Part shown: piece by piece, positions 1-64,000 of the stretch | Layout of the letters: each line of letters opens with the position of its first letter | Position numbering within the stretch: the first letter of the stretch is position 1 | Assembly (NCBI RefSeq): GCF_026914305.1 | Contig: NZ_CP113866.1 | Span: 938,183 to 1,002,182 of the forward strand | DNA: 64,000 nucleotides | Direction: 5' to 3' | From: Caldicellulosiruptor acetigenus | GTDB taxonomy: Bacteria; Bacillota; Thermoanaerobacteria; Caldicellulosiruptorales; Caldicellulosiruptoraceae | Translations under genes and position numbers: made by a program | Notes under the pieces: generated by a model | Database searches by the model: none | Seen by the model: the letters and a program-made list of their open reading frames with translations, nothing else | Told to the model about the DNA's origin: nothing

Positions 1-627
1 AGACACATGATTGATGTTTTTTAAAAGCGACACAGCTCCTGCACCAAGTATAATGGGTGCTGACATCAAGAACGAAAATTTAGCTGCAGCTTCTTTTTTA
101 AGACCAAGCAAAAGTCCTGTTGTCATTGTTATGCCAGATCGCGAAATTCCGGGGAAAAGGGCAAATGCCTGCGAGACACCAATTAAAGCTGCCTGCAACA
201 CATTCATCTTTGAAAGCTCTATTTTATTTTTTGCAATTGAGTCTACGTAGTACAAGATAAACCCGAACACTGCAAGCACAATTGCAATCAAAAGATATTG
301 TTTTCTAAAAACTTCCTCTACAATATTTTCAAAAAGATATCCAAAAAGTGCGCCGGGAATTGTTGCAACTATTATGAACCAAAGCAATTTTCCTTTTTCT
401 GACTTTGGCTTTGCTATTCCTTGTACCACGATATCCAAGTAATCCTTCCAAAAATATACAAGTACTGCCAAGAGTGTTCCAAGGTGTAGAGCAACATCAA
501 ATACAAGAGAGTGTTCTTTCCAGCCAAAAAGCCATGGAAAGATTATCAAGTGTGCAGAGCTTGAAATTGGCAAGAATTCTCCAAGTCCCTGCAGTATTCC
601 TAAGAAGATTGCCTGAAATGCTGTCAA
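1..627 (-). CDS. uppP: Undecaprenyl-diphosphatase UppP (BacA), 3' end cut by window edge
   Basis: This integral membrane enzyme dephosphorylates undecaprenyl diphosphate so the lipid carrier can return to cell-wall synthesis; overexpression classically gives bacitracin resistance. Reading leftward from a TTG at 627, the first 209 codons are present without a stop. The conserved motif [14 protein letters not shown] lies near residues 13-26 and the second signature PGISRSG near residues 160-166, both diagnostic of the family; the protein is hydrophobic throughout. Family members run about 255-290 residues, so roughly the last quarter lies outside the window. The TTG start is chosen because GAGGAGG lies just upstream. 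It diverges from tsaD, and the two share a 139-bp region with back-to-back extended -10 promoters. Confidence 0.93.
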
Positions 628-665
628 GTCTATAACCTCCTCTTGAGAATGTTTCGGACTAATTT

Positions 666-674
666 ATTATATCA
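666..674 (-). promoter_or_regulatory. Extended -10 promoter of uppP
   Basis: On the minus strand this reads TGATATAAT, a perfect -10 hexamer preceded by TG. No good -35 hexamer is visible 17 bases upstream. It lies about 40 bases upstream of the uppP start. Confidence 0.5.
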
Positions 675-713
675 AAAATATGTGATAGAAAAAATTAAAA
701 TTCTATGAGAATT

Positions 714-722
714 TGGTATAAT
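714..722 (+). promoter_or_regulatory. Extended -10 promoter of tsaD
   Basis: TGGTATAAT is an extended -10 element 44 bases before the tsaD start. The -35 region is A/T-only, so recognition would depend on the extended -10. It sits about 40 bases from the opposing uppP -10, which makes a compact divergent control region. Confidence 0.5.
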
Positions 723-766
723 AAAAGGGTGTCAAAGTTTCTAAGTAAGGAGCTGAGAACTAAAAG

Positions 767-1777
767 ATGCTTGTGCTTGGGATCGAGACATCATGCGACG
801 AGACTTCAGCTGCAATTGTAGAAGATGGAAGAAAGGTTCTGTCAAATGTGATATACTCCCAGATTGATATTCATCATCAATTTGGTGGTGTTGTGCCAGA
901 GATAGCTTCTCGCAAGCATGTTGAAAAGATTTCATATGTTGTTGACATGGCGTTCAAACAGGCAGGTCTGACAGTAGACACTATAGATGGTATTGCTGCA
1001 ACGTACGGACCTGGGCTTGTAGGTTCGCTTCTTGTTGGGCTTTCGTTTGCAAAGGCACTAAGCTATGCCAAAAAGCTTCCGTTTGTTGCTGTGAATCACA
1101 TTGAAGGGCACATTTATGCCAATTTTATAACATACCCTCAGCTCACACCACCACTAATTGTTCTTGTGGTCTCTGGAGGGCATACTAATCTAATTATTTT
1201 AAAAGATTTTGAAGAGTATGAGGTGGTTGGGAAAACAAGAGATGATGCGGCAGGCGAGGCTTTTGACAAGATTGCAAGGTACTTGGGGTTGGGGTATCCT
1301 GGCGGGCCTGCCATAGACAAAATTGCAAAGCTGGGTGATGAGGATAAATATAAATACCCAATTGCCGATGTTGATGGATACAATTTTAGTTTCAGCGGAT
1401 TGAAATCTGCTGTGATAAACCATGTTCATAGCCTTTGGCAAAAAAAAGAGGAATTTAAAATAGAAGATGTTGCTGCGTCTTTTCAGAAGACAGTTGTGAG
1501 CATACTTGTGGAAAAGACAATCAATCTTTCACTTGAGACAAATATAAAAAAAATAGCGGTTGCCGGTGGAGTTGCTGCAAACTCAAGGCTAAGAAGCGAA
1601 TTTTATAAAAAGTGTGCCGAGCACAATATTGAATTTTTTGTGCCGGAATTTAAGTACTGTACAGACAATGCAGCTATGATTGCTTCCTGCGGCTACTTTA
1701 AGCTGCAAAAAGGAATTGTGTCGTCTTATCGAGAAAATGCTGTACCTTATATAAGTCTTGTAAGCAAAAAAAGTTAA
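767..1777 (+). CDS. tsaD: tRNA N6-threonylcarbamoyladenosine transferase TsaD
   Basis: TsaD, with TsaB and TsaE, transfers the threonylcarbamoyl group from TC-AMP to A37 of ANN-decoding tRNAs in the cytosol. The 336-residue protein has the usual bacterial length and starts LGIETSCDETS. The metal-binding histidines are in NHIEGH at residues 110-115 (His111, His115), and GVVPEIASRKH at 41-51 is another family signature. The ATG is preceded by AAGGAG. The gene is monocistronic here, and tsaB and tsaE are not nearby. Its stop codon overlaps the stop of the convergent HD-GYP gene by four bases, so the two transcripts must overlap at their 3' ends. Confidence 0.97.
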   Translation: MLVLGIETSCDETSAAIVEDGRKVLSNVIYSQIDIHHQFGGVVPEIASRKHVEKISYVVDMAFKQAGLTVDTIDGIAATYGPGLVGSLLVGLSFAKALSYAKKLPFVAVNHIEGHIYANFITYPQLTPPLIVLVVSGGHTNLIILKDFEEYEVVGKTRDDAAGEAFDKIARYLGLGYPGGPAIDKIAKLGDEDKYKYPIADVDGYNFSFSGLKSAVINHVHSLWQKKEEFKIEDVAASFQKTVVSILVEKTINLSLETNIKKIAVAGGVAANSRLRSEFYKKCAEHNIEFFVPEFKYCTDNAAMIASCGYFKLQKGIVSSYRENAVPYISLVSKKS

Positions 1778-2826
1778 TAGTTGATTACATCAATAATTTC
1801 CCTTTTATGATCTTGAGAGAGGTCCACAAAATAAGGAATGAGCACAGGTGGGCCTTCTTTTCTTGCAACAACCTTCACTATTGGTCTTGTCTTGTTGAAA
1901 GGATTTTCTTCGTACACAATAGCAATCTCACCCGTATTTAGAACAACAAAGCAACCCACCGGGTATTTTACCACCATCTTTAAAAACCTTTGAACAATGT
2001 CCTTGTCAAAATGAATGCCTGCATATTTTGTAAGATAATCTGCCGCTTTTGTTGGCACTACTTTCTTTTTGTACACTCTATCTGCAGTAAGGGCATCATA
2101 CACATCTGCAATTGCCACAATTCTTGCAAACAATGGTATTTTATCCCCTTTGAGTTTGAGAGGATAGCCAGAACCATCAAGTCTTTCGTGGTGTAAAAGT
2201 GCAACTTCTGCAACCTCTTCAGAAATACCATCCATGTTTTTTACAATTTGATATCCATATATAGTGTGTTTTTTCATCTCTTCAAACTCTTCGTCAGTAA
2301 GCTTTGCAGGCTTGTTTAGTATCTCATGAGGAATTTTCATTTTGCCAAAATCGTGCAAAAGTGCTGCCAAAGCCAAGTCTTCTATTTGTTTTCTGTCAAG
2401 TTCTAAAAGCTTTCCTATTATAGCGGCAAAAATACTCACATCCACAGAATGAAAGTATGTATAGTTATCAACATCTCTAAATCCAACTATTCTCAAGAAC
2501 ACATCCTCTTCTTCAATTATTTGCGCTACAATGTCGTTTACTATTTCTTTAGCAACAAATGGGTCAACAATTTCTCCTGCCTTTGCAGACAGCATCAAGT
2601 CCTGAATGGCAACAAAGGTTTCATGATAAATGACCTCTTCTTTTATATAACTTTCAGCTTTTTCATCTTCCACATAGACGCTGTCGATATTGTGTTCTCT
2701 AAGCTTTTGAATAAATGAAGGTTTTATGATGAACCCTTCTGGAAGCAAAAGCTTGCCGTTTTCAGTAAACACATCCCGCGCAAGTTTCATGCCTTCTTCA
2801 AGCTGGTCAACTGTCACTTTTTTCAT
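1774..2826 (-). CDS. HD-GYP domain phosphodiesterase
   Basis: HD-GYP proteins are metal-dependent phosphohydrolases, usually degrading cyclic di-GMP to pGpG or GMP. In this 350-residue cytosolic protein the HD dyad is at residues 158-159 (LLHDFGKMKIP) and the second signature HHERLDGSGYP spans 212-222, so the catalytic core looks intact. Residues 1-110 form an N-terminal region beginning with a stretch resembling the DUF3391-type domain often found before HD-GYP. No receiver, PAS or membrane segment is visible, so the input signal is unknown. It is transcribed alone, converging on tsaD. The substrate is inferred from the family. Confidence 0.9.
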   Translation of the reverse strand: MKKVTVDQLEEGMKLARDVFTENGKLLLPEGFIIKPSFIQKLREHNIDSVYVEDEKAESYIKEEVIYHETFVAIQDLMLSAKAGEIVDPFVAKEIVNDIVAQIIEEEDVFLRIVGFRDVDNYTYFHSVDVSIFAAIIGKLLELDRKQIEDLALAALLHDFGKMKIPHEILNKPAKLTDEEFEEMKKHTIYGYQIVKNMDGISEEVAEVALLHHERLDGSGYPLKLKGDKIPLFARIVAIADVYDALTADRVYKKKVVPTKAADYLTKYAGIHFDKDIVQRFLKMVVKYPVGCFVVLNTGEIAIVYEENPFNKTRPIVKVVARKEGPPVLIPYFVDLSQDHKREIIDVINY

Positions 2827-2882
2827 GTGATTTTTAAACCCCTTTGTTTTTAAAATAAGATTAAAAAAGTTTCCTTAATAAA

Positions 2883-2912
2883 ATTTTACAGCAACATTTT
2901 TTGGTACGTCAA
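2883..2912 (-). promoter_or_regulatory. Sigma-A type promoter of the HD-GYP gene
   Basis: On the minus strand, TTGACG (2907-2912) and TAAAAT (2883-2888) are separated by 18 bases, 57 bases upstream of the start codon. The rest of the 254-bp gap up to 3080 is A/T-rich, and I see no clear promoter in it for the downstream plus-strand gene. Confidence 0.6.
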
Positions 2913-3080
2913 TAAGATTTATATATATTCTACCACATCTTAAACTTCCTCTGAGTTTGCCTTTTTAAATTTTTCTGAGAAGATTAGCAAAATAGCAAAA
3001 GGATTTTTAAAATCATTGTAGAATATCTTATTTATCGTACACAAATTTAAATCTTTTAAGTTACAAGGGGGAATGCCTGT

Positions 3081-5165
3081 ATGAAAGACTATGCGCCGCA
3101 GAATATAAAAAATGTGGTTTTACTTGGTCACGGGGGGGATGGAAAAACAATCCTCACAGAGAGTATGTTATTTGCCGCAAGATGTATTGACAGAATGGGA
3201 AGGATAGAAGATGGTACAACCACCTCAGACTTTGACCCGGAAGAGATAAAGAGGCGAATTTCAATCTCAATGACAGTAGAACCTCTTGAGTGGCGGGACT
3301 GTAAAATAAACATTCTCGACACGCCGGGATACTTTGACTTTGTTGGAGAAGTATGTGAAGCACTTTATGCAGCTGACTCTGCAGTGTTGGTAATCGGTGC
3401 AAAAACAGGTGTACAGGTTGGGTCAGAGAAGGCATGGGAGCTTGCTCAAAAGCATGGCCTTCCAGTGCTCATATTTGTCAACAAGATGGATGAGGAAAAT
3501 GCCAATTTCGAAAAGGTAGTAGATAGAATTAACCAAGTTTTAACACCAAAGGCAATCCCGATTCAGTATCCAATAATGGAAAATGGAAAGTTTATTGGCT
3601 TTGTTGATGTGATTTCAAAAAGAGCTTATAGGTATGAAGATAACACCGCAAAGGAAGTAGAAATTCCGAGCGGGTTGAGTGATAAAATTGAGGAGATAAG
3701 GAATCGTCTTATAGAGGATTCGGTTGAAAATGATGAGAAACTGATGGAAAAGTATTTTGCAGGTGAAGAAATCTCTGAGGACGAAATCTACAGGGGACTT
3801 AGCGAAGGAATAAAACAAAGGTCAGTTTTTCCAATACTGTGCGGGTGTGCTGCAAAGGGTCTTGGTGTTAAAGAGCTTTTAGACAGCATCTGCAGACTCT
3901 TGCCCTCAGCCGATACAAAGCACTATAAAGCAAAGGATACGAAAAATGGAAGTGAATTAAGTATAAAAGTTGACAAAAACCAGCCTGTCTGTGCTTTTGT
4001 ATTCAAAACAGTTGCTGACCCGTTTGTTGGTAGAATTTCATATCTGAAAGTGGTAGGCGGCGTTCTAAAGCCGGAGATGACCTTGCTTAATACCATGTCT
4101 GAAAAGCCAGAAAAGATTTCCCAGGTGTTTGTTATAAGAGGCAAAAAACAGATTCCAGCATCAGAGCTTGTTGCAGGTGACATTGGTGTTGTGACAAAAC
4201 TCCAATCAACTCTGACAAACTCAACCTTGTGCGAACAGTCAAGACCTATAAAGCTTGAAGAAATTGATTTTCCACGTCCCTGGCTTATGCTTGCAATTGA
4301 GCCAAAGACAAAAGGCGATGAGGAAAAGATTTCAAACGGTCTTCACAGGCTCATGGAAGAGGACCTTACTTTCAGGATAGAAAAGAACAATGAAACAGGT
4401 CAAAACATCATCTATGGTATTGGTGAGATGCACATAGATGTGATCGTCAGCAAGCTTAAAAACAAGTTTGGCGTCTCGGTTGTCTTGTCTGACCCAAAAG
4501 TGCCCTATCGAGAGACTATCAGAAAAAAGGTAAAGAGCGAGGGAAAGTACAAAAAACAAACAGGTGGACATGGTCAGTACGGGCATGTGTTTATTGAATT
4601 TGAACCAAGCCCGGAAGAAGATTTGGTATTTGAAGAGAAGATATTTGGCGGTGCTGTTCCAAAACAGTACATTCCTGCTGTTGAAAAAGGACTGAGAGAG
4701 TGTATTAAAAAGGGTGTACTTGCAGGCTATCCTGTTATGAATTTGAAAGCTACCTTGGTTGATGGGTCATACCATCCAGTTGATTCATCAGAGCTTGCGT
4801 TCAAAGTTGCAACATCTTTAGCCTTCAAAAAAGGTCTTGCGCAGGCAAACCCGGTGCTTTTAGAGCCTATCATGAGTGTAAAAGTTGTTGTTCCACAAGA
4901 CTACACTGGTGATATTATGGGTGATTTGAACAGACGAAGGGGAAGAGTTCTGGGTATGCAGCCGCTTGACAATCACTTGGAAGAGATTTTAGCAGAAGTT
5001 CCTCTTGCTGAGATGTTCAAATACGCAACAGACCTCAGGTCCATGACACAGGGGAGAGGATATTTTTCCATGGAATTTGCAAGGTATGAAGAGGTGCCCA
5101 GCCATATTGCACAAAAGGTAATAGAGGCAGCTAAGGCTCAGATGCAGGAGGAAGAAGAGGAGTAA
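3081..5165 (+). CDS. EF-G-like translational GTPase (EF-G paralogue)
   Basis: The 694 residues have the five-domain layout of elongation factor G: a G domain with P-loop GHGGDGKT at residues 16-23, G3 motif at 80-84, NKMD near 137, then domains II to V. It belongs to the divergent EF-G-like (FusA2/EF-G2) subfamily rather than canonical EF-G: the P-loop is not GHIDAGKT, and the G3 motif reads DTPGY where EF-G and EF-Tu have DTPGH, so the catalytic histidine is replaced by tyrosine. It is also not linked to rpsL/rpsG/tuf. The role of this subfamily is poorly defined, and ribosome-linked GTPase activity is presumed. The ATG follows a GGGGG ribosome-binding site. It is probably a single-gene unit, because the next gene has its own promoter. 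Confidence 0.9.
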   Translation: MKDYAPQNIKNVVLLGHGGDGKTILTESMLFAARCIDRMGRIEDGTTTSDFDPEEIKRRISISMTVEPLEWRDCKINILDTPGYFDFVGEVCEALYAADSAVLVIGAKTGVQVGSEKAWELAQKHGLPVLIFVNKMDEENANFEKVVDRINQVLTPKAIPIQYPIMENGKFIGFVDVISKRAYRYEDNTAKEVEIPSGLSDKIEEIRNRLIEDSVENDEKLMEKYFAGEEISEDEIYRGLSEGIKQRSVFPILCGCAAKGLGVKELLDSICRLLPSADTKHYKAKDTKNGSELSIKVDKNQPVCAFVFKTVADPFVGRISYLKVVGGVLKPEMTLLNTMSEKPEKISQVFVIRGKKQIPASELVAGDIGVVTKLQSTLTNSTLCEQSRPIKLEEIDFPRPWLMLAIEPKTKGDEEKISNGLHRLMEEDLTFRIEKNNETGQNIIYGIGEMHIDVIVSKLKNKFGVSVVLSDPKVPYRETIRKKVKSEGKYKKQTGGHGQYGHVFIEFEPSPEEDLVFEEKIFGGAVPKQYIPAVEKGLRECIKKGVLAGYPVMNLKATLVDGSYHPVDSSELAFKVATSLAFKKGLAQANPVLLEPIMSVKVVVPQDYTGDIMGDLNRRRGRVLGMQPLDNHLEEILAEVPLAEMFKYATDLRSMTQGRGYFSMEFARYEEVPSHIAQKVIEAAKAQMQEEEEE

Positions 5166-5184
5166 AAAAATTTTTAATTTGCTA

Positions 5185-5213
5185 TTTACAAAATGCTAAA
5201 ATGGGGTTATAAT
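5185..5213 (+). promoter_or_regulatory. Strong sigma-A promoter of the zinc-ribbon gene
   Basis: TTTACA (5185-5190) and TATAAT (5208-5213) are separated by exactly 17 bases. Transcription should start near 5220, precisely where a stem-loop begins. Confidence 0.8.
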
Positions 5214-5219
5214 TAAAAA

Positions 5220-5254
5220 GACGTTGGTTGTTCGGCAAAGGAACAATGGGCGTC
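5220..5254 (+). promoter_or_regulatory. 5' stem-loop in the leader of the zinc-ribbon gene
   Basis: The arms GACG/CGTC (5220-5223, 5251-5254) and TTGTTC/GAACAA (5228-5233, 5241-5246) enclose a GGCAAAG loop, with a four-by-four internal region that is mostly G-T. Because it begins at the predicted transcription start, the mRNA would carry a structured 5' end, which could protect it or bind a regulator. The function is inferred. Confidence 0.55.
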
Positions 5255-5293
5255 AGAAAAAATCTAAATCCATGAAGTGAGGGGAATTTTAGA

Positions 5294-5590
5294 ATGTATC
5301 AAGACAAGGTTTTAGTTTGCAAGGATTGCGGAAGAGAGTTTGTGTTCACAGCAGGTGAACAGGAATTTTACGCGCAGAAGGGGTTCAAGAACGAGCCAAC
5401 AAGATGCAAAGAGTGCAGAGACCAAAGAAAGGCTATGCAAAGAAGAGAAGGTAGACAAACCCAGAGACGTGAACTTTACGATGCAGTGTGCAGCGCATGC
5501 GGGAAAGAGACAAAGGTTCCATTCAGGCCCAGAAACGACAGACCCATATACTGCAGTGATTGTTTCTCCAAGATAAAGGCAACAAGATAA
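5294..5590 (+). CDS. Small double zinc-ribbon protein
   Basis: This basic 98-residue protein contains two Cys4 units. The first has CKDC near residue 10 and CKEC near 38; the second has CSAC near 67 and CSDC near 90. The N-terminal half matches the probable zinc-ribbon family (zf-trcl type) seen in many Clostridia. The region between the two units is rich in Arg, Gln and Lys, so RNA or DNA binding is plausible but unproven. The ATG follows GAGGGG. It is monocistronic, with a near-consensus promoter, a stem-loop leader and its own terminator, so it is probably highly expressed. I do not know its function. Confidence 0.85.
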   Translation: MYQDKVLVCKDCGREFVFTAGEQEFYAQKGFKNEPTRCKECRDQRKAMQRREGRQTQRRELYDAVCSACGKETKVPFRPRNDRPIYCSDCFSKIKATR

Positions 5591-5621
5591 CCACTGCAGG
5601 TTTAGATAAAATGGGGAAGTT

Positions 5622-5650
5622 AAAAGCCGCATCAGTGTGATGCGGCTTTT
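5622..5650. terminator. Bidirectional intrinsic terminator
   Basis: A perfect 13-bp stem (AAAAGCCGCATCA / TGATGCGGCTTTT) with a three-base loop serves the zinc-ribbon gene on the plus strand and the deacetylase gene on the minus strand. The deacetylase stop codon lies inside the stem. Confidence 0.9.
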
Positions 5651-6534
5651 GTTTTAAACTGAAGGGGTTTTTGCATCTTGTCAATTGTTTCAAATCTGTA
5701 TCCCTGTTTTTTGAAAGCTCTGATTATACTTGGCAGAGCTTCTATCACATTCTTTTTAGAAGAGCTGTCATGCATCAGAAGTACAACTTCATTTTTTTTA
5801 TTAGCTGTCGAAATTGTAATTTTTAAGATTTGGTTGGGTGTAAGATTTTCATGGTTTTTTGTTGAGTCGCCAGTGATTGCATTCCAATCAACATACACTA
5901 TACCGTTTGCGTCAAGGAACTTTTTAATTTGAGGTGAAACTCTGCTGAGAGACCCACCAGGAAATCTATAGTATTTGGGTTTTATTCCTATGATTTTGTA
6001 TATAGTATCTTGCGCCTTTTTGAAGTCCTCAACAAAATGGTTAAAATCTTTATATATGCTTTTATATCTGTGAGAATATGAATGATTTCCTATCAAATGG
6101 CCTTTCTGATAAATTTCCTTTAAGTACTGTGGATACTTTATACAATTTATACCTACCACAAAAAAGGTGGCTTTAACTTTCTCTTTTTCCAAGATTTCAA
6201 GTATGGAAGGGGTGACAGGTGATGGTCCATCATCAATGGTAAGATAAACGATTTTTTCATTTTTTGCTTGCTTTTCAGCTTGTGCATCTTTGTTTGAAGT
6301 GACAATAGAATTATTAGCTTTATTGTTTTCACTTAAACTAATTTTGACTAATTTTTGATTTTGTAAAGGTTTTGGCTTTTCAAAGTTCTTGAGCCTCTCT
6401 TCTTGAAGGTAAGTATAATTTTGTTTTAAAATTATAGCTGAGAAAAAGTTTTTGCTTATATGCATGGATGCAAAGAAGATAATTAATCCTACAATGATTG
6501 AAGAAGCTACATACATTATCTTTTTGACACTCAA
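5632..6534 (-). CDS. Membrane-anchored polysaccharide deacetylase (NodB domain)
   Basis: This CE4-family metal-dependent deacetylase probably acts on peptidoglycan or another extracytoplasmic N-acetylated glycan. Of 300 residues, about 8-30 form one membrane segment, followed by a linker and the NodB domain from about residue 90. The five catalytic motifs are visible: TIDDGPS (metal-binding Asp), HSYSH, RFPGGS, DWN and LMHD. The signal anchor places the domain outside the membrane. It is transcribed alone, diverging from ctsR. The exact substrate (vegetative wall, spore cortex or other glycan) cannot be settled from sequence. Confidence 0.9.
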   Translation of the reverse strand: MSVKKIMYVASSIIVGLIIFFASMHISKNFFSAIILKQNYTYLQEERLKNFEKPKPLQNQKLVKISLSENNKANNSIVTSNKDAQAEKQAKNEKIVYLTIDDGPSPVTPSILEILEKEKVKATFFVVGINCIKYPQYLKEIYQKGHLIGNHSYSHRYKSIYKDFNHFVEDFKKAQDTIYKIIGIKPKYYRFPGGSLSRVSPQIKKFLDANGIVYVDWNAITGDSTKNHENLTPNQILKITISTANKKNEVVLLMHDSSSKKNVIEALPSIIRAFKKQGYRFETIDKMQKPLQFKTKAASH

Positions 6535-6575
6535 CCTTAATTTCTTCCCTTTCGAGCGAGCACTTTATACAAATG

Positions 6576-6605
6576 ATTATAATATATTTGTTACATCTTA
6601 ACAAC
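6576..6605 (-). promoter_or_regulatory. Promoter of the deacetylase gene
   Basis: On the minus strand, TTGTTT and TATAAT (6576-6581) are separated by 18 bases, about 40 bases upstream of the start codon. Confidence 0.5.
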
Positions 6606-6616
6606 AGGAAATATAT

Positions 6617-6645
6617 TGCATTAAAAAGAAAAATATATTAAAATA
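6617..6645 (+). promoter_or_regulatory. Sigma-A promoter of the ctsR operon
   Basis: TTGCAT (6617-6622) and TAAAAT (6640-6645) are separated by 17 bases. The predicted start, near 6652, lies immediately before the CtsR-box-like repeats. Confidence 0.7.
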
Positions 6646-6655
6646 TATTTGTAAG

Positions 6656-6671
6656 GTCAAAGATAGTCAAA
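6656..6671 (+). promoter_or_regulatory. CtsR-box-like operator
   Basis: GGTCAAGATAGTCAAA contains two direct copies of the RGTCAA core recognised by CtsR (consensus RGTCAAANANRGTCAAA). The copies are 9 rather than 10 bases apart. A third partial copy, AGTCAG, follows at 6671-6676. The position just after the predicted transcription start fits autorepression of the operon. Confidence 0.7.
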
Positions 6672-6703
6672 GTCAGCTAAGGTTGAAGCGGGGTGGAATT
6701 TTT

Positions 6704-7162
6704 ATGCCAAGGCTTTCTGACATCATTGAGGAGTTTATAAAGGACCTGATTGAAAAAAAAGATGGTGAGGTTGAAATTCAGAGAAATGAGCTTGCAAACT
6801 TTTTCAACTGTGCACCATCTCAGATAAATTATGTGCTTTCCACCAGGTTTACTATTGAAAGAGGATATTACATTGAAAGCAAACGTGGCGGTGGCGGGTC
6901 TATTAGAATTGTAAAGGTCAAGTTTGAAAATTCTTCTAACCTGCTTGAAAATATTCTGAACAATATAAACTCACCTGTGAGTCAGCACCAGGCAAACGAA
7001 ATTGTTGAGTGTTTACTTGAAAATGGTGTGATATCAAAAAGAGAAGCAAATATAATGAAAGCTGCGCTCAATGACAAGACACTGCCGGTGAATCAACCAT
7101 TGAAAGATACGCTCAGAATGTTAATTCTAAAAGCAATGATAATTTCTCTTATGAATGGGTAA
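6704..7162 (+). CDS. ctsR: CtsR, transcriptional repressor of class III heat-shock genes
   Basis: CtsR is a dimeric winged-helix repressor of clp genes. It is inactivated by heat and, through ClpC/McsB, removed under protein stress. The ATG at 6704 gives 152 residues beginning MPRLSDIIEEFI, the usual family N-terminus, and follows a GGGGTGG site; an in-frame TTG at 6683 would add seven residues but is less likely. The DNA-binding wing carries the glycine-rich loop KRGGGGS, the known intrinsic thermosensor of CtsR. It is first in the ctsR-mcsA-mcsB-clpC operon, with an operator-like repeat at its own promoter. Confidence 0.95.
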   Translation: MPRLSDIIEEFIKDLIEKKDGEVEIQRNELANFFNCAPSQINYVLSTRFTIERGYYIESKRGGGGSIRIVKVKFENSSNLLENILNNINSPVSQHQANEIVECLLENGVISKREANIMKAALNDKTLPVNQPLKDTLRMLILKAMIISLMNG

Positions 7163-7209
7163 TATTTAAATGAGAAGAAGCTTTTCTTTTTAAAGGACGG
7201 TGAGATATC

Positions 7210-7722
7210 ATGCTTTGCGAAAATTGTGGGAAAAGACCGGCAACTGTGCACTATACACAGATTATAAACGGAGTTAAAACAGAGATGCATCTTTGCGAGG
7301 TTTGTGCAAAGCAAAAAGGCAGTATAGAGTTCGATGCACCATTTTCTGTAACAAACTTTTTGGCAGGAATACTGGAGCCAGCTTTTGGAGCACAGGTCCT
7401 AAAGCCCTCTTTTGAGATTGCTCTTACATGCAAGGGTTGTGGTATGACGTTTGACGAGTTTAGAAGAGCTGGCAGGTTTGGCTGTGCTATGTGCTATAGT
7501 TCCTTTTCAGAAAAGCTCTATCCCATTTTCCGCAGGATTCACGGCAACACAAAACATGTTGGTAAAATTCCAACAAAGATGGGCGAGGATATTGCAATAA
7601 AAAGAGAAATTGACAGGCTCAAAATAGAGCTCAACGTTGCTATAAAGAATGAGGAGTATGAAAAGGCTGCTCAAATTAGGGATAAAATAAGAGAGCTTGA
7701 AAAAAAGCTTTCACGGGAGTGA
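7210..7722 (+). CDS. mcsA: McsA, zinc-binding activator of the McsB arginine kinase
   Basis: McsA binds and activates McsB and modulates CtsR. The 170 residues contain four CxxC pairs (CENC near 3, CEVC near 29, CKGC near 75, CAMC near 94) for two zinc sites, and a C-terminal UVR-type coiled segment (roughly 135-170) of the kind that contacts Clp ATPases. It lies 47 bases after ctsR and 9 bases before mcsB, as in the conserved Firmicute operon. Confidence 0.95.
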   Translation: MLCENCGKRPATVHYTQIINGVKTEMHLCEVCAKQKGSIEFDAPFSVTNFLAGILEPAFGAQVLKPSFEIALTCKGCGMTFDEFRRAGRFGCAMCYSSFSEKLYPIFRRIHGNTKHVGKIPTKMGEDIAIKREIDRLKIELNVAIKNEEYEKAAQIRDKIRELEKKLSRE

Positions 7723-7731
7723 TTTTTCACG

Positions 7732-8718
7732 ATGAATGATATTGTTGTTACAAGCAGAATAAGGCTTGCACGAAATCTTTCTGATGTTCCTTTCACCATA
7801 AAGATGAATGACTATGATGCCTCAAATGTTATAAATAGGGTAAGGGAGGTAATCTTAAAAAACAAGCAGTATCATTTTGATTTTTTCGAGATAAAAAAAC
7901 TACCTCTTATAAAACGTCAGGTGCTGATAGAAAAGCATTTGATATCACCCGCGCTTGCATCGTCAAAGATAAAAAGTGCTGTGGCAATTGACCAAAATGA
8001 GAATATCAGCATTATGATAAATGAAGAGGACCATTTAAGAATTCAGGTTCTTTACAGAGGACAGCAGATACAAAAGGCATGGGAAGATGCAAACAGGATT
8101 GACGACTTTTTGGAACAGCATCTTCCTTATGCCTATGACGAGACGTGGGGTTACCTTACTTCATGTCCCACAAATGTTGGAACAGGCTTGAGAGCATCTT
8201 TTATGCTTCATCTTCCTGCTCTGACACTTCTGGGGTACATGAAAGGAATAATTGATACAATAACAAAGCTGGGGATTGCAGTGCGGGGGTTTTATGGTGA
8301 GGGAAGTGAAGCTGCAGGAAACTTGTATCAGATTTCTAATCAGATAACCTTGGGTCAGCCTGAAGAAGACATTATAGCAAATGTAGTTTCAATTACAAAC
8401 CAGATAATAGAACAGGAACAGCAAGCAAGGTTGAGGCTTTTGAGCGAAAACAGAGCTTTTGTTGAAGACAAGGTCTACAGGGCTTTTGGAATTTTGAAAT
8501 ATGCAAGGAATATCTCTTCAAACGAAGCTTTAAAACTCATATCTGATGTGAGGATGGGCATCAGTATGGGTATAATAAAGGAGACAACAATCGACAAGCT
8601 GGATGTGCTTTTGAACTTAATTCAGCCTGCTATTATCCAAGACTACTTTGGCAGGGAAATGACACCAGAGGAAAGAGACATAAAAAGAGCAGAACTTATA
8701 AGAAAAATTTTAGAATAG
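7732..8718 (+). CDS. mcsB: McsB, protein-arginine kinase
   Basis: McsB phosphorylates arginines on aggregated or misfolded proteins, marking them for ClpCP, and also acts on CtsR. The guanido-kinase fold is recognisable from TSRIRLARN near residue 7, the catalytic-cysteine region [13 protein letters not shown] near 143-155, and [17 protein letters not shown] near 186-202. The C-terminal sequence RDIKRA matches the RDxxRA phosphoarginine-sensing motif of Bacillus McsB, so allosteric self-activation is probably kept. At 328 residues it is slightly shorter than the Bacillus protein. It sits between mcsA and clpC. Confidence 0.95.
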
Positions 8719-8734
8719 GGAGGGAAGAATTAAT

Positions 8735-11224
8735 ATGTTTCAAGGAAGGTTTACAGAAAGAGCTGAGAAAGCAATAATGCTTGCGCAGCAGGCTGCTGCC
8801 GAGCTTGGCCATAACTATGTTGGAACAGAGCACTTGCTTTTGGGACTTATAAGAGAAGGTGGTGGCATTGCTGCAAGAGTTTTGCAAAGCCAGGGTGTTA
8901 CTGAGGAAAAGGTGATTGATGAGATTGAAGAACTGATTGGAAGGGGCGACTATCAGCTTCCACAGCCACCAACAGGTTTTACCCCGAGAACAAAAAGAGT
9001 GTTTGAGATTGCCTTTATGGAAGCGCGAAGGCTTGGTAGCAGCTATATCAGCACAGAACATATCCTTCTTGCTATAATGAGAGAAGGTGAAAGTGTTGCT
9101 GTCAGGATTTTGATGGACCTTGGTGTTGACCCACAGAGGCTTTTTGAAGAGATTATGAAGCTTTTGAACGAGGATGCAAAAAATGTTGGTGGTGTATCTC
9201 CTCAGCAGCAGATCAATTTCCAAACACAGAACACTCCAACACTAAATCAGTTTAGCAGAGACCTCACCCAGCTTGCTTTGGAGGGCAAAATTGACCCTGT
9301 TATTGGCCGTGAAAAAGAGATAGAAAGGGTTATTCAGATTTTGTCGAGAAGAACAAAGAACAACCCGTGCTTGATTGGTGAGCCGGGTGTCGGTAAGACT
9401 GCCATTGTTGAAGGGCTTGCACAAAAGATTGTTGAGGGAAATGTTCCTGAACTTTTGAGAAACAAAAGGGTTGTGGCTTTAGACCTTTCTGCGATGGTTG
9501 CAGGGTCAAAGTTCAGAGGAGAGTTTGAAGAAAGGCTCAAAAAAGCTATGGAAGAGGTTCGAAAAGCGGGAAATGTCATTCTGTTTATTGATGAGATGCA
9601 TACCATAATTGGTGCTGGTGCAGCGGAAGGTGCAATTGATGCGTCAAACATCTTAAAACCTGCTCTTGCACGTGGTGAGATACAGGTCATTGGTGCAACA
9701 ACTCTTGATGAGTACAGAAAACACATAGAAAAGGATGCAGCACTTGAGCGAAGGTTCCAGCCAATTTTGGTTGGTGAGCCAACACCTGAAGAAGCTATAC
9801 AGATTTTAAAAGGTCTTAGAGACAAATACGAAGCTCATCATGGTGTTAAGATAACTGATGAGGCTATAAAAGCTGCTGTTGAGCTGTCTACTAAATATAT
9901 CACAGATAGATACCTGCCGGACAAAGCAATCGACCTTATTGATGAGGCAGCATCAAGGGTAAGGCTCAGAATGTATACTTTGCCCCCGCATGTGAAAGAG
10001 TTTGAAGAGAAGATTGAAAAGCTTGAGAAGGAAAAAGAAGAGGCTATAAGGCTTCAGGAGTATGAAAAAGCTGCAAAGATAAGAGATGAAATAATGAAGC
10101 TTCGCCAGGAGCTTGAAAAGATTAAAAATTCATGGACAAATGACCAGCAAAAGACACAGCCAATTGTTACAGAAGATGACATTGCATACATTGTATCAAG
10201 CTGGACAGGAATTCCGGTAAATAAACTTACCGAAGATGAGTCTGAAAGACTTTTAAAGCTTGAAGAGGTTTTGCACAGACGAGTTGTTGGTCAGGATGAG
10301 GCTGTCAAAGCTGTTGCAAGGGCTATAAGACGAGGAAGAGTTGGGCTCAAAGACCCGAAAAGACCAATTGGTTCGTTTATCTTCCTCGGACCTACTGGTG
10401 TTGGTAAAACAGAGCTTGCAAGGGCTTTGGCAGAGGCACTGTTTGGCACAGAAGATGCTATGATAAGAATCGACATGTCGGAGTATATGGAAAAGTTCAA
10501 TGTATCTAAGCTCATCGGTTCGCCTCCAGGCTATGTTGGGTATGAAGAGGGTGGCCAACTTACCGAGAAGGTCAGAAGAAGACCTTACTCTGTTGTGTTG
10601 TTTGACGAGATAGAAAAAGCGCACCCTGATGTTTTCAACCTGCTTTTGCAGATACTTGACGATGGAAGACTCACAGACTCTCAGGGAAGAACGGTAAGCT
10701 TTAGAAACACTGTTATTATCATGACATCTAACATTGGTGCAAACCTTATTACAAACCCCAAAAAGTTAGGATTTTCAACTTCAGAGGATGAAAAACAAAG
10801 GACATATGAACAGATAAAAGAAAATGTCATGACAGAGCTTAAGAAAACTTTCAGGCCAGAGTTTTTGAACAGAATTGATGAAATTATAGTCTTCCATCCG
10901 CTTGACGAAGAGGATGTTAAAAAGATTGTAGAAATAATGCTCAAAAACTTGCAGGAGAGGATAAAGGCAAGCGAGTACTATGCAGAGTTTACTACCTCCT
11001 TGGTTGAAGCAATTGCTAAAAAAGGATTTGACCCTGTGTTCGGTGCAAGACCGCTGAAGCGTGCAATCCAGAGCATGGTGGAAGACAAGATTTCAGAGGC
11101 TATCTTGGAAGGGAAGATAAAACAGGGCGATGAGTTTATAGTGGACTTTGTTGATGGAAATACAGTAATAGTCAAAAAAGAAAAGGCATCTACATCTTCA
11201 TCTGAAATGGCTCAGTCACAGTAA
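8735..11224 (+). CDS. clpC: ClpC, AAA+ unfoldase of the ClpCP protease
   Basis: ClpC forms a hexameric ATPase that unfolds substrates, including arginine-phosphorylated proteins and CtsR, and feeds them to ClpP. The 829 residues show a double N-terminal Clp repeat (1-145), first AAA+ module with Walker A GEPGVGKT near 214-221, a middle coiled-coil/UVR segment (about 415-480) that binds adaptors, and second AAA+ module with GPTGVGKT near 553-560. The D2 small domain closes the protein, and both Walker B motifs look intact. No clpP is adjacent. It is the last gene of the CtsR operon, followed directly by an intrinsic terminator. Confidence 0.97.
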
Positions 11225-11229
11225 AAATT

Positions 11230-11270
11230 AAAGCGGGAGCAGCACTTAAAACTTCAGCTCCCGCTTTTTT
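11230..11270. terminator. Bidirectional intrinsic terminator
   Basis: An 11-bp stem (AAAGCGGGAGC / GCTCCCGCTTT) with a 16-base loop lies between clpC and the convergent phosphofructokinase gene. T-runs lie on both sides. Confidence 0.9.
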
Positions 11271-11277
11271 GTTTTAT

Positions 11278-12525
11278 TTATACGACCTTCTTTGGCACCA
11301 TTATCTTTCTGAGCTTTGCATATCGAGGAAGACCTCTTTCGTACTTGACTTCAACTTCACCTTCAATTAGCGGCTGGATATAATTTAGAGCATCTTCTTT
11401 TACATAGTTGCCGTCATGTGATATCCATGCAAGCGGGACAAGCTTTTCAGCATTTGCAACCTTGCTGAGCTCAACAAGCTCTGTTGAACTTGAATAAGGA
11501 TTGTCACTGTCGCGTTTTATTGCTACCATGTATCCACAAGCGCCTTCAACCGCGTACCTTACTGCCATGCGTCCAACCATGTACGCTTCCTCAACGTCAG
11601 TTTTGGACATGATATGAGCAGCACTGCGCTGCAGTACGTTGAATTGAATTGATTTTACTCTCTTTTCCACTTCTTCGCGGATGATGTTCTCTAAAACAAA
11701 TGCTGCACCGCCAAGCTGCACATGCCCAAACGCGTCTATTCCAAACTTGTGGCTCATATCAGCAATATACTTTCCTTCTTTGTCTTTTATGCCCTCTGAA
11801 ACCACAATAGTGATCTTTCCAGTTTTTTTGTGGATGTTTCTTACATCATCCAAAAACTTGTCGATTGAAAATGGAACTTCAGGAAGGTATATTAAATCTG
11901 GTGCGCCTATATCTTTAGATGCCAGAGCAGATGCTGCTGCAAGCCAGCCAGCGTTTCTTCCCATCACTTCAATTATAGTAACAATGTTTGTTGGGTACAC
12001 CACTGCATCTCTTGCAATTTCCATCACAGATGTTGCAATGTACTTTGCAGCACTTCCAAAACCCGGACAGTGGTCTGTCATCACAAGGTCGTTGTCGATT
12101 GTCTTTGGAATTCCGATTATGCATATGTCATATCCAATTTTTTGCGCATATCGTGTGAGCTTGTCAGCTGTGTCCATTGAGTCATTTCCGCCTATATAGA
12201 AAAAGTAGCGGATGTTGTGCGCCTCAAATACATTGAAAATCTTGATATAGTCTTTTTCATCATGTTCAAAAGGCTTGAGCTGATACCTGCAAGAACCTAA
12301 GGCAGAGGATGGAGTTGTCTTTAAAAGCTTCAGCTCCTCAGGGTCTTCCATTCTGAGGTCGTAAAGCTCTTCGTCGATAAGACCAATGATTCCATTTTTA
12401 GCACCATAAATAGCACGGATTGGGTGCTGTTTCATAGCTTCTTCAATAACACCCAGAAGCGATGCGTTGATGACAGCAGTTGGTCCACCTGATTGCGCAA
12501 CCACGCAGTTACCTTCTTTTGGCAT
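11278..12525 (-). CDS. pfp: Pyrophosphate-type 6-phosphofructokinase
   Basis: This enzyme interconverts fructose 6-phosphate and fructose 1,6-bisphosphate in glycolysis. Two sites indicate PPi as phosphoryl donor: GGND at residues 112-115 has Asp where ATP enzymes have Gly (E. coli position 104), and PKTIDND at 140-146 has Lys where ATP enzymes have Gly (position 124). The first acidic residue of the usual GGDD is Asn here, as I recall from the long group of bacterial PPi enzymes. At 415 residues it exceeds the roughly 320 of ATP-PFK. A PPi-linked glycolysis is known in Caldicellulosiruptor. It may be cotranscribed with rqcH, 56 bases upstream. Confidence 0.9.
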   Translation of the reverse strand: MPKEGNCVVAQSGGPTAVINASLLGVIEEAMKQHPIRAIYGAKNGIIGLIDEELYDLRMEDPEELKLLKTTPSSALGSCRYQLKPFEHDEKDYIKIFNVFEAHNIRYFFYIGGNDSMDTADKLTRYAQKIGYDICIIGIPKTIDNDLVMTDHCPGFGSAAKYIATSVMEIARDAVVYPTNIVTIIEVMGRNAGWLAAASALASKDIGAPDLIYLPEVPFSIDKFLDDVRNIHKKTGKITIVVSEGIKDKEGKYIADMSHKFGIDAFGHVQLGGAAFVLENIIREEVEKRVKSIQFNVLQRSAAHIMSKTDVEEAYMVGRMAVRYAVEGACGYMVAIKRDSDNPYSSSTELVELSKVANAEKLVPLAWISHDGNYVKEDALNYIQPLIEGEVEVKYERGLPRYAKLRKIMVPKKVV

Positions 12526-12581
12526 TCAAAATCCCTCCCGTCCGTATTTTTAGTTTATTTTAACGTTAAACATAGAAGCCA

Positions 12582-14339
12582 TTACTCAACTTTGTTAAAG
12601 TTATCAATATTTTCAGGCGAATCAACAATGATAGTCTTGAAGTTATCATAAATAACAAAACCTGGCTTGGTTTTGGGTGGTTTTTTTACATACTTTACAA
12701 AGGTATAGTCAACCGGCACTTTTGTTGAATGCTTGGCTTTGCTAAAGTAGCTTGCAAGAAGTGCAGCTTCAATCAAGGTTGTTTGCGGGACTTCTTTGTT
12801 GTTTGTTCGAATTATAACATGAGAGCCGGGAATCTTTTGGGTGTGAAGCCAGATGTCATGGCTTGAAGCAAATTTTAGGGTGAGAAAATCATTCTGCAGG
12901 TTGTTTCTTCCCACATATATGTCAAATCCATCTGAGCTGATAAAGTGGTGAGGTTTTGATTTTTGATTTTCTTTTTTCTTTTGCTGACCTGCATTTTCTG
13001 CCTGAGTTTTGATATAACTTTCTTTTTCTAACTCTTCTTCAATGCTCAAAAGGTCTTCTATTTCTTGGCTTTTTTCAAGCAGTGCTTCTAAACTTTGCAG
13101 AAATTCAAGTTCTTTCTCAATTTCGGCAATTTCATTTTTAGCATACTCTTCAGCTTTTTTGAGCTTATTGTAAAGCTTATAATACCTCTCAGTATTCTGT
13201 TTCAAATCTTTGTCTTTTTCAAGCGGAATTTTTATGGTAGACAAATCTTCACTGTAATAATCAATAACTTCAACAAAATCCTCATTTGTTTCTCTGAGCT
13301 GGTAAAGATTTGCTAAAATTAGGTCACCATATTTTCTGTAAACCTCGGCATTTTTAGCCTCTTGTATTTTTTGAATATTCTGCTCATATTTTTGGCTCAG
13401 CTTCTTTATATTTTGTTCTATAACCTTCTGAAGATGTTGACGTTTCTCAATAAATACTGTGTATTGTTCTTTTTTAAAATAGTATTCGTCTATACACGAA
13501 TTTAGATTTGGAAAGTGTTTTTTGGGGTAAGCAGTGTAACATTTCAAGTCGATAGCATAAAAGTCTACAACGTTTCCTTTTTCAGTATAGAGTGTTGGAA
13601 GTATCTCCCCTTTTTCGACTATACAATATAATAATTCTTTTAAAGAATCAAAAATCCTTTTAATTGTATCCTCATTTTCAAGACTTTTTTCAAAAACTTG
13701 TGCACGCAAGATAACTTCATTCGCAAATTGTTTGCTAATTCCTGAAAGATTGTCGGTCAGTATATTTTCTGGACTTTTGTTTGAGGATTTAAAAAAAGAG
13801 GCAAATTCTTCAAATGAAACTTCAATAGGATTTTTCTTTGTCAAAACTGGCGGCAATGTGTATTTGACTCCAGGTAAAATTGGTCTTGGTGAGTCTTCGA
13901 ATGATAGCCTTTTTATCGCATCAATAATTTTGTAATTGGAATCTACCAAGAATATATTGCTGTGCCTTCCCATCATTTCAAATATGATATACTTTGTCTC
14001 AATGTCACCCAGCTCACTTTTTGTCTCAAACTCTATCTTCAAAATTCTTTCTAACCCTTCCTGATAAATTCCGACAAGCCTTGCACCGAGCAAGTTCTTG
14101 CGCAAAATCATACAGAAGTTTGGAGCAACTTCTGGGTTTTTCTTTTGCCTTGGTGAAATATATATCCTTGGCAAAGAAGGATTTGCAGAGATAATCAGTT
14201 TTTTTGTACTGCCAAATTTGTAGACATAAAGGTTTACCTCAAACTGATTTGGCTGATATATTCTCTCAACTTTGCCATCCACAAGCTCCGAAATTAACTC
14301 TTTTTTAAGAGCACTTAAAACAACTCCGTCAAATGGCAT
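12582..14339 (-). CDS. rqcH: RqcH (NFACT family), ribosome quality control factor
   Basis: RqcH binds 50S subunits carrying a stalled peptidyl-tRNA and directs C-terminal alanine tailing. Older annotations call it fibronectin-binding protein. The 585 residues show NFACT-N (from MPFDGVVLSALKKEL), HhH-like and coiled-coil segments (about 290-450), and the C-terminal NFACT-R domain containing SSHDIWLHTQKIPGSHVII. MGRHSNIFLVD is a family signature. Residues 97-98 are Glu-Arg (GLERI), whereas the motif essential for tailing in Bacillus RqcH is Asp97-Arg98. It follows the O-antigen-ligase-like gene by three bases, so it is in the same transcript. Confidence 0.93.
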   Translation of the reverse strand: MPFDGVVLSALKKELISELVDGKVERIYQPNQFEVNLYVYKFGSTKKLIISANPSLPRIYISPRQKKNPEVAPNFCMILRKNLLGARLVGIYQEGLERILKIEFETKSELGDIETKYIIFEMMGRHSNIFLVDSNYKIIDAIKRLSFEDSPRPILPGVKYTLPPVLTKKNPIEVSFEEFASFFKSSNKSPENILTDNLSGISKQFANEVILRAQVFEKSLENEDTIKRIFDSLKELLYCIVEKGEILPTLYTEKGNVVDFYAIDLKCYTAYPKKHFPNLNSCIDEYYFKKEQYTVFIEKRQHLQKVIEQNIKKLSQKYEQNIQKIQEAKNAEVYRKYGDLILANLYQLRETNEDFVEVIDYYSEDLSTIKIPLEKDKDLKQNTERYYKLYNKLKKAEEYAKNEIAEIEKELEFLQSLEALLEKSQEIEDLLSIEEELEKESYIKTQAENAGQQKKKENQKSKPHHFISSDGFDIYVGRNNLQNDFLTLKFASSHDIWLHTQKIPGSHVIIRTNNKEVPQTTLIEAALLASYFSKAKHSTKVPVDYTFVKYVKKPPKTKPGFVIYDNFKTIIVDSPENIDNFNKVE

Positions 14340-14342
14340 TTT

Positions 14343-15728
14343 TTAGCTTCCCCCATTGTTGCAGATGTTCTTCTGCTGAAAAGATTGGCTTTTATCTTCT
14401 ACTGATTTGAGAGCAAACAAAAATCCCAAAAACAGCCAGAAATATGTTGTCATCATTGGAACTTCAAAGATGTTTTCAACCACGTTGTGCAGCAAGACTG
14501 TTGCAAGACCAATGAGCACTCCGCTTGCTATATTCTTAAGTTCTTTTGAGCGCAGATGTTTTACAGTTCTTGCAGCAAGCAAAAGCCCTACTATAAACAC
14601 CAAAATCATTAAACCTGCTCCAATGATTCCCATTTCAACAGCACTTTTAAGGTAGAAATTATCAACGTAAAATGCATTGGCTATATTTCTCTTTGCAACC
14701 GCACCGCCAAATCTTCCAAATCCAACACCAAAGAGAGGATGCTGTGTCAAAATCTCATATGCTTTTGTCCAACGGGCAATTCTTCCTGCCCTTGCGCTGC
14801 TTTTGGCATACTCAGAGCTTAGCATATAAAGCACCCTCATCACAATTGAAGGTGCCAAAATAGGGACTGATACAAAGATGGCAAAGAGAATGCCCAAAAC
14901 TTTTTTGTCTATGAAAAAACCAAAAAGAAGCATTGAAAACAAAAATGCAAGCCATGCTCCTCTTGAAAATGTAAACCCAAGGCAGGCAATCATCGAAATC
15001 AACACAACCGAATAATAAATTCTCTTTTTAATATTTTTCTCATAAAGCACATATGGAAGTACAAACGGGATTGACATTGCCAAAAGACTTCCAAGGACAT
15101 TTGGACTTCCTATAATTGAAAACACCCTTGTTCTTATATACGTTTCTCTACTGCTATCAATCCAGCTTGAGGGTATTTCAACACCAATAATATACTGGTA
15201 TATACCGTAAATGGATATTATGAACATCATCAGGATGAATATTGTAATAATCCTTTCAAACTGCTTTGCGTCTTTTAAAAGCCACAATCCCACAAAGAAC
15301 CATAAGGCATACTCTGCGTATACTCTAAACCCTTCTATTGCTATTCTCATATCAGGCGAATTTTTGAACAGCAAAAATACACAAACAAGTAAGAAGACCA
15401 AGACGTACACATCTAATGGAGAAACCCTCAAACTTGATTGATTTTTTATAATTGACTTTAAAAACAGCGCAAAGACAATTATCAAAAATAGCGCTTCATC
15501 CCACACAGAAGCAAAACCGCTTAAAATAGAAAGTTTTCTGAAAAGAAAATCCACAAAAGCATAAAGTACAACACCCCACAAGAGTTTTGAAGGGTCTTCT
15601 AACATTATTAGCACAAGCAAAAACAGACCAAGCGTAAGTATGCCAACTTTTACAGAGATTAAGCTGCTAATAATTCCTAACAAAAGCATCAAAAAAGAGG
15701 TAATATATAAAGTTTTCTTTTCAGCCAT
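14343..15728 (-). CDS. O-antigen ligase/polymerase family membrane protein
   Basis: The 461 residues are mostly hydrophobic with about ten to twelve predicted membrane segments and a large extracytoplasmic loop near residues 300-360 containing HPLFGVGFGRFGG, the typical signature of the Wzy_C/O-antigen ligase family. Such proteins polymerise or ligate lipid-linked glycans outside the membrane; TuaE of Bacillus teichuronic acid synthesis and Wzy/WaaL are relatives. It is the third gene of a minus-strand operon starting with the DUF4330 gene. The divergent glycosyltransferase and sugar dehydrogenase suggest a shared surface polymer. The substrate is unknown. Confidence 0.8.
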   Translation of the reverse strand: MAEKKTLYITSFLMLLLGIISSLISVKVGILTLGLFLLVLIMLEDPSKLLWGVVLYAFVDFLFRKLSILSGFASVWDEALFLIIVFALFLKSIIKNQSSLRVSPLDVYVLVFLLVCVFLLFKNSPDMRIAIEGFRVYAEYALWFFVGLWLLKDAKQFERIITIFILMMFIISIYGIYQYIIGVEIPSSWIDSSRETYIRTRVFSIIGSPNVLGSLLAMSIPFVLPYVLYEKNIKKRIYYSVVLISMIACLGFTFSRGAWLAFLFSMLLFGFFIDKKVLGILFAIFVSVPILAPSIVMRVLYMLSSEYAKSSARAGRIARWTKAYEILTQHPLFGVGFGRFGGAVAKRNIANAFYVDNFYLKSAVEMGIIGAGLMILVFIVGLLLAARTVKHLRSKELKNIASGVLIGLATVLLHNVVENIFEVPMMTTYFWLFLGFLFALKSVEDKSQSFQQKNICNNGGS

Positions 15729-15756
15729 CCTATTTCACCTTTCATAAATCTATTTT

Positions 15757-16266
15757 TCAGGCAAAAATGTCTTTAAAGAACCTGATAATTATACTGTCTT
15801 TTGAGAACTTCCTCATGGCATCTTGAATGAAGAAGAAATTTAGCAGTAGCAAAATGGCCCATGGCAGTAGACTTTTTATTGAGAGAGCGCCTTTTACAAT
15901 TTTTCCAGCTATAAAGCCAGTGTAGAAGATAAAAGCGTAAAGAATGCAGAAAAAAGCAGGTTTTTCTTTCATAAATCTTATCTGTTCACGGACAACATAA
16001 ACCAAAAAACTGTGTGACCACAAACTTTCTGAGGATAAAAGTACCCGATGTATACTATTTATAATCTTGCTATAAAAGTTCAAAAGAGTCCTAAAGAAAA
16101 GAGATTGTTGTATGTAGTCTTCTTTTGTTTTTTTTCTTACAAGTTCGAAGACTGCTGAGTATCTTGAAAGATAAAATAGCTTGGAAACAAGCTCATATAT
16201 TCTGCTCTCCTTTAAATATCTTGCTAATAACAAAGCCAATTTGTAAGAATAACTTTCTTTAATCAT
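15757..16266 (-). CDS. Uncharacterised membrane protein (surface-polymer operon)
   Basis: I do not recognise this 169-residue protein. The first 95 residues are basic and amphipathic (rich in Lys, Arg, Ser and Tyr) and probably cytoplasmic. Two hydrophobic segments follow, near residues 103-121 and 131-149, and the tail is short and charged. It lies 13 bases after the DUF4330 gene and 28 bases before the O-antigen-ligase-like gene, and the tight spacing supports a shared role with its neighbours. No catalytic motif is visible. Confidence 0.75.
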   Translation of the reverse strand: MIKESYSYKLALLLARYLKESRIYELVSKLFYLSRYSAVFELVRKKTKEDYIQQSLFFRTLLNFYSKIINSIHRVLLSSESLWSHSFLVYVVREQIRFMKEKPAFFCILYAFIFYTGFIAGKIVKGALSIKSLLPWAILLLLNFFFIQDAMRKFSKDSIIIRFFKDIFA

Positions 16267-16279
16267 GTTTCCACCAGCC

Positions 16280-16798
16280 CTATTCTTTTACAATTTTCAC
16301 TCCAGTTACAACTCCAACAAGTTCTGTAGTTCTTGTCTTTACATAAAATGTCTTTCCAACTCTGACTGTCTGCTTGTCAAGCTTTATTGTTGCTCCTTGC
16401 AAAGTTACGTAGCCATAGATAGTAAGATAGACATCTTTCTTGTATGGGTGGGTTGCGACAACAACTTTGCCGTCTGTTGATGTTCTTTCATATATTCCAT
16501 CTTTTATTTGAATATCCTGAATGTATGATTTTGTCAAAGTGTCGCCAGTTACCAAATAATCGTTTTTGTGAAGAGACTGAGCCATAACAGGGTCAGCGAG
16601 AGGAATTTTTACATTGATGATTGCTTCGCCCGGCTTGATTTCCACAAATTCATCCTGCGGAGTATTTTCGGATGATTTTGCATGTGATGAAATCTTTGCA
16701 AACCCTACCCATGCAATTGCTACAATCAGCACTATCAAGATAAGGTCAACAATGTTAATAATTCCAAATAGTCTTCCTTTTTGGTCCACTATTTTCAT
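16280..16798 (-). CDS. DUF4330 family membrane-anchored protein
   Basis: The 172-residue protein starts MKIVDQKGRLFGIINIVDL, the conserved N-terminus of DUF4330, and carries one membrane segment near residues 14-34. The remaining 135 residues are a beta-rich extracytoplasmic domain. The ATG at 16798 is preferred over an in-frame GTG at 16816 because the GGAGGGAG ribosome-binding site overlaps the GTG. It is the first gene of the minus-strand polymer operon. DUF4330 proteins often occur beside polysaccharide genes, but their function is not established. Confidence 0.85.
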   Translation of the reverse strand: MKIVDQKGRLFGIINIVDLILIVLIVAIAWVGFAKISSHAKSSENTPQDEFVEIKPGEAIINVKIPLADPVMAQSLHKNDYLVTGDTLTKSYIQDIQIKDGIYERTSTDGKVVVATHPYKKDVYLTIYGYVTLQGATIKLDKQTVRVGKTFYVKTRTTELVGVVTGVKIVKE

Positions 16799-16836
16799 AT
16801 TTATTTCTCCCTCCACAACAATAGTTTATCAAGACC

Positions 16837-16866
16837 ATAGTATTACAAATTACTGAGCTTGGTCAA
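16837..16866 (-). promoter_or_regulatory. Promoter of the DUF4330-led operon
   Basis: On the minus strand, TTGACC (16861-16866) and TACTAT (16837-16842) are separated by 18 bases. It lies back to back with the promoter of the divergent glycosyltransferase gene. Confidence 0.6.
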
Positions 16867-16885
16867 GAGATATTAGAATTTTTTG

Positions 16886-16915
16886 TTGACTGCACTGCCA
16901 GAAATATTGTATCTT
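16886..16915 (+). promoter_or_regulatory. Promoter of the glycosyltransferase/sugar-dehydrogenase pair
   Basis: TTGACT (16886-16891) and TATCTT (16910-16915) are separated by 18 bases, 49 bases before the start codon. The two -35 elements of the divergent pair are only 19 bases apart, so shared regulation is possible. Confidence 0.5.
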
Positions 16916-16964
16916 AAGATTTGTAAAAAGAGTTTCAAAAAAATTACTGAGGGACTGAGAAAAG

Positions 16965-18131
16965 ATGATAGATATAATTTGTTTTTCAACAACGCCATGG
17001 GACCCTATACCAACACGAAAACAACAGATAATGAAAAGAATGCCACAAAACTGTAGAATATTTTATTTAGACCCACCTGTGACCTTGATAGGTCCATTAA
17101 AAGACCCCAGTTTGAGACCTTACCTAACAAGATTTAGAAAGTCTCCAAAAAGAATAAAAGAAAACCTTTTTGTATTTGCTCTGCCACCTATTATTCCTTT
17201 TTATAACAAGAAAAGATCTATAAATAAGTTAAATCAAAAAATGATAGCAAATTTTGTAAAAGAAGTTATCTATCAAAACTTTGATTTAAAGTCACCTATA
17301 ATATGGACCTACATGCCAAACACTGTTGATCTTCTTGAACATCTTTCTTACAGTTTTTTAGTTTACGACTGTATAGACAAACATTCAGAGTTTCAAGGGT
17401 TTATTGACAAGGCTTTGGTTGAGAGCATGGAAGATGAGCTTGCTCAAAAGAGTAATGTAGTTTTTACAACAACCCATGGATTATATAATAAACTTAAGCC
17501 ATTAAATCCTAACACATATCTTGTGCCAAACGGTGCTGAGTTTGAACACTTTAATAAAGCTTCAAATAAATTGCCTGTACCCGATAAGATGAATAATATA
17601 CCCCGTCCTATCTTTGGCTTTGTAGGTGTTATCCACACATGGATAGACACTCAGCTTATAGAATATTTAGCAAGAGAAAAAAGAGAGTGGTCTTTTGTTT
17701 TAATAGGACCTGTGGGTGCTGGTGTGAGTGTAGATAATTTAAAGAAGCTGAGCAATGTTTATTTGCTTGGAAGGATTGATCACAGGGATTTGCCGCAGTA
17801 TGTTTCTCAATTTGATGTGTGCTTGAACTTATTCAGAACAAACAAGCTCTCAGAGAATGTAAGTCCGCTAAAATTTTATGAATATTTGGCAACTGGAAAA
17901 CCAATTGTTTCAACTTCTATGCCTCAGGTAGAAGAATTTTCTGATGTTGTATATATCGGCAAAAACTATGAAGATGTGCTTGAAAAATGCGTTCAAGCTC
18001 TGCAGGAGGCACAAAATCCTAATATTGAAAAGATAGAAAAAAGAATAGAGTATGCAAAGCAAACCTCCTGGGATAGCAGAGTAGCTCAAATTATTGATAT
18101 ACTAAAGAGGGAAGGGATAGATATTGAATAG
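16965..18131 (+). CDS. Family 4-like glycosyltransferase (TuaH-like)
   Basis: The 388 residues fit a GT-B fold: the N-terminal half binds an acceptor, and the C-terminal half has the donor-binding signature SPLKFYEYLATGKPIVST near residues 302-319. The early FSTTPWDPIPTRKQQIMKR stretch is typical of TuaH-type teichuronic acid glycosyltransferases. No membrane segment is visible, so it is a cytosolic or peripheral enzyme adding a sugar to a lipid-linked or nucleotide-derived precursor. It overlaps the sugar dehydrogenase gene by eight bases and diverges from the DUF4330/polymerase operon. The sugars involved cannot be read from sequence. Confidence 0.82.
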   Translation: MIDIICFSTTPWDPIPTRKQQIMKRMPQNCRIFYLDPPVTLIGPLKDPSLRPYLTRFRKSPKRIKENLFVFALPPIIPFYNKKRSINKLNQKMIANFVKEVIYQNFDLKSPIIWTYMPNTVDLLEHLSYSFLVYDCIDKHSEFQGFIDKALVESMEDELAQKSNVVFTTTHGLYNKLKPLNPNTYLVPNGAEFEHFNKASNKLPVPDKMNNIPRPIFGFVGVIHTWIDTQLIEYLAREKREWSFVLIGPVGAGVSVDNLKKLSNVYLLGRIDHRDLPQYVSQFDVCLNLFRTNKLSENVSPLKFYEYLATGKPIVSTSMPQVEEFSDVVYIGKNYEDVLEKCVQALQEAQNPNIEKIEKRIEYAKQTSWDSRVAQIIDILKREGIDIE

Positions 18132-19404
18132 CGTATGTGTAATTGGACTTGGGTATGTTGGTCTTCCACTTGCTCTTTCGTTTGCAATGAAGGGTTATAA
18201 AGTCTTTGGTGTTGATAGCAACGAAAAATTGATTGAGGAGCTTAAAAAGGGAGTGACTCACCATTTAGAAAGTTACAATGGAAAGACTATACAGGAGATT
18301 TTAAAGGAACAGCTTGAGAATGGGAACTTTGTTCCAATGGTCGATTACGAAGAGGCACTTGAAAATGTAGACGATGTAATAGTCACGGTACCAATACCTG
18401 TTTATGGAGGAAGACCTTACTTTGATTATCTAATTTCTTGCGCTAAAGAGATAAGCAAAAATTTGAGAAAAAATCAACTAATACTTTTGCGATCAACCGT
18501 TGTTCCGGGTACAACAAGAAATATATTTCTACCGATATTAGAAGAGAGTGGTTTGAAATGTGGAGAGGACTTTTATTTAGCCTATGCCTCAGAAAGGATT
18601 GCAGAGGGGAAGGCTTTTGAAGAGTTTGAAAATATGCCTACTGCTTTGGCGGGATTTTGTGAAAATAGTGCAAAAAGAGCTGTTGATTTGATTAAGGTGA
18701 TTTGTAAGGAAGAGATAATTGTTGCATCGTCGTTTGAGGTTGTTGAGACAGCAAAGGTGATAGAGAATCTGCAAAGGGATATAAATATTGCGATGGTAAA
18801 CGAGTTTGAGAGATTTACAAAGGCGATGAACCTTGATATATTTGAAGTAATAAAGGTTGCAAACACTCACAAAAGGGTAAATCTCTTGTATCCTGGGCCT
18901 GGGGTTGGAGGATTTTGCATTCCTAACGCATTTTATTATTTAGATGCAAAAGCACAGGAGCTGGGTGTTGAGCTCAAACTCTCAAAAACAGCAAGAATGT
19001 TCAACGAAGGTATTCCTAATTATATCTCCGACCTTGTTATGAAGACTATTGAAAAACACAAATGTCCAAAAAAGGTTGCAGTGCTTGGTATTGCGATGAA
19101 AGATTACTCTTCTGACGATAGGCTCAGCCCAGCTATTGAGATAATTAAAATCTTACAAGCTCGAGGCGTTGAGGTTAAAGCGTTTGACCCTGCGGTAAAA
19201 ACCGAATATGATTTTAAAGTCAGCAGCTTGCAAGAGGCTTTGAAAGATACACAGCTTGTTTTGATTTTAGCAAAGCAGCATGGGATAGAATTTGAAAAGA
19301 TTTTTGAGTATATTCCACCTTCTCAGGCAATTATTATTGACACACGAAATGTATTTTCTTACAATGATGCAAAAGAAAAAGGATTTGTGCTGGAAAAGAT
19401 ATAA
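18124..19404 (+). CDS. UDP-sugar 6-dehydrogenase (UDP-ManNAc/GalNAc type)
   Basis: This NAD-dependent enzyme oxidises the C6 hydroxyl of a UDP-sugar to a uronate. The 426 residues have the Rossmann motif GLGYVG at 8-13, the conserved AKVIENLQRDINIA segment with Lys211 and Asn215, and the catalytic Cys265. Overall similarity favours the UDP-N-acetylhexosamine (WbpA/WecC-like) branch over UDP-glucose dehydrogenase. The loop after the cysteine reads CIPNAFYYL, where relatives usually have CIPKDP or CIGVDP, so substrate choice may differ. The TTG start overlaps the previous gene by eight bases, implying translational coupling. It would supply a uronic acid for the polymer. Confidence 0.87.
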   Translation: MNSVCVIGLGYVGLPLALSFAMKGYKVFGVDSNEKLIEELKKGVTHHLESYNGKTIQEILKEQLENGNFVPMVDYEEALENVDDVIVTVPIPVYGGRPYFDYLISCAKEISKNLRKNQLILLRSTVVPGTTRNIFLPILEESGLKCGEDFYLAYASERIAEGKAFEEFENMPTALAGFCENSAKRAVDLIKVICKEEIIVASSFEVVETAKVIENLQRDINIAMVNEFERFTKAMNLDIFEVIKVANTHKRVNLLYPGPGVGGFCIPNAFYYLDAKAQELGVELKLSKTARMFNEGIPNYISDLVMKTIEKHKCPKKVAVLGIAMKDYSSDDRLSPAIEIIKILQARGVEVKAFDPAVKTEYDFKVSSLQEALKDTQLVLILAKQHGIEFEKIFEYIPPSQAIIIDTRNVFSYNDAKEKGFVLEKI

Positions 19405-19406
19405 AG

Positions 19407-19445
19407 AAAAAGAGGTCATGGCAACTTGCCACGACCTCTTTTTTT
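19407..19445 (+). terminator. Intrinsic terminator
   Basis: The stem AAAGAGGTC-A-TGGCA / TGCCA-C-GACCTCTTT has one internal mismatch and ends in a seven-T run, directly after the sugar dehydrogenase gene. Confidence 0.9.
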
Positions 19446-19526
19446 GGATATAGACCTTCAAAATAAAATTTGGGGGGTTTTGCAGATATGATTATATAAA
19501 AATTTTAGTAAAAAAACAATATTGTC

Positions 19527-19555
19527 TTGTTATTAATATTAACCTGTGCTATAAT
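19527..19555 (+). promoter_or_regulatory. Strong promoter of rpsB-tsf
   Basis: TTGTTA (19527-19532) and TATAAT (19550-19555) are separated by 17 bases. The -10 is extended (TGCTATAAT). The start near 19562 leaves a 100-base leader. Confidence 0.8.
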
Positions 19556-19561
19556 ATTGTC

Positions 19562-19655
19562 GGCTTTGTAAAAAAGCAGAGTCGGAAATCTTCGGTGGAA
19601 GGCATAAAAAGCCTTCTTATTATCCGGCTCGAAGAAAAACCGAATTGAGGGAGGT
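19562..19655 (+). promoter_or_regulatory. Structured leader of rpsB, candidate S2 autoregulatory element
   Basis: Three pairings can be seen. GCTTT/AAAGC (19563-19567, 19573-19577) forms a small 5' hairpin. GAGTCGG/CCGGCTC (19579-19585, 19624-19630) forms a long-range stem with one G-T pair. That stem encloses GAAGGC/GCCTTC (19598-19603, 19611-19616) with a seven-base loop. The position directly before the S2 gene suggests feedback control by ribosomal protein S2, as known for rpsB leaders in other bacteria. That role is inferred. Confidence 0.55.
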
Positions 19656-19662
19656 AAGACAA

Positions 19663-20439
19663 ATGCCAGTTTTAACAATGAAACAGCTTCTTGAAGCAGG
19701 TGTGCATTTTGGTCACCAGACACGCAGATGGAATCCCAAGATGGCTGAGTACATCTTTACTGAGAGAAATGGTATTTATATTATTGACCTTCAAAAGACA
19801 GTAAAGAAAATGGACGAGGCTTATGAGTTTGTAAAGTCTCAGGTAGCAGAAGGTAAGATTGTGCTCTTTGTTGGGACAAAAAAACAAGCTCAAGAGACAA
19901 TCAAAGAAGAAGCAGAAAGATGCGGAATGTTTTATATCAATCAGCGATGGCTTGGTGGACTTTTGACAAACTTCAGAACAATCAAGACAAGAATTGAGAG
20001 GTTAAAAGAGCTACAGCGAATGGAAGAAGACGGCACATTTGATGTTCTGCCAAAGAAAGAAGTAAATCTCTTGAGGAAAGAAAAAGAAAGGCTTTTGAAG
20101 TATCTTGGTGGTATTCAGAATATGCCACGCATTCCCGACATTCTGTACATTGTTGACCCAAGAAAGGAAAGAAATGCTGTGCTTGAGGCAAGAAAGCTTG
20201 GGATTCCGATAGTTGCGATTGTTGATACAAACTGCGACCCTGACGAAATTGACTATGTAATTCCTGGAAATGATGATGCAATCCGTGCTGTAAAGCTCAT
20301 CACATCTAAAATTGCAGATGCTGTGATTGAGGGAAGAGAAGGTGAACAGTTTACACCTGCTACAACTTCATCTCAAGAAGCTGACAAAGAGATTGAACAG
20401 GCGGAAATAACAGTTGATGATGGTATAGATGAAGAATAA
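19663..20439 (+). CDS. rpsB: 30S ribosomal protein S2
   Basis: S2 binds late to the 30S body near the platform and is needed for S1 or mRNA interactions. The 258 residues begin [20 protein letters not shown], the invariant family start, so the ATG at 19663 is chosen over an in-frame TTG at 19645 that would only add six residues. GGGAGGT lies just upstream. A C-terminal acidic tail of about 30 residues follows the core. tsf follows 37 bases later, the universal rpsB-tsf order. Confidence 0.98.
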
Positions 20440-20476
20440 TATGTTTTTTATCAAACAATTGTAGGAGGGATTTTTC

Positions 20477-21091
20477 ATGATTACTGCTGAGATGGTGAAG
20501 GAGCTCAGAGAAAAAACAGGTGCTGGTATGATGGACTGCAAAAAGGCTTTAGAAGATGCCGGCGGCGATATGGACAAGGCAATAGAGCTTTTGAGAGAAA
20601 GAGGTCTTGCAAAGGCTGCAAAGAAGGCTTCACGTGTTGCAGCAGAAGGTATTGTTGAAAGCTATATCCATGGAAATGGCAGAATTGGTGTTTTGGTAGA
20701 GATAAATTGCGAGACAGACTTTGTTGCAAGAAATGAGGAGTTTAGACAATTTGCAAAGGACATTGCTATGCAGATTGCAGCAGCAAATCCAAAGTATGTT
20801 TCAAGAGAAGAGGTTCCCCTTGATGTAATTGAAAAAGAAAAGGCAATTTTAAGACAGCAGGCTTTGAATGAAGGAAAACCAGAAAATGTTGTTGATAGAA
20901 TTGTTGAGGGTAGGCTTGAAAAGTTCTTTGAAGAGGTTTGCTTGCTTGAGCAGCCTTGGATTAAAAACCCTGACATGAAAATAAAGGATTTGCTTACAGA
21001 AAAGATTGCAAAGATTGGAGAAAATATTGTTATAAGAAGATTTGCAAGGTTTGAAAGAGGAGAAGGAATTGAAAAGGCTGCTTCCTGCTAA
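20477..21091 (+). CDS. tsf: Elongation factor Ts, short form
   Basis: EF-Ts exchanges GDP for GTP on EF-Tu. The 204-residue protein contains the UBA-like N-terminal domain ([20 protein letters not shown]) and the core signature [10 protein letters not shown] near residues 78-87. It is much shorter than the roughly 290 residues of Bacillus or E. coli EF-Ts and resembles the compact Thermus-type form, with one core repeat. The ATG follows GTAGGAGGG. An intrinsic terminator ends the rpsB-tsf unit 20 bases later. Confidence 0.97.
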
Positions 21092-21111
21092 GATTTTAAA
21101 TATGGCAGTGG

Positions 21112-21151
21112 AAGGGAACACTATTTTATTGAAAGTGGTGTTCCCTTTTTT
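21112..21151 (+). terminator. Intrinsic terminator after tsf
   Basis: A 10-bp stem (AAGGGAACAC / GTGTTCCCTT) is followed by a run of T residues. Confidence 0.9.
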
Positions 21152-21164
21152 TGAGCAAAAACTC

Positions 21165-21194
21165 TTGATATGCGGGCATCTTTGTTTGTAAAAT
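21165..21194 (+). promoter_or_regulatory. Promoter of pyrH-frr
   Basis: TTGATA (21165-21170) and TAAAAT (21189-21194) are separated by 18 bases, directly after the tsf terminator and 28 bases before pyrH. Confidence 0.6.
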
Positions 21195-21221
21195 ATTATC
21201 GTAAAGAAGGAGAAGATAAAA

Positions 21222-21941
21222 ATGGTTAAGCCAAAGTACAAAAGGGTAATATTAAAATTAAGTGGTGAAGCTTTGGGTGGTGAAAAGGGTTTTGGAATTG
21301 ACTGGCAGGTTGTTGAAACCATCTGTGAAGAGATTGAAAAGGTAAGGGAGCTTGGAGTGGAAGTTGCTATTGTGGTTGGTGGCGGCAACTTCTTCAGAGG
21401 AAGAAGTGCTGAGCACATAGACAGGGCAACAGCCGACTATATGGGAATGCTTGCAACTGTTATTAATTCACTTGCACTTCAGAGCATTCTTGAAAAAAGA
21501 GGTATTCCGACAAGAGTGCAGAGCGCAATCGAGATGAGACAGATTGCAGAACCGTACATCCGGCGACGAGCAATTCGCCACTTGGAAAAGGGCAGGGTTG
21601 TGATTTTCGCATGTGGCACAGGCAATCCTTTCTTCTCAACAGACACTGCAGCAGCTTTGCGTGCTGCTGAGATTGACGCAGAGGCAATACTACTTGCAAA
21701 AAAAGTAGACGGTGTCTATGACAGTGACCCGAAGAAAAATCCAAATGCTAAAAAGTATGACTTTATCACTTACTTAGATGTCATCAATCAGCGGCTTGAG
21801 GTTATGGACTCAACAGCAACATCTATGTGCATGGACAATGAAATTCCTATTGTGGTGTTTGAACTTGCAAAAGGAAATATTCTCAAGGCTGTTATGGGCG
21901 AGAACATAGGAACAATTGTAAATGTAAAGGAGGCAAAGTAA
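21222..21941 (+). CDS. pyrH: Uridylate kinase
   Basis: PyrH is the hexameric bacterial UMP kinase making UDP from UMP. Its 239 residues show the amino-acid-kinase fold signatures: KLSGEALGG near 9-17, VGGGNFFRG near 55-63, [13 protein letters not shown] near 133-145 and [14 protein letters not shown] near 164-177. The ATG is preceded by AAGGAG. frr starts one base after its stop, so the two are translationally linked. It is normally allosterically controlled by GTP and UTP. Confidence 0.98.
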
Positions 21942-21942
21942 A

Positions 21943-22497
21943 ATGGCAGAGCCTATTCAGGTTGCAGAGGAGAAGATGAAAAAGGCAATTGAGACTTTGA
22001 AAGAGGAGTTTGCAACGGTCAGAGCAGGAAGAGCAAATCCTCATATTCTGGACAAGGTGATGGTTGACTATTATGGCGTTCCAACTCCCATTCCCCAGGT
22101 TGCAAGCATAACCGTTCCCGAAGCGAGAATGATTGTTATCCAGCCATGGGAAGCAAGGATGCTCAAAGAGATTGAAAAAGCCATTCAAAAATCTGACCTT
22201 GGAGTAAACCCAACAAATGATGGAAAGGTTATAAGACTTATTTTCCCTGAACTCACAGAAGAAAGAAGAAAAGAGCTTGTAAAACAAGTCAAAAAGATGG
22301 CTGAAGATGCAAAGGTGGCAATTAGAAACATAAGAAGAGAGGCGCTTGATGAATACAAAAAAATGAAAAAGAACAATGAGATTACAGAAGATGACCTCAA
22401 AGACGCCGAGGAGGATGTCCAGAAGCTTCACGACAAATACATAGAACAGATTGAGAAACTTTTGAGCGCAAAGGAAAAGGAGATTATGGAGGTATAA
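21943..22497 (+). CDS. frr: Ribosome recycling factor
   Basis: RRF, with EF-G, splits post-termination ribosomes. The 184-residue protein has the standard length and the conserved segments ATVRAGRANPHILD near 26-39 and IRNIRRE near 128-134. It is rich in helix-forming charged residues, as expected for the three-helix stem. It directly follows pyrH and is closed by a short GC-rich terminator before uppS. Confidence 0.98.
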   Translation: MAEPIQVAEEKMKKAIETLKEEFATVRAGRANPHILDKVMVDYYGVPTPIPQVASITVPEARMIVIQPWEARMLKEIEKAIQKSDLGVNPTNDGKVIRLIFPELTEERRKELVKQVKKMAEDAKVAIRNIRREALDEYKKMKKNNEITEDDLKDAEEDVQKLHDKYIEQIEKLLSAKEKEIMEV

Positions 22498-22530
22498 GAT
22501 TTTCCAGTTGCAGAAGTTCAGGTTTTGGCG

Positions 22531-22554
22531 GGGGTTGCAACCCCGTTATTTTTT
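22531..22554 (+). terminator. Intrinsic terminator between frr and uppS
   Basis: The 14-base palindrome GGGGTTGCAACCCC is followed by GTTATTTTTTT. The stem is short but GC-rich. Readthrough may supply part of uppS expression, since I see no clear promoter in the 30 bases that remain. Confidence 0.7.
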
Positions 22555-22582
22555 TAATCGATAAAAAGGAGCATGAAGGCAG

Positions 22583-23329
22583 ATGTTTGAATTTTTGAAA
22601 AGAAAAAAAATAAAAATAGACAAGGAAAAGATGCCACAGCACATTGCAATCATTATGGATGGAAATGGCAGATGGGCAAGAAAGAGAGGTCTTCCGCGTT
22701 CGGCGGGGCACAGGTTTGGTGCGCAGAAGCTAAAAGAGATAGTGCTTTTTGCTGATGAAATAGGATTAAAGTACCTTACAGTTTACGCTTTTTCAACTGA
22801 AAACTGGAAAAGACCTAAAGAGGAAGTTGACAATCTTATGAACCTTTTGAGAGAGTTTTTTGATACAGAGATAGAAAACCTCATAAACAAGACCCAGATA
22901 AGAATCAGGGTTATAGGGGATATTTCAAAGCTTGATGAAGATATTCAAGAGAGAATTGTAAGTGCTGAAGAAAGAACAAAAGACAAAAGAGGGCTTTGTG
23001 TTGTTATAGCTTTGAATTATGGTGCAAGACAGGAGATAATAAATGCGGTAAAAAATTTGGCTTTGGACATAAAGAGTGGTAAAATTGATATCGAAGATGT
23101 TGATGAGAACCTCTTTAAAAAATACCTTTACACAAGGGATATCCCTGATCCTGACCTTTTGATAAGACCAAGCGGGGAGATGAGGGTTTCAAACTTTCTT
23201 TTGTGGCAGATATCATATACAGAATTTTGGTTTTCAAATGTCCTGTGGCCAGACTTCAAAAAGGAGCACCTTTTAAAAGCTATCGAAGACTATCAAAAGA
23301 GAGAAAGAAGATTTGGCGGTGTTAAATAG
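22583..23329 (+). CDS. uppS: Undecaprenyl diphosphate synthase (cis-prenyltransferase)
   Basis: UppS condenses isopentenyl diphosphate onto farnesyl diphosphate to make the C55 carrier for wall synthesis. The 248-residue protein carries the catalytic Asp26 in IIMDGNGRWARKRG (23-36), STENWKRP near 71-78 and the late RPSGEMRVSNFLLWQ motif. The ATG follows AAGGAGC. It begins a run of closely spaced genes ending with polC. Its product is used by the wall and surface-polymer genes elsewhere in the window. Confidence 0.97.
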   Translation: MFEFLKRKKIKIDKEKMPQHIAIIMDGNGRWARKRGLPRSAGHRFGAQKLKEIVLFADEIGLKYLTVYAFSTENWKRPKEEVDNLMNLLREFFDTEIENLINKTQIRIRVIGDISKLDEDIQERIVSAEERTKDKRGLCVVIALNYGARQEIINAVKNLALDIKSGKIDIEDVDENLFKKYLYTRDIPDPDLLIRPSGEMRVSNFLLWQISYTEFWFSNVLWPDFKKEHLLKAIEDYQKRERRFGGVK

Positions 23330-23348
23330 CTTTTTTGGAGGAAATAGG

Positions 23349-24134
23349 ATGAAACAGAGGATAATCACTGCTATCTGGGGAATAGCGTTGGTAGCTTTAG
23401 CAAACTTTCTTGGTGGTATTTGGCTGAAGATTTTTGGTGCTCTTGTTGCAGCAGTTGCTTTGTATGAATTTTTCAATTTGTTTAGAATAGAAAGATATAT
23501 GCTGTATTTGAGTATAGCATTGAGTTTCTTTGTTATTTTTAGCAATTATAGTATTAACAATAAAATATTGTTTTTATTTGTGCTTCTTTTTCTACTTGCC
23601 CTCATAGAAAGCTTTAAAAACAGGATAGCTTCACAGAGTATAGTTTATGTGCTATTTTCTTTTATTTACATAGTTTTTCCCATTTTATTTTTAGTGTTAC
23701 TTAGAGGATTTGAAAATGGGAAAAAGCTAATATGGGTCCCTTACATTGTGTGCTGGCTTTCAGACACTTTTGCGTATTTTACTGGTCTTGCTTTTGGCAA
23801 AAGAAGAATATGGAGTAATATAAGTCCTAAAAAGAGTTTGGAAGGTTTTTTGGGGGCAATGATTGGGGGTATGGTTGCTGTCTGGTTTTACCAGTTTGGA
23901 CTTTCGGTCAAAAATTTTGATTTGTCAACCCTGCTGCTTAGCACTGCAGAAGGTATGATACTATCTATAATTGCACACACAGGCGATTTGTTTGCTTCAA
24001 TGCTAAAAAGACAGCAGCAGAAAAAGGATTTTGGATCTATTTTGCCAGGTCACGGCGGTGTGCTTGACAGGTTCGACAGTTTAATTATGGTTACACCAAT
24101 AATCTATTTTCTTGCAAAATTTGGATTATTTTAA
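23349..24134 (+). CDS. cdsA: Phosphatidate cytidylyltransferase
   Basis: CdsA makes CDP-diacylglycerol from phosphatidic acid and CTP at the membrane. The 261 residues have about seven to eight hydrophobic segments and the diagnostic C-terminal SPKKSLEGFLGAMIGG and LPGHGGVLDRFDSL motifs. The ATG at 23349 is preferred because TTTTGGAGG lies eight bases upstream; an in-frame TTG at 23313 overlaps uppS and lacks a site. It belongs to the uppS-cdsA-dxr-rseP group conserved across bacteria. Confidence 0.95.
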   Translation: MKQRIITAIWGIALVALANFLGGIWLKIFGALVAAVALYEFFNLFRIERYMLYLSIALSFFVIFSNYSINNKILFLFVLLFLLALIESFKNRIASQSIVYVLFSFIYIVFPILFLVLLRGFENGKKLIWVPYIVCWLSDTFAYFTGLAFGKRRIWSNISPKKSLEGFLGAMIGGMVAVWFYQFGLSVKNFDLSTLLLSTAEGMILSIIAHTGDLFASMLKRQQQKKDFGSILPGHGGVLDRFDSLIMVTPIIYFLAKFGLF

Positions 24135-24160
24135 TAATTGCATTTAAAGGAGCGAAGTAT

Positions 24161-25327
24161 ATGACAAAAAAGATTTGCATCTTAGGGTCAACCGGGTCCA
24201 TAGGTGTTCAGACAATAGATGTTGCCAAAAAGCTTGGGATTAAAGTTGTTGGGCTTTCAGCGCACAAAAATGTGGATCTTTTGATTAAGCAAGCAAGAGA
24301 GCTTAGTCCGGACATTTTATGTATAGTAGATGAAAAATATTATCCTCTATTAAAAGAAAATTTTCCTGATAAGATAGTTGTAACAGGGCAGCAAGGTCTG
24401 ATTAATATTGCGACATATCCACATGCAGATTTAATAGTAAATGCCCTTGTTGGTATATCTGGTTTGGTGCCAACAGTTGAGGCTATTTTGGCAGGGAAAA
24501 GGGTTGCTCTTGCCAACAAAGAGACCCTTGTGACAGGTGGAAAGATTATAAAAAGGATTATTTCCCAGAAACAAGAAAAAGATTCTCTTCCAATTCTTAT
24601 TCCTGTTGACTCAGAACACAGTGCTATTTTCCAGTGCCTTGTAGGTGAAGACAAAAAAAATGTAAAGAAGATAATTCTCACTGCATCGGGTGGACCTTTT
24701 AGAGGAAAAAAATTCGAAGAACTGCAGAGTGTTAAATTAGAAGATGTGCTGATGCATCCTACATGGAACATGGGCAAGAAAATCACAGTTGACTCAGCCA
24801 CCCTTATAAACAAAGGGTTTGAAGTGATAGAAGCTATGTTTTTCTTTGATAAAGGTTGTGATGATATAGAAGTATTGATACATCCACAGAGTATTGTTCA
24901 TTCGATGGTTGAATTTGTTGATGGGTCTGTAAAAGCACAGCTATCTTACCCGGATATGCGTCTTCCGATTGAATATGCACTTACTTTTCCAGAAAGAGGC
25001 AAAGCAGTAGCTGCGCCACTTGACCTTGCAAAAGTAAAAAATCTTACATTTGAAGAGCCTGATTTTGATACATTTTTTTTGCTCAAAATTGCATATGATT
25101 GTGCAAAAGAAGGAGAAAGTTACCCGATTGTGCTCAATGCTGCTAATGAAGAGGCTGTAAAATATTTCTTGGAAGGGAAAATTGGCTTTGTTGATATTAT
25201 GAAGTATGTAGCTAAAATTATTGAAGGTCACAGGTTGCAAAAAATTGAGACAGTTGAAGACATCTTGGTAATTGACGCAGAGGCAAGAAGAAGGTTTAAA
25301 AATCTTGTGGAAGGTGAGAAAAGCTAA
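24161..25327 (+). CDS. dxr: 1-deoxy-D-xylulose 5-phosphate reductoisomerase
   Basis: Dxr converts DXP to MEP with NADPH, the committed step of the non-mevalonate isoprenoid route. The 388 residues show the nucleotide-binding GSTGSIGVQT near 9-18, the metal/substrate motif DSEHSAIFQCL near 147-157 and MGKKITVDSATL near 202-213. The ATG follows AAAGGAGCG. Its TAA shares its last base with the ATG of rseP, so translation is probably coupled. ispG of the same pathway lies two genes on. Confidence 0.97.
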   Translation: MTKKICILGSTGSIGVQTIDVAKKLGIKVVGLSAHKNVDLLIKQARELSPDILCIVDEKYYPLLKENFPDKIVVTGQQGLINIATYPHADLIVNALVGISGLVPTVEAILAGKRVALANKETLVTGGKIIKRIISQKQEKDSLPILIPVDSEHSAIFQCLVGEDKKNVKKIILTASGGPFRGKKFEELQSVKLEDVLMHPTWNMGKKITVDSATLINKGFEVIEAMFFFDKGCDDIEVLIHPQSIVHSMVEFVDGSVKAQLSYPDMRLPIEYALTFPERGKAVAAPLDLAKVKNLTFEEPDFDTFFLLKIAYDCAKEGESYPIVLNAANEEAVKYFLEGKIGFVDIMKYVAKIIEGHRLQKIETVEDILVIDAEARRRFKNLVEGEKS

Positions 25328-26376
25328 TGAATCTTATACTTGCATTAATTGTGCTAACAATAGTGATACTTGTTCATGAGTTTGGACATTTCATTGTATG
25401 CAAACTATCAGGTGTCCTGGTTGAAGAATTTGCCATTGGTTTTGGTCCCAAACTCTTTAGCATCAAAGGGAAAGAGACAGAGTATTCTGTGAGGGCATTT
25501 TTGATAGGAGGGTATGTAAAGCCTCTTGGTGAAGACCAGGAAGTTGACCATCCACGAGCACTCAATAACGCAAAGGTTTACAAAAGAATTTTGATGGTTT
25601 TGATGGGACCTGTTATGAACTTTGTCCTGGCCATAATAATCATGATGGGGATTGGTTATTTTATTGGTTTTGGGACCAACACCATTAGCAAAGTAGAACC
25701 AAACATGCCTGCATATGAGGCTGGGATAAGAAGTGGTGACAGGATTGTAGCGCTTGACAAAAATAGAGTTTATGTCTGGGACCAGGTAAGCTTTTATTTG
25801 GCCGTTCACAATATGCTCTACAAAGACAGAGAAGTGGAGATAAAGGTTTTAAGAGATGGCAAAGAATATATTTTCAGGGTAATGCCTAAGTATGACCCGA
25901 ACACAAAAACAAAGCGAATAGGTGTTGCTTCAAAGATATCACGCAAAAACTTGTTTGATAGCATCTATTATGGAATATTTGGAACATATGCAGAGATAAA
26001 AGAGACCATATACAGTGTGGTTCTAATGATAACAGGAAAAGTTTCTGGTTCTGAGATTATGGGACCTGTTGGTATGGTAAAGACAATTGGAGAGGCTGCA
26101 AATGCCGGATTTAAGCAGAGCGTACTCAGCGGTCTTTTGAACGTACTTTGGCTCATGCAGCTGATTTCAGTAAACTTAGGTGTTATAAATCTTATTCCAT
26201 TTCCTGCTTTAGATGGAAGTAGACTTGTATTTTATCTATACGAAGCTGTGGCAAGAAAGCCTTTTAATAGAGAAAAAGAAGCACTCATTCACACAATTGG
26301 TTTTGTACTTCTTCTATTTTTGCTGGTGATTGTCACTTTTAATGATATAAAGAACATTATAATGCCTGGAAGGTGA
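25327..26376 (+). CDS. rseP: RseP/RasP-type site-2 protease
   Basis: This intramembrane zinc metalloprotease cleaves membrane-embedded anti-sigma factors and remnant signal peptides. The 349 residues contain the catalytic HEFGH at 17-21 in the first membrane segment, a PDZ domain about 115-180 (SKVEPNMPAYEAGIRSGD), and NLIPFPALDGSR in a later segment with the third zinc ligand Asp. Four membrane helices fit the family. The start overlaps the dxr stop by one base. The targets here are unknown. Confidence 0.95.
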   Translation: MNLILALIVLTIVILVHEFGHFIVCKLSGVLVEEFAIGFGPKLFSIKGKETEYSVRAFLIGGYVKPLGEDQEVDHPRALNNAKVYKRILMVLMGPVMNFVLAIIIMMGIGYFIGFGTNTISKVEPNMPAYEAGIRSGDRIVALDKNRVYVWDQVSFYLAVHNMLYKDREVEIKVLRDGKEYIFRVMPKYDPNTKTKRIGVASKISRKNLFDSIYYGIFGTYAEIKETIYSVVLMITGKVSGSEIMGPVGMVKTIGEAANAGFKQSVLSGLLNVLWLMQLISVNLGVINLIPFPALDGSRLVFYLYEAVARKPFNREKEALIHTIGFVLLLFLLVIVTFNDIKNIIMPGR

Positions 26377-26381
26377 AATTA

Positions 26382-27419
26382 TTGACAAAAAAGATTAAAA
26401 TAGGCAATTTTTATATTGGTGGCGGTGAGCCAATTAGAATTCAGTCAATGACAAATACAAAGACAAAGGATATTGAGGCTACAGTTGAGCAGATACTGAG
26501 ACTTGAGAGTTTGGGATGCGACATCATAAGAGTTGCTGTTCCTGATTTAGATAGTGCTAAGGCTATAAGTAAAATAAAGTCAAGAATACACATTCCACTT
26601 GTTGCTGACATTCATTTTGACCACAAACTTGCGCTTGAAGCTATATACAATGGCGCTGACAAGATTAGAATAAATCCTGGAAACATTGGTGATGAAAGAA
26701 AAGTCCAGGAAATAGCAAAAGAGGCCAAAAGATATGGAATTGCCATCAGAGTTGGGGCAAATTCGGGTTCGCTTCCCAAAGATATTTTGCAAAAATACAA
26801 ATCTCCTGTACCAGATGCCATTGTTGAAGCTGCCATTTATCAGGTAAGACTTCTTGAAAGGTTTGAATTTGACAATATTGTTGTGTCTGTCAAATCTTCA
26901 GATGTTTTAACTACAATTAAGAGCTATGAAATACTATCTCAAAAGCTCAGCTATCCTCTTCATGTTGGTCTTACCGAAGCAGGTACTTTTGTTGCAGGTA
27001 CTGTTAAATCGAGCATTGCAATTGGCTATCTTCTCTTGAGGGGAATTGGTGATACCATAAGGGTTTCTCTCACAGATAGCCCAGAAAAAGAGGTTATTGT
27101 TGCAAAAGAGATTTTGAAGAGTTTAAAGCTCAGAAAAGGTGTGAAGATAGTATCATGTCCTACGTGTGCAAGGTGTAATGTTGACCTTTTAAGGATTGCA
27201 AATGAGGTTGAAAATAGGATACAGAATTTGGACTTGGACATTACGGTTGCAATAATGGGCTGTGCAGTAAACGGACCTGGTGAGGCAAAAGAGGCTGATG
27301 TGGGTGTTGCATGCGGGATTGGCGAGGGTCTTTTGTTCAAAAAGGGCAAAATTATAAGAAAGGTAAAAGAGAATGAGATTGTTGATGAGCTTGTAAAGGA
27401 GATTCTTTCTCTTTCTTAA
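26382..27419 (+). CDS. ispG: 4-hydroxy-3-methylbut-2-en-1-yl diphosphate synthase
   Basis: IspG is a [4Fe-4S] enzyme converting MEcPP to HMBPP, the penultimate MEP-pathway step. The 345 residues have a TIM-barrel half (QSMTNTKTKD near the start) and the C-terminal cluster-binding CPTCARC and MGCAVNGPGE cysteines. The TTG at 26382 is chosen because GGAAGGTG lies six to seven bases before it; a GTG at 26373 overlaps rseP and would place that site inside the gene. With dxr it puts two MEP enzymes in one transcript. Confidence 0.95.
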   Translation: MTKKIKIGNFYIGGGEPIRIQSMTNTKTKDIEATVEQILRLESLGCDIIRVAVPDLDSAKAISKIKSRIHIPLVADIHFDHKLALEAIYNGADKIRINPGNIGDERKVQEIAKEAKRYGIAIRVGANSGSLPKDILQKYKSPVPDAIVEAAIYQVRLLERFEFDNIVVSVKSSDVLTTIKSYEILSQKLSYPLHVGLTEAGTFVAGTVKSSIAIGYLLLRGIGDTIRVSLTDSPEKEVIVAKEILKSLKLRKGVKIVSCPTCARCNVDLLRIANEVENRIQNLDLDITVAIMGCAVNGPGEAKEADVGVACGIGEGLLFKKGKIIRKVKENEIVDELVKEILSLS

Positions 27420-27439
27420 TTTTTCGATGAGGTGAAAAT

Positions 27440-28108
27440 ATGTGTAAGAAGGTGGTTTGTCTTATTCCTGCCTACAATGAGGAAAAGAGAATAGGTGCTG
27501 TGCTTGATGTTGTAAAAAAGTGTGAGCTTGTAGATGAGATTTTTGTAATTGACGATGGATCTGTAGACAAAACAGCTGAAGTAGCAGAAAAAAATGGTGT
27601 GAGAGTTTTAAGACTTGAAAAAAACATGGGAAAGAGCTATGCTATATTTTACGGTGTTGAGAATACACAAGGCGATATAATATTGATGCTTGATGCAGAC
27701 CTTGTAAATCTCAAGGTTGAAGATGTTGAAAATTTAATTAGACCTTTGATTGAGAACAAGGCTGACATGACAGTGGGAATTTTTTCTGATGGTAGGTTTT
27801 CCACTGACCTTGCCCAGAAGATTTCGCCTTTTTTGTCAGGCCAGAGAGGAATAAAAAGATGGGTTTTTGAAAAAATTTTAGAGTCGCGCGAGGATATAAA
27901 AAACTTGGGGTATGCAATAGAGATTATTCTCACAGAGTATGCCAAAAAATTTAACTTAAGAGTCTTGACAGTACCACTGCCAAAGGTTTCGCATGTGATG
28001 AAGGAAGAGAAGCTTGGGTTTATAAAAGGTGCTCAGCACCGGATGAAGATGTATTCAGATATAATAAAAGGTTATGTCAATCTCAAAAAAAGTAGGGATG
28101 GGCAATGA
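27440..28108 (+). CDS. Family 2 glycosyltransferase
   Basis: This 222-residue GT-A protein has the nucleotide-sugar binding start VVCLIPAYNEEKRIGAVLD, the IDDGSVDKT motif near 39-47 and the metal-binding DADL near 83-86. There is no membrane segment, so it is soluble or peripheral. The sequence resembles dolichol-phosphate-mannose-synthase-like and glucosyl-glycerate-type transferases, but I cannot name the sugar or acceptor. It lies between ispG and polC and overlaps polC by four bases, so it belongs to this transcript. Its place among isoprenoid genes would fit a polyprenyl-phosphate glycosyltransferase, which is inference. Confidence 0.85.
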   Translation: MCKKVVCLIPAYNEEKRIGAVLDVVKKCELVDEIFVIDDGSVDKTAEVAEKNGVRVLRLEKNMGKSYAIFYGVENTQGDIILMLDADLVNLKVEDVENLIRPLIENKADMTVGIFSDGRFSTDLAQKISPFLSGQRGIKRWVFEKILESREDIKNLGYAIEIILTEYAKKFNLRVLTVPLPKVSHVMKEEKLGFIKGAQHRMKMYSDIIKGYVNLKKSRDGQ

Positions 28109-31100
28109 GTGAGGTTGCATTTTTGCCTGCAAAGCCTGTCAAGATTGAGTTTGACAAATCAAGTATGGGTCTTAAGGTTTATGTTGAGAGCCTTGATAAC
28201 CTTAAAGATATTGACCTCATTGGAATTGAGCAAAGATTCAAGTCTCTTTTAGAAAGTTGCAAAGATGTTGAGATAAAACTTTTCAAAAGCAAAAACCTGA
28301 CGTTGGACGAACTTTTGAAAAAATATAGATGGTTTTTGTTTTATAAAATTTCAAAAAGGTGTAATGGTCTTAGCCATTTTTTGAGAGAATGCGAGATTGT
28401 GCAAAGTTCAAACGGCTTAGATTTTTTGGTTCCAAATGGTATCAGAGATATTCTTTTTGAAAGAAGAGTAGATGTGCTTATAAAGCAAATACTGTCTGAA
28501 GAGTTCGGAATAGTTTGCGACGTGGATTTTAAGATTAAAGACTTTTTTATCCAGTTTGACACAGACGAGGAAGTAGAAAAATATCTAAGGCTTAGCGAGG
28601 AAAAGAAAGAAGAAGCTGAAAAAATTACAAGTGAAAAGAGTGAGGTTGAGACAGACCCGACCATTATTTTTGGAAAAAAGATAGATGAAAAGAAAGAGGT
28701 AACTCCTATTTCTCTTGTCAAAGTTGGTACTGATTGCGTGATTGAAGGTGAGATTTTTAACCTTGAGATAAAAGAGACTAAAAACCAGAATGTGCTCATA
28801 TACAAGCTTTACATCACAGACTATTTAAATTCAACCTTTGTAAAGATTGTTGCCAAGAAAGATAAAATTCCTACTTCAATTTCTGTGGGAGATTATGTTA
28901 AGGTCGAAGGCAGGGTAGAGTTTGACGATTTTGAAAAAGCTGTTGTGATAAATGCTAAAAACATAAACAAAAGTCAAAAACCTGAGCGGCTTGATACAAG
29001 CAGCAGTAAAAGAGTTGAACTTCACGCTCACACCAAAATGTCTGCAATGGATGCTGTGTGCTCTGCAGAAGAATTAATAAAGTTGGCAGCTTCAATGGGG
29101 CACAGAGCAGTTGCGATAACAGACCATGGAGTTGTCCAGGCGTTTCCGGAAGCACAGGAGGCCAGCAAAAGCTGTAATATCAAAGTTATTTATGGGATGG
29201 AATGCTATCTTATTGATGATGGCGTGCCAGTTGTTTACAATCCTAAGGAGGGGCAAGGATTTGACTCTACCTTTGTGGTTGTTGATATTGAAACAACGGG
29301 GTTTGACAGTCAAAGAGATAGAATAATAGAAATTGGCGCTGTGAAGATAGAAAACGGTCAAATTACAGATAGATTTTCTACATTTGTTGACCCTGAAGGC
29401 AAAATCCCTGTGAGGATATCAGAGCTAACAGGCATCTACCAGGACATGGTTGACAAGGCACCCAAACTCATTGATGCTATTTTGGAATTTGAAAGGTTTG
29501 CAAGTGGCAGCGTTCTTGTTGCGCACAATGCGCAGTTTGACATTGGATTTTTGAAAAAGGCGTATCAAGAATGTGGAATTATATTCGACTATACATATAT
29601 CGATACGCTGGAACTTTCAAGAAGGCTTTTGACAGATCTGTCTTCTCATAAGTTAAACAAAGTTGCAGAGTTTTTAAATGTAGAGTTGAGGCATCATCAC
29701 AGAGCTGATTCTGACGCTGAAACAACAGCTGGTATCTTTATTTCCCTTTTAGAAAGATTAAAAGCAAGAGGGTACAAATGGTTAAAAGAACTTAATTCAA
29801 TTGAGTCAAACGCAAAGGCAGACCTCAAATCTCATAGTTATCATGCAACCATACTTGTAAAGAACCAGCAGGGGTTGAAAAACCTATATAAGCTGGTGTC
29901 ATACTCTCATTTAGAATACTTCTACAAAAGGCCAAGGATACCCAAAAGTCTTTTGATACAGTTAAAAGATGGACTTTTGATTGGAAGTGCTTGTGAGTCT
30001 GGTGAAATTTTCAGGGCCTTTTTGGAAGGAAAAAGTGAGGAAGAGATAGAAAAGATAGCAGCATTTTATGATTTCCTTGAGATAATGCCGGTTGAGAATA
30101 ATTCTTTTTTGATTAGAGAAGGATACCTAAAAGATGAAGAAAGCCTAAGAGAGATAAACAAAAAGATTTACCAGCTTGGCAAAAAGCTTGGAAAGCTTGT
30201 TGTTGCAACATCAGATGCTCACTATTGCCATCCACACCAAAAGGTTTTGCGCCAGATTTTGAAACACAACCAGGGTTACAATGATGTTGAGAATGACCCA
30301 CAGCTTTATTTCAGGACAACAGATGAAATGCTCAAAGAATTTGAGTATCTGGGTAAGGACGCTTGTTATGAAGTTGTTGTAGAAAATACCAACAAGATTG
30401 CCGACATGATAGAAGATGTAAAACCAATACCCGATGAGACTTTCCCGCCCAAGATTGATGGTGCTGAGGAAGAAATATACAACATGACAATGAAGAAAGC
30501 TCACGAAATATATGGAGACCCTCTTCCGGAAATTGTAAAAGCACGGCTTGAAAAGGAATTAAATTCGATTATTAAAAATGGTTTTGCAGTGATGTATTTG
30601 ATTGCCCAAAAACTTGTATCTAAATCTTTGTCAGACGGCTATCTTGTTGGTTCGCGAGGATCTGTTGGTTCTTCTCTTGTTGCAACAATGTGTGGGATAA
30701 CAGAGGTAAATCCACTGCCGCCGCATTACGTTTGTCCAAACTGCAAGTATTCTGAGTTTGTAACAGATGGTTCTGTTGGATGTGGTTATGACTTAGAAGA
30801 CAAAAACTGTCCACGCTGCGGAAAAAAACTTAAAAAAGATGGGCACGACATACCGTTTGAGACCTTCTTGGGATTTGATGGGGATAAAGAACCTGATATT
30901 GACCTTAACTTTTCTGGTGATTATCAGCCAATTGCACACAAGTTTACAGAGGAGCTGTTTGGACAAGGTTATGTTTTCAGAGCAGGTACAATCTCAACAG
31001 TTGCTGAAAAGACTGCGCACGGGTTTGTGACAAAATATGCTGAGGAAAAAGGTTTGAATCTTCATCCTGCAGAGATTTTGAGGCTTTCTCAGGGCTGCAC

Positions 31101-32313
31101 AGGAGTAAAAAGAACAACAGGCCAGCACCCTGGGGGGCTTATGATTGTCCCAAGAGACAAAGAGATATTTGATTTTACACCAATCCAGCATCCGGCAGAT
31201 AGCGGGGACAAAAGTGTTATCACAACACACTTTGATTATCATGCTATCTCAGGAAGGCTTTTAAAACTTGATATTCTTGGACACGACGACCCGACTGTCA
31301 TAAGAATGCTCCAGGACTTGACAGGGGTTGACCCGCGTTCAATACCGCTTGACGACAAGGCTACTATGTCAATTTTTACAAGCACAGAAGCTCTTGGAAT
31401 TTCTCCGGAGGACATAGATTGTGAAGTGGGAACCTTCGGTATACCAGAATTCGGGACAAGGTTTGTAAGACAGATGCTAATTGAGACAAAGCCAAAGACG
31501 TTTGCTGAACTTGTGCGAATTTCTGGACTTTCGCACGGTACAAATGTGTGGACAAACAATGCTCAGGATTTAGTAAGAAATGGAATTGCAACGCTCAAAG
31601 AGGTAATTTCTACAAGAGACGATATTATGTTATATTTAATTCAAAAGGGTGTTCCACCAAAAGACAGTTTCAGAATCATGGAAGATGTCAGAAAAGGTAA
31701 AGGATTAAAGCCGGAGGATGAGCAGCTTCTAAGAGAACACAATGTTCCAGATTGGTATATAGAGAGCTGCAAAAAGATAACGTACATGTTTCCAAAAGCA
31801 CATGCTGCAGCGTATGTAATGATGGCGTTCAGGATTGCTTATTTTAAAGTGCATTACAAAGAAGCTTTCTATGCAACATATTTTACAGTCAGAGCAGACG
31901 ACTTTGATTATGCAACAATCCTCAAGGGGAGAGATGCTATAAGGCAGAAAATAAGAGATTTAGAAAACAGGATAAGCAGCCTTTCTCAGAAAGACAAAAA
32001 CCTTCTGACAGTACTTGAGATTGCAAACGAGATGTTAGCACGGGGTCTGAAGTTTTACCCTGTTGATTTGAACGAGTCTGATGCAGAGAGGTTCATCATA
32101 AAAGATGGAGGGCTTTTAATACCCTTTAATGCTCTGCCAAATGTTGGGGTGGCAGCTGCAAAAAGTATTGTGGAGGCGCGGAAAGAAGGAAGGTTTTTGT
32201 CTGTGGATGACCTTATAAGACGTGCAAAGCTGAACAAGCAGGTTATAGAGATTTTGACTCAGTATAAAGTGTTAAAAGACTTGCCTCAAACAAGTCAGCT
32301 AAGCTTTTTCTAA
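28105..32313 (+). CDS. polC: DNA polymerase III alpha subunit, Gram-positive type PolC
   Basis: PolC is the main replicative polymerase of low-GC Firmicutes, with built-in proofreading. The 1402 residues show, in order: N-terminal domains, an OB fold (about 205-290), the first part of the PHP domain from HAHTKMSAMDAV near 305, the inserted DnaQ-type exonuclease with DIETTGFD near 394, the rest of PHP, a cysteine-rich zinc element (CPNC ... CPRC, about 876-912), and the polymerase core with PDIDLNFSGDYQ near 929. The helix-hairpin-helix region closes the C-terminus. Length and order are as expected, with no sign of damage. It overlaps the GT2 gene by four bases. Confidence 0.98.
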   Translation: MSEVAFLPAKPVKIEFDKSSMGLKVYVESLDNLKDIDLIGIEQRFKSLLESCKDVEIKLFKSKNLTLDELLKKYRWFLFYKISKRCNGLSHFLRECEIVQSSNGLDFLVPNGIRDILFERRVDVLIKQILSEEFGIVCDVDFKIKDFFIQFDTDEEVEKYLRLSEEKKEEAEKITSEKSEVETDPTIIFGKKIDEKKEVTPISLVKVGTDCVIEGEIFNLEIKETKNQNVLIYKLYITDYLNSTFVKIVAKKDKIPTSISVGDYVKVEGRVEFDDFEKAVVINAKNINKSQKPERLDTSSSKRVELHAHTKMSAMDAVCSAEELIKLAASMGHRAVAITDHGVVQAFPEAQEASKSCNIKVIYGMECYLIDDGVPVVYNPKEGQGFDSTFVVVDIETTGFDSQRDRIIEIGAVKIENGQITDRFSTFVDPEGKIPVRISELTGIYQDMVDKAPKLIDAILEFERFASGSVLVAHNAQFDIGFLKKAYQECGIIFDYTYIDTLELSRRLLTDLSSHKLNKVAEFLNVELRHHHRADSDAETTAGIFISLLERLKARGYKWLKELNSIESNAKADLKSHSYHATILVKNQQGLKNLYKLVSYSHLEYFYKRPRIPKSLLIQLKDGLLIGSACESGEIFRAFLEGKSEEEIEKIAAFYDFLEIMPVENNSFLIREGYLKDEESLREINKKIYQLGKKLGKLVVATSDAHYCHPHQKVLRQILKHNQGYNDVENDPQLYFRTTDEMLKEFEYLGKDACYEVVVENTNKIADMIEDVKPIPDETFPPKIDGAEEEIYNMTMKKAHEIYGDPLPEIVKARLEKELNSIIKNGFAVMYLIAQKLVSKSLSDGYLVGSRGSVGSSLVATMCGITEVNPLPPHYVCPNCKYSEFVTDGSVGCGYDLEDKNCPRCGKKLKKDGHDIPFETFLGFDGDKEPDIDLNFSGDYQPIAHKFTEELFGQGYVFRAGTISTVAEKTAHGFVTKYAEEKGLNLHPAEILRLSQGCTGVKRTTGQHPGGLMIVPRDKEIFDFTPIQHPADSGDKSVITTHFDYHAISGRLLKLDILGHDDPTVIRMLQDLTGVDPRSIPLDDKATMSIFTSTEALGISPEDIDCEVGTFGIPEFGTRFVRQMLIETKPKTFAELVRISGLSHGTNVWTNNAQDLVRNGIATLKEVISTRDDIMLYLIQKGVPPKDSFRIMEDVRKGKGLKPEDEQLLREHNVPDWYIESCKKITYMFPKAHAAAYVMMAFRIAYFKVHYKEAFYATYFTVRADDFDYATILKGRDAIRQKIRDLENRISSLSQKDKNLLTVLEIANEMLARGLKFYPVDLNESDAERFIIKDGGLLIPFNALPNVGVAAAKSIVEARKEGRFLSVDDLIRRAKLNKQVIEILTQYKVLKDLPQTSQLSFF

Positions 32314-32343
32314 AACTTTATTGCCAGGAAAGGAACAAGAGAC

Positions 32344-32979
32344 ATGAAAGGTGTTGTAATCTCAAGCGGCAAGATTGCAAGCAAGTCATTTTACGATGAA
32401 TATATAAAAGATGCTGATTTTATAATTTGCTGTGACGGTGGAGCAAACGTAGCATACAAATATGGTTTTGTGCCAAACTTGATAATAGGCGACTTTGACT
32501 CTGTAGACAAAGAGGTTTTGGAATTTTTCAAAATTAATGGCATACAAATAATGGAATTTCCTTGTGAAAAGGATAAAACAGATACACAGATTGCCATTGA
32601 GTATTTGGCTGAGAATGGGTTTGACGAGGTTGTAATGCTTTCTTGTACAGGTCAAAGACTTGACCATGTTCTTGCCAACATAAGTCTTTTGTATTATCTG
32701 CTTGAGCGCAATATAAAGGGTGCAATAGTAGATGAAAATAACATAATCATGATGACAAGAAACAAAATAAAAATCCATGGGAAAAAAGGACATTTGCTCT
32801 CTTTACTTCCATACACACAAACTGTGAGAGGTATTTGTACCAAGGGTTTGTATTATTCTTTGGAAGATGGTGTGATGGAGTTTGGCAACCCTTATGGTGT
32901 GTCAAATGTTATTATTGAAGATGAAGCAATTGTTGAGGTAAAAGATGGGGTGTTATTGGTAATATTATCAAGTGATTAA
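32344..32979 (+). CDS. thiN: Thiamine pyrophosphokinase
   Basis: ThiN converts thiamine to thiamine pyrophosphate using ATP. The 211 residues contain CCDGGANVAY near 29-38, GDFDSVDKEV near 49-58 and the catalytic-domain segment EKDKTDTQIAIEY near 76-88. The C-terminal half is a beta-sandwich substrate-binding domain. The ATG follows AGGAACAAGAG. It lies 30 bases after polC and is probably cotranscribed. No other thiamine genes or THI-box riboswitch are visible nearby. Confidence 0.93.
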   Translation: MKGVVISSGKIASKSFYDEYIKDADFIICCDGGANVAYKYGFVPNLIIGDFDSVDKEVLEFFKINGIQIMEFPCEKDKTDTQIAIEYLAENGFDEVVMLSCTGQRLDHVLANISLLYYLLERNIKGAIVDENNIIMMTRNKIKIHGKKGHLLSLLPYTQTVRGICTKGLYYSLEDGVMEFGNPYGVSNVIIEDEAIVEVKDGVLLVILSSD

Positions 32980-33040
32980 ATTTGATAAAAGTAATCATAC
33001 TAATGAGTAGATGCTCCTTCAAAAAAGGGGGTCAAAACTT

Positions 33041-33313
33041 ATGCTCGGGTTTATAATGACCCTGATTGTTGCAGCAATTGCAGGGTATATAGGCGATGCA
33101 CTGACCAAGTACAAGATGCCAGGCGGGTTTATTGGAGCTATGATTGCTGGACTTGTCGGGTCTTGGATTGGAGCGTATATTCCGTTTTTCAGAAAACTTG
33201 GTCCTGTCATTGCTGGTATTCCTATTATTCCAACCATCCTCGGTGCGGCAATATTTATATTTGTGCTGGGACTGTTCAGGAAAGGTGCAGAAGAGGCAAC
33301 AAAACAACAGTAG
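33041..33313 (+). CDS. GlsB/YeaQ/YmgE family small membrane protein
   Basis: This 90-residue protein has three hydrophobic segments (about 3-20, 27-48, 58-80) with glycine-rich helix-packing motifs such as GGFIGAMIAGLVGSWIGA. That pattern is typical of the transglycosylase-associated or GlsB-like stress family. The function of the family is not established. The ATG at 33041 has AAGGGGG nine bases upstream; an upstream in-frame ATG at 33011 lacks a site. An intrinsic terminator follows. Confidence 0.8.
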   Translation: MLGFIMTLIVAAIAGYIGDALTKYKMPGGFIGAMIAGLVGSWIGAYIPFFRKLGPVIAGIPIIPTILGAAIFIFVLGLFRKGAEEATKQQ

Positions 33314-33324
33314 TAGTAAGATTT

Positions 33325-33360
33325 GGCTGATAAGGTACAACTCCTTATCAGCCTTTGTTT
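33325..33360 (+). terminator. Intrinsic terminator
   Basis: A perfect 11-bp stem (GGCTGATAAGG / CCTTATCAGCC) with a seven-base loop is followed by TTTGTTTTT. It separates the polC-thiN region from the msmX gene. In the 150 bases before msmX I see no convincing promoter hexamers. Confidence 0.9.
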
Positions 33361-33513
33361 TTGGTAAGATAGTTTAGACATGTTATCTAAAAGGTTTTTG
33401 AAAAGTTTGTTTAAAAAATCAATAGTTTTTAATCGCAAATAATTGTATAGTCTATATTAGAAAAAGATTTTTTGCAAGTTTATATACAATACTGTGTAGG
33501 AGGTAAAAGCTTA

Positions 33514-34626
33514 ATGGCAAGTGTAAGATTAAAAGGTGTTTATAAGAGATATCCAGGTGGTGTTACAGCTGTTTCTGACTTTAACTTGGATATCGAGGAC
33601 AAGGAATTTATAGTTTTGGTAGGACCATCTGGTTGCGGAAAAACCACAACCCTCAGAATGATAGCAGGTCTTGAAGAGGTAACAGAAGGCGAAATCTACA
33701 TAGGGGACAAGCTGGTAAACGACGTCCCGCCAAAGGACAGAGACATTGCGATGGTTTTCCAGAACTATGCTTTGTATCCTCACATGACTGTTTTTGAGAA
33801 CATGGCGTTTGGTCTCAAGCTCAGAAAGTTTCCAAAAGATGAGATAAAAAGACGTGTACATGAAGCAGCTAAGATTTTGGGAATTGAGCATCTGCTTGAC
33901 AGAAAACCAAAGGCTCTGTCCGGTGGTCAGAGACAGAGAGTGGCTTTAGGTCGTGCTATTGTCAGAGAACCAAAGGTATTCCTCATGGATGAGCCTCTTT
34001 CAAACTTGGACGCAAAACTCAGAGTCCAGATGAGAGCTGAGCTATCCAAACTTCACAAGAGACTTGGAACAACATTTATCTACGTTACACACGACCAAAC
34101 AGAAGCTATGACAATGGGTACAAGAATTGTTGTTATGAAAGATGGATTTATCCAGCAGGTTGATACACCACAGGTTCTGTATGAGCAACCTGCAAACCTG
34201 TTTGTTGCAGGATTCATTGGTTCACCACAGATGAACTTCATTGAATCAAGGATTGAACAGAAAGACAAGAACATCTATGTTGTATTTGGAAACAACGCAA
34301 TCAAACTTCCAGAAGGAAAAGCAAAGAAAGTTGAAGAGCTCGGCTATGTTGGAAAGGAAGTTATAATGGGTATAAGACCAGAGGATTTGCACGACGAAGA
34401 GATATTCCTCCAGACAGCTCAAGATGCTGTTATTGATGCAGATGTTGATGTTGTTGAGATGCTTGGTTCTGAAACACTTCTCTATGTAGTTGTTGATGGT
34501 CTTAACCTCATTGCAAGAGTTGACCCAAGGTCAAAGGCAAAAAGTGGTGACAGAATTAAACTTGCGTTTGACGTCAACAGAATTCATCTGTTTGACAAAG
34601 AAACAGAGAAGGCTATTGTTCACTAA
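33514..34626 (+). CDS. msmX: Sugar ABC transporter ATPase, MsmX/MsmK/UgpC type
   Basis: This cytosolic ATPase energises carbohydrate ABC importers; solo copies serve many transporters. The 370 residues have Walker A GPSGCGKTTT near 37-46, Q-loop FQNYALYPHMT, signature LSGGQRQRVALGRAI near 135-149, Walker B VFLMDEPLSNLDAK, and a C-terminal regulatory TOBE/OB domain (about 235-370). The ATG at 33514 follows TAGGAGGT; an in-frame upstream ATG at 33472 lacks a site. No permease or binding-protein genes are adjacent, which marks it as a shared ATPase. In Caldicellulosiruptor and Bacillus such shared ATPases power uptake of many oligosaccharides. Confidence 0.93.
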   Translation: MASVRLKGVYKRYPGGVTAVSDFNLDIEDKEFIVLVGPSGCGKTTTLRMIAGLEEVTEGEIYIGDKLVNDVPPKDRDIAMVFQNYALYPHMTVFENMAFGLKLRKFPKDEIKRRVHEAAKILGIEHLLDRKPKALSGGQRQRVALGRAIVREPKVFLMDEPLSNLDAKLRVQMRAELSKLHKRLGTTFIYVTHDQTEAMTMGTRIVVMKDGFIQQVDTPQVLYEQPANLFVAGFIGSPQMNFIESRIEQKDKNIYVVFGNNAIKLPEGKAKKVEELGYVGKEVIMGIRPEDLHDEEIFLQTAQDAVIDADVDVVEMLGSETLLYVVVDGLNLIARVDPRSKAKSGDRIKLAFDVNRIHLFDKETEKAIVH

Positions 34627-34636
34627 GGTTAAAATT

Positions 34637-34675
34637 AAGCCCTTGCCATTGAAAAAAAGATGGCAGGGGCTTTTT
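34637..34675 (+). terminator. Intrinsic terminator after msmX
   Basis: A 13-bp stem with one G-T pair (AAGCCCTTGCCAT / ATGGCAGGGGCTT) ends in TTTTTGTTTT. Confidence 0.92.
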
Positions 34676-34689
34676 GTTTTCAAAAACCT

Positions 34690-34718
34690 TTTACAACTTC
34701 AAAGAAAAAAAGTATAAT
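34690..34718 (+). promoter_or_regulatory. Sigma-A promoter of the PucR/CdaR-type regulator
   Basis: TTTACA (34690-34695) and TATAAT (34713-34718) are separated by exactly 17 bases, 43 bases before the start codon. ftsE follows the regulator by 19 bases and may share this promoter. Confidence 0.8.
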
Positions 34719-34761
34719 AGAGTTATAAAATACTATTGAGAAAAGGGTGAGGTATTGCGTT

Positions 34762-35856
34762 ATGATGACACAAAAGGTTATTGATGTTTTAGAGCAGGCA
34801 AAAGACATCATCGACGATGAATTTGGATATATTGAAGCTGATGGTAGAGTTATCTATAGTTCAAATCCACTTTCTCAAAACAGAATCAACACAGTTGCAA
34901 TTGACATGATAAAGACAGATACTGACCTTGAGATATTTGAGGGTCGCACATACAAGGTTTACAGAAGCCAGACAGACACCTATGTTCTTTATATAAACAA
35001 CACAGAACCTCATGCTGAAAAGCTTTTGGACATGCTGAACCTTGTTGTGATGAAGGCAAAAGAGCCGGCATCTGCGTATGATAAAAAGCTGTTTATAAAA
35101 AATCTGTTGTATGACAACATCTTGCCAGGGGAGATTTACACAAAGGCAAGAGAACTTCACATTGCAACAGGTGCAACAAGGGTTGTGTTTGCCATCTACA
35201 TTCCAAATGCAAAAGAGATTAAAGACGTGAATATCGGTGAGATTTTGACAAGCATATTCCCAAAGAGCACAAAAGATTTTATTATCCAGCTTGACAACAA
35301 TATTCTGGTTTTCATAAAAGAACTAAAACCAGGTTCAAATGATGAGGATGCATACAAGGTTGCAAGGATTATACTTGACACGCTCAACTCAGAGCTTTTG
35401 CTCAAAGCGTATATTGGAATTGGATCTGTTGTTGATGACATAAAAGAACTTTCGATGTCTTATAAGGAGGCAGAAGCAGCGCTCAAAATAGGCTATATCT
35501 TTGAGAAGGACAAGTATATTGTGAGCTATCACAAGCTTGGCCTTGGAAGACTTATATATCAGATGCCAACAAAACTTTGTGAGATGTTCTTGGAAGAAGT
35601 TTTCAAGGATGTAAAGCTTTCTGATTTTGACCCCGAACTCATACAGACTGTTGAGATGTTTTTTGAATGCAACTTGAACGTCTCAGAGACAGCAAGACAG
35701 CTTTATATTCACAGAAACACCTTGGTTTACAGACTTGATAAGATTGAAAGAATGATTGGCCTTGACCTCAGAAAGTTTGAAGATGCTATTATCTTCAAGA
35801 TGGCTATGCTTGTAAATCAATATTTAGAGTATACAAAGGGCAACATCACATTTTAA
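34762..35856 (+). CDS. PucR/CdaR-type transcriptional regulator
   Basis: The 364-residue protein ends in the PucR C-terminal helix-turn-helix: NLNVSETARQLYIHRNTLVYRLDKIE lies near residues 311-336. A GGDEF-like CdaR domain (about 130-270) comes before it. The first 100 residues are a small sensory region without a recognised sugar-diacid motif. Starts at 34762 or 34765 suit the GGTGAGGT site; an in-frame GTG at 34747 overlaps that site. The targets are unknown. It lies between the shared sugar ATPase gene and ftsE, so control of sugar uptake or of the division operon are both possible. Confidence 0.82.
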   Translation: MMTQKVIDVLEQAKDIIDDEFGYIEADGRVIYSSNPLSQNRINTVAIDMIKTDTDLEIFEGRTYKVYRSQTDTYVLYINNTEPHAEKLLDMLNLVVMKAKEPASAYDKKLFIKNLLYDNILPGEIYTKARELHIATGATRVVFAIYIPNAKEIKDVNIGEILTSIFPKSTKDFIIQLDNNILVFIKELKPGSNDEDAYKVARIILDTLNSELLLKAYIGIGSVVDDIKELSMSYKEAEAALKIGYIFEKDKYIVSYHKLGLGRLIYQMPTKLCEMFLEEVFKDVKLSDFDPELIQTVEMFFECNLNVSETARQLYIHRNTLVYRLDKIERMIGLDLRKFEDAIIFKMAMLVNQYLEYTKGNITF

Positions 35857-35875
35857 GATATTGCAGGTGAAAGAA

Positions 35876-36595
35876 ATGGTAAAGTTTATAAATGTGAGCA
35901 AAAGGTATCCAAACGGGGTGCTTGCGCTCACAAATATCAATTTGACCATTGAAAAAGGTGAATTTGTATTTTTAGTTGGTTCAAGCGGGGCAGGAAAATC
36001 TACAATTGTAAAGCTTCTTTTAAAGGAGATTGACCCGACTGAAGGAGAGATTATTGTTGGGGAGTACAAACTTAATGAGCTTCCCAAAAAAGAGATACCT
36101 TATTACAGAAGGAAGATTGGAATAGTATTTCAAGATTTTAGGCTTCTTCCCAATAAAACAGTATATGAAAATGTGGAGTTTGCTATGCAGATAACAGGAA
36201 CACCTGCAAAAATCATTAGAAGACAGGTTCCTTATGTTCTTTCGTTGGTAGGGCTTGCGCACAAGGCAAAATGTTACCCGCATGAGCTTTCAGGCGGTGA
36301 ACAGCAGCGGGTTGCCTTGGCGCGAGCAATTGTAAATAAGCCCAACTTGCTTGTGGCTGATGAGCCAACAGGTAACTTAGACCCTGACACATCATGGGAG
36401 ATAATGAGGCTTTTAGAAGATATTAACAAAAGAGGAACAACTGTGCTTGTTGCCACTCATGCCAAAGAGATTGTTGATAGTATGAGAAAAAGGGTTGTGG
36501 CGATTGACTGTGGCAGAATTGTAAAAGACCAGCATAGAGGAGTTTACAGCTATGAGTCTTCAGACAATCAAGTACTTCTGCAAAGATGGATTTAA
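35876..36595 (+). CDS. ftsE: FtsE, cell division ABC-type ATPase
   Basis: FtsE pairs with FtsX to transmit ATP-driven changes to periplasmic or wall hydrolases at division or elongation sites. The 239 residues show GSSGAGKS (Walker A, near 35-42), [14 protein letters not shown] (signature, near 137-150) and [12 protein letters not shown] (Walker B). The ATG at 35876 has CAGGTGA just upstream; an in-frame TTG at 35861 is less suitable. Its end overlaps ftsX by 44 bases, a strong translational link typical of this pair. Confidence 0.95.
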
Positions 36596-37436
36596 AAACA
36601 TCTTTTTGAATAAGACCATGGCTGCTGCTTCTATCTCTATAGTGGTGGCAGCCTTAACTGTGGTGGGGATATTTATTGCAATTGGGATTAATCTTGAGTA
36701 TATTTCGCAGCAGATAGAAAAGACGGTTGATATAAGGGTTATTCTTCAAAAGGGTCAGGAAGAAAAAGCGGTTGTGATTGAGGAGTATTTGAGGAAAAAT
36801 GTAGATGTTCGAGAGTATAAATACATAAGTCCACAGATGGCTTTGCAAGATTTGAAAAACAAGCTTGGTAAAAATGCGTTTTTGCTTGAAGGACTTGAAA
36901 AAGACAATCCTCTGCGGGGATACTTTGTAGTAAAACCTGTAAAGATTGAGTATACCAAAAAGCTTGCAGAAGAGTTAGAAGCTTTAGATGGAGTTGCTCA
37001 GGTCTATTTTCCTTCGGAGACGGTGGACAAGCTGAGAAGGATTTTAAAGATTATAAACCTTTTTTGCATACTTTTGATTTTGGGGCTTTACATAGTTGCT
37101 ATATTTATTATTGCCAATACTATAAAGATAACCCTCTTTGCAAGGCGCAGAGAAATTTCAATCATGAGATATATCGGTGCAACTAACAGGTTTATAAGTG
37201 GGCCATTTGTTGTTGAAGGATTTATTATAGGTATTTTAGGTTCAATTTTGGCATATGCTATTGTTTTGCTGTTTTATCACTACGCAATAAGATATCTTTC
37301 CCAGACCATTACCTTTGTTGATTTTGTCAACATTTCTATTTACAAGTACAAAATATTAGGAGTGTTTATACTCACAGGAAGCATGGTAGGCATACTGGGA
37401 AGCTTAATTTCTCTAAGAAGATACTTAAAAGTTTAA
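36552..37436 (+). CDS. ftsX: FtsX, cell division ABC-type membrane protein
   Basis: FtsX anchors FtsE and passes its conformational change to a wall hydrolase outside. The 294 residues show one N-terminal membrane segment (about 24-45), an extracytoplasmic domain (about 46-165), then three segments near 170-192, 215-238 and 262-283, the standard FtsX topology. The next gene encodes a coiled-coil M23 peptidase, the type of partner FtsX activates (EnvC in E. coli, PcsB or CwlO in Gram-positives). Confidence 0.95.
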   Translation: MSLQTIKYFCKDGFKNIFLNKTMAAASISIVVAALTVVGIFIAIGINLEYISQQIEKTVDIRVILQKGQEEKAVVIEEYLRKNVDVREYKYISPQMALQDLKNKLGKNAFLLEGLEKDNPLRGYFVVKPVKIEYTKKLAEELEALDGVAQVYFPSETVDKLRRILKIINLFCILLILGLYIVAIFIIANTIKITLFARRREISIMRYIGATNRFISGPFVVEGFIIGILGSILAYAIVLLFYHYAIRYLSQTITFVDFVNISIYKYKILGVFILTGSMVGILGSLISLRRYLKV

Positions 37437-37444
37437 AAATCAAG

Positions 37445-37469
37445 CCTCTTTTGTCCTTTGTAAAAGAGG
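37445..37469 (+). promoter_or_regulatory. Hairpin overlapping the ribosome-binding site of the M23 gene
   Basis: CCTCTTTT (37445-37452) pairs perfectly with AAAAGAGG (37462-37469). The right arm overlaps the AGAGGGGGT ribosome-binding site of the TTG-started M23 gene. No T-run follows, so it is not a terminator. It could lower translation of the peptidase relative to FtsEX; this is inference. Confidence 0.4.
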
Positions 37470-37480
37470 GGGTCTGACCT

Positions 37481-38620
37481 TTGAAAAATAGACTAAAATT
37501 TTTTTCTATTTTGCTTATTTTTGTTATCTTCTTTGAAACTGCTATATCAAGCACCTTAAAAGAGTATCAAAACAAGCTCAAATCTATTGAAAAAAGCAAG
37601 CAAAAGACACAGCAAAAAATTGTAGAGGTTAAAAAACAGCAAAAGCAAGTTTTATCGCAAATAGATGAGCTTGACAAGAAGATTGATGATGTGGAAGGAA
37701 AGATAAGAAGCTTAAAGGCAAGCATTGCATCTGTTGAAAACAAGATTTTACAAACAGAGGCTGAGCTCAAAGAAGAAGAAAAAAGGAAAGAAATGTATTA
37801 TGAAAAGTTCAAAGAGAGAATAAGATGTATTTATGAGCTAAATACTGTCTCTGTGTCATATATTGAAATGCTACTTGACTCTCAAAATCTTTCAGATTTT
37901 TTTACAAGAATGTATCTTTTTAACGACATAATTGAATATGATAAGCAAATACTAAATGAGTACACGAAAAGCATTGAGACAATTAAAAATAAGAAAGAAG
38001 AACTTGTTCTTCTGAAGGAAGATTTGAGCAGGGAAAAGAAGGAGCTTGAAAACTATTCAGCCACTCTTTTAACAGAACAAAATGAGAAGAAGAAGCTTTT
38101 ATCAGAACTTGAAAAAGAGCAGGACAAATTGGAAAAGATGCTGGATAGTTTAGAGGAGATTTCAAATGAGCTTTCAAAGAAAATAAAGGAGATTTTAGCA
38201 AGACAGAAGACAAAACGAATATACAGAGGTGGCAAGCTTTTATGGCCACTTAACGGTTATTATGAAATAACATCATATTTTGGCATGAGATTTCATCCAA
38301 TTTTGAAGAAGAACAAAATGCACACAGGGATAGACATTGCAGCACCGTATGGAGCAAGTGTTTTGGCGGCAGCAGACGGTGATGTGATTTTAGCTGGCTG
38401 GGTGTCTGGTTATGGTAAAACTGTTATTATTGATAACGGCAGTGGTATTTCAACCCTGTATGCTCATCTTTCTTCAATCAACGTATCGGTGGGACAGAAG
38501 GTGAAAAAAGGCGAAAGTATAGGCAATGTTGGTGCAACGGGGTATGCAACGGGGCCGCACCTTCATTTTGAGGTTAGAATAAACGGAGATGTTACTGACC
38601 CGCTCAATTTCCTAAGGTAA
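37481..38620 (+). CDS. Coiled-coil M23 peptidase, EnvC/CwlO-like partner of FtsEX
   Basis: The 379 residues begin with a signal peptide or anchor (about 1-24). A long Lys/Glu/Gln-rich coiled coil (about 25-245) follows, and a C-terminal LytM/M23 domain (about 265-379) ends the protein. The zinc ligands are visible: HTGIDIAAPYG and HLHFEV. This layout matches EnvC-like proteins, in which the coiled coil is the contact to FtsX. A direct endopeptidase role or an activator role are both possible, because the zinc residues look intact. The TTG start follows GAGGGGGT within a hairpin. Gene order ftsE-ftsX-M23 strongly supports a functional complex. Confidence 0.9.
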   Translation: MKNRLKFFSILLIFVIFFETAISSTLKEYQNKLKSIEKSKQKTQQKIVEVKKQQKQVLSQIDELDKKIDDVEGKIRSLKASIASVENKILQTEAELKEEEKRKEMYYEKFKERIRCIYELNTVSVSYIEMLLDSQNLSDFFTRMYLFNDIIEYDKQILNEYTKSIETIKNKKEELVLLKEDLSREKKELENYSATLLTEQNEKKKLLSELEKEQDKLEKMLDSLEEISNELSKKIKEILARQKTKRIYRGGKLLWPLNGYYEITSYFGMRFHPILKKNKMHTGIDIAAPYGASVLAAADGDVILAGWVSGYGKTVIIDNGSGISTLYAHLSSINVSVGQKVKKGESIGNVGATGYATGPHLHFEVRINGDVTDPLNFLR

Positions 38621-38635
38621 GGAGCTGAAAAGAGC

Positions 38636-39829
38636 ATGAAAAAAAGACTTCAAACCTTTGCAATAGTTCTAATTACTGCAATTGTCACATATGTTGTGAC
38701 TACTTATGTCTATTTTGGAAGTCCTATGTATGCAAACAAATTAGCGACTAATCCCAAGGTGTCTAAGGTCATATGGCTTTTGAAAAAGTATTATTATGAG
38801 CCTAAGGATATAAATGACCAGAAAATCGTGGATGGTGCAATAGACGGGATTGCTGCAAGTGTTGATGACCCGTACACAGAGTATTTTACTAAAAAAGAAT
38901 TTGATGAGTTCATGATACAGAGTAAGGGCACGTATTTTGGAATAGGAGTGATAATAGAACCAGGTGAAAATTATATCGAAGTTGTAACACCGTTTGAAGG
39001 TTCTCCCGCATACAAGGCAGGAATAAAGCCTGGAGATAAGATTATAAGAGTAAATGGGATAAATTTAACTGCAAAAGATATTGATAAAGCAGTAAGTTTA
39101 ATGAGAGGTCCGAAAGGAACGAGCGTGACAGTTACAATTTTGCGCAATGGCAGTTCAAAGCCTATCGACCTTAAGATTGTCAGGGATGAAATAAAGATAA
39201 AGACTGTATCTTCTTCCATTTTGGAAAACAATATAGGTTATATCAAAATCACCAACTTTGATGAAAATACCCCACAGGACTTTTACAATAGCTATGATAA
39301 ACTCAAAAGCTCTGGCTGCCGTGGACTTATTATTGACCTGAGGTTTAACCCTGGAGGACTTTTAGAATCTGTTGTTGATGTTGCAAGTAATTTTCTCAAG
39401 AAAGGTCAGCTTATAGTGTATCTTAAAGATAGATACAATCACAAAGAGTATTTCAAATCATACAAAAATGGGGACACAGTAACACCGCTTGTTGTTCTTA
39501 CAAACAAATATTCAGCGTCAGCATCAGAAATATTAGCCGGGTGTTTAAAAGACCAAAAGAGGGCAAAAATTGTTGGTGAGAAGACTTTTGGCAAGGGTGT
39601 TGTTCAGCAGGTATTTGACCTTGGAGATGGTTCTGCAATAAAAATAACGAAAAGCCAGTATCTTTTGCCAAGTGGAGCGTATATTCACAAAAAGGGTATA
39701 GAGCCTGACGTTAAAATAGCTCAGCCAAAAGAGTATCAGGACAAAATGAATGTTCCAATGAATAAAGACTTACAGCTGAAAAAAGCTATTGAGATTTTAA
39801 AGGGTGAGATTTCAAAGAGTAAGTTTTGA
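38636..39829 (+). CDS. Carboxyl-terminal processing protease (S41), CtpA/CtpB-like
   Basis: This extracytoplasmic serine protease has 397 residues: an N-terminal membrane anchor (about 7-28), a PDZ domain with PAYKAGIKPGDKI near 122-134, and the S41 catalytic core. The Ser/Lys dyad is visible in NKYSASASEILAG and EKTFGKGVVQ. In Bacillus, CtpB cleaves SpoIVFA and SpoIIQ during sporulation, and its gene lies near ftsEX. The ATG follows AAGGAGCTG. It sits between the M23 gene and the PDZ membrane protein, in the same direction and tightly spaced. Confidence 0.92.
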   Translation: MKKRLQTFAIVLITAIVTYVVTTYVYFGSPMYANKLATNPKVSKVIWLLKKYYYEPKDINDQKIVDGAIDGIAASVDDPYTEYFTKKEFDEFMIQSKGTYFGIGVIIEPGENYIEVVTPFEGSPAYKAGIKPGDKIIRVNGINLTAKDIDKAVSLMRGPKGTSVTVTILRNGSSKPIDLKIVRDEIKIKTVSSSILENNIGYIKITNFDENTPQDFYNSYDKLKSSGCRGLIIDLRFNPGGLLESVVDVASNFLKKGQLIVYLKDRYNHKEYFKSYKNGDTVTPLVVLTNKYSASASEILAGCLKDQKRAKIVGEKTFGKGVVQQVFDLGDGSAIKITKSQYLLPSGAYIHKKGIEPDVKIAQPKEYQDKMNVPMNKDLQLKKAIEILKGEISKSKF

Positions 39830-39846
39830 AATTTGAGGTGCATATG

Positions 39847-41118
39847 ATGTTAAAGTTTTTCTGGCAGATTTTTGAACTGACAGGACTTAGTATATTTCGG
39901 CTTCTTTTTAGCTGGAACTTCTGGGTGGTAGTAATCTTGATTTCTTTTTTGTACAGAAGAGAACAGGAATTTGAACAGGCTGTGCTCGGGCATAACCGAG
40001 TCAGCCTTCTTTATAAGGTTGTGGAGTCTTCTATCGCAGGGCTTGTAGGAGGTTATATAGTAAGTTTAATCACTTTGTTTTTTGGAATAGTAGTGGATGT
40101 GGATAGTTTTATGTATCTTTGGTATATTGCTTTAATCCTTGCACTTATAAACCCAAGATATCTTTGTTTTTCATATGCGGCGGGAATTATTTCGGTGATA
40201 TCTCTTATCTTCAAAAGACCAGCTGTTGATATCTCCGGGATACTGGTAATTGTAGCAATACTTCATTTTGTTGAAAGTCTTCTAATTTTCTTGGACGGTT
40301 TTCGTGGCGCAATACCTGTTGTGATTGAGAGAAGAAAAAAAGAAGGCATTTTTTCCACCTCAGGTGCTTACCTTATGCAAAGGTTCTGGGCTATACCGAT
40401 GGTAATAATTGCATACAACTATCAGACAACAGTGCAGATTGTCAAAATTGAGTTGTTTGAGCCTTCATGGTGGCCTCTTTTTAAGCCACAGAATCTTTTG
40501 CCAAATGCCATGCTTCTTATGACTCCTATTGTTGCTGCACTTGGATACGGGGATTTAGCGGTGGAAGATGAACCAGCTGCGATAAGCAAAAAAAGTGCCG
40601 GAATATTGAGCATTTTCAGCATTGTTTTGTTTATTTTAAGCGCACTTTCATACAAGGTCTATGCTTTCAAGTGGGTGGCAGCTCTGTTTGCCCCCATTGC
40701 TCATGAAAGTATTATACTCTATCAGCAAAAGAAACAAAAAGAAGGAGATTCAATATTTGAAGCAGAGGAAAATAAAATAAAGGTGTTGTATGTCGAAGAA
40801 AATAGCGTAGCAGCCAAGATGGGAATAAAACCGGGAGATACTATTGTCTCTATAAATGGTATTCAAGTACAGAAAGAAGAAGATATTGAGAGGATATTTA
40901 CTGACGCTCAGATTTACCTGTGGGTAAAAGCTGTGGATAAAAAAGGAAAGATAAAAGAGCTATATTATCAGGACTATGAGAATGGAATAAAAAATCTTGG
41001 AATTGTTGTTGTTACCAAAAATGTAAGCGCTAATTATCAGCTTGAGTCTGATGGATACTTTATATTTATAAAAAATATTGCAAGAAGAGTAAAAAATTTT
41101 TTGTTCAACAAAAGTTGA
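39847..41118 (+). CDS. Polytopic membrane protein with C-terminal PDZ domain (MinJ-like)
   Basis: The 423-residue protein has about eight hydrophobic segments in residues 1-295 and a PDZ domain (about 305-385) with VEENSVAAKMGIKPGDTIV. This architecture and its place next to ctpB/ftsEX match MinJ (YvjD) of Bacillus subtilis, the adaptor linking DivIVA to MinD at division sites. The start at 39847 (or 39844) is preferred because GAGGTG lies upstream; a TTG at 39826 overlapping the ctpA-like stop lacks a site. No minC/minD or divIVA lies in this window, so the MinJ role is inferred from layout and synteny. Confidence 0.8.
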   Translation: MLKFFWQIFELTGLSIFRLLFSWNFWVVVILISFLYRREQEFEQAVLGHNRVSLLYKVVESSIAGLVGGYIVSLITLFFGIVVDVDSFMYLWYIALILALINPRYLCFSYAAGIISVISLIFKRPAVDISGILVIVAILHFVESLLIFLDGFRGAIPVVIERRKKEGIFSTSGAYLMQRFWAIPMVIIAYNYQTTVQIVKIELFEPSWWPLFKPQNLLPNAMLLMTPIVAALGYGDLAVEDEPAAISKKSAGILSIFSIVLFILSALSYKVYAFKWVAALFAPIAHESIILYQQKKQKEGDSIFEAEENKIKVLYVEENSVAAKMGIKPGDTIVSINGIQVQKEEDIERIFTDAQIYLWVKAVDKKGKIKELYYQDYENGIKNLGIVVVTKNVSANYQLESDGYFIFIKNIARRVKNFLFNKS

Positions 41119-41126
41119 AACCTGGC

Positions 41127-41169
41127 AAAATTAAAGGGCGAAGCTATTGAGTCTTTGCCCTTTAATTTT
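41127..41169. terminator. Bidirectional intrinsic terminator
   Basis: A perfect 13-bp stem (AAAATTAAAGGGC / GCCCTTTAATTTT) separates the PDZ gene from the convergent small membrane gene. The stop codon of the small gene lies inside the stem. Confidence 0.92.
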
Positions 41170-41428
41170 TTGTTTTTGCAAGAAAGTCCACCAGGATTGC
41201 CGCACCAAGTCCTTCGATAAATATGTAAACAGAATTTTGTAAAAATCCCTGAGCTAACATTTTCAGGTCTACTTTGTCTGATACATAGTGCAGTGACAGG
41301 ATATAAAACTTTATTCCTATCAGTGCCATCACAATGGAAATAAGGCTTATTACAAGCAAGATTTTTTTTGAATAGGTAGAAATTTTTTGGAAAAATCCTT
41401 TCTTGCTCTTTTCCTTTTCCCTTTCCAC
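41162..41428 (-). CDS. Small uncharacterised membrane protein
   Basis: This 88-residue protein has a very basic N-terminus (residues 1-20) and two hydrophobic segments (about 22-46 and 64-83), so it is probably a hairpin in the membrane. I do not recognise a family. The GTG start has AAGGTG upstream, a reasonable sigma-A promoter lies at 41467-41495 and it shares a strong terminator, so it is likely a true gene. It diverges from the SpoIIQ-like gene. Confidence 0.7.
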   Translation of the reverse strand: MEREKEKSKKGFFQKISTYSKKILLVISLISIVMALIGIKFYILSLHYVSDKVDLKMLAQGFLQNSVYIFIEGLGAAILVDFLAKTKN

Positions 41429-41466
41429 TTCTCTGCACCTTCTTTGAAATCTTGTTTTGTAAAGTT

Positions 41467-41495
41467 ATGATATCAAACTCCAAAGAGATATTCAA
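41467..41495 (-). promoter_or_regulatory. Promoter of the small membrane gene
   Basis: On the minus strand, TTGAAT (41490-41495) and TATCAT (41467-41472) are separated by 17 bases. The -10 is extended (TGATATCAT). Confidence 0.6.
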
Positions 41496-41526
41496 AGAAA
41501 ATTTATGGATATCAATTTCTATTTAT

Positions 41527-41556
41527 GTATAACCAAAACAATGGATGGCAAAAATA
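41527..41556 (+). promoter_or_regulatory. Sigma-F (forespore) promoter of the SpoIIQ-like gene
   Basis: GTATA (41527-41531) and GGCAAAAATA (41547-41556) are separated by exactly 15 bases. This agrees at every fixed position with the Bacillus sigma-F consensus GYATA-N15-GGNNANAHTR. Transcription would start near 41563, just before the AGAAGGAGGTG ribosome-binding site. In Bacillus, spoIIQ is a sigma-F gene. Confidence 0.7.
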
Positions 41557-41579
41557 CTTTTATAGAAGGAGGTGCGAAG

Positions 41580-42437
41580 GTGGAAAAGAAAAACTGGAAA
41601 GAAAAACTTTTAGATTTTTTTGACACTAAAGGTTTTTATATTATTGTGGCTGTATGTTTGCTGGTAATCGGATTTTCGGTTTATACCATTGCCACAACAG
41701 ATTTTACAAAATACGAGGTAGAACAAAATCAAGAAAACAAGCAATCTTTAAATAACCAGGTTAAATTCCCCGAGATACCTCAGCCACAGGTTGATTCAAA
41801 AGAGGTGGCAAAACATGATAATTTGAAAAAAGAGAGTTCTAAGTCTATCACAAATTCTACTATCCGCTCTACACAGTCGGGAAATAATTCTAAAAATAGT
41901 AATAATAAAAATAAAAGCTCTACTGCCTTGTCTAAGAAACAAGATAACAAAAAGATGGATTCAAACATCCAGATTGGAACTGGTACCAGCCAGGATGATG
42001 TTGAGGTTATAAATCCTGTTGACTTCAAGCCAATTTTTCCTACCATTGGGAAGGTAATAAGAGAGTTTTCTGACCAGTCGCTTGTATATTCAAAAACTCT
42101 TGATGAGTGGACAGAACACCCTGGAATTGACATAGAAGCTCAGGATGGTAGCGATGTAAAAGCTTGTTTTGACGGTACAGTTATTGACTTGGGAGAAGAC
42201 CCTCTTTATGGGAAATATGTTGTGATTGACCATGGAGATGGATATATCTCAAAGTACTACAATCTCAAAGACTTAAAGGATATTCAAATAGGAGACATTG
42301 TAAGGCAAGGAGAGAAAATAGGAGAGGTTGGAACAAGTTCTAACATAGAGTACATGGACCCACCGCATCTTCACTTTGAGATACTTTACAATGGAGAGAA
42401 TCAAAACCCGCTGAAGTTTTTACCTCAAACAAATTAA
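41580..42437 (+). CDS. SpoIIQ-like membrane-anchored M23 protein
   Basis: The 285 residues have a cytoplasmic tail, one membrane segment (about 21-42), a Ser/Asn/Lys-rich low-complexity linker (about 60-130) and a LytM/M23 domain (about 150-283). In Bacillus, SpoIIQ in the forespore membrane pairs with SpoIIIAH across the septum. The zinc ligands appear present (HPGIDIEAQDG and HLHFEI), as in clostridial SpoIIQ and unlike the degenerate Bacillus protein. The GTG at 41580 fits GGAGGTG; an ATG at 41505 lies upstream of the predicted sigma-F promoter and is excluded if that promoter is used. A vegetative M23 hydrolase is the alternative. Confidence 0.78.
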   Translation: MEKKNWKEKLLDFFDTKGFYIIVAVCLLVIGFSVYTIATTDFTKYEVEQNQENKQSLNNQVKFPEIPQPQVDSKEVAKHDNLKKESSKSITNSTIRSTQSGNNSKNSNNKNKSSTALSKKQDNKKMDSNIQIGTGTSQDDVEVINPVDFKPIFPTIGKVIREFSDQSLVYSKTLDEWTEHPGIDIEAQDGSDVKACFDGTVIDLGEDPLYGKYVVIDHGDGYISKYYNLKDLKDIQIGDIVRQGEKIGEVGTSSNIEYMDPPHLHFEILYNGENQNPLKFLPQTN

Positions 42438-42446
42438 ATAAAAGCG

Positions 42447-42479
42447 AGGGGAATGAGCAGATTATCCTGCCATTCCCCT
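42447..42479. terminator. Bidirectional intrinsic terminator
   Basis: AGGGGAATG/CATTCCCCT (42447-42455, 42471-42479) encloses an inner GCAG/CTGC pairing. It lies between the SpoIIQ-like gene and the convergent glycosyltransferase gene. Confidence 0.8.
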
Positions 42480-43574
42480 TATAAATTCTGCAATGTCGGG
42501 TGACGAGTTTGGCTTTCCCAGAAACGAGCAGGCAAGCTTCATATGCTCTAAACGTTGAGGGTTGTTTATTATCTGACTAAATACTATATCAAAGTTTTCG
42601 GTATTTTTTACATACGCAGCAGCTCCGTTGTTTATAAGATAAAAAGTATTTCTCTCTTCTTGTCCAGGAATGGGCGAGATTAATATCATGGGAAGTTTGC
42701 GTGACAGTGCTTCTGCGCATGTGAGTCCCCCGGGTTTTGTGATGAGAATATCACTTATTGCCATTAGCTTGTCTATGAAATCAATAAACCCATATACTAC
42801 TATCTTTCTTCCAAAATCTCTTTTTTCCAAAGCATTTTTGAGGGCCTTGTTTTTCCCTGCCACCACGATTATCTGGTAGTTTTCATCACATATTGTGCAC
42901 ACCTTTTCAACAATCTCTTCTATGTTTCCAAGCCCCAAGCTCCCGCCCATGATAAGTATTGTTGGTCTATCTTCCAGATTCAAATTTTCAATAACCTCTT
43001 TTCTGTCATATGTTTGAGCAAACGAAGGGTTTATAGGAATTCCAAGTGGTACTACTTTGTTTTGTTGGGCACCTTTTTTGACCGCTTCATACACCAGGTT
43101 TTGATGATGAACAATGATGTAATCAGCAAATTCGTTTATCCAGTATGGATGAATGGTAAAATCAGTGACAATACTTATTATAGGTACATTTATGTTTCCT
43201 CTTTTTTTAAGCTGGGCCACCATGTCAACTGGTGATGGATGAGTACCAATTACTATGTCTGGTTTGAATTCCGAGATAATGTTATAGAGTTTATAAAATG
43301 CAAAATAGAACTTTTCATACAATGCCCTGCTCCATCTGGTTGGTGGTTCTTTGTCAGTAGAGTCATATACAAGACCGTAAATAAAAGGTACTGACTTGAT
43401 TGCTTTTAGGTATGTTCCTACAGCAAGCTTGTCCAGTATGGGACTTATAATTTTTAGTGTATCTACAATTTCCACATGTGAGTCAGGGTATTTTTGTAAA
43501 ATGGCAGTTTTCAATGCATTTGAAGCAGCAAAATGTCCTCCGCCTGCGTCAAGGCTTAATATCAATACTCTCAT
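42462..43574 (-). CDS. Diacylglycerol glucosyltransferase-like GT-B protein (UgtP/MGDG synthase family)
   Basis: The 370-residue protein begins MRVLILSLDAGGGHFAAS, the glycine-rich acceptor-binding start of the MGDG synthase/MurG-like family. Its C-terminal half carries the donor-site motif TKPGGLTCAEALSRKLP. Relatives transfer glucose or galactose to diacylglycerol to make glycolipids and lipoteichoic acid anchors. The ATG at 43574 is chosen because GGAGC precedes it by six bases; an ATG at 43586 would add four residues without a site. It is transcribed alone, between two sporulation gene sets. The sugar and lipid specificity is inferred from the family. Confidence 0.87.
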   Translation of the reverse strand: MRVLILSLDAGGGHFAASNALKTAILQKYPDSHVEIVDTLKIISPILDKLAVGTYLKAIKSVPFIYGLVYDSTDKEPPTRWSRALYEKFYFAFYKLYNIISEFKPDIVIGTHPSPVDMVAQLKKRGNINVPIISIVTDFTIHPYWINEFADYIIVHHQNLVYEAVKKGAQQNKVVPLGIPINPSFAQTYDRKEVIENLNLEDRPTILIMGGSLGLGNIEEIVEKVCTICDENYQIIVVAGKNKALKNALEKRDFGRKIVVYGFIDFIDKLMAISDILITKPGGLTCAEALSRKLPMILISPIPGQEERNTFYLINNGAAAYVKNTENFDIVFSQIINNPQRLEHMKLACSFLGKPNSSPDIAEFIRGMAG

Positions 43575-43684
43575 TTTTTGCTCCATACAAAAAGGTCTAA
43601 ATTTATTTTATCACTGATTCTGAATAATAAAAACAAGCTTACAAAAAATAATTTTAGAAAAATTTATATTTGGGGGTTTGCAGC

Positions 43685-44242
43685 ATGAGTAAACTCTTAA
43701 AAAGATATTCACTTTTTATCCTGCTTCTTTTGATGAGCTTTATTCTCAGCATATATTCTGCAAAGCTTATATATGATATAAAAAGAGCAAGCTACGAAAG
43801 TATTGAGAAAAAACTTGAAAAAGCATTGGACAGTACTGACAAAGAGGTTTTAAACGAATCTGTTGAAACGCAAGGGTCAACAAGCTACCAGAACAAAGAC
43901 TTGTATCTTCTGGCCAGAGTTATAAATGGGGAGGCAAGAGGGGAACCTTATATAGGCCAGGTTGCAATCGGGGCTGTAGTCATAAATAGAACAAAACACC
44001 CCGGATTTCCGAAGACAATCAGCGGTGTCATCTATCAGCCAGGTGCTTTTACTTGTGTGTCCGACGGGCAGATTAATGCAAAACTTGAACCAACAGCTTT
44101 AAAAGCAGCAAGAGACGCGCTAAATGGATGGGACCCGACAAACGGATGTATATACTACTACAATCCTGCAAAGACAACAAACAAATGGATTTGGAGCAGG
44201 AAGGTTATGCTTGTCATTGGCAAGCACAGATTTGCAAAATAA
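43685..44242 (+). CDS. sleB: SleB-type spore cortex-lytic hydrolase
   Basis: SleB is a lytic transglycosylase that degrades cortex peptidoglycan at germination. The 185-residue protein has one N-terminal hydrophobic segment (about 10-28) and the SleB/CwlJ catalytic domain from about 75, with VINGEARGEP (conserved Glu), GQVAIGAVVINRTKHPGFP and QPGAFTCV. It lacks the N-terminal peptidoglycan-binding domain of Bacillus SleB, a form common in Clostridia. The ATG at 43685 has TGGGGG upstream; a TTG at 43670 lies inside that site. Linkage to ypeB, 31 bases on, supports SleB over CwlJ or a vegetative hydrolase. Confidence 0.87.
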   Translation: MSKLLKRYSLFILLLLMSFILSIYSAKLIYDIKRASYESIEKKLEKALDSTDKEVLNESVETQGSTSYQNKDLYLLARVINGEARGEPYIGQVAIGAVVINRTKHPGFPKTISGVIYQPGAFTCVSDGQINAKLEPTALKAARDALNGWDPTNGCIYYYNPAKTTNKWIWSRKVMLVIGKHRFAK

Positions 44243-44273
44243 ACTTTAAAAAAGCTAAAGAGGTGAGGTTGAC

Positions 44274-45674
44274 TTGAGCATTTTAGGCGGATACAAAGAA
44301 CTTAGGGAAAGGCTAAAAAGTGTAAGGCTTTGGAGTGTGATGGCGGTCACACTTGGCATTTTGGTTATTGTAGCGCTTTGGGGAGTAAACCAATATAGAG
44401 GAAAAGCAAACTACCACAACTATCTTACCAATATGTGGCACAGAGCATTTTTCGACATGGTAGGTTATGTTCAAAACATCCAGGCACTGCTGTCTAAAGC
44501 AGAAGTATCAGGAGATGACAGACAAAGAGCGGTATTATATACCGAGGTGTGGCGAAACGCTTTTGCAGCGCAGGAGAACCTTTCCCAGCTTCCTATTGAG
44601 AATAATGTTGCACTTGAAAGAACAGCAAAGTATCTTACTCAAGTTGGAGACCTTAGTTTTTCACTTTCAAAACAGCTCATGAGCGGCAAAAAAGAGACAT
44701 TGCTTCAGCGACAACAGCTCAAAAAACTTCGAGCATATGCAGACAAGCTCAGTAGCAACTTGAATGAGCTTGCAATTGAGATAAGCCAAGGAAGGCTGAG
44801 ATGGGGCGAGGTCAGAGTAGTTGGAACATCAAGGTTTAGAAGGATAGCTCAGAATGTCACAAGTAGCAGGATGCTGGCAGTTGAGGCAGGGTTTAAAGAC
44901 TATCCAACTTTGATATATGACGGACCTTTTTCTGACCACATTAGTCGCCAGACCCCAAAAGGACTTCCAGAAAAACTTATAAGCAAAGAACAGGCAAAAA
45001 AGATTGCACTTGACTTTTTAAATCTTAAAAGAGCTGACATAGTCAATTATTTAGGACTTTCAGGAGATAGAATAAAGGTTTATACTTTTGAGATAATCCC
45101 TGACAGAAGAATTCGCGACAGAACAATCACAATAGCTATTTCTAAAAAAGGTGGCAAAGTAATTTGGATGATTGACAACAGGGCTTCCTCTTCCCCAAAA
45201 ATAGGTGTTGCGAAAGCAAAGGAAAACGCTAAAAAGTTTTTACTTGAAAAAGGTTTTGCTAACATGATTGACACCTTTTATCTAAAACAGGACAACACTG
45301 CCCTGATAAATTATATTCTTCTGCAAAATGGTGTTAAGATATATCCCGATATGGTGAAAGTAAGAGTTGCTCTTGACACAGGGCAAATAGTAGGGTTTGA
45401 TGCAACAGCATATTATATGTCTCACACTTCAAGAAAGATTCCTAAACCTGCAATATCTGAAAGACAGGCAAGAAATTTTATTAGCAAAAATTTTGATGTG
45501 CAAAGCGTTTCACTTGCTATAATTCCACTTGATTCTGGAAAAGAAGTTTTCACATATGAATTTTTGGGCAAATACGATGGCAAGTACTTTGCTGATTATA
45601 TTAATGCTATCACTGGAAAGGAAGAAAATATCTTGGAGATAATTAAAGACCCTAATGGCATTTTATCAATGTAA
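44274..45674 (+). CDS. ypeB: Germination protein YpeB
   Basis: YpeB is needed to place or stabilise SleB in the spore. The 466-residue protein has a short cytoplasmic start, one membrane segment (about 20-40), a helical YpeB N-domain (about 45-200) and C-terminal PepSY-type repeats (about 235-460), matching the family layout. The TTG start follows GAGGTGAGG. sleB-ypeB is a conserved pair in spore formers and expected to be forespore-expressed; I could not find a convincing sigma-G promoter for it. Confidence 0.93.
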   Translation: MSILGGYKELRERLKSVRLWSVMAVTLGILVIVALWGVNQYRGKANYHNYLTNMWHRAFFDMVGYVQNIQALLSKAEVSGDDRQRAVLYTEVWRNAFAAQENLSQLPIENNVALERTAKYLTQVGDLSFSLSKQLMSGKKETLLQRQQLKKLRAYADKLSSNLNELAIEISQGRLRWGEVRVVGTSRFRRIAQNVTSSRMLAVEAGFKDYPTLIYDGPFSDHISRQTPKGLPEKLISKEQAKKIALDFLNLKRADIVNYLGLSGDRIKVYTFEIIPDRRIRDRTITIAISKKGGKVIWMIDNRASSSPKIGVAKAKENAKKFLLEKGFANMIDTFYLKQDNTALINYILLQNGVKIYPDMVKVRVALDTGQIVGFDATAYYMSHTSRKIPKPAISERQARNFISKNFDVQSVSLAIIPLDSGKEVFTYEFLGKYDGKYFADYINAITGKEENILEIIKDPNGILSM

Positions 45675-45752
45675 GCAAATGGATAATAAATTGAATAGTT
45701 TTTGAACAAACTAAGATATGCGGTGAAAAAGCCGCAAGGGGGGGCGATTGGC

Positions 45753-45926
45753 TTGGCAAGGCAAAAGATTATGTCAGAGGAGCTCAAAATGGAGATAGCA
45801 AAAGAACTTGGAGTGTACGACACAGTGTCAAAGTACGGTTGGGGAGAGGTAAAATCGCGCGACTGTGGTAACATCGTCAGAAAAGCTATCGAGATGGCAG
45901 AAAGAGCCTTGAAAGAAAAGCAATAA
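45753..45926 (+). CDS. Small acid-soluble spore protein, alpha/beta type
   Basis: SASPs coat and protect spore DNA and are degraded by GPR at germination. From a TTG at 45753, read with the AAGGGGGG site, the protein has 57 residues starting MARQKIMSEELKMEIAKELG. MEIAKELGV matches the GPR cleavage region, and VKSRDCGNIVRKAIEMAE matches the conserved C-terminal DNA-binding helix. Longer versions from a TTG at 45702 or GTG at 45723 lack ribosome-binding sites. It is a minor, short form similar to SspF-like clostridial SASPs, and it lies next to gpr, the protease that destroys it. Confidence 0.85.
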   Translation: MARQKIMSEELKMEIAKELGVYDTVSKYGWGEVKSRDCGNIVRKAIEMAERALKEKQ

Positions 45927-45946
45927 CCCCCCTGTCAATAAAAAGA

Positions 45947-45982
45947 GGGGGCTGCAAGAACATAATCTTGCAGTTCCCTTTT
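45947..45982 (+). terminator. Intrinsic terminator after the SASP gene
   Basis: A 13-bp stem with two G-T pairs (GGGGGCTGCAAGA / TCTTGCAGTTCCC) is followed by CTTTT. An alternative C-rich/G-rich pairing upstream (CCCCC/GGGGG) competes with its left arm. Confidence 0.75.
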
Positions 45983-46066
45983 AACATACATTTTTGGTTA
46001 AACCACCTCAAAAGTGAAAACAATAATTTGTAGGAAGAAGTTTCAAAAGAAAGGTGGGAAAAGAGA

Positions 46067-47050
46067 ATGTTTAAAATCCAAACAGACCTTGCCCTTGAGA
46101 CGAGGGAACTTGTCCAAAAAGGGCTTGGAAGGGAGATAGAAGGTGTTGAGGTTGAAGAGAGAAAAGAATTTGATGATAAAATTAAAATCACTAAGGTCAA
46201 GATTAACTCTATAAAAGGTGAAGCAATCTTACAAAAGCCTATGGGCAATTATATTACAATCGAAGCTGATGGATTGCGCGATGAAGATTTTGAGGTCCAG
46301 GAACAGGTTTCAAAGATACTGGCAAACGAGCTTGAAAGCTTAATAAATGTGTCACAAAAATCTACTGTGCTTGTTGTTGGACTTGGCAACTGGAATGTCA
46401 CGCCCGACTCTTTAGGGCCAAAAGTTGTGTCAAAGGTATTGATAACACGACATTTGTTTGAGTTTGTGCCAGAAAAGGTCAAAGACAGGCGAATACGCTC
46501 TGTTTGCGCAATATCGCCAGGCGTTCTGGGCATAACTGGAATCGAGACCAGCGAGATAATAAGCGGTATAGTTCACAGAATACATCCTGATTTGATAATT
46601 GCAATTGACGCACTTGCTTCAAGAAGGCTTGAGAGGATATCAACTGCTATCCAGATAGCAGATACAGGTATAGTCCCTGGCTCAGGTATTGGAAATGAAC
46701 GAAAAGGTATCACAAAAGATACAGTTGGTGTGCCTGTTGTGGCAATTGGTGTTCCTATGGTTGTTGACGCAGCAATTATTGCAAATGATGCCATAGACCT
46801 TCTGCTTGAAAGACTTAAAAATGAAACAGACAGGTCATCGCCGCTTTATATGCTTTTGGAGAGTATTCCTGATGAGGACAGGTTTAATCTTATCAAAGAG
46901 GTAATATTCCCTTACTATGGTAATCTCTTTGTGACACCAAAAGACATAGACAGGATTGTTGAAAACATTTCGACTGTGATAGCTGATGGAATAAATAAGG
47001 CAATTCATCCGGAGGTAAAAGAGAATGATGAGTACAGATATGTGAATTGA
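46067..47050 (+). CDS. gpr: Germination protease GPR
   Basis: GPR degrades alpha/beta SASPs at the start of outgrowth and is made as a self-processed zymogen. The 327 residues carry the autoprocessing motif TDLALE at 6-11. Conserved core segments follow, such as VVGLGNWNVTPDSLGPKV and HPDLIIAIDALASRRLERIS. The pro-sequence before the expected Asp-Leu cleavage is only seven residues, compared with 15 in Bacillus megaterium. The ATG is firmly supported by AAGGTGGGA. It lies downstream of a SASP gene and upstream of spoIIP; gpr-spoIIP is a conserved order. Confidence 0.95.
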   Translation: MFKIQTDLALETRELVQKGLGREIEGVEVEERKEFDDKIKITKVKINSIKGEAILQKPMGNYITIEADGLRDEDFEVQEQVSKILANELESLINVSQKSTVLVVGLGNWNVTPDSLGPKVVSKVLITRHLFEFVPEKVKDRRIRSVCAISPGVLGITGIETSEIISGIVHRIHPDLIIAIDALASRRLERISTAIQIADTGIVPGSGIGNERKGITKDTVGVPVVAIGVPMVVDAAIIANDAIDLLLERLKNETDRSSPLYMLLESIPDEDRFNLIKEVIFPYYGNLFVTPKDIDRIVENISTVIADGINKAIHPEVKENDEYRYVN

Positions 47051-47149
47051 GGGAGTTGTAATAAAAGGGGGGATTGAAGAATAAAAATTTTAAAAGAAAG
47101 TTCTTGAATAACATCAAGTGTTTTAAAAAGGAGTTTTGAATAATTTAAA

Positions 47150-48280
47150 ATGGTTAAGGTTGTTGATTTTAAAAAGATTGTATTGGTAGCTACTATACTT
47201 TTTGTGCTTGGCATTGGCTTTGTAGTTGAAAGATTAGTCTTTTTAAATCAAGCAGCAACAGCTCTGCTTTTCAGGTATTCAAAAGAGATTATTTCGTTTA
47301 ATATACCCATTTTTTCTGACCATTTTGCAAACGAGGCTTTTAAAATTGAGAACATAGTAAGGTTTTCTTATCCGATGTTTACGGCAACAAACTTTCAAGA
47401 GGTTGAAAATGCACCTGTATATGAAGATGATGCCATTTTAATAGATTATAACCAGCAGACCCAAGAAGAGAAGAAAAATGGTCAAGCTGAAAGCCAGGAT
47501 GAGAACATCGAATTTCAGAAATACTTTGAAAATAGTACTCAAAAAAAGGGAATTTACAACATAGAGATTGTGAATCAGACAGATTATAAGATTGATGTTG
47601 ATACCCTTTTGAAGGCAAACTTCAAAATTTTCAATGGGAAAAAACCGTCCATTTTAATTTACCATACCCACACAACAGAAAGCTACAATACTTTTTCCCA
47701 AAACCTTGTATACACTCCTGGCACAACAGACAGAACACTTGACTTTAACTACAATGTTGTGAGAGTAGGGGAAGAGCTGAAAAGAATCTTGGGAAAACAG
47801 TATGGTTATAAGGTTTATCACAGTAAAGATGTAAATGATTATCCGGAATACAAGGGTTCTTATTCAAGGTCATTGAAAGTGATAGAAAGATATAAAAGTG
47901 AACATCCTGATATAAAGGTCTTTATAGATTTGCACAGGGATGCTATTGGAAGTGGTTCAAAAAAGGTGAAGGTTTCAACAGTTGCGTTTGGATATGAGGT
48001 TGCAAAGGTTATGCTTGTTGTGGGGACAGACAAGCTTGGGCTTTATCATCCGTTTTGGCGACAGAACCTTCTGTTTGCTGTACATCTACAAAAAAATCTC
48101 AGCAAAATATGCCCTCAGATTACAAGACCTATAAACCTTTCTGCTGCACGATACAATCAACATGTATCACCATATGCCATAATCATTGAAGTTGGTAGCA
48201 ATGGAAATACCATGGAAGAAGCCTTGAGGAGTTGTCAGATTGTTGCAAAGGCACTGGATGATACCATCATGGGAAGGTGA
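47150..48280 (+). CDS. spoIIP: Stage II sporulation protein P
   Basis: SpoIIP is the amidase/endopeptidase of the DMP engulfment machine, acting with SpoIID and SpoIIM on septal peptidoglycan. The 376 residues have an N-terminal membrane segment (about 10-30), a variable linker, and the SpoIIP catalytic domain from about 140, with HTHTTESYNTF, DLHRDAIGS and IIIEVGSNGN holding zinc ligands and the catalytic Glu. The ATG has only a poorly spaced AGGAG 16 bases upstream, so translation may be weak or governed from a short overlapping frame starting at TTG 47136. A SpoIIM-like gene lies two genes downstream. Confidence 0.93.
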   Translation: MVKVVDFKKIVLVATILFVLGIGFVVERLVFLNQAATALLFRYSKEIISFNIPIFSDHFANEAFKIENIVRFSYPMFTATNFQEVENAPVYEDDAILIDYNQQTQEEKKNGQAESQDENIEFQKYFENSTQKKGIYNIEIVNQTDYKIDVDTLLKANFKIFNGKKPSILIYHTHTTESYNTFSQNLVYTPGTTDRTLDFNYNVVRVGEELKRILGKQYGYKVYHSKDVNDYPEYKGSYSRSLKVIERYKSEHPDIKVFIDLHRDAIGSGSKKVKVSTVAFGYEVAKVMLVVGTDKLGLYHPFWRQNLLFAVHLQKNLSKICPQITRPINLSAARYNQHVSPYAIIIEVGSNGNTMEEALRSCQIVAKALDDTIMGR

Positions 48281-48288
48281 GTTTTGGT

Positions 48289-48603
48289 TTGAGAAGAAGC
48301 AGATACAGAAGATATTGTGAATATAAAAATTTTATTACAAGGATAAGAAGAGGGCTGATTTTGGTAGTTGTTATTTTTTTGATTATGCTCTTTATAGTTG
48401 AAATGAACAAGCAAAAAATGTTGCCACACGACGAGTACATTCTCAAAATACTTTTCAGCTATGACAGTATAAATTTGAAATTTGCAGGTGGAAGATTTTC
48501 AATCAAAGTTAGCAAAAGCTTGCCCAACCGCTTTTTTAAAAAGACAAACTATCTCATTTTTAAATCAAAGGGGTATCTATTTTCTTTGGTAGGGAATAAT
48601 TAA
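48289..48603 (+). CDS. Small uncharacterised membrane protein downstream of spoIIP
   Basis: I do not recognise this 104-residue protein. A basic start rich in Arg (residues 1-22) leads into one hydrophobic segment (about 24-42). A 60-residue extracytoplasmic tail rich in Lys, Phe and Ser follows. The TTG at 48289 suits the AAGGTGAG site; a GTG at 48277 overlapping spoIIP lies within that site. It is probably cotranscribed with spoIIP. The sigma-E-like promoter of the next gene begins at its very end. Confidence 0.65.
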   Translation: MRRSRYRRYCEYKNFITRIRRGLILVVVIFLIMLFIVEMNKQKMLPHDEYILKILFSYDSINLKFAGGRFSIKVSKSLPNRFFKKTNYLIFKSKGYLFSLVGNN

Positions 48604-48622
48604 AAAAAGATTAACATATTAT
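48594..48622 (+). promoter_or_regulatory. Sigma-E (mother-cell) promoter candidate of the SpoIIM-like gene
   Basis: GAATAAT (48594-48600) and CATATTAT (48615-48622) are separated by 14 bases. This differs from the Bacillus sigma-E consensus KMATATT-N14-CATACANT at one -35 base and at two fixed -10 bases (C and A both replaced by T). It lies 34 bases before the gene. In Bacillus, spoIIM is a sigma-E gene. Confidence 0.5.
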
Positions 48623-48655
48623 TTTACTATAAAACTTGCAAAAGAGAAGATAACA

Positions 48656-49219
48656 ATGAAGACAAGGATAAAACTTTTAATTGTATCTATTTCTGTTTTG
48701 TATATTCTTAGTATGTTTTTTGGCATAAGATTTTTCTTGGGAATGAACACAAATCAGAAAAGCCAGCTTTCGAACTTTGTCTTACTTTCAATAAATATAG
48801 CAAAACAAGGAAACACGGCTTATTGGAAAAATGTTTTGATTTCCTCATCAGGAGTAATACTGTTTTGCCTTTGCATATGGGGGCTTTCCAGCCTTCACAG
48901 ATACATGCAGCTTTTGAACATAGGAATTGTAATGTTTAAAGGATTTTCTTTTGGGCTTACTACTGCTGTCTTTTTTTACGTGTATAAGATAAAAGGGCTT
49001 GCATTCTTTTTGTCTTATATGCTATTAAAAGAATTGATTGTTTTCATATTTTTGATTATACTTATTCTGTATTCATTTATAATGTTATTCTTTAAAGACA
49101 GAATGGTAAAAATAGATAAAAGGTCAACTGCTGTTATGAGAGTAATTATAATATTTTTAGCGTGCGGGATACTGGTGATTGACAACATGGTGGCAAAACT
49201 TGCCTGCAGGTTAATATGA
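48656..49219 (+). CDS. SpoIIM-like membrane protein
   Basis: SpoIIM is the membrane scaffold of the SpoIID-SpoIIM-SpoIIP engulfment machine. This 187-residue protein has about five hydrophobic segments (near 8-28, 63-80, 90-112, 116-145, 163-183), close to the family topology. The segment NIGIVMFKGFSFGLTTAVFF matches the typical KGFxxGxT core of SpoIIM. Overall conservation seems low, so identity also rests on position: in Bacillus and Clostridia spoIIM lies near xerD, as here, and spoIIP is two genes upstream. A sigma-E-like promoter precedes it. Confidence 0.72.
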   Translation: MKTRIKLLIVSISVLYILSMFFGIRFFLGMNTNQKSQLSNFVLLSINIAKQGNTAYWKNVLISSSGVILFCLCIWGLSSLHRYMQLLNIGIVMFKGFSFGLTTAVFFYVYKIKGLAFFLSYMLLKELIVFIFLIILILYSFIMLFFKDRMVKIDKRSTAVMRVIIIFLACGILVIDNMVAKLACRLI

Positions 49220-49270
49220 GATTGCTATAAGATGGCAGGAACTTATAGATAGAAGGGGATTTGAAGATAG

Positions 49271-50146
49271 ATGAGTATCATAGAAGCTTTTGGTAATCAC
49301 CTTCAGAGACAGAATAGATTTTCACAAAATACCATAAGCTCATATTTGCGGGATGCTAAAAAATACATAGAATTTTTAGATAACATAAAGATAAAACTTG
49401 AAAATACTTCTCAGGCAACCTTGATAGCATACATTATCAGTATGCAAAAAAGTGGCAAATCAAACAGCACTATTGCACGAGCAATTGTTTCGCTCAAAGT
49501 CTTCTATGACTTTTTAAAAACCCAGAACATTGTTGATATTGGAAAAATAGAGATTGAACCACCCAAACTTGAGAAAAGTCCACCTCAGATACTTACCAGA
49601 GATGAGGTGGAAAAGCTTCTTTCCTGTCCAAAGGAAGATGATATTAAAGGAATCAGAGATAAAGCAATGCTTGAACTTTTATATGCAACAGGTATTAGGG
49701 TAAGCGAGCTTATCAACCTCAATCTTGACGATATCAATCTTGAACACGGATATATCATCTGCAAAAACAAGAAAAGAGACAGGGTTATTCCAATTGGTTC
49801 ATATGCCATTTCGGCAGTGGAGAGGTATTTGCGTCATTCGCGGCCTTACCTTGCTAAAAACAAGGATGAAGAAGCTCTGTTTCTGAACTTCAATGGTGAG
49901 AGAATGACAAGACAGGGATTTTGGAAGATAGTAAAGTTCTACGCGCAAAGCGCGGGGATAGATAAAGAAATAACACCGCATGTGCTCAGGCACTCTTTTG
50001 CCACTCATCTAATTGAAAATGGGGCAGATGTGAGAGCTGTTCAGCAAATGTTGGGGCATGCTGATATTTCTACAACACAGAGATATCTTCAAGTTGCAAA
50101 TGTTAAACTAAAAGAGGTTTATCAGAAAACTCATCCACGTGCATAA
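49271..50146 (+). CDS. xerD: Tyrosine recombinase XerD
   Basis: XerD, usually with XerC, resolves chromosome dimers at dif by strand exchange. The 291 residues have the SAM-like N-terminal core-binding domain (1-85) and the catalytic domain. The active-site residues are visible in TGIRVSELI (Arg), HVLRHSFATHLIENG (His, Arg), LGHADISTTQRYL (His, Tyr). Length and the spoIIM-xerD order favour the housekeeping XerD over a mobile-element integrase, and there are no element boundaries nearby. A terminator follows. Confidence 0.92.
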   Translation: MSIIEAFGNHLQRQNRFSQNTISSYLRDAKKYIEFLDNIKIKLENTSQATLIAYIISMQKSGKSNSTIARAIVSLKVFYDFLKTQNIVDIGKIEIEPPKLEKSPPQILTRDEVEKLLSCPKEDDIKGIRDKAMLELLYATGIRVSELINLNLDDINLEHGYIICKNKKRDRVIPIGSYAISAVERYLRHSRPYLAKNKDEEALFLNFNGERMTRQGFWKIVKFYAQSAGIDKEITPHVLRHSFATHLIENGADVRAVQQMLGHADISTTQRYLQVANVKLKEVYQKTHPRA

Positions 50147-50174
50147 TAAGATAATTTTTTTTGAAAATAGAGGG

Positions 50175-50196
50175 GCAAGGCAATGCCTTGCTTTTT
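50175..50196 (+). terminator. Intrinsic terminator after xerD
   Basis: A 7-bp stem (GCAAGGC / GCCTTGC) with a three-base loop is followed by five T residues. Confidence 0.8.
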
Positions 50197-50237
50197 GTAT
50201 TTTACAAACTTTTTCAGAAAATAGGAGATGAGCTAAG

Positions 50238-51578
50238 TTGCAGAAAATAAGACTTTACGTTGCTATTTTGCTGGGGATACTTGTAAAGTTTACTTTAAAG
50301 CTTTTCGGGAAGGACGCAACAAGTGCTCCGGGGAAGATTGCTATCAAGATTTGTCCTTCTATCATAAAAGAAATTGACAAAAGAAGCAAACTGAAGATAC
50401 TTATCTCAGGCACAAATGGTAAGACAACCACAAACAACATAATAAACTGGCTAATTGCGGGTGATAAGGTTGTACTTTCTAATCTGAAAGGGTCGAATAT
50501 GGCAAACGGGATTGTAAGTGCTTTTATAAATAATCTAAGGTCAAGCTATGATATTGTGTGTTTTGAAGTTGACGAAGGCTCACTGCCAGTTGTAACAAGA
50601 TATTTAAAACCAGACATATTTGTCACAACCAATGTGTTCAGGGACCAGCTTGACAGATACGGTGAGCTTGACAGGGTAAAAGAGCTGATTTTGAGCCATA
50701 TTGGACAAGCTTTAGCCATAATAAATGCAGACGACCCAAACTTGGCAAGTTTTAGTGGCGAAAAGAAGGTATTTTACAGCGTTGATGAAAACCTACTTAG
50801 TCGAAAAACCAATGTTACCTTGGACTCACGTTTTTGTCCCCTGTGCAATGCCAAGCTTGAATATTTGTTTTATAATGTTGGGCATCTTGGGAAATATGAA
50901 TGCTTGATGTGTGGTTATAAAAATCCTGAGAGCAGGTTTGTCATTACAAACATAAGAGAGGATTCGGCAGGGTTTGTTTTTGACTTTGTTGACAGGGAAA
51001 GAGATATACATATTGAGAACATTAAATGGAAAATGGGTGGTGTTTATAATCTGTACAATGTCTGTGCAGCAATCTCGGTAGCAATGTTGATTGGTGTTGA
51101 AGAGAAAAGAATAAAGGAAAGAATTGAAACATTTGAAAATAAACTTGGAAGATTAGAGAAGAAAGAAGTTGATAGCAAAAAAGTAATAATATCACTTGTA
51201 AAAAATCCCATAGGTATGAGCGAGACACTAAGCGTAATTAGCAATGACCCTGACCCTAAGGCAATTGTGTTTATCCTCAACGACAACGCTGCAGATGGCA
51301 AGGATATCTCATGGATTTGGGATGCTGATTTTGATATCTTGTGCAGAATAGAAAACATCAAAGCTTTGTACTTTGGTGGCAAGAGAAAAGAAGATATGGC
51401 TTTGAGAGTAAAATACAGTGAATATATGCTTGCTAATTTTGAATTTATTGACTACAAAGAAGAATTAGACAAGGTTTTTGAGCAAAATGATATTCAGAAG
51501 GTCTATATTCTTCCAACATATACAGCTCTTTTTGAAGTGAAGAAAATAGTGGACAGCCTTTCAAAAAGGATGGGATGA
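50238..51578 (+). CDS. murT: MurT, lipid II isoglutaminyl synthase ligase subunit
   Basis: MurT-GatD amidates the alpha-carboxyl of D-Glu in lipid II to D-isoglutamine. MurT is the ATP-using Mur-ligase-like subunit. The 446 residues show GTNGKTTT at 58-65, a central four-cysteine zinc ribbon (CPLC ... CLMC, about 200-222) typical of MurT, and the C-terminal DUF1727 domain with the region binding GatD. An N-terminal hydrophobic stretch (about 5-22) may associate with the membrane. The TTG start follows GGAGATGAG. gatD starts four bases after its stop. Confidence 0.94.
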   Translation: MQKIRLYVAILLGILVKFTLKLFGKDATSAPGKIAIKICPSIIKEIDKRSKLKILISGTNGKTTTNNIINWLIAGDKVVLSNLKGSNMANGIVSAFINNLRSSYDIVCFEVDEGSLPVVTRYLKPDIFVTTNVFRDQLDRYGELDRVKELILSHIGQALAIINADDPNLASFSGEKKVFYSVDENLLSRKTNVTLDSRFCPLCNAKLEYLFYNVGHLGKYECLMCGYKNPESRFVITNIREDSAGFVFDFVDRERDIHIENIKWKMGGVYNLYNVCAAISVAMLIGVEEKRIKERIETFENKLGRLEKKEVDSKKVIISLVKNPIGMSETLSVISNDPDPKAIVFILNDNAADGKDISWIWDADFDILCRIENIKALYFGGKRKEDMALRVKYSEYMLANFEFIDYKEELDKVFEQNDIQKVYILPTYTALFEVKKIVDSLSKRMG

Positions 51579-51582
51579 AAAA

Positions 51583-52311
51583 GTGGAGATAAACATTGTG
51601 AACATGTTCCCCGAGGTTTTGAACCTGTACGGGGATAGGGGAAACATTATATGCCTTCAGAAAAGATGTGCTTGGCGTGGGATTAAAGCAAACGTGTTTG
51701 AGTACACTTTAGGCGCAGATCAAGAAATCCTAAAAAATGCAGATATAATCTTGCTTGGTGGGGCATCTGACAGGGAACAATCTATTGTGTATTCACATCT
51801 TTTGAAATTAAAAGAACTTATTAAGAGCCTTATTGAAGATGGACTTGTGGTACTTGCAATCTGTGGCGGGTATCAGCTTTTAGGAGAGGCTTATATTGAT
51901 GCAAGCGGAAGAGCAATAAAAGGTCTTCACCTCCTTGATTTTGTAACAAAAGCTGAAGGGAAGAGACTTATTGGAAATATTATTATCGAAACAACGTTGG
52001 AGGTATTTCCCAAAACAGTTGTGGGATATGAAAATCATGGTGGAAGAACCTATCATGATTATCAGCCTTTTGGCAAGGTCTTAAAAGGTTATGGTAACAA
52101 CGGGAAGGATGGGTTTGAAGGACTGATTTATAAGAATGTTATAGGTACGTATCTGCACGGACCTCTTCTTCCTAAAAATCCGCATATTGCAGACTTTATG
52201 CTCAAAAAAGCTCTTGAAAGAAAGTATGCTTTTCGCGCTTTAGAATTTCAGGAATTAGATGATACATTAGAGTATATTGCTCACAACAGGGTAAAAGAAT
52301 TGTATATGTAA
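51583..52311 (+). CDS. gatD: GatD, lipid II isoglutaminyl synthase glutaminase subunit
   Basis: GatD hydrolyses glutamine and passes ammonia to MurT. The 242-residue class I glutamine amidotransferase domain has nucleophile Cys94 in LAICGGYQLLG and the catalytic His192 in GTYLHGPLLPKNP; the Cys number equals that of Staphylococcus aureus GatD. The GTG start lies four bases after murT, so the two subunits are translated together. A strong terminator follows. Confidence 0.94.
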   Translation: MEINIVNMFPEVLNLYGDRGNIICLQKRCAWRGIKANVFEYTLGADQEILKNADIILLGGASDREQSIVYSHLLKLKELIKSLIEDGLVVLAICGGYQLLGEAYIDASGRAIKGLHLLDFVTKAEGKRLIGNIIIETTLEVFPKTVVGYENHGGRTYHDYQPFGKVLKGYGNNGKDGFEGLIYKNVIGTYLHGPLLPKNPHIADFMLKKALERKYAFRALEFQELDDTLEYIAHNRVKELYM

Positions 52312-52326
52312 AACAATAATTATGGC

Positions 52327-52355
52327 AAAAGGCTGCTATTCAGAGGCAGCCTTTT
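52327..52355 (+). terminator. Intrinsic terminator after murT-gatD
   Basis: A perfect 10-bp stem (AAAAGGCTGC / GCAGCCTTTT) has a nine-base loop. Confidence 0.9.
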
Positions 52356-52389
52356 ATAATTATAATTCACAAATTTATAAATTTTCATA

Positions 52390-52418
52390 TTGACTTTTTT
52401 GAACAAAGGTTATAAAAT
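52390..52418 (+). promoter_or_regulatory. Promoter of the nucleoside operon
   Basis: TTGACT (52390-52395) and TAAAAT (52413-52418) are separated by 17 bases. The expected start, near 52425, coincides with the first base of the repeats that follow. Confidence 0.7.
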
Positions 52419-52424
52419 AATAAC

Positions 52425-52458
52425 GTCAGATGTCAGATGTTAGATGTCTGACATCTAA
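52425..52458 (+). promoter_or_regulatory. Tandem and inverted repeats at the transcription start, likely operator
   Basis: Three tandem seven-mers (GTCAGAT, GTCAGAT, GTTAGAT) start at 52425. They run into a perfect odd palindrome, TTAGATGTC-T-GACATCTAA (52440-52458). An alternative inverted repeat AGATGTCAGA/TCTGACATCT (52428-52437, 52447-52456) has ten-base arms and a nine-base loop. The GntR-family regulator inside the operon is the obvious candidate to bind. An RNA hairpin at the mRNA 5' end is the alternative or additional reading. Confidence 0.65.
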
Positions 52459-52484
52459 AAAATAAAAAAGGAGGTTTGCTTTTT

Positions 52485-53507
52485 ATGAAGAAAAGGTTAT
52501 ATGCAGTGTTAAGTCTTGTTGTGATTGCCGCACTTTTGTTAAGCTTAAATGTATCTTGGAACATGGCAAGTGGGTCTACATCCCAAAAAACTTTTAAGGT
52601 AGGGCTTGTCACTGACGTTGGTGGTGTCAATGACAGAAGTTTCAACCAGTCTGCATATGAAGGACTGAAAAGAGCTGAAAAAGAACTAAAGATCAAAACA
52701 ACTCTCATTCAATCAAAACAGATGACAGACTATATTCCAAACTTACAGAAACTTGCAAAAGCTAATTACGATTTAATTATTGCAGTTGGTTTTCTGATGC
52801 ACGACTCGGTTGTGACAGTTGCAAAGCAGTTCCCTAAGACAAAATTTTTAATTATCGACTCTGAGATTTCTGACCTTCCTAATGTTGCCTCAGCTATGTT
52901 CAGAGAGGAACAAGCAGGCTACTTAGCAGGTGTTGCAGCAGCTTTGCTTGAGAAGGCTAAGTTTGGCAAAACAACTGGAAAGAATGTATTTGGAGTTGTT
53001 GGTGGTATGAAGATTCCACCTGTTGACAGATACATTGCAGGTTTTAAAGCTGGTGTTTTGAGTGAGATTCCAAAAGCAAAAGTTATAATCAAATACACTG
53101 GCAAGTTTGACGATCCAGCATCAGGAAAACAGGTAGCTCTTTCAGAAATTGCACAAGGTGCTGACTTTGTGTTCCAGGTTGCAGGGCAGACAGGTCTTGG
53201 TGTTATTCAGGCTGCAAAAGAAAAGGGAGTTTATGCAATTGGTGTTGACTCAGACCAAAGCTATGTGGCACCAAATACTGTTGTTACCTCTGCAATGAAG
53301 AGAGTTGATGTTGCAACATACAGTGTTATAAAAGATACATTAAATGGGAAATTCAAAAGTGGTATCATTTACTTTGATTTGAAAAACAATGGTGTTGGAC
53401 TTGCTCCATTTATGAAAGGTGTTCCAAAGAGTGTGAGCGACAAAATAAACAAGGTAATTGCTGATATAAAAGCTGGTAAAATAAAGATACCAACAGAAGT
53501 AAAGTAA
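52485..53507 (+). CDS. BMP/PnrA-family nucleoside-binding protein of an ABC importer
   Basis: This extracytoplasmic binding protein of the Bmp/PnrA family delivers nucleosides to the ABC system encoded downstream. The 340 residues have a signal sequence (about 1-25), then the periplasmic-binding fold beginning FKVGLVTDVGGVNDRSFNQS, a typical Bmp start. Unlike most Gram-positive relatives there is no lipobox; indeed the whole protein has no cysteine, so it is anchored otherwise or released. The ATG at 52485 follows AAGGAGG. It is first in the operon and followed by its own terminator, which would keep it more abundant than the membrane parts. Confidence 0.9.
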   Translation: MKKRLYAVLSLVVIAALLLSLNVSWNMASGSTSQKTFKVGLVTDVGGVNDRSFNQSAYEGLKRAEKELKIKTTLIQSKQMTDYIPNLQKLAKANYDLIIAVGFLMHDSVVTVAKQFPKTKFLIIDSEISDLPNVASAMFREEQAGYLAGVAAALLEKAKFGKTTGKNVFGVVGGMKIPPVDRYIAGFKAGVLSEIPKAKVIIKYTGKFDDPASGKQVALSEIAQGADFVFQVAGQTGLGVIQAAKEKGVYAIGVDSDQSYVAPNTVVTSAMKRVDVATYSVIKDTLNGKFKSGIIYFDLKNNGVGLAPFMKGVPKSVSDKINKVIADIKAGKIKIPTEVK

Positions 53508-53522
53508 TACCATGTAAGTTTT

Positions 53523-53566
53523 AAAGGCCTGCTGGGCAATAGCTGATGCCGCAGCAGGCCTTTTAA
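53523..53566 (+). terminator. Internal intrinsic terminator after the binding-protein gene
   Basis: A 12-bp stem (AAAGGCCTGCTG / CAGCAGGCCTTT) encloses an inner GGCA/TGCC pairing, followed by TTTT. It sits inside the operon, so partial readthrough is expected. Confidence 0.85.
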
Positions 53567-53607
53567 AAAGTGAAAAGCTTTTTCAATAGAAAGGAGAGGT
53601 TATCCAT

Positions 53608-54342
53608 ATGATAGGGATAATAGGTGGTTCTGGATTTTACTCTTTTTTAGAAAATTTTAATGAGATTGAGATTGAAACACCTTATGGCAAACCAAGTGAT
53701 AAAATAGCAATAACCAAGGTAGAAGGAAAAGAAGTTGCTTTTATACCAAGACATGGTAAAAAGCATATTTATCCCCCTCACAAAGTGCCGTACAAAGCAA
53801 ACGTATATGCATTAAAACAGCTTGGCGTTGACAGGATTATTTCCACAACAGCTTGCGGGAGTCTGAAAAAAGAAATTGCGCCAGGTGATTTCGTGGTTGT
53901 TGACCAGTTTATTGACAGAACATGGGGACGAGAGGACACATTTTCGGATATTGGAAATGTAAAGCACACCTCAATGGCACAGCCTTATGATGAGCAGATG
54001 AGAGAAATTGCAATTAATGTTTTAGAAGAACTTGGATATAGATTTCACAAAAAAGGTACATGTGTAGTTATTCAGGGACCGCGGTTTTCTACTTTAGCTG
54101 AGAGCAGATGGTATTCCAAGATGGGGTTTGACGTTATCGGAATGACCCAGTATCCTGAGGTGGCATTAGCAAATGAGCTTGGAATAAGGTACTTAAATAT
54201 TACTCTTGTGACAGACTATGATGCTGGGTTAGAAGATGACCCAGATATAAAACCTGTTTCCCATGAAGAGGTTTTAAGAGTGTTTTCTGAAAATGTAGAA
54301 AAGCTCAAAAAGGTTATCATTGAAATAATAAAAAGAATATAA
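53608..54342 (+). CDS. mtnP: MTAP-family nucleoside phosphorylase
   Basis: This member of the PNP/MTAP family cleaves S-methyl-5'-thioadenosine or a related purine nucleoside with phosphate. The 244 residues start IGIIGGSGFYSF and carry IPRHGKKHIYPPHKVPYKAN near 50-69, TACGSLKKEIAPGD near 88-101, and the specificity segment GMTQYPEVALANELG near 193-207. The split between MTA, methylthioinosine and general purine use is uncertain. It lies between the binding protein and the transporter ATPase, so imported nucleosides are a likely substrate source. Confidence 0.88.
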   Translation: MIGIIGGSGFYSFLENFNEIEIETPYGKPSDKIAITKVEGKEVAFIPRHGKKHIYPPHKVPYKANVYALKQLGVDRIISTTACGSLKKEIAPGDFVVVDQFIDRTWGREDTFSDIGNVKHTSMAQPYDEQMREIAINVLEELGYRFHKKGTCVVIQGPRFSTLAESRWYSKMGFDVIGMTQYPEVALANELGIRYLNITLVTDYDAGLEDDPDIKPVSHEEVLRVFSENVEKLKKVIIEIIKRI

Positions 54343-54361
54343 AGACAGGTGGGACATGAAT

Positions 54362-55873
54362 ATGGAGTACATTTTGCAGGTCAAAGGTATTTCTAAAAGA
54401 TTTGGTAATATTCAAGCAAATGATAATGTATGTTTGGATGTCAAAAAAGGTGAGGTACATGCCATACTTGGGGAAAATGGTGCTGGAAAGTCTACTTTAA
54501 TGAATATCATCTATGGTCTTTATACTCCTGATTCTGGAGAGATATATTTTGAAGGGCAAAAACTTGAGGTCAAAGGACCTCATGAAGCAATTGAAAAAGG
54601 AATAGGAATGGTTCATCAGCATTTTATGCTAATACCTGTGTTCACCGTTGCAGAGAATATTGTTTTGGGATTTGAACCAAAAGGTTTTAGGTTTAATGTT
54701 CAAGAAGCTGAGAAGAAAATTCTTGAAATTTCGAAAAAGTATAATTTGGAAATTGACCCAAAGGCCAAGGTTGAAGATTTGAGCGTTGGTATGCAACAAA
54801 GAGTGGAGATATTGAAAGCTTTTTATAGGGATGCAAGGCTTTTGATACTTGATGAGCCAACAGCAATGCTAACACCCCAAGAGACAAGGGAGCTTTTTAA
54901 GATTATAAATAACCTCAAAGCACAGGGAATATCCATACTGTTTATAAGCCATAAGCTTGATGAGGTTATGGAAATTTCAGATAGAGTAACTGTTATGAGA
55001 AGAGGAAAGACAATAAAGACCTTGAACACCAAAGAAACAACCGAACAGGAACTTGCAAATTTGATGGTCGGTAGAGAAGTTAAACTTGTTGTTGAAAAGA
55101 GTGAACCGCGGTTAGGAGAGACTGTGTTAAAGGTTGAAAACCTTTCAGTCAAACTGAAAAACGGTGTTGAAAAGGTCAAAGATGTAAGTTTTGAAGTAAG
55201 AAGAGGAGAAATTTTTGGTATAGCAGGTGTTGATGGAAATGGTCAAAATGAGCTTGTAGAAGCTATTGTTGGACTTATTTCATCAACAGGGAAAATAATT
55301 TTCAACGGTCAAGAGATTCAAAACCTTCCCACACGCAAACGTTACGAAAAAGGAATTGCTTATATTCCAGCAGACAGGCAGCAGGACGGGCTTGTTTTGA
55401 ACTTTACAGTGGCAGAAAATATTGTACTCAAAAGGTACTATAAAAAGCCATATTCTAACAGAGGATTTTTAAATTACAAGGTTATAACTCTTGAGGCTGA
55501 TAAACTCATACATGAATTTGATGTGCGTCCGCCTGATTACAAGCTGTTTGCAAAGAACCTTTCAGGAGGGAATCAGCAAAAGGTAATCTTGGCAAGAGAG
55601 TTTTCAAGCAGTCCTGACCTTTTAATTGCTGTTCAGCCAACAAGAGGAATGGATGTGGGTGCGATAGAGTACATTCACAGAAAGCTCATTGAGCTAAGAA
55701 GCAGTGGTAAGGCAATACTGCTTGTTTCGTTGGAGCTTGATGAGATTTTGAATCTCTCTGACAGGATTGCTGTAATGTATTCGGGCAGAATTATGGATAT
55801 TTTGGATAGTAAAATGGCAACAAAAGAAGAAATAGGACTTTTGATGATAGGCAAGAAAAAGAAGGAGGCCTAA
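54362..55873 (+). CDS. Nucleoside ABC importer ATPase (two cassettes)
   Basis: The 503 residues hold two ATP-binding cassettes, as in sugar- and nucleoside-type ATPases (RbsA, NupA/NupO). Cassette 1 has GENGAGKST near 38-46 and LSVGMQQRVEILKA. Cassette 2 has a degenerate Walker A (GVDGNGQNE) with LSGGNQQKVILARE, the usual asymmetry of this family. The ATG at 54362 is preferred because AGGTGGG lies eight bases before it; an ATG at 54356 is too close. Two permease genes follow within a few bases. Confidence 0.93.
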   Translation: MEYILQVKGISKRFGNIQANDNVCLDVKKGEVHAILGENGAGKSTLMNIIYGLYTPDSGEIYFEGQKLEVKGPHEAIEKGIGMVHQHFMLIPVFTVAENIVLGFEPKGFRFNVQEAEKKILEISKKYNLEIDPKAKVEDLSVGMQQRVEILKAFYRDARLLILDEPTAMLTPQETRELFKIINNLKAQGISILFISHKLDEVMEISDRVTVMRRGKTIKTLNTKETTEQELANLMVGREVKLVVEKSEPRLGETVLKVENLSVKLKNGVEKVKDVSFEVRRGEIFGIAGVDGNGQNELVEAIVGLISSTGKIIFNGQEIQNLPTRKRYEKGIAYIPADRQQDGLVLNFTVAENIVLKRYYKKPYSNRGFLNYKVITLEADKLIHEFDVRPPDYKLFAKNLSGGNQQKVILAREFSSSPDLLIAVQPTRGMDVGAIEYIHRKLIELRSSGKAILLVSLELDEILNLSDRIAVMYSGRIMDILDSKMATKEEIGLLMIGKKKKEA

Positions 55874-55876
55874 ACG

Positions 55877-56953
55877 GTGATGGTAAAAAAGGTTTTACAG
55901 AGCATTTTAATGCCGCTTATTGCTATTTTTGTATCCATGATTGTAGGTGGGATAGTAATATTAATCACAGCAAAACAAAATCCTATTTATGCGTACATTG
56001 CTCTTTTTAGCGGAGCATACGGGAATTTAATGAACTTTGCAACAACCCTGACAAACGCAATACCCCTCATAATAACCGGGCTCGGGGTTGCTATAGCATT
56101 TTCTTCAGGGCTTTTTAATATTGGTGCTGAAGGACAGTTTTGGATAGGCGCAATAGTTGCGACTTATCTTGGGTATCAGATAAAGGGTCTTCCATGGTAT
56201 CTGCACATTCCGTTGATAATTATATGTGCTATGATAGCGGGTGCACTGTGGGGTGGAGTTGTTCCTGGTCTTGCAAAAGTTTACACTGGTGCTCATGAGG
56301 TTATCACAACTATGATGATGAGCTATATAGCTATCTATTTTAGCCACTATTTATTAGAAGGCGGGCCAATGATGGACAAAGGGACAATACCTCAATCGCC
56401 ACTAATTCAAGACAGTGCAAAGCTGAGTATTTTAGTGCCAAATACACAGCTGTCAAGTGGACTTTTTATTGCAATTTTAGCAGTTGTGGTAGTTTATATT
56501 CTCATGTACAAAACAACAATAGGTTATGAACTCAGAGCAGTAGGGTTTAATATCAAAGCTGCAAAGTATGCTGGCATGAACGTCGCACAAAAACTTGTTT
56601 TGGCTATGGGGCTTTCAGGTGCATTTGCAGGTCTTGCAGGGGCTGTTCAGATAATGGGAGTGCAGCACAGGCTATATGATAGCTTTACCTCAGGATATGG
56701 TTATACTGCTATAGTTGTTGCGCTTCTTGCGAATAACAATCCAATTGGTGTTGTAATTGCAGCACTTTTCTTGGCAGGACTTTCGACAGGTGCACAGGAG
56801 ATGCAGATGCAAACAAATATCTCTGGACAGCTTGCTGATGTTGTGGTGGGGCTTATAATCTTCTTCATTGCAATTGAAGAGCTTTATAGGATTATTATGG
56901 AAAAGATAAAAACCAGAAAAACAAAGTTCGAACCGGTAGGGGGTCAAGAGTAA
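55877..56953 (+). CDS. Nucleoside ABC importer permease 1 (BPD_transp_2 family)
   Basis: The 358-residue integral membrane protein has about nine to ten hydrophobic segments. GLFNIGAEGQFWIGA near 75-89 and GAHEVITTMMMSYIA near 137-151 are signatures of nucleoside-type permeases of the YufP/NupB group. It would form a heterodimer with the next gene product. Both a GTG at 55877 and an ATG at 55880 are usable with GGAGG upstream. The start lies three bases after the ATPase stop, so the genes are coupled. Confidence 0.93.
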   Translation: MMVKKVLQSILMPLIAIFVSMIVGGIVILITAKQNPIYAYIALFSGAYGNLMNFATTLTNAIPLIITGLGVAIAFSSGLFNIGAEGQFWIGAIVATYLGYQIKGLPWYLHIPLIIICAMIAGALWGGVVPGLAKVYTGAHEVITTMMMSYIAIYFSHYLLEGGPMMDKGTIPQSPLIQDSAKLSILVPNTQLSSGLFIAILAVVVVYILMYKTTIGYELRAVGFNIKAAKYAGMNVAQKLVLAMGLSGAFAGLAGAVQIMGVQHRLYDSFTSGYGYTAIVVALLANNNPIGVVIAALFLAGLSTGAQEMQMQTNISGQLADVVVGLIIFFIAIEELYRIIMEKIKTRKTKFEPVGGQE

Positions 56954-56954
56954 G

Positions 56955-57884
56955 ATGAATATACTCAGTATTTTTACAAATCCATATTTGTGGGCCTCGA
57001 CCATTGCAATGGCAGTACCGCTTGCACTTCCGGCAATTGGTGGAACTTTTTCAGAACGAGCTGGCGTTGTCAATATTTCTATGGAAGGAATAATGCTAAT
57101 TTCGGCATTTGTTTCTGTTGCGTTTTCGGCATACTTTCACAATGCATGGCTTGGGCTTTTAGCAGGAGTAATCTCAGGTATTTTGGTTGCATATATATTT
57201 GCATGGGCAGCTGCAAAGATGTACGCAAACCAGATAGTCCTTGGTATGGCTTTTAACATATTTGCATCTGGTATCACTGCTTACCTTTTCAATGCTATAT
57301 ATGGCCCGGAAGGAACACCTTTTGATACACCAAAACTTCCTGATGTTAGAATACCTGTGATAGATAGAATTCCTGTAATTGGACAGATTTTAAGCGGTCA
57401 AAACGTTATGGTTTATATAATGTTTGTTTTGATAATACTTAGCCAGTGGTTTTTGTTCAAGACAACCATAGGTTTGAGGCTTAGAGCTGTTGGCGAGAAT
57501 CCGGAAGCTGCTGAGACAGCTGGTATCGATGTTGTAAAGATGAAATACTTAGGTGTTATTCTGGGTGGAGCATTTTCTGCCCTTGGCGGTGCTTATCTTT
57601 CGATTGGTGTTTTGAACAGTTTTTCACCTGAGATGTCGTCAGGAAGAGGTTATATAGCTTTAGCTGCCATGATTTTTGGGAAATGGACACCTGTAGGGTC
57701 ATTTTTGGCATCACTTTTGTTTGGTTTTGCAACAGCCCTAAGCTACACTTTGCAGGAATCATCAATTTCAAAAAACATTATCATGATGTTACCGTATGTA
57801 GTAACAATTTTAGCGTTAATTGGAATAGGTGGCAAGAGCGTTGCACCTGCTGCCGACGGTATTCCTTACAGGCCTAAAAAATAA
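56955..57884 (+). CDS. Nucleoside ABC importer permease 2 (BPD_transp_2 family)
   Basis: The 309-residue membrane protein has about eight hydrophobic segments and the signature GVVNISMEGIMLISAF near 37-52 with a later AVGENPEAAETAGIDV loop near 178-193, matching the YufQ/NupC-type permease. With the preceding gene it makes the heterodimeric channel of the nucleoside importer. It starts one base after the previous stop. The regulator gene follows 22 bases on. Confidence 0.93.
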   Translation: MNILSIFTNPYLWASTIAMAVPLALPAIGGTFSERAGVVNISMEGIMLISAFVSVAFSAYFHNAWLGLLAGVISGILVAYIFAWAAAKMYANQIVLGMAFNIFASGITAYLFNAIYGPEGTPFDTPKLPDVRIPVIDRIPVIGQILSGQNVMVYIMFVLIILSQWFLFKTTIGLRLRAVGENPEAAETAGIDVVKMKYLGVILGGAFSALGGAYLSIGVLNSFSPEMSSGRGYIALAAMIFGKWTPVGSFLASLLFGFATALSYTLQESSISKNIIMMLPYVVTILALIGIGGKSVAPAADGIPYRPKK

Positions 57885-57906
57885 AAGAAAAGGGCGGGTG
57901 CAAGCA

Positions 57907-58638
57907 ATGGAAAGTTTTGAATCAGTAGGATATCCCCAAAGGTATGAGCTTGTGTTAAAGAGGTTAAAGCAACTCATTGAAGAAAAATTTAAAGAAGGCG
58001 ACAAGCTTCCTTCTGAACTGGAACTTGCAAAGTTTTTTGGTGTGAGCAGAGCAACACTCAGAGAAGCTTTAAGAATATTGGAAGAAGAAGGATATGTTGT
58101 AAGAAAACATGGTATTGGGACTTTTGTGTCATCACGGCCAATTTTGCAATCTGGAATGGAAGAGCTTCAGAGCATAACAAAGTTAATGGAAAAACAGGGG
58201 TACAAGCCACACACAAGGGATGTTGTTGTGACCAAAACCTATCCAAACGCAAAAGAGGCTCATATGCTCAGAATATCGCCAGCTGAAGAGATTATCAAAA
58301 TAGAAAGAGTACGACTTGCGGAGAGTATTCCCGTTGTTTATTGTGTTGATAGACTTCCTGCAAAGCTATTTTCATCTGAGTTTAAATTTGTAGGAGAGTC
58401 GTTATTTGATTATTTAAATGATAAACTGGGGATATATATTGCGTACGCAATCTCTGATATCATCCCTATGCTTGCTGAGAAAAATAATGTGTATAAAAAG
58501 CTTGACCTTGAAAAGAACGATGTTGTTCTTTTGCTTGACCAGGTTCATTTTGACCAAAACGACATTCCAATTTTGTATTCTTCAAACTATTTCTCACCCA
58601 AAAAATTCAGATTCTATATCGTGAGAAAGAGGGTATAA
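57907..58638 (+). CDS. GntR-family (HutC-type) transcriptional regulator
   Basis: The 243 residues hold an N-terminal winged helix with GDKLPSELELAKFFGVSRAT near 36-55. A C-terminal UTRA ligand-binding domain (about 90-240) follows, the HutC subgroup layout. It probably senses a nucleoside or sugar phosphate and represses the operon; the palindrome and repeats at 52425-52458 are the best candidate site. The ATG at 57907 is chosen because GGGCGGGT lies upstream and the protein start is typical. It lies inside the operon it is likely to control, giving feedback. Confidence 0.9.
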   Translation: MESFESVGYPQRYELVLKRLKQLIEEKFKEGDKLPSELELAKFFGVSRATLREALRILEEEGYVVRKHGIGTFVSSRPILQSGMEELQSITKLMEKQGYKPHTRDVVVTKTYPNAKEAHMLRISPAEEIIKIERVRLAESIPVVYCVDRLPAKLFSSEFKFVGESLFDYLNDKLGIYIAYAISDIIPMLAEKNNVYKKLDLEKNDVVLLLDQVHFDQNDIPILYSSNYFSPKKFRFYIVRKRV

Positions 58639-58641
58639 AAA

Positions 58642-59058
58642 ATGAAGTATTTGGACAGGGTTGATGAACAAACTGCGTATTTTTTGAACTTGGCAAAAGA
58701 AGCTCAAAAAAAGGCATATGCACCATATTCACGTTTCAGGGTGGGTGCGGCAGCTGTTGGTAGCAGTAGCAAGGTATATACAGGGTGCAACATAGAAAAT
58801 GCTTCATATCCACTTTCCATGTGTGCGGAAAGAGTTGCACTATTTAAAGCGATATCAGAAGGTGAAAGTGAAATAAAAGCTCTTTATATAATTGGTCCTG
58901 AGAATGAGCCTATATCGCCGTGTGGTGCGTGCAGACAGGTGATATTTGAACTTGCAAAAAATAGCACCATTTATCTTTCGAATTTTGATATGACAAAAGT
59001 AATAGAAACTAATAGCAAAGAACTTTTGCCATATGGGTTTGACTTGAAAGAAAGATGA
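58642..59058 (+). CDS. cdd: Cytidine deaminase
   Basis: Cdd deaminates cytidine and deoxycytidine to uridine and deoxyuridine. The 138-residue protein has the tetrameric-type length with Cys61-Ala-Glu63 and Cys94/Cys97 in PCGACRQ as the zinc ligands and catalytic Glu. It starts three bases after the regulator stop. The pyrimidine-nucleoside phosphorylase downstream would use its products. Its 3' end overlaps the XapX gene. Confidence 0.96.
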   Translation: MKYLDRVDEQTAYFLNLAKEAQKKAYAPYSRFRVGAAAVGSSSKVYTGCNIENASYPLSMCAERVALFKAISEGESEIKALYIIGPENEPISPCGACRQVIFELAKNSTIYLSNFDMTKVIETNSKELLPYGFDLKER

Positions 59059-59261
59059 AAAAAAATAAGTCGGGAGGTACGTTATCCAAGGTGAAAGTAA
59101 TAGTTCTTTCTCTTATCACAGGATTTATTGTCGGTGCTATATTCAGGCTTCTAAAGCTTCCAATTCCTGCCCCAAATGCGCTTGCGGGCATAATGGGTAT
59201 ATTTGGAATATTTTTAGGAGCTGTTTTTGTTGAGCAGATTCTAAAGCTTTTAACAAAGTAA
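59055..59261 (+). CDS. XapX domain small membrane protein
   Basis: This 68-residue protein has two hydrophobic segments (about 13-33 and 42-62) separated by LKLPIPAPNALAG, the hallmark of the XapX family. The family function is not established. The ATG overlaps the cdd stop (ATGA), while a GGGAGG at 59072-59077 could serve an in-frame GTG at 59091, giving a shorter 56-residue form. Its place within a nucleoside salvage operon, between cdd and pdp, suggests a membrane role in nucleoside handling; this is inference. Confidence 0.8.
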   Translation: MKKNKSGGTLSKVKVIVLSLITGFIVGAIFRLLKLPIPAPNALAGIMGIFGIFLGAVFVEQILKLLTK

Positions 59262-59279
59262 ACTAAGTGGGTGAAAAGC

Positions 59280-60605
59280 ATGCTGGTAACAGAGATTATT
59301 AGAAAAAAAAGAGATGGAGATATCTTGAGTAAAGAAGAACTTGAATTTATTGTGAATGGGTATGTAAAAGGCGAAATTACAGACTATCAGATGTCTGCTT
59401 TCTTGATGGCTATATATTTTAGAGGAATGTCAAAAGAAGAGCTTGTAGAACTTACCATGCTCATGGCAAAATCAGGCAAGATGGTAGACCTGAGCAGTAT
59501 AGAGGGTATCAAGGTTGACAAACACTCAAGTGGTGGTATTGCTGACACAACAACCTTGGTCTTAATACCACTGGCAGCATCTTGCGGTGTAAAGGTTGCA
59601 AAGATGTCAGGACGTGGACTTTCTCACACAGGTGGGACAATTGACAAGTTAGAGTCAATTCCAGGTTTTAAAACAGAGCTTTCAGAGGATGAGTTTATAC
59701 AAGCTGTAAATAAAGTTGGTGCGGCAATTGTAGGGCAGTCAGAAAGCCTTGTTCCTGCAGACAAAAAGATATATGCTTTAAGAGATGTCACATGTACAGT
59801 TGAATCTATACCACTTATAGCATCTTCTATCATGAGCAAAAAGATTGCAGCTGGTAGCGACAAAATAATACTTGATGTCAAGTTTGGCAAAGGTGCTTTC
59901 ATGAAAGAGTATGAAAAGGCAAAAGAGCTTGCTAATACCATGGTTGAGATTGGAACTTTGGCAGGAAGAGAAACTGTGGCATATGTTACAGATATGAACC
60001 AGCCACTTGGTCTTATGATTGGCAACGCTCTTGAGGTTATTGAAGCAATAGAGGTCTTAAAAGGCAGGGGACATGAAGATTTGAAGAATCTTTGTATTGA
60101 ATTTGCATCTGAGATGATGATTATGGCTGGGGTTGAAAAGGAGAAAAAATTAGCACAAGAAAGAGCAATTGAGAGCATTGAAAAGGGATTTGCTCTTGAA
60201 AAGTTTAGAGAAATTATAAAAAACCAAGGTGGAAACCCTGAAATAGTTGACAATTATTCTTTGCTACCACAAGCCAAATATACTTATGAACTAAAATGCG
60301 ATGATGATATGTATATAAAAGACATCGATGCACTCAAACTTGGGCTTTGCGCGCTAAAACTTGGAGCAGGAAGACAAAGAAAAGAAGACAAAATTGACTA
60401 TGCGGTTGGAATTCAACTTTTTGGTAAAATAGGTGATAAAATAGCCAGGAATATGCCGTTTGCTAAAATCTATGCAAATGATGAAAAAAGACTTGAAGAA
60501 GCCATCTCAGATGTGAAAACTGCATTTGAGTTTTCTCGGGAACCTGTTCCAAAAAGAAAAGTAATATTTGCAAAGATAACAAAAGATGATGTTTTTGAAT
60601 TTTAA
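59280..60605 (+). CDS. pdp: Pyrimidine-nucleoside phosphorylase
   Basis: Pdp cleaves uridine, deoxyuridine and thymidine with phosphate to free base and (deoxy)ribose 1-phosphate. The 441 residues show VDKHSSGGIADTTTL near 79-93 and the family signature MSGRGLSHTGGTIDKLE near 108-124. The ATG at 59280 has GTGGGTGA six to seven bases upstream; a GTG at 59271 overlaps that site. It is followed by deoC and deoB, which process the sugar phosphates it releases. Confidence 0.95.
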   Translation: MLVTEIIRKKRDGDILSKEELEFIVNGYVKGEITDYQMSAFLMAIYFRGMSKEELVELTMLMAKSGKMVDLSSIEGIKVDKHSSGGIADTTTLVLIPLAASCGVKVAKMSGRGLSHTGGTIDKLESIPGFKTELSEDEFIQAVNKVGAAIVGQSESLVPADKKIYALRDVTCTVESIPLIASSIMSKKIAAGSDKIILDVKFGKGAFMKEYEKAKELANTMVEIGTLAGRETVAYVTDMNQPLGLMIGNALEVIEAIEVLKGRGHEDLKNLCIEFASEMMIMAGVEKEKKLAQERAIESIEKGFALEKFREIIKNQGGNPEIVDNYSLLPQAKYTYELKCDDDMYIKDIDALKLGLCALKLGAGRQRKEDKIDYAVGIQLFGKIGDKIARNMPFAKIYANDEKRLEEAISDVKTAFEFSREPVPKRKVIFAKITKDDVFEF

Positions 60606-60628
60606 ATTACAGGGAGGAAGAAGAAAAT

Positions 60629-61291
60629 ATGACAAGAAAAGAGATTGCAAAGTTTATTGACCACACACTTTTGAGGTCCTCTGCAACACCTGCAGAAATA
60701 AAAAAGCTTTGTGATGAGGCACTAAAATACTCGTTTGCCTCTGTTTGTGTGAATCCTTATTATGTAAAGTTGTGTAAGGAATATTTGAAAGAGTCAAATG
60801 TCAAAGTGGCAACTGTGATAGGTTTTCCACTTGGTGCAAATACTCTTAAAACAAAAGTGTTTGAAGCAAAAGAAGCTTTTGAAAACGGTGCTGATGAGAT
60901 AGATATGGTCATAAATATTGGAGCTATGCTAAGTGGTGACACAGATTATGTTTACGAAGAAATCAAGAGCATTGTTGATGTTGCAAGAGAGTATTCAAAT
61001 AAAATAGTAAAGGTAATAATTGAAACATCTGAGCTTGACGATGATAAGAAGGTAGAAGCATGCAAAATTGCAGCCGCAGCAGGCGCAGATTTTGTAAAAA
61101 CTTCTACGGGTTTTTCTAAAAGCGGTGCAAAGTATGAGGATATACTTCTTATGAGAAAGGCTGTCGGTAGCAAGGTCAAAATTAAAGCATCAGGGGGAAT
61201 CAGAACGTTTGAAGATGCTCTTTTGATGATACAAGCGGGCGCAAGCAGAATTGGCACAAGCAGCGGTGTTGCAATTGTAAGCGGGGAATAA
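60629..61291 (+). CDS. deoC: Deoxyribose-phosphate aldolase
   Basis: DeoC splits deoxyribose 5-phosphate into glyceraldehyde 3-phosphate and acetaldehyde, the exit of the salvage route into glycolysis. The 220-residue TIM barrel has Schiff-base Lys157 in FVKTSTGFS, Lys186 in IKASGGIR and Asp92 in EIDMVINIG, so the active site is complete. The ATG follows GGGAGGAAG. It lies 23 bases after pdp. Confidence 0.97.
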   Translation: MTRKEIAKFIDHTLLRSSATPAEIKKLCDEALKYSFASVCVNPYYVKLCKEYLKESNVKVATVIGFPLGANTLKTKVFEAKEAFENGADEIDMVINIGAMLSGDTDYVYEEIKSIVDVAREYSNKIVKVIIETSELDDDKKVEACKIAAAAGADFVKTSTGFSKSGAKYEDILLMRKAVGSKVKIKASGGIRTFEDALLMIQAGASRIGTSSGVAIVSGE

Positions 61292-61333
61292 AAATAACCT
61301 CAAGTATTCGTTTTTGGAGGGAAGATTTTTAAA

Positions 61334-62506
61334 ATGAGAGTTATATTAATTGTTCTTGACAGTGTGGGTGTCGGTGCGCTTGATGATGCAAATCTTTACG
61401 GCGATGAAGGGAGCAATACTCTTTCGAATACTTCTTACGCAGTTGGAGGCATTGAGCTTAAGAACTTATATAAGCTTGGGATAGGAAACATAACAAGCAT
61501 AAAAGGTACACCGCCAAATCCCAACCCTATTGGAGTTTTTGGTAAAAGCAAGGAAATGTCAAAAGGAAAAGATACCATAACCGGTCACTGGGAGATAGCT
61601 GGCATTGTGTTAGAAGAACCTTTCAAGACATTTCCAAATGGTTTTCCTGAAGATTTGATTCAGGAATTTGAAAAAAGGATTGGGCGAAAAGTTCTTGGCA
61701 ACAAAGTTGCATCTGGTACAGAGATAATCAAGGAGCTTGGAGAAGAGCATATAAAAACCGGCTATCCAATTGTTTATACTTCTGCTGACTCTGTATTTCA
61801 GATAGCTGCACACGAAGAGGTAATTCCGCTTGACGAGCTTTACAGGATATGCCAAATAGCAAGGCAGCTTCTTGTTGGAAAATATCTTGTTGCAAGAGTA
61901 ATTGCAAGGCCATTTGTGGGGAAAGACAGGAACAGTTTTGTAAGAACTTATAACAGAAGAGACTTTGCAGTTGAGCCACCTTATAATACGCTGCTTGACA
62001 ATATTAAAGAAGCAGGTTTTGAATGTGTGGGAATAGGCAAGATAGAGGATATTTTTGCTAAAAGAGGACTGACAAAGAGTATTCACACAGAAGGAAACAT
62101 GGACGGGGTTGACAAGACTTTGAAGGCGATGGATGAAGTTGACAGAGGTTTAATTTTTACAAACCTTGTTGATTATGATATGCTGTATGGTCACAGAAAT
62201 GACCCTCATGGTTATGCAAAGGCTTTAATAGACTTTGACACAAGGCTTCCCGAAATCATGGAAAAGCTTAAAAAAGATGACATTTTAATAATCACTGCAG
62301 ACCATGGTTGTGACCCTACAACACCTTCTACAGACCATTCGCGTGAACATGTGCCAATACTTGTTTATGGTGATAATATCAAAAAAGGATATGACCTGGG
62401 AACAAGAAAAAGCTTTTCTGACATTGGTCAGACAATAGCAGAGTATTTGAATGTAAAACCTTTAAGGTTTGGAGAGAGTTTTTTAAAAGAAATTGTGATA
62501 AAATAG
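61334..62506 (+). CDS. deoB: Phosphopentomutase
   Basis: DeoB moves phosphate between C1 and C5 of ribose and deoxyribose, linking nucleoside phosphorylases to DeoC and the pentose pool. The 390 residues belong to the alkaline-phosphatase-like metalloenzymes: metal-binding Asp in [12 protein letters not shown] near the start, [11 protein letters not shown] near 80-90 and [20 protein letters not shown] near 317-336. The ATG follows TTTTGGAGGGAAG. It lies between deoC and the purine phosphorylase gene. Confidence 0.97.
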
Positions 62507-62524
62507 CTATTGAGGTGATTTTTT

Positions 62525-63343
62525 ATGTCGTATTATGAAAGGGTAAAAGAAGCATCAGAATTTATAAAAAGTAAGATTCCAAGTGTGCCAGAGATTGCTA
62601 TTGTTTTGGGAAGTGGACTTGGAGGCTTTGCGGATACAATGGAAGATAAAGTTGAAATCAAATATTCAGAGATACCTCATTTTCCTGTATCTACTGTCAA
62701 AGGACACAAAGGCAACTTAGTTTTTGGGAGAGTAAAAGGAAGAGAGGTTTTGGCATTTCAAGGAAGGTTTCATCTTTATGAAGGGTATAAGGTTGAAGAA
62801 GTTGTGTTTGGTATAAGGACAGCAGGACTTTTGGGGATAAAAAACCTGATTGTTACAAACGCGGCAGGTGGAATTTCGCCTCTGCTTTCTCCTGGAGATT
62901 TGATGGTGATAAAAGACCACATAAATCTTTCAGGCGAAAACCCCGCAATCGGGCCAGATAGCGAAAAGTTTGGTGAAAGGTTTTTTGATATGACATATGC
63001 GTATGACAGGGAGATAATTGAAAAAGCAAAAGATGTGTACAAGAAAAATGGCGTTGATTATAAAGAAGGTGTATATGCATTTTTAAAAGGTCCTTCATAT
63101 GAAACACCTTCGGAAATAAGGATGCTAAAAATTCTTGGTGCTGATGCTGTTGGAATGTCAACAGTTCCAGAAGTTATTGCAGCGCGGCAGATGAACATCA
63201 AAGTTTTTGGAATTTCATGTATTACAAACATGGCAGCAGGAATTCTTGAAAAGAAACTCTCACATGAAGAGGTCATAGAAGTTTCAAAGATGGTTGAGGA
63301 AAAGTTTATAAAAATAATTAGGGATTTGATAGAGATTATTTAA
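62525..63343 (+). CDS. punA: Purine-nucleoside phosphorylase, trimeric type
   Basis: This enzyme cleaves inosine, guanosine and deoxy forms to base and sugar 1-phosphate. The 272 residues show VLGSGLGGFAD near 26-36, GRFHLYEGY near 79-87, NAAGGISP near 114-121 and GMSTVPEVIAARQMNIK near 206-222, matching the PNP I (PupG/PunA) group. It closes the salvage operon and is followed by a 14-bp terminator. With Pdp it covers both purine and pyrimidine nucleosides brought in by the ABC importer. Confidence 0.95.
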   Translation: MSYYERVKEASEFIKSKIPSVPEIAIVLGSGLGGFADTMEDKVEIKYSEIPHFPVSTVKGHKGNLVFGRVKGREVLAFQGRFHLYEGYKVEEVVFGIRTAGLLGIKNLIVTNAAGGISPLLSPGDLMVIKDHINLSGENPAIGPDSEKFGERFFDMTYAYDREIIEKAKDVYKKNGVDYKEGVYAFLKGPSYETPSEIRMLKILGADAVGMSTVPEVIAARQMNIKVFGISCITNMAAGILEKKLSHEEVIEVSKMVEEKFIKIIRDLIEII

Positions 63344-63364
63344 AAAAGAAAAGTAAATACTTAC

Positions 63365-63405
63365 AAATCCTACACTGCAAAGCTTTTACGCAGTGTAGGA
63401 TTTTT
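63365..63405 (+). terminator. Intrinsic terminator of the nucleoside operon
   Basis: A perfect 14-bp stem (AAATCCTACACTGC / GCAGTGTAGGATTT) is followed by TTTTTG. Confidence 0.92.
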
Positions 63406-63480
63406 GTTTATTATACAAAAAAAGCGGGTAAAAATAAATTTGGGATATTATTTTTTCCTGCGGGGAGGGAAAATTGCTGT

Positions 63481-63834
63481 ATGAAAAAGGTGTTGATAGT
63501 AGATGATGCAGCATTTGTGAGGTATTCCTTGAGACAGACATTAGAAAAACATGGGTTTGAGGTTGTGGGTGAAGCGTGTGATGGGAAAAGCTGTATAAAA
63601 CTTTTTCAGCAGCTTCATCCAGACATAGTGACTCTTGATATTACAATGCCAGAGATGAATGGTATAGAGGTTTTGAAAAAGATTATGGAGATTGACAAAA
63701 ATGCAAAAGTTGTCATGATAACTGCCTTAGGTCAGGAAGAGAAAGTAAAAGAGGCAGTGTTAAACGGTGCGAAAGGGTTTATTGTAAAACCATACAAGGA
63801 AGAGCATCTGGTAAAAGTCTTGGCTTCTTTATAA
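63481..63834 (+). CDS. cheY: CheY-like response regulator
   Basis: The 117-residue single receiver domain has the acidic pocket Asp8-Asp9, phospho-acceptor Asp53 in VTLDITMPEMNG, Thr81 and Lys103, all in canonical positions. CheY carries the chemotaxis signal to the flagellar switch when phosphorylated by CheA. There is no output domain. The ATG follows GGGGAGGG. A CheA-like gene starts 20 bases downstream, which supports chemotaxis rather than a stand-alone regulator such as Spo0F. I saw no clear promoter upstream. Confidence 0.9.
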   Translation: MKKVLIVDDAAFVRYSLRQTLEKHGFEVVGEACDGKSCIKLFQQLHPDIVTLDITMPEMNGIEVLKKIMEIDKNAKVVMITALGQEEKVKEAVLNGAKGFIVKPYKEEHLVKVLASL

Positions 63835-63854
63835 AAAGATGAGAAGGTGAGACT

Positions 63855-64000
63855 GTGAATGAAGCACAAAAAGACCCTATGTTAGAAATATTTGTCAGTG
63901 AAGCAAAAGAGATAGTAAGTTCGCTTGAGAGAATTTTTATTGAACTCAAAGAGGGAAACAGAAACTTTGATGTAGCAGTGGTAGAAGCTTTGAGATTTTT
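63855..64000 (+). CDS. cheA: CheA-like histidine kinase, 5' end only
   Basis: From a GTG at 63855 following GAAGGTGAGA, the frame is open to the window end (48 complete codons). MLEIFVSEAKEIVSSLERIF resembles the first helix of the N-terminal Hpt (P1) domain of CheA, where members begin with a FxxEAxExLxxLE pattern. The phosphorylated histidine region lies beyond the edge. Its place after a cheY gene supports the call; another Hpt protein is possible. Confidence 0.7.
   Translation, partial: MNEAQKDPMLEIFVSEAKEIVSSLERIFIELKEGNRNFDVAVVEALRF

Follow-up and report, generated by a model that had tools for sequence, protein, structure and literature searches.

The locus analysed here raises the question of whether a gene with the layout of spoIIQ, preceded by a sequence resembling a sigma-F promoter, could be a working part of a forespore programme in Caldicellulosiruptor, a group called asporogenous (PMC10434631) and for which no spores have been reported (PMC10434631, PMC3533761, PMC3003633). 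We studied a 64,000-nucleotide window of Caldicellulosiruptor acetigenus (positions below are those of this whole stretch, here called the window) and compared it with genomes of the same genus, family and class. Our main reading, to which we give a probability of roughly 0.93, is that the gene is a clostridial spoIIQ with its own sigma-F promoter, and that its product would work as a forespore component of engulfment and of the channel to the mother cell. The family is known, including SpoIIQ and its sigma-F promoter in other organisms; what is new is the conservation of both in a genus regarded as non-spore-forming.

The sigma-F consensus is composed of GYATA at the -35 position and GGNNANAHTR at the -10 position. 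Pattern searching located GTATA-N15-GGCAAAAATA at 41527-41556 on the plus strand with 0 mismatches to this consensus, i.e. a GTATA -35 element and a -10 element bearing the upstream GG at a spacer of 15, inside the 14-16 range. The G upstream of the -10 element was described as a hallmark of sigma-F promoters in C. difficile (PMC3789822). This was the only match in the window, both strands considered (0.07 expected), and at least one match occurred in 7 of 100 shuffled windows. Genome G000, a single contig of 2,739,610 bp, contained the consensus 10 times versus 3 times for the reversed pattern (12 versus 5 when spacers of 14 or 15 were allowed), the majority of matches lying within coding sequence. 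Considering the shuffled and reversed-pattern counts, the match by itself is suggestive and not a proof; genome-wide counts were likewise dropped as proof of a regulon and, as they barely exceeded the reversed control, orthologous conservation was used instead. A scoring matrix trained solely on spoIIQ promoters from outside the genus ranked the same site first in the window, but its score (19.1) was lower than the best of random 64-kb sequence (null maximum 22.6), so that the argument for the promoter rests on conservation. A second matrix match, at 63406 upstream of a response-regulator gene, was taken as chance.

Among 11 species of the genus, 14 of the 15 promoter-element positions were invariant versus 5 of the 15 spacer positions (hypergeometric P = 8.5e-4). 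All five -35 bases and nine of the ten -10 bases never varied, the tenth being the free N of the consensus, and the 15-bp spacer diverged. The same element, with a spacer of 14 or 15 and at the same distance from the ribosome-binding site, was recovered in Acetivibrio relatives and at the 17 loci of the class that could be read. The ribosome-binding site AAGGAGGTG and the start codon at 41580 (GTG or ATG) were also kept in the genus, and transcription would be expected to begin around 41562-41564. The first-pass annotation had proposed a sigma-F consensus ending just before the ribosome-binding site, a start at GTG 41580 and a SpoIIQ layout for the product; the sequence match was confirmed and the proposals are all supported (the protein is treated below).

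A different view is that TTGAAA-N16-TATGAT at 41444-41471, which agrees with the sigma-70 consensus at 10 of 12 positions, is a vegetative sigma-A promoter driving the gene during growth, its product being a common M23 hydrolase of the cell wall. Species of the genus do not however preserve this site as a whole: G005, G006 and G001 have lost its -35 element, and the other clade differs in both elements, in contrast to the unchanging sigma-F bases. The region also contains a conserved minus-strand promoter, spoIIQ is absent where sigF is absent, and vegetative M23 paralogues align only in their M23 domain, the EnvC-like protein of the same genome having the catalytic His. Growth-phase expression from this site is therefore barely credible. 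The sigma-A-like promoter of orf88 (Table 1) accounts for the conservation seen 5' of the sigma-F site. The latter gene is restricted to this bacterial family (12 of 13 genomes) and is a candidate sporulation-associated gene, though its promoter is sigma-A-like.

Table 1. Position of the spoIIQ gene, its promoter and catalytic motifs, and associated genes (window positions unless a locus or contig is given)
Feature	Position	Strand	Remarks
GTATA, sigma-F promoter -35 element	41527-41531	+	Invariant in 11 genus copies; in 12/12 family genomes holding spoIIQ
-10 element GGCAAAAATA, 15-bp spacer before it	41547-41556	+	All fixed bases invariant; variation only at the free N
Ribosome-binding site AAGGAGGTG	41566-41574	+	Kept across the genus
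Clostridial-type spoIIQ (285 aa, starting at GTG)	41580-42437	+	TM ~19-39, disordered linker 41-144, M23/LytM 179-277
HPGID (motif 1), with H180 and D184 as zinc ligands	42117-42131	+	Alignment
Asn228 codon, position of the second catalytic His (LytM His260)	42261-42263	+	Alignments; LytM mutants (PMC4594094)
HLH (motif 2), with H263 as general base and H265 as zinc ligand	42366-42374	+	Alignment
orf88, 88-aa membrane protein of no known family, divergent from spoIIQ	41162-41428	-	Lost in G007, damaged in G008
Sigma-A-like promoter of orf88, TTGAAT-N17-TATCAT with TGn	41467-41495	-	Pattern and genus comparison
sleB, cortex-lytic enzyme	43670-44242	+	Conserved upstream GAATA...AAAAAATAAT, possible sigma-G type
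ypeB	44274-45674	+	
Alpha/beta-type small acid-soluble spore protein (SASP)	45702-45926	+	
gpr, spore protease	46067-47050	+	Sigma-F gene in C. difficile, with spoIIP downstream (PMC3789822)
spoIIP, engulfment hydrolase	47150-48280	+	
Candidate strongly diverged spoIIM, between spoIIP and xerD	48656-49219	+	
spoIIIA operon, eight genes, weakly matching spoIIIAF included	L095 8495-13256	-	All present, intact
bofC-like gene	L169, G000:C1:1862604-1863173	-	After yebC; conserved sigma-F/G-type promoter

In the 285-aa product, a single N-terminal TM helix is followed by a disordered linker and, at the C-terminus, by an M23 domain (PF01551, 2.4e-27) with HxxxD and HxH motifs, i.e. the layout of clostridial SpoIIQ. 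Orthologues spanning the full length were found in 12 of the 13 family genomes, one of them a broken copy, and 35 of 37 genomes of the class gave a match. In class relatives (L065-L082) the protein was 30-34 % identical from residue 7 onwards, over the whole remaining length, and the gene order in those checked was spoIID-spoIIQ-spoIIID-mreB. The protein is thus a full-length orthologue of proteins encoded between spoIID and spoIIID, where Galperin et al. (2012) placed C. difficile CD0125, their 'clostridial SpoIIQ' (PMC3533761). The NCBIfam SpoIIQ model NF053738, built on Bacillus, gave 73 bits against a cut-off of 250 bits; as a spoIID-linked clostridial orthologue (L075) also fell below this cut-off (66.6 bits), the result excludes the Bacillus type and not the clostridial one. 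Comparison of folds did not separate SpoIIQ from EnvC or DipM. Full-length orthology to genes flanked by spoIID and spoIIID, together with co-loss with spoIIIAH (see below), supports the assignment to SpoIIQ. In G004 (L105), the segment orf88-spoIIQ-ugtP is like that of the other clade (63-85 % identity to G000), with pdz, sleB, ypeB and gpr on its flanks being like those of G004's own clade (88-97 %); the segment was likely replaced by recombination.

Compared by description, C. difficile SpoIIQ (CD0125) has the same TM-linker-LytM arrangement, HxxxD and HxH motifs, sigma-F promoter and SpoIIIAH partner. It differs in length (222 codons versus 285 here) and in its flanking genes, and the genus studied here is reported asporogenous; spoIIQ here lies between the gene of a PDZ membrane protein and ugtP/sleB-ypeB, beside sleB-ypeB-SASP-gpr-spoIIP. 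B. subtilis SpoIIQ (3tuf, 3uz0) shares layout and domain, the M23 domains aligning over ~105 residues (E about 1e-13), but lacks the first zinc His, whereas all zinc ligands are present here; the second catalytic His is missing in both, being replaced by Ser in B. subtilis and by Asn here. The spoIIQ genes of class relatives are alike in promoter and in spacing to the ribosome-binding site, and unlike in their 14- or 15-bp spacer and their gene order. Finally, M23 hydrolases of the EnvC/ShyA/LytM type have the fold in common, but the match is confined to the M23 domain, and the EnvC-like paralogue encoded by the same genome possesses the second catalytic His and lies in a vegetative context.

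This second His bears on whether the protein is an enzyme. The first-pass annotation had considered it a possible active endopeptidase from its zinc ligands, and the observation on the ligands stands: the three ligands H180, D184 and H265, as well as H263 (equivalent of LytM His291), are intact in every SpoIIQ-type protein covering them. Only one of the two catalytic His of LytM is however present, as Asn228 occupies the His260 position, and residue 228 is Asn or Ser in each SpoIIQ-type protein alignable there. Because either catalytic His, when mutated, abolishes the activity of LytM (PMC4594094), the endopeptidase claim becomes doubtful. In C. difficile, SpoIIQ binds both zinc and SpoIIIAH, and its zinc-ligand mutant still partly completes engulfment, with no peptidase activity shown (PMC4982068). 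Thus, a DD-endopeptidase cutting septal peptidoglycan, which the intact ligands, the HxH general base and zinc binding in C. difficile would favour, appears decidedly unlikely here in view of Asn228 and of the partial engulfment of that mutant. The M23 domain is more likely a zinc-stabilised docking or structural module, weakly catalytic at most, than an efficient peptidase, a reading with which the phenotype of the C. difficile mutant agrees. Asn at this position also questions the common endopeptidase reading of clostridial SpoIIQ.

Genes with which a sigma-F-dependent SpoIIQ would operate were found intact. The spoIIAA-spoIIAB-sigF operon (L096), encoding the cognate sigma factor, was intact, as were sigG, spoIIR and spoIIP, and a search for spoIIIA genes elsewhere in the genome yielded the eight-gene operon that includes the SpoIIIAH partner. 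Galperin et al. had reported spoIIIAF as missing in the genus, and spoIIM and spoIIIAB as missing in some strains (PMC3533761). Regarding the candidate spoIIM, its sister-genus orthologue matched NCBIfam spo_II_M (7.8e-5, below cut-off) and the window protein had no Pfam match; in G009 the gene is frameshifted within a run of T, and in G008 it is broken. Family-model matches to SpoIIM in the genus were rejected as spoIIM: located elsewhere and occurring even in G007, they are probably paralogues.

Additional promoters of this type were searched for. Sigma-F promoters have been mapped in C. difficile for spoIIQ (CD0125), gpr-spoIIP and spoIIR (PMC3789822). Here, TATGTATA-N14/15-GGGAATAATA was found upstream of a bofC-like gene (PF08955, 6e-9) in 12 genomes. 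A related element, GTATA-N15-G[GT][CG]AATGCTA, with 1 or 2 mismatches to the consensus, precedes spoIIR, and a conserved site of the same promoter type, GAATA-N15-GTTAATAATA, precedes sigG. In the window, no sigma-F site was detected by pattern before gpr, sleB, the SASP gene or spoIIP, whose upstream regions carry conserved footprints that are not clearly sigma-F. Separately, GTATAAGTAAAAGTGGCAGTGGGAAAAATA (L007 1501-1530), located 5' of a GT4 glycosyltransferase gene and kept in one 8-species clade, is a possible further sigma-F target.

Two species provide a natural control. G007 has retained the flanking ftsE-ftsX-envC-ctpA-pdz and ugtP in order, and is devoid of orf88-spoIIQ and sleB-ypeB-SASP-gpr-spoIIP, and also of spoIIIAH, spoIIR, sigF, sigG and the bofC-like gene; Spo0A and SpoIID are retained. 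The bofC-like gene is present with its promoter in the other 12 genomes. In G008, spoIIQ has lost its start codon and carries a frameshift and a stop, its promoter being still readable, and spoIID, sleB, spoIIP and the bofC-like gene are broken as well. Full loss in the former and broken copies in the latter indicate that decay is complete in G007 and recent in G008. The sigma-F promoter reading is consequently supported by the genus footprint, the promoters of class orthologues, the intact spoIIAA-spoIIAB-sigF operon and the disappearance of spoIIQ from the one species devoid of sigF and sigG.

Selection on the gene was then compared with that on its neighbours. Within the genus (G000 versus other species), dN/dS of the SpoIIQ M23 domain was 0.03-0.07, the values being 0.06-0.08 for ctpA and 0.03-0.07 for gpr, and the linker evolved much faster than the M23 domain. 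Between the two clades, dS reached about 1.4-2.3, i.e. near saturation, with an M23 dN/dS of about 0.06; purifying selection at such dS implies that the gene has not been idle since the genus originated. These values bear on the view, suggested by the literature, that the ancestor of the genus had already ceased to sporulate, promoter and gene being decaying relics. Spores are indeed unreported (PMC10434631, PMC3533761, PMC3003633), and the genes are gone from G007 and broken in G008, but this loss is recent and lineage-specific, and relics would survive neither with such a dN/dS at near-saturated dS nor with all fixed promoter bases kept, which makes a fossil locus unlikely. Strong selection despite the lack of observed spores, as well as SigE and SigG transcripts responding in C. 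bescii osmotolerance work (PMC7071700), might instead point to a forespore regulon retained for a use other than dormancy, e.g. an unequal-division or stress programme. As the spore-specific genes (SASP, gpr, sleB-ypeB) are kept and lost together with the regulon, we hold such a use to be highly improbable.

Under the preferred reading, i.e. a clostridial spoIIQ under sigma-F control, RNA polymerase carrying sigma-F would initiate in the forespore near 41563 from GTATA-N15-GGCAAAAATA, giving a transcript whose leader of ~17 nt would begin just 5' of the ribosome-binding site. SpoIIQ would be anchored in the forespore membrane by its single TM helix, with its LytM domain, probably zinc-binding, in the space between mother cell and forespore. 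There, it may pair with SpoIIIAH of the eight-gene SpoIIIA complex and so contribute to engulfment and to the mother cell-forespore channel.

The non-sporulating repute of the genus, a point absent from the first-pass annotation, changes what the finding of this promoter and gene means. Caldicellulosiruptor is used in cellulose biotechnology, and its sporulation genes have been called a historical record. The conservation of sigma-F promoters and the purifying selection imply a programme still at work long after the origin of the genus, and the sequence comparisons suggest that spore formation is hidden in the genus or was only recently lost. We see about an even chance that the majority of Caldicellulosiruptor species form spores cryptically, or have a functional forespore programme under sigma-F, with the promoter set and SpoIIQ under present selection and true loss having been independent, recent and limited to the G007 and G008 lineages. 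As one species is a natural knock-out that can serve as control, whether the genus sporulates becomes testable through a few named genes and promoters.
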